Below are positions 1 through 7,038 of a stretch of DNA of 7,038 bases, piece after piece. Both the position numbers and the translations under genes were made by a program. The notes under the pieces were generated by a model that was given only the letters and a program-made list of their open reading frames with translations, was not told the DNA's origin and did not search any database. The DNA lies in the NCBI RefSeq assembly GCF_020075705.1, contig NZ_JAIQUM010000138.1, positions 1 to 7,038 on the forward strand. Direction: 5' to 3'. The stretch is from Metabacillus rhizolycopersici. GTDB taxonomy: Bacteria > Bacillota > Bacilli > Bacillales > Bacillaceae. The number at the start of each line of letters is the position of its first letter. Position 1 is the stretch's first letter.

Positions 1-2
1 TG

Positions 3-107
3 CTAAAAAAGAACGGTCGTAAATGTCATCGGTATAAGAAGCTGACCGTCTTTGATATTCTAGGGGTTGTGTATGAAACGACGGTGAAGCATAGACAAGC
101 TGCCTAG
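3..107 (+). CDS. C-terminal fragment of unidentified protein, possibly an IS4-type transposase tail (partial, runs off left edge)
   Basis: An open frame enters from the left edge and ends with TAG at 105-107, giving 34 residues rich in Lys/Arg (a [17 protein letters not shown] stretch, ending HRQAA). No start is visible, so it can only be a C-terminal piece. I do not firmly recognise the family. The basic, His/Tyr-rich tail, with a sequence resembling the end of an IS4/IS231-type element about 100 bp downstream (207-224), makes a DDE transposase tail the best guess. That is inference: no catalytic residue lies inside the window. A chance open frame is also possible at this length. Confidence 0.35.
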
Positions 108-206
108 CGAAAAAATCGCGTTTTAATGGGCTTCTTTGGCATGCCTACTTTTCCATCACTCGCTCGTTTTGAAACAAGAATTATTTTGTATCTAGTCATT
201 TACATC

Positions 207-236
207 CTTAGCTTGATGGGCATGGGGTCTGTCCCC
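207..236. mobile_element. IS-end-like motif plus GGGG/CCCC palindrome
   Basis: The stretch CTTAGCTTGATGGGCATG (207-224) reads on the minus strand as CATGCCCATCAAGCTAAG. From memory this resembles the conserved left-leader motif of IS231/IS4-type elements in Bacillus. It runs directly into the small palindrome GGGGTCTGTCCCC (224-236). With the basic C-terminal frame ending at 107, this could be the right end of an insertion sequence whose body lies outside the window. No target duplication can be checked because the other end is missing, so this is tentative. Confidence 0.35.
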
Positions 237-390
237 TAGAGAGGTAGATAATGAATGGAGTTGGATGCGGATTGAATGGATGGAAGAAGTAGATTTTTTT
301 CATATGATGTTCAAGATAGAGAAAGGGAATGGACGGCAGAGGACCCTTGTGGAGAGAATAGGCCGACTAGATAGTTCAACTGTTAGTTCT

Positions 391-523
391 AGAATGATGT
401 AGACAAAATTGGAAAAGAAGGGGATAGTCAATCAGTATATTAGCTGATTGACTATCCCCTTTAAATGGAAAATGACCCTAATAATGAAAAAAGTGAAATA
501 GAAAATAATCTTAGTAAACTTTC
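391..523. repeat. ~135-bp intergenic repeat, copy A, with 18-bp-stem hairpin
   Basis: This segment aligns along its whole length with 5125-5261. Both copies start AGAATGATGTAGACAAA and end GTAAACTTTC. The first ~85 bp are nearly identical and the remainder is more diverged with small indels. The core is a perfect 18-bp inverted repeat, AAGGGGATAGTCAATCAG (418-435) with its complement at 444-461, around an 8-nt loop. Read on the minus strand the hairpin is followed by TTCTTTTCC, so it could also terminate transcripts coming from cstA and the small downstream gene. It has no coding capacity, so it fits a non-autonomous mobile or MITE/REP-like element better than a gene remnant. Confidence 0.8.
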
Positions 524-582
524 TTTTTTTTGGTTATTGTCCCTAACTTTGACAAAATGCGATGAATTTAAAAAGGTGTACA

Positions 583-837
583 TTAGGATAAGGAATATGC
601 TTGTCGGTACAGTTCTTTAAGTGCTTTTCTCGCAGCCTCCTTTTCACTACGCTGATCGACTGCTTCTGCAAAGAAGTCTTTAAATGGTTCTTTGTCTTGG
701 CAGATAGTTGCAACTGCACGGTAGTGATCTTTAAACCGAATTGTTTCCAATTCAATTTCATCGCCGTGTTCGTTTACTAATTGTGTGACCCTTTGAGAAA
801 TTTCCCTTAATAAAACGTAATCTTGAATCCAGTTCAT
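583..837 (-). CDS. Small cytoplasmic protein downstream of cstA, unknown function (dsRNA-binding-fold-like tail)
   Basis: The product is 84 residues from the ATG at 835-837, which has a ribosome site (AGAGGA) about 5 nt upstream. An in-frame ATG at 886-888 would add 17 residues, but it lacks a properly spaced site and its extension would be encoded by a GGGGACTGTTCCC repeat, so I prefer the shorter form. There is no signal peptide or membrane segment. An N-terminal helix (about 2-24) is followed by a beta-like stretch (about 28-46). A KDFFAEAV strand then leads into the helix RSEKEAARKALKEL (63-76), which resembles the last strand and helix of a double-stranded-RNA-binding motif. That resemblance is weak inference. 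The gene starts 71 bp after the cstA stop with no clear terminator between, so cotranscription is likely. The place equals that of ybdD after cstA in enterobacteria, but I see no YbdD similarity. Confidence 0.7.
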   Translation of the reverse strand: MNWIQDYVLLREISQRVTQLVNEHGDEIELETIRFKDHYRAVATICQDKEPFKDFFAEAVDQRSEKEAARKALKELYRQAYSLS

Positions 838-866
838 CTCTTTCCTCTTAACTTTTTGTTTCCATC

Positions 867-879
867 GGGGACTGTTCCC
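867..879. repeat. Short GGGGACTGTTCCC palindrome between cstA and the downstream gene
   Basis: GGGGACTGTTCCC can fold as a 5-bp stem including one G-T pair. It shares the GGGA(N)nG/C-rich style of the palindromes at 224-236 and 5065-5123, and may be a solo remnant of the same dispersed family. It lies inside the non-preferred N-terminal extension of the downstream gene, which argues that the extension is not coding. Confidence 0.3.
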
Positions 880-908
880 TTTATGCATCCCTTTTTAAAA
901 ACAGCTTT

Positions 909-2360
909 CTAGGCAACTCGATTCCAGTCCGAGATATCTTCATCAAGCGGAAGATTGTTTGCCCGAGCTTTTTTAGCTGCATGAAAGAATAACACAAGAA
1001 GAATTGTAGTTCCGATGATACCGCCAATCCATGAAATATCCATTGATAAGCGCAAGCCGATTTGCGCGTTTAAAATATAGGTTATGACCATAACTAGCAT
1101 AAAGGCCCCTGGGATAAGCGGGATCCAATAGTTTTTCTTAGCAATGTATAAATACATGGCTCCGACAAATAGAGCGATCACCGATGTTGCTTGATTGGCC
1201 CAACTAAAGTATCTCCATAAAAGGTTAAAGTCGATCTGAGTGAGTACGATTGAAATAACGAATAACGGTACAGCGATCCATAAGCGGCTTGACATTTTCT
1301 TTTGGGCAATGTTTAGATATTCAGCAATAATCATCCGGGCACTTCGGAAAGCTGTATCCCCAGAAGTAATTGGTAAAACAACCACACCAAGCACGGCAAG
1401 TGTCCCACCGATTGCACCGAGCATCATGGTAGAAACTTCGCTAACAACGGCTCCAGGTCCGCCTGCTGCAAGAATTTCATTTAATCCGTTATACCCGTTA
1501 AATAAGCTCATCGATGCAGCTGCCCAAATCATCGCGATAATCCCTTCAGCAATCATCATGCCGTAGAAAATTTTGCGTCCTTGTTTTTCATTTTGAGTTG
1601 TCCTCGAAATGATTGGTGTTTGGGTAGCATGGAAGCCTGAAAGAGCCCCACACGTAATCGTGAAAAAGATCAATGGAAAAATTGGCGCATTATCTGGATG
1701 GAAATTTGCTAATGAAATCTCAGGAATTGGCGCGCCCGTAACGACTAACCCAATCCCGACACCAAGAGCACTAATCACTAGCAACGCTCCAAAATATGGA
1801 TACAAACGACCAATGATTTTATCAACGGGTAAGAGAGTCGCTAAAATATAATAAATAAAAACAGCAGCGACAATCACGCCCAATGCGATTTTACCATCCA
1901 TTAAGACATGAAGGAGACTTGCCGGTGTCGAAACAAATACCGTACCTACTAATAAAAGAAGCAGGACAGCAAAGGCATTCACAACGTGCTTCATTACTTT
2001 TCCTAAAAACTTACTTGCAAGCTCAGGTAAATGGGCACCACGGTTACGAATCGAGATCATCCCTGTTAAATAATCATGAACAGCACCGGCAAAAATACAG
2101 CCGATTACGATCCAGATAAAGGCAACTGGTCCGTAGAGTGCACCCATAATTGGCCCGAAGATAGGCCCTGTCCCGGCGATATTTAAGAGCTGGATTAAGG
2201 AATTCTTATATGTGCTCATCGGAACATAGTCAACGCCATCGCTGTTGACATATGCAGGAGTGGCCCGATCTTCCTTTACACCGAACATTTTTTCAATCAA
2301 TTTGCCATACGTGAAATATCCTATAAGTAAAAGAGCAATACCCCCTAAAAATGTATACAT
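909..2360 (-). CDS. cstA: CstA-family (carbon starvation A) transporter, probable pyruvate or peptide uptake
   Basis: The protein has 483 residues, a polytopic membrane protein of the CstA family. It is much shorter than the ~700-residue E. coli CstA and BtsT but matches the short form common in Firmicutes. Family signatures are an N-terminal helix (1-16), YVPMSTYKNSL (45-55), NIAGTGPIFGPIMGALYGP (60-78), the HDY around 95-97 followed by RNRGAHLPEL (105-114), CGALSGFHATQTPIISRT (237-254) and SGDTAFRSARMIIAEYL (333-349). The ATG has AAGGGGGAG six bases upstream. CstA proteins take up peptides in enterobacteria, and E. coli BtsT/CstA also carry pyruvate by proton symport. The upstream LytS/LytTR pair argues for pyruvate here, but the substrate is inference. 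Regulation is likely by LytTR activation (2448-2500) and CcpA repression (2393-2407). Confidence 0.93.
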   Translation of the reverse strand: MYTFLGGIALLLIGYFTYGKLIEKMFGVKEDRATPAYVNSDGVDYVPMSTYKNSLIQLLNIAGTGPIFGPIMGALYGPVAFIWIVIGCIFAGAVHDYLTGMISIRNRGAHLPELASKFLGKVMKHVVNAFAVLLLLLVGTVFVSTPASLLHVLMDGKIALGVIVAAVFIYYILATLLPVDKIIGRLYPYFGALLVISALGVGIGLVVTGAPIPEISLANFHPDNAPIFPLIFFTITCGALSGFHATQTPIISRTTQNEKQGRKIFYGMMIAEGIIAMIWAAASMSLFNGYNGLNEILAAGGPGAVVSEVSTMMLGAIGGTLAVLGVVVLPITSGDTAFRSARMIIAEYLNIAQKKMSSRLWIAVPLFVISIVLTQIDFNLLWRYFSWANQATSVIALFVGAMYLYIAKKNYWIPLIPGAFMLVMVITYILNAQIGLRLSMDISWIGGIIGTTILLVLFFHAAKKARANNLPLDEDISDWNRVA

Positions 2361-2392
2361 AAATTTCTCCCCCTTTTATTTTTTTAAAAGAA

Positions 2393-2407
2393 TGAATGCG
2401 TTTACAT
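2393..2407 (-). promoter_or_regulatory. CcpA cre site at the cstA start of transcription
   Basis: On the minus strand the sequence is ATGTAAACGCATTCA, which agrees at all 15 positions with the cre consensus WTGNAARCGNWWWCA. It begins three bases after the predicted -10 (2411-2416), so CcpA bound here would cover the start site and repress cstA when preferred sugars are present. This fits the carbon-starvation role of the family. Confidence 0.85.
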
Positions 2408-2410
2408 ATA

Positions 2411-2419
2411 AGTATAATA
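2411..2419 (-). promoter_or_regulatory. Predicted -10 region of the cstA promoter (no good -35)
   Basis: The minus strand reads TATTATACT, so the -10 is TATACT (2416-2411) or TATTAT (2419-2414). At 17-bp spacing the -35 position reads TCCCTC or ATCTCC, far from TTGACA. A good -10 with a poor -35 is typical of a promoter that needs an activator, and three direct repeats lie just upstream. The start site would be near 2404. Confidence 0.55.
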
Positions 2420-2447
2420 GATAAAAAGTTGCAGAGGGAGATTTTGA

Positions 2448-2500
2448 GATTAAAATGTCAAAAATAAAGATTATCATGCTTTAAATAAGGATTAAGATGC
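2448..2500 (-). promoter_or_regulatory. Three 21-bp-spaced direct repeats, probable LytTR regulator operator of cstA
   Basis: On the minus strand GCATCTTAATC (2500-2490), GCATGATAATC (2479-2469) and ACATTTTAATC (2458-2448) share RCATNNTAATC and begin exactly 21 bp apart, two helical turns. LytTR-domain regulators bind direct repeats on one DNA face; E. coli YpdB, for example, binds two GGCATTTCAT motifs with the same 21-bp period. The promoter-proximal copy ends about nine bases before the -35 position. The regulator is most likely the product of the adjacent lytT gene. Confidence 0.72.
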
Positions 2501-2534
2501 GATTGACAAGCTAAATTTCCAATCGCATTCTTAA
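2492..2534 (-). terminator. Stem-loop over the lytT stop codon, probable terminator of the kinase-regulator operon
   Basis: In the minus-strand RNA TTAAGAATGCGATTG (2534-2520) pairs with CAATCGCATCTTAA (2505-2492), a 14-bp stem with one bulged base and a 14-nt loop that contains the lytT stop codon (2513-2511). The stem is followed by TCCTTATTT, a moderate U-rich tail. The 3' arm includes the first cstA operator repeat (2500-2490), so the same bases appear to serve as RNA terminator and DNA operator. Confidence 0.55.
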
Positions 2535-3242
2535 AGCCTTCACATAATTCCGGCTAACCGACAACATCTCGTCTCTTCCTTCTATTTGCAGTTGATAAGC
2601 ACCATTGAACCAGGGAGTTAGACGAGTAATGTATTCTAGGTTAACAAGATAGCTTTTATGAATCCGGAAAAAATGGAACGTACTGAGTTTGCTTTCCAAC
2701 TCTTTGAGAGGTGTTTTCGTTTCAAACTCTCCTGTTTTTACGATCATTTTCGTTAACTTATCGTCCCTGAACATATAAAGGATGTCCTTTGGATCAAAAT
2801 ATAAAATCTCTCCATTTGCTTCAAAAGCAAGTTTCCCAGTTGGTTTACCTGGATCCTTTTCATAGTAGCCTTTGAACTTTTTCTCAATTCGTTCGATTGT
2901 TTCCTTCAATTGATCTTCGTCATACGGTTTTAGCAAATAATCAACCGCATCGTAACGGAACGCCTCAGCTGCAAATTGCGGATAAGCTGTTGCAAAGACA
3001 ACTAAAGGTGCATTTTTTAGTTCCATTAGGACTTTGGCTGCTTCCATTCCATTCATTCGCGGCATCTCAACATCTAAAAACACAACATCAGGGTGGAGCT
3101 GAAGAGATTTCATGATGGCGGATTCTCCAGATTCTGCTTCGCCAATAATTTCGATAGTAGGAAAAGCTTGTAATAAATGCTTTAGTTCATCACGGCTGTA
3201 TAATTCATCATCGACAATGATGGCTTTAATGGGTGGTTTCAA
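2511..3242 (-). CDS. lytT: LytT/BtsR-type response regulator (REC-LytTR)
   Basis: The product is 243 residues from a TTG start at 3242-3240. I choose this start because AGAGGAGGAG sits seven bases upstream and the homologous region begins right after it. An in-frame ATG at 3281 would add 13 basic residues encoded inside the kinase gene. The receiver domain (about 5-120) has the acidic pair D11/D12, phospho-acceptor D57 (FLDVEMP), T85 (FATAY) and K105 (LLKPYD). A linker leads to a LytTR DNA-binding domain (about 137-241) with the typical FFRIHKSYLVNLEYI segment (190-204). The gene overlaps the kinase gene by 17 bp, implying translational coupling. Probable target: cstA directly downstream. The symbol follows the LytT naming; functionally it may be closer to BtsR. 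Confidence 0.9.
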   Translation of the reverse strand: MKPPIKAIIVDDELYSRDELKHLLQAFPTIEIIGEAESGESAIMKSLQLHPDVVFLDVEMPRMNGMEAAKVLMELKNAPLVVFATAYPQFAAEAFRYDAVDYLLKPYDEDQLKETIERIEKKFKGYYEKDPGKPTGKLAFEANGEILYFDPKDILYMFRDDKLTKMIVKTGEFETKTPLKELESKLSTFHFFRIHKSYLVNLEYITRLTPWFNGAYQLQIEGRDEMLSVSRNYVKALRMRLEI

Positions 3243-4983
3243 TTGATTTCTCCTCCTCTTTATAGGGAATCGAAAAGGCAATTTCTGTGCCTAAATCAGG
3301 TTCACTTTTTATTTTTAGTGCTGCTTCATCTCCAAACATCAATGTGAGCCTGCGATTCACATTGTAAAGAGCGAGACCACTTCCGTTTTCAGAATCAATG
3401 GGTGCTTTGCAAGTTTGTTCAGTCCTCTCCTTACTCATTCCTTTTCCATTGTCAGCCATTTTTATATAAGTGGAGTCCTTTTTCTTTTTAATGGTAATGT
3501 TCAACGTGCAGTTGTTTTCCTTATCCTTGAAACCATGTTTAATTGAATTTTCAACGAGAGGTTGCAAGGTAAGAGGCGGGATGTTTTGTAAAAGAGCTTC
3601 CTCATCAATATCATATAAAACAACTAACTTATTAACAAACCTGGCCTCTTCAATCGACAAATACGCTTTGACATGTTTTAATTCTTGCTCAAGTATGATT
3701 TTACTGTGTGTTGTCGCGGTCAGATTTTGTCGCAAAAAATGTGATAAAGAGATAAGTAGTTTCCTTGCCTTTGTAGGGTCAATGCGAACGAGCGAAACAA
3801 TTGTATTCAGAGTATTAAACAGAAAATGCGGACTGATTTGGGCTTGAAGTGCCATTATCTCTGATTCCTTAGCAAGCTGATAGGCTTTATCTGCCTCAAA
3901 AATTTCAAGCTGATTACTCATCATCGAACTTAGCCCAGTAATTAACTCCATCACCACGTTGGTGATCTCCTTTTCAGAGCGAAAATAAAATTTTAAGGTG
4001 CCAATCGTTTTACCACGCTGCTTTAAAGGGGCTATGACCGCAGCGCCGAGAGGACATCCCTCAACTCGACAATGAACCGAGTGTTGATTGACAACGACGA
4101 TTTCCCTACGTCTGATAGCATCCATCGTGATTTGGGTCTGGATAGGTCTTTCAGGTCGGTGATGATCATAACCAAGACCAACATGAGCGAGAATTTCTGT
4201 TAAGTTCGTGATCGCAACGGCGCTTGTTTTTATTTCATTATGAATAATGTGACAGACTGCTGTAGCAGAATGGGCATTGAGTCCATTTCGTAAATGGACA
4301 AGGGTCAGGCCTGCAATGCGCAGTGTTTTCTGAGCCTGCACGGCACCAGCTTTTTCCTCTTCGTTGATCACACTTTTAATAATCAAGAGGAAAAGGGCAC
4401 TTCCCATGCCATTCGCCAAAATCATTGGTACTCCGATGATTTCGACTAATGTCCAAGCTTTTTCTAATGGGCGGGAGATTAATAAAATAATCAACATTTG
4501 AATGGCTTCAGCCAATGCACCAATCAAAAAAGCGGACCTCATCTTTACATGTTTGTTTTTTCTATAGAATAATCCGGAAAGCGCACCCGCAATGATTGTA
4601 GCCAAGCCACAAGAAATGGCTGTAAATCCACCTAAGGTAATACGGTGAAGACCAGCGATTAGACCTGCACCAATCCCAACTTTATAGCCACCAAGAAGGC
4701 CTCCTAATACCACACCGATTACTCGTAAATTGGCAATGGACTCATCCGTAGCTAAATTAGAAGGTAAGCGATTAAATTGGAGGCTTTCCGTACTAAGACT
4801 CAACCCAGTATACGTCCCAATGATGCCAAAAAAGCCAAAAAAGATAATGGCAGTATAATGCTGCTGACGATTCATTTGATCTTGATAAAACATGTCCCTA
4901 AAAAACTTAAATCTAGTTAAAATAAATGCTATTGTTACAATAATTCCAAGTCGTTCCAACATCGTAATGAACAAATCTAACAT
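3226..4983 (-). CDS. lytS: LytS/BtsS-type sensor histidine kinase (membrane 5TM-LYT, GAF, HisKA-LytS, HATPase)
   Basis: The product has 585 residues. Hydrophobic segments near 8-24, 43-63, 85-110, 118-138, 150-170 and 180-203 form the LYT-type sensor domain (NLRVIG, GGLLGGYKVGIGAGLIAGLH). A GAF-like domain follows (about 215-360) with Cys pair C305/C310 in HCRVEGCP. Phospho-acceptor H386 lies in QISPHFLFNTLN, the N-box in LVENSIKHG (N479), G1 in DNGKGM (511-516) and G2 in GSGLALYNV (534-542). R87, R114 and C125 have the same spacing (27 and 11) as the R72, R99 and C110 I recall being reported for pyruvate binding in E. coli BtsS; the fourth residue, S113, is Ala here. The ATG has AAAAGGGG seven bases upstream. 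It partners with the overlapping response regulator, and the likely signal is external pyruvate or a similar acid. Confidence 0.9.
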   Translation of the reverse strand: MLDLFITMLERLGIIVTIAFILTRFKFFRDMFYQDQMNRQQHYTAIIFFGFFGIIGTYTGLSLSTESLQFNRLPSNLATDESIANLRVIGVVLGGLLGGYKVGIGAGLIAGLHRITLGGFTAISCGLATIIAGALSGLFYRKNKHVKMRSAFLIGALAEAIQMLIILLISRPLEKAWTLVEIIGVPMILANGMGSALFLLIIKSVINEEEKAGAVQAQKTLRIAGLTLVHLRNGLNAHSATAVCHIIHNEIKTSAVAITNLTEILAHVGLGYDHHRPERPIQTQITMDAIRRREIVVVNQHSVHCRVEGCPLGAAVIAPLKQRGKTIGTLKFYFRSEKEITNVVMELITGLSSMMSNQLEIFEADKAYQLAKESEIMALQAQISPHFLFNTLNTIVSLVRIDPTKARKLLISLSHFLRQNLTATTHSKIILEQELKHVKAYLSIEEARFVNKLVVLYDIDEEALLQNIPPLTLQPLVENSIKHGFKDKENNCTLNITIKKKKDSTYIKMADNGKGMSKERTEQTCKAPIDSENGSGLALYNVNRRLTLMFGDEAALKIKSEPDLGTEIAFSIPYKEEEKSIETTH

Positions 4984-5017
4984 GTAAATACCCCTTTTTC
5001 AGATGGTTTCTAGTTGT

Positions 5018-5044
5018 TGAAAGCGCTTCTTGGTGTATATTGTA
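5018..5044 (-). promoter_or_regulatory. lytS promoter -10 with cre-like site over the start
   Basis: The minus strand has TACAAT (5044-5039) as a good -10, with a start expected near 5032. The -35 position reads about TTTCGG, which is weak. The plus strand at 5018-5031, TGAAAGCGCTTCTT, matches the cre form TGWAARCGYTWNCW at 13 of 14 positions and holds the perfect palindrome AAGCGCTT. It covers roughly +1 to +15, consistent with CcpA repression of the kinase-regulator operon. The site is less perfect than the one at cstA. Confidence 0.5.
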
Positions 5045-5064
5045 TCACGTATACAGGGACTCCG

Positions 5065-5123
5065 AAAAAACAAAGGGAAGGTTCTTTGTTTTTGCAAACG
5101 CAGACACCGTCCCTTTGTTCTTT
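5065..5123. repeat. REP-like inverted repeat (GGGACGGT type) upstream of lytS
   Basis: AAAAAACAAAGGGAAGGT (5065-5082) matches the reverse complement of 5106-5123 (AAAGAACAAAGGGACGGT) at 16 of 18 positions, with a 23-nt spacer. From memory, GGGACGGT..CAAAG palindromes are common dispersed intergenic repeats in Bacillaceae. Its edge lies at the -35 position of the lytS promoter (about 5062-5068), so the element may have replaced the original promoter upstream sequence. It abuts repeat copy B at 5125. Confidence 0.65.
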
Positions 5124-5124
5124 T

Positions 5125-5261
5125 AGAATGATGTAGACAAATTTAGAAAAGAAGGGGATAGTCAATCAGTACATTTAGCTGATTGACTATCCCCTTAAAA
5201 TGGTAAATGACCTGAAATTACAAAAAGAGCAGTAGGAAGTAAAATAATTTGGTAAACTTTC
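5125..5261. repeat. ~135-bp intergenic repeat, copy B, with 18-bp-stem hairpin
   Basis: This is the second copy of the element at 391-523 and lies in the same orientation. The stem is AAGGGGATAGTCAATCAG (5152-5169) and its complement (5179-5196) with a 9-nt loop. Both 18-bp arms are identical between the copies while the loop and flanks differ, which suggests selection or recent exchange on the stem. On the minus strand it is followed by TTCTTTTCTAAATTT, so it may add termination between the small-protein trio and lytS. Confidence 0.8.
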
Positions 5262-5383
5262 CTAACCTTTTGTGATTCATCTATATTATAAAGAAAATTA
5301 CCTGATTGTTTTGTAAATTTTTATTAAGTTTATGTAAACGAGTGATTTGCTAGGAATATCAGACTATTCCTTTCACTTATCAT

Positions 5384-5451
5384 AAAAAAATCACCAATCA
5401 AAGCGGTCTTTTTTCAGTGTGCTAGATGATCGCCGGCTTTCTTTTTGGTGA
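5384..5451 (-). terminator. Intrinsic terminator after yvrJ
   Basis: On the minus strand TCACCAA (5451-5445) pairs with TTGGTGA (5397-5391) and is followed directly by seven T (5390-5384). An inner AAAGC/GCTTT pairing (about 5436-5440 with 5400-5404) extends the structure, with a large apical loop. It starts immediately after the yvrJ stop codon (5455-5453). The loop is longer than usual, but the T-run and position make this the operon terminator. Confidence 0.65.
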
Positions 5452-5452
5452 A

Positions 5453-5593
5453 TTAGTGCTTTTGCAGCTGGGTAGGAAGCATTTGGATCGAGTGATTTAA
5501 TGTGTCGAGCTTGTTTTCGATCCGATTTAGTAAATATAACGTGACGATGATTGGAAAGCCGACTTCACTAATGACTGATAACCATTGGTCCAT
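5453..5593 (-). CDS. yvrJ: YvrJ family small membrane protein
   Basis: The product is 46 residues from the ATG at 5593, which has AGAGGTG seven bases upstream. An earlier in-frame ATG at 5641 is rejected because its extension would translate the 3' arm of the hairpin at 5632-5660. One membrane helix (about 7-22, VISEVGFPIIVTLYLL) is followed by a charged amphipathic stretch RIENKLDTLNHSIQML (24-39) with heptad-like spacing. This matches the YvrJ family (DUF3xxx-type, about 45 residues), whose function is not established. The layout resembles short holin-like/UviB-type peptides: one helix, then a charged coil. It is the last gene of the trio and is followed by a terminator. Confidence 0.85.
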   Translation of the reverse strand: MDQWLSVISEVGFPIIVTLYLLNRIENKLDTLNHSIQMLPTQLQKH

Positions 5594-5631
5594 TGTTTCA
5601 CACCTCTTTTTCTCATATTTTGAAAAGGAAA

Positions 5632-5660
5632 GGGCTGACATGATCGTAATCTGTCAGCCC
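5632..5660 (-). terminator. Intercistronic stem-loop between DUF2922 gene and yvrJ
   Basis: GGGCTGACA (5632-5640) and TGTCAGCCC (5652-5660) form a perfect 9-bp stem with an 11-nt loop. On the minus strand the stem is followed by TTTCCTTTTC. It begins 10 nt after the DUF2922 stop. It looks like a leaky terminator or an mRNA 3'-end stabiliser that would make the first two genes more abundant than yvrJ. Confidence 0.6.
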
Positions 5661-5669
5661 AAAACCTAC

Positions 5670-5888
5670 TTATGCAAGTTCGATTTCTGTTACATTACGG
5701 TCAACGATTCGTGCGCCTTTTTTCGAGACAAATTCTCCGCCGTTCGTAATGAAAATATTTGCAGCTAGTATTTGGTCCATCGCTGTTGTTAGTGCTTGTT
5801 GGTCAACTGGATCGATGGGGGAATCAACGTTTACTTTCACCGTTTTCCCTTCCATATTTAAAAATAGAAGCTCTAATGTTTTCGCCAT
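5670..5888 (-). CDS. DUF2922 family small protein
   Basis: The product has 72 residues and no signal or membrane segment. The family pattern is clear: KTLELLFLNMEGKTVKVNV (3-21), then D-P-I-D, a helix around 28-44 (DQQALTTAMDQILAANIF), a GGEFVSKKGARIVDRN stretch (50-65) and TEIEL at the end. The ribosome site GGAGGAG lies about six bases before the ATG. DUF2922 is a Firmicute family of unknown function, regularly found next to DUF1659 and YvrJ genes. The likely fold is two beta strands, a helix and further strands. The C-terminal VDRNVT resembles VERNDT of the neighbouring DUF1659 protein. Confidence 0.88.
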   Translation of the reverse strand: MAKTLELLFLNMEGKTVKVNVDSPIDPVDQQALTTAMDQILAANIFITNGGEFVSKKGARIVDRNVTEIELA

Positions 5889-5918
5889 TTTCTCTCCTCC
5901 TCTCTATGTAGGAATGGT

Positions 5919-5963
5919 GAAGGAAAATGGAGCATGTCTAGTAACGACTCTCCCTTTTCCTTC
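5919..5963 (-). other. Intercistronic 14-bp inverted repeat between DUF1659 and DUF2922 genes
   Basis: GAAGGAAAATGGAG (5919-5932) and CTCCCTTTTCCTTC (5950-5963) pair at 13 of 14 positions around a 17-nt loop. No T-run follows in the direction of transcription, so it is unlikely to be a terminator. A processing or stabilising hairpin in the operon mRNA, or a relict of a repeat, is more likely. The 105-bp gap holds no open frame. Confidence 0.55.
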
Positions 5964-5993
5964 GTAAAGCTGGTCGTTTCTCTTTCCTCGTCG

Positions 5994-6212
5994 TTATTCC
6001 GTAATTTGATTTGTGTCGTTACGCTCGACAAATGCTAGTGTTTCAGTTTGTAAACTTCCAATTGCCTCTGCTACTTGAAGCAATTGATCTGCGGTTGCAG
6101 ATGTCTTAATGTTGTTGTAATTTTTGCGTTTGTAGATTTGCTTTCCTTTTTCATCCAAACCCATATCGAAAGCAAGTCTTAATTGAGATTCTAGTAATAC
6201 TTCAGCTGCCAT
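5994..6212 (-). CDS. DUF1659 family small protein
   Basis: The product has 72 residues and is soluble. It shows the family pattern: ESQLRLAFDMGLDEKGKQIYKRKNYNNIK (8-36, a beta hairpin around the GK turn), the SATADQLLQVAEAIGSLQ helix (38-55) and the tail ETLAFVERNDTNQI. The ATG has a near-ideal ribosome site, AAAGGAGGTGA, ending about six bases upstream, which suggests high translation. It is the first gene of the DUF1659-DUF2922-YvrJ unit. Function is unknown; the strict neighbourhood suggests the three proteins act together. Confidence 0.88.
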   Translation of the reverse strand: MAAEVLLESQLRLAFDMGLDEKGKQIYKRKNYNNIKTSATADQLLQVAEAIGSLQTETLAFVERNDTNQITE

Positions 6213-6677
6213 GCTCTCTCACCTCCTTTCACCCTTTATATATAGAAATGGAGGTGGTTGAGTAGCGTGGAAATTGAAATTTTTTAAAAAATCCTTCTCT
6301 GACTGCCATGATCAAACATATCACCTATTTTTCAAAAGGCAGTGAGTAAAAAAATCATGATGATTTCTCCGCAAAATAATCGTTCTCTTTATGTAAAAAA
6401 ATATTTCAATTGTTAATTTTTTATAAATTCGTGTAAATATAGAACTATTTTCCCGTTATAAAAGATATAATTGTTTCGTAAAAACCAACAAGATTCGACT
6501 TGTGTTTAAACAACGAGTTCCACAGAAAACCTACAACTTAGTACAATCCAGCATCAGGAACAAGTATTTATTCGTTCTATAGGGGGGGATATGACGTACT
6601 ATCTGCTTTCATGCTTTACCTAGTAATAAAGTCTTAGATATGGTCTAGTATTTCTGTTAAAAAGGGAGCTGATCTAA
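6213..6677. other. 465-bp AT-rich divergent intergenic region
   Basis: It separates the minus-strand trio from the plus-strand orphan. It contains the perfect 14-bp palindrome ATTTTTTAAAAAAT (6279-6292). On the plus strand there are weak promoter candidates: TTGTTA (6410-6415) with TAAATA (6434-6439) at 18-bp spacing, and a lone TATAAT (6466-6471). A run of seven G lies near 6582-6588. I found no convincing sigma-A promoter for the trio, so an alternative sigma factor is possible. No RNA family was recognised. Confidence 0.5.
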
Positions 6678-6860
6678 ATGGAAACGTTGAAGCATTATGT
6701 AAGAACAAATGTGAAACAAGTAACAGTTTCGGTTGATGATGGAATCGATATCACCATTGAAATTATCGATGGTCAAATTTTTTCTGTAAAAGTGGAAAAT
6801 GGCTTGCAACTCATTGACATTAAGACGGATTCAACTAAGCAAATGCAGTTCTTACATTAA
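6678..6860 (+). CDS. 60-residue hypothetical protein, beta-rich
   Basis: The ATG has AAGGGAG nine bases upstream. The protein has no membrane helix, signal peptide or cysteine. It consists largely of alternating hydrophobic/polar residues (QVTVSVDDGIDITIEI, then GQIFSVKVENGLQLIDI), giving about four short strands separated by DG or NG turns, with a basic N-terminus (KHYVRTNVK). I do not recognise a family. It stands divergent from the DUF1659-DUF2922-YvrJ unit. The good ribosome site and balanced codon use support a real gene. No strong terminator follows; an AT-only stem TAAATTT-GGGG-AAATTTA lies at 6872-6889. Confidence 0.65.
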   Translation: METLKHYVRTNVKQVTVSVDDGIDITIEIIDGQIFSVKVENGLQLIDIKTDSTKQMQFLH

Positions 6861-6925
6861 TAGTTGTTTTTTAAATTTGGGGAAATTTACTAAATGGAGA
6901 TATTGAATCGATTTATCCCGCATTA

Positions 6926-6997
6926 ACGGGCAGTAATACCCCCACCTCTAAGCTTGAGTGAATCACAAAGAGGCGAAGGTGGGGGATAACTGCCCGT
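6926..6997. repeat. 72-nt nearly continuous imperfect palindrome
   Basis: ACGGGCAGT (6926-6934) pairs with ACTGCCCGT (6989-6997), and CCCCCACCT (6939-6947) pairs with AGGTGGGGG (6977-6985), separated by a 4/3-nt internal loop. Further pairs CTT/AAG and GTG/CAC lie in the apex; CCTCT (6945-6949) and AGAGG (6969-6973) could extend or compete. Upstream CCCG (6917-6920) can also pair with CGGG at 6927-6930. The motif GTGGGGGATAA at 6979-6989 recurs as the last bases of the window (7028-7038), so the repeat appears to continue past the edge. It may be a transposon end or a dispersed structured repeat. Confidence 0.75.
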
Positions 6998-7038
6998 AAA
7001 AGCTAAGGTAAGTCTCGCTATCCATCAGTGGGGGATAA

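Follow-up and report, generated by a model that had tools for sequence, protein, structure and literature searches.

Three boxes at 21-bp steps upstream of cstA, a very probable LytT operator in Bacillaceae, and a tentative three-slot frame for LytT-linked promoters

LytTR regulators govern virulence, competence and nutrient uptake, and working models of their action have been built mostly on pairs of sites. The E. coli BtsR site at btsT consists of two repeats. In B. subtilis, LytST responds to pyruvate, and LytT needs both of two 13-nt boxes lying 8 nt apart (a period of 21) at pftAB (ysbAB), whose product is of the LrgAB type; CcpA also represses this promoter, where the cre overlaps the -35 (PMC5626966). 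In E. coli, the pyruvate-responsive LytS/LytTR pair YpdAB acts on yhjX, which encodes an MFS transporter. The two sites, with repeats GGCATTTCAT that begin 21 nt apart in the printed oligonucleotide, are filled by YpdB in the order A then B (PMC4847170). A second E. coli pair, BtsSR, activates the CstA-family transporter gene btsT (PMC5552118); BtsS binds and senses pyruvate (PMC10653868), and the CstA family includes pyruvate transporters in E. coli (PMC7730263).

Larger numbers of sites have also been described. The LytTR domains of RcoM1 and CoxC, which belong to CO metabolism, sit on three evenly spaced direct repeats of 8 bp with 12-13 bp between them, and CoxC, a repressor whose sites overlap the -35, binds efficiently only when all three are present (PMC11347149). 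AlgR, also of the LytTR type, requires three sites for full expression at algD and algC, but these are not evenly spaced direct repeats (PMC4064291).

We analysed a stretch of 7,038 nucleotides from Metabacillus rhizolycopersici (the window), which carries a lytS-lytT-cstA segment. The locus resembles B. subtilis LytST-pftAB in that LytS and LytT are encoded beside the target, the 13-nt boxes lie 8 nt apart and a CcpA site is present, but it has three boxes, a CstA-family target in place of LrgAB/PftAB, and a cre lying 3' of the -10. A LytS/LytTR pair predicted to activate a CstA-family transporter is a likeness to BtsSR-btsT. With RcoM1 and CoxC it shares the architecture alone, three even repeats under a LytTR domain; the repeat sequence, signal and protein family differ, RcoM1 and CoxC being CO-responsive and not LytS-kinase response regulators. 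A preliminary description of this DNA held that LytTR regulators are usually described with two copies: pairs are indeed usual, but triplets were already known from RcoM1 and CoxC. Among the open-access literature matches listed, none concerned LytT boxes at a Bacillales cstA promoter, subscription papers lying mostly outside the scope of that search. PMC5626966 credits a prediction of LytT sites to Leyn 2013, and a database prediction of LytT sites at cstA may already exist.

The lytS-lytT-cstA locus and its three boxes

The three genes lie on the minus strand in the order lytS, lytT, cstA, with an intergenic gap of 150 bp between lytT and cstA. The features of the locus are as follows.

909..2360, minus strand: cstA, CstA-family transporter (PF02554), the gene predicted to be under control (ORF and Pfam)
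2367..2373, minus strand: ribosome-binding site GGGGGAG, 6 nt 5' of the cstA start codon (sequence)
2393..2407, minus strand: cre-like CcpA site ATGTAAACGCATTCA over the expected transcription start, with zero mismatches to WTGNAARCGNWWWCA, which we take to be the cre consensus for scoring
2411..2416, minus strand: -10 hexamer TATACT, 30 bp past box A, without a good -35 (hexamer and TTGACA comparison)
2447..2459, minus strand: box A (proximal), GACATTTTAATCT, containing an exact 11-mer; 13.1 bits
2468..2480, minus strand: box B (middle), AGCATGATAATCT, containing an exact 11-mer; 9.1 bits
2489..2501, minus strand: box C (distal), CGCATCTTAATCC, containing an exact 11-mer at 2490-2500; 14.1 bits
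2511..3281, minus strand: lytT, response regulator with receiver and LytTR DNA-binding domains (ORF and Pfam PF00072, PF04397)
3226..4983, minus strand: lytS, sensor kinase with 5TM-5TMR_LYT, His_kinase and HATPase_c domains (ORF and Pfam)

The TTG start of lytT at 3281 is the earliest possible one, with homology starting further in, and the Pfam matches to GAF in the lytS product are weak. The closest LytT in our genome scan, from Halalkalibacter nanhaiisediminis, is 80% identical. By analogy with the E. coli members of its family, cstA is likely a pyruvate-uptake gene. The array has the general features of a LytTR-type operator: a LytTR-domain response regulator is encoded beside it, and its direct repeats of roughly 9-13 bp recur about every 21 bp, 5' of the -35 position.

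The preliminary description had reported three 11-mers, RCATNNTAATC, at a 21-bp period upstream of cstA. A re-scan of the 7038-base window returned exactly these three matches at zero mismatches, all on the minus strand (2500-2490, 2479-2469 and 2458-2448), with coordinates and period as described. When one mismatch was allowed, six matches were found, which is not above chance, so the argument depends on the exact matches and their phase. The exact motif, a post hoc choice for this comparison, occurred about 0.1 times per strand across 300 dinucleotide shuffles of the window, and pairs 12-60 bp apart occurred 0 times. When the 153 bases running from the lytT stop codon up to the cstA start were compared without a motif, the three copies agreed in 8 of 11 columns at lag 21; 4 of 500 shuffles matched this score when all lags from 12 to 44 were considered. 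Taken alone, the window thus provides moderate motif-free evidence for the repeats. The boxes fit better as 13-mers, at 2501-2489, 2480-2468 and 2459-2447.

The surrounding sequence holds several further elements. A pair of hairpin elements at 387-477 and 5121-5212, 93-95% identical and about 4.73 kb apart, brackets the whole lytS-lytT-cstA segment; each contains a long hairpin formed by GGGGATAGTCAATCAG and its complement, and one copy used as query gave no match in the plasmid collection. A row of small genes (YvrJ family, DUF2922 and DUF1659) occupies 5453-6212 on the minus strand. Near the window end, 6920-7038 looks hairpin-like by eye, with the complementary words GGGCAGT/ACTGCCC and CCCCCACCT/AGGTGGGGG.

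Conservation of the array and its spacing across genomes

For comparison, we used the best 80 of 261 confirmed loci from the LytT genome scan. In the window and 78 of these 80, cstA lies immediately 3' of lytT, giving a first set of 79 promoters; the other two loci, L034 and L067, have no CstA match. A second, distant set (distance being defined relative to the window, not to each first-set locus) comprised 63 cstA promoters whose LytT is less than 64% identical to that of the window, loci with cstA more than 460 nt from lytT being omitted. A fit of three boxes, spaced 21 bp apart, to the 79 promoters yielded a motif of approximately TRCATNTTARNCN. Because this fit imposes the 21-bp spacing, separate motif-free, cross-set and offset tests were used, and the box models for the cross-set and third-box tests were trained on the first set alone. 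The preliminary description had offered RCATNNTAATC as a motif for the clade. The box itself is conserved, but the strict 11-mer is too narrow, occurring in three exact copies in the window alone among the 79 promoters and in two copies in 7, and should be widened to the fitted form.

Of all lags from 8 to 59, 21 and 42 gave the highest self-identity of the 79 gaps, calculated without any motif. The z scores at lags 21, 42 and 63 were 18.3, 14.5 and -0.6 in the first set (n=79) and 15.0, 5.7 and -0.5 in the second (n=63). Scoring the 63 promoters with the box model from the 79 gave a mean best pair of 17.7 bits at 21 bp and at most -0.5 bits at any of the remaining spacings from 14 to 30. Exactly 21 bp from the best pair, a third box scored above 5 bits downstream in 62/79 and upstream in 17/62 promoters of the first set, and in 13/63 and 19/52, respectively, of the second; each remaining offset from 14 to 28 gave such a box in 0-2 promoters. 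The preliminary description had made conservation of the repeats and their spacing in orthologous promoters a test of its reading; both are kept, and this test did not refute the reading.

Three boxes above 4 bits at 21 bp are present in 109 of the 142 lytT-adjacent cstA promoters and two in a further 32, these being counts from a model fitted on the same 142. The usual, though not strict, description of LytTR operators as exactly two repeats therefore does not hold here. At spacings of 17-20 or 22-25 bp, none of the 142 had three boxes. The genomes compared are related, and the share with three boxes falls as the LytT set is thinned: three boxes were present in 73/101, 52/74, 23/41, 11/25 and 7/17 representatives at 90, 80, 70, 65 and 60% identity, with two-box promoters outnumbering them at 65% (13) and 60% (9). 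Judged from these sequences, three boxes are the rule close to the clade of the window, and two are as common in distant relatives. L079 and L197 fit the array poorly.

These results bear on the suggestion that the repeats are a product of chance or AT-rich low complexity, or belong to an RNA element or a terminator. By eye, a terminator-like hairpin with a GCATC arm does adjoin the array in some loci (e.g. L016, L027, L039, L045 and L060). Against this, the shuffle and spacing controls and the conservation of the spacing across genomes contradict a chance origin, the window has no Rfam match, and its array carries no terminator-like site. We regard this explanation as extremely improbable.

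In six loci (L016, L027, L035, L039, L045 and L060), the region between lytT and cstA contains a terminator-like hairpin, AAGCATC ... GATGCTTTTTT. Its left arm looks like one half of a LytT box and, judged by eye, the hairpin stands some 21 bp 5' of the array in L016 and L045. We also considered a fourth box (slot D), but it exceeded 4 bits in only 6/61 and 1/29 promoters, some of these being terminator-like hairpins by eye, and was rejected as a general feature.

Promoter geometry and the predicted regulator

The preliminary description had noted a good -10 and a poor -35, and both were recovered: the hexamer TATACT is present, and the -35 position matches TTGACA at 1/6 with a 17-bp spacer and at 2/6 with an 18-bp spacer. 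The same geometry recurs across genomes. TATAAT-like hexamers lie 29-30 bp past box A 73 times in the 79 promoters and 51 times in the 63, figures that count every hexamer with at most one mismatch (another run broke -10 ties toward the expected distance). The next commonest distances in the first set were 26 bp (13 matches) and 27 bp (7). The best -35 word has at least three mismatches in 60/79 and 51/63 promoters, and box A sits just 5' of the -35 position. This position and the poor -35 would suit an activator that takes over the -35 contact.

Allowing at most one mismatch, 78/79 and 61/63 promoters (139/142) contain a cre-like site. In the first set, most of these sites cluster just 3' of the -10, with 68 falling into a single 5-bp bin, while in the second they lie just 3' of the -10 or near the -35. 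Across these promoters, the cre appears to have moved and the array to have stayed.

To relate the array to its regulator, we searched 249 genomes of the order for LytT and CstA and collected upstream stretches from 30 CstA orthologues (at least 64% identity) without a window-type lytT directly 5' and from 10 CstA paralogues (48-51%). These 40 stretches (L302-L341) were unseen by the model, which had been fitted on the 142 promoters; an array was called present when the best pair reached 8.7 bits, the level of 99% of shuffles. The array was present in all five genomes that have a window-type LytT (54-74% identical) not directly 5' of cstA. In two of them (L302 and L304, from genomes G306 and G031), lytT is on another contig and the array precedes cstA, with no array 3' of lytT (L127 and L168); in the other three (L329, L330 and L331, from genomes G101, G292 and G143), cstA still lies 1.1-3.4 kb downstream of lytT. 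No array preceded cstA in the 12 genomes in which LytT had no match at E 1e-30 or in the 13 with a distant LytT only (L308 being at the threshold), nor was one found upstream of the 10 paralogues. The directly adjacent promoters passed in 79/79 and 62/63 cases, though these had been used to fit the model. The co-occurrence, kinship included, points to LytT as the predicted binder. The partnership with a LytT-type regulator put forward in the preliminary description thus gains support, since the array tracks window-type LytT also in genomes whose lytT and cstA are not direct neighbours.

Binding of the array by a cstA regulator other than LytT is improbable. LytT binding here is predicted from sequence, and the cre implies that at least one further regulator probably acts on the cstA promoter, both of which leave some room for such a protein. 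However, the array was found in 5/5 genomes with window-type LytT against 0/12 without a LytT match and 0/10 paralogues, its spacing matches that of LytTR sites, and boxes of a similar kind, set in the same frame, stand before btsT-like and lrgAB genes beside other LytT-type regulators (see below).

Sequence comparison shows three boxes at a fixed spacing and a near-fixed distance from the -10, conservation of a cre-like site, and an array that occurs together with window-type LytT. We consider it very probable that the array is a LytT operator through which cstA is activated, with CcpA repressing. LytS would probably sense pyruvate, as expected because B. subtilis LytST responds to pyruvate and E. 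coli BtsS binds it, and would phosphorylate LytT. Phosphorylated LytT would then fill the boxes and bring RNA polymerase to the cstA promoter, each 13-bp box taking one LytTR domain, and, with 21 bp making two turns, the domains would all lie on the same face of the helix. Box A would stand in for the absent -35 contact, LytT touching the polymerase from there, and CcpA on the cre over the start site would turn cstA off when preferred sugars are present. Activation may be cooperative or graded. Cooperativity among the boxes is plausible by analogy, since YpdB fills two sites in turn and CoxC needs all three repeats; any filling order would likewise be a prediction. The comparison supplies a recognition motif for this branch of LytT, and cstA is predicted as a target in many Bacillaceae.

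Slot use across LytT targets

For the slot analysis, in which the model was refitted within each class, the cstA set was enlarged by 7 loci and the btsT-like set by 10. Identical promoters were removed, and L251 (which shares its genome with L241) and L247-L249 (repeats of L223, L227 and L225) were omitted. In the first cstA set, slots C, B and A are occupied in 78/79, 79/79 and 59/79 promoters; in the distant set, C is occupied in 49/69 and A in 64/70. Shifted controls for slots C and A pass in at most 4/700. The mean scores for C, B and A are 14.1, 11.4 and 7.9 bits in the first set and 5.5, 9.6 and 10.8 bits in the distant one, so that the strongest box is distal in the set of the window and proximal in the distant set. 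Given this switch, we set aside a fixed order from high to low affinity, as for YpdB.

A similar frame is found before btsT-like CstA genes (about 600 residues), with z scores of 8.5, 4.2 and -0.2 at lags 21, 42 and 63 (n=16). Slots A, B and C of these promoters are occupied in 21/26, 26/26 and 16/19 cases, although in L254, L256, L257, L268, L270, L274, L285 and L290 the stretch ends near the gene start and slots may be mis-assigned. Among lrgAB promoters, six sequences gave z scores of 2.0, 2.1 and 2.6 at the same lags. The Bacillus-type lrgAB/pftAB promoters (six B. subtilis- or B. cereus-like ones and L250) have the two distal slots filled in 7/7 and the proximal slot in 0/7. A hidden proximal box would be a suggestion at most, as none of the seven passes there, the scores being 0.6 bits for L223, 3.8 for L227, 2.3 for L225 and below -3 for L222, L224, L230 and L250. 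The other lrgAB promoters have A in 15/18, B in 18/18 and C in 11/15, some of them (e.g. L269, L271, L272 and L275) having A and B only. Shifted controls rarely pass, at worst in 5/70 cases, at slot A of the Bacillus-type lrgAB promoters. The box form of the btsT-like and lrgAB promoters, TGCATTTCA, is resembled by the YpdB repeats (PMC4847170).

Two boxes might nevertheless be all that matters, forming a canonical LytTR pair with the third a relic or weak helper. Pairs are how LytTR operators are usually described, B. subtilis pftAB depends on both boxes of its pair (PMC5626966), and both the two-box cstA promoters (32/142) and the Bacillus-type lrgAB promoters, with their empty proximal slot, are in line with this reading. 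It is at odds with the strong identity at lag 42 in both cstA sets, with the occupancy of the end slots C and A in both, far above the shifted controls, and with the conservation of the distal box, which is the highest of the three in the set of the window (a mean of 1.24 bits per column compared with 0.95 and 1.03). We judge it unlikely, though it remains a serious contender.

The mixed use of slots across targets, along with the dependence of pftAB on both its boxes, leads to the proposal that two-box promoters are partly filled versions of a three-slot frame. Tentatively, and with somewhat less than even confidence, we suggest that LytT-type regulators of Bacilli use a fixed frame of three slots, with the proximal slot ending 29-30 bp before the -10. 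Two-box promoters would be partial occupancies of this frame, C and B in B. subtilis-type pftAB and B and A in several other lrgAB promoters. Slot use, differing between targets and clades, would set the gain or sharpness of pyruvate induction, and in place of a dimer the active unit would be a chain of as many as three LytTR domains. The possible novelty lies in this fixed frame in LytT-linked promoters, with the lrgAB/pftAB two-box promoters looking like partial occupancy. A widespread natural three-site promoter, together with relatives missing either end site, offers a series in which the effect of LytTR site number and position on induction could be tested.

A genome-wide search with the two-box pattern, allowing at most two mismatches in the genomes of 32 relatives, returned 187 matches compared with 169 for the reversed pattern. 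With a count so near background, a second LytT regulon target from this search was dropped; among the 28 matches listed with 0-1 mismatch, 25 were the cstA array by sequence and 3 lay elsewhere.

Further box arrays were seen 3' of lytT at individual loci. At L281, which has no CstA, BtsT-like or LrgAB match, three good boxes follow one another in 21-bp steps (TGCATTTCATCAC, TGCATTTTATCAC and TGCATCTCAGACT). In L237 and L238, boxes in 21-bp steps, three of them in L237, precede two frames that by eye resemble a small membrane protein and a sodium:solute symporter, possibly a further kind of LytT target.
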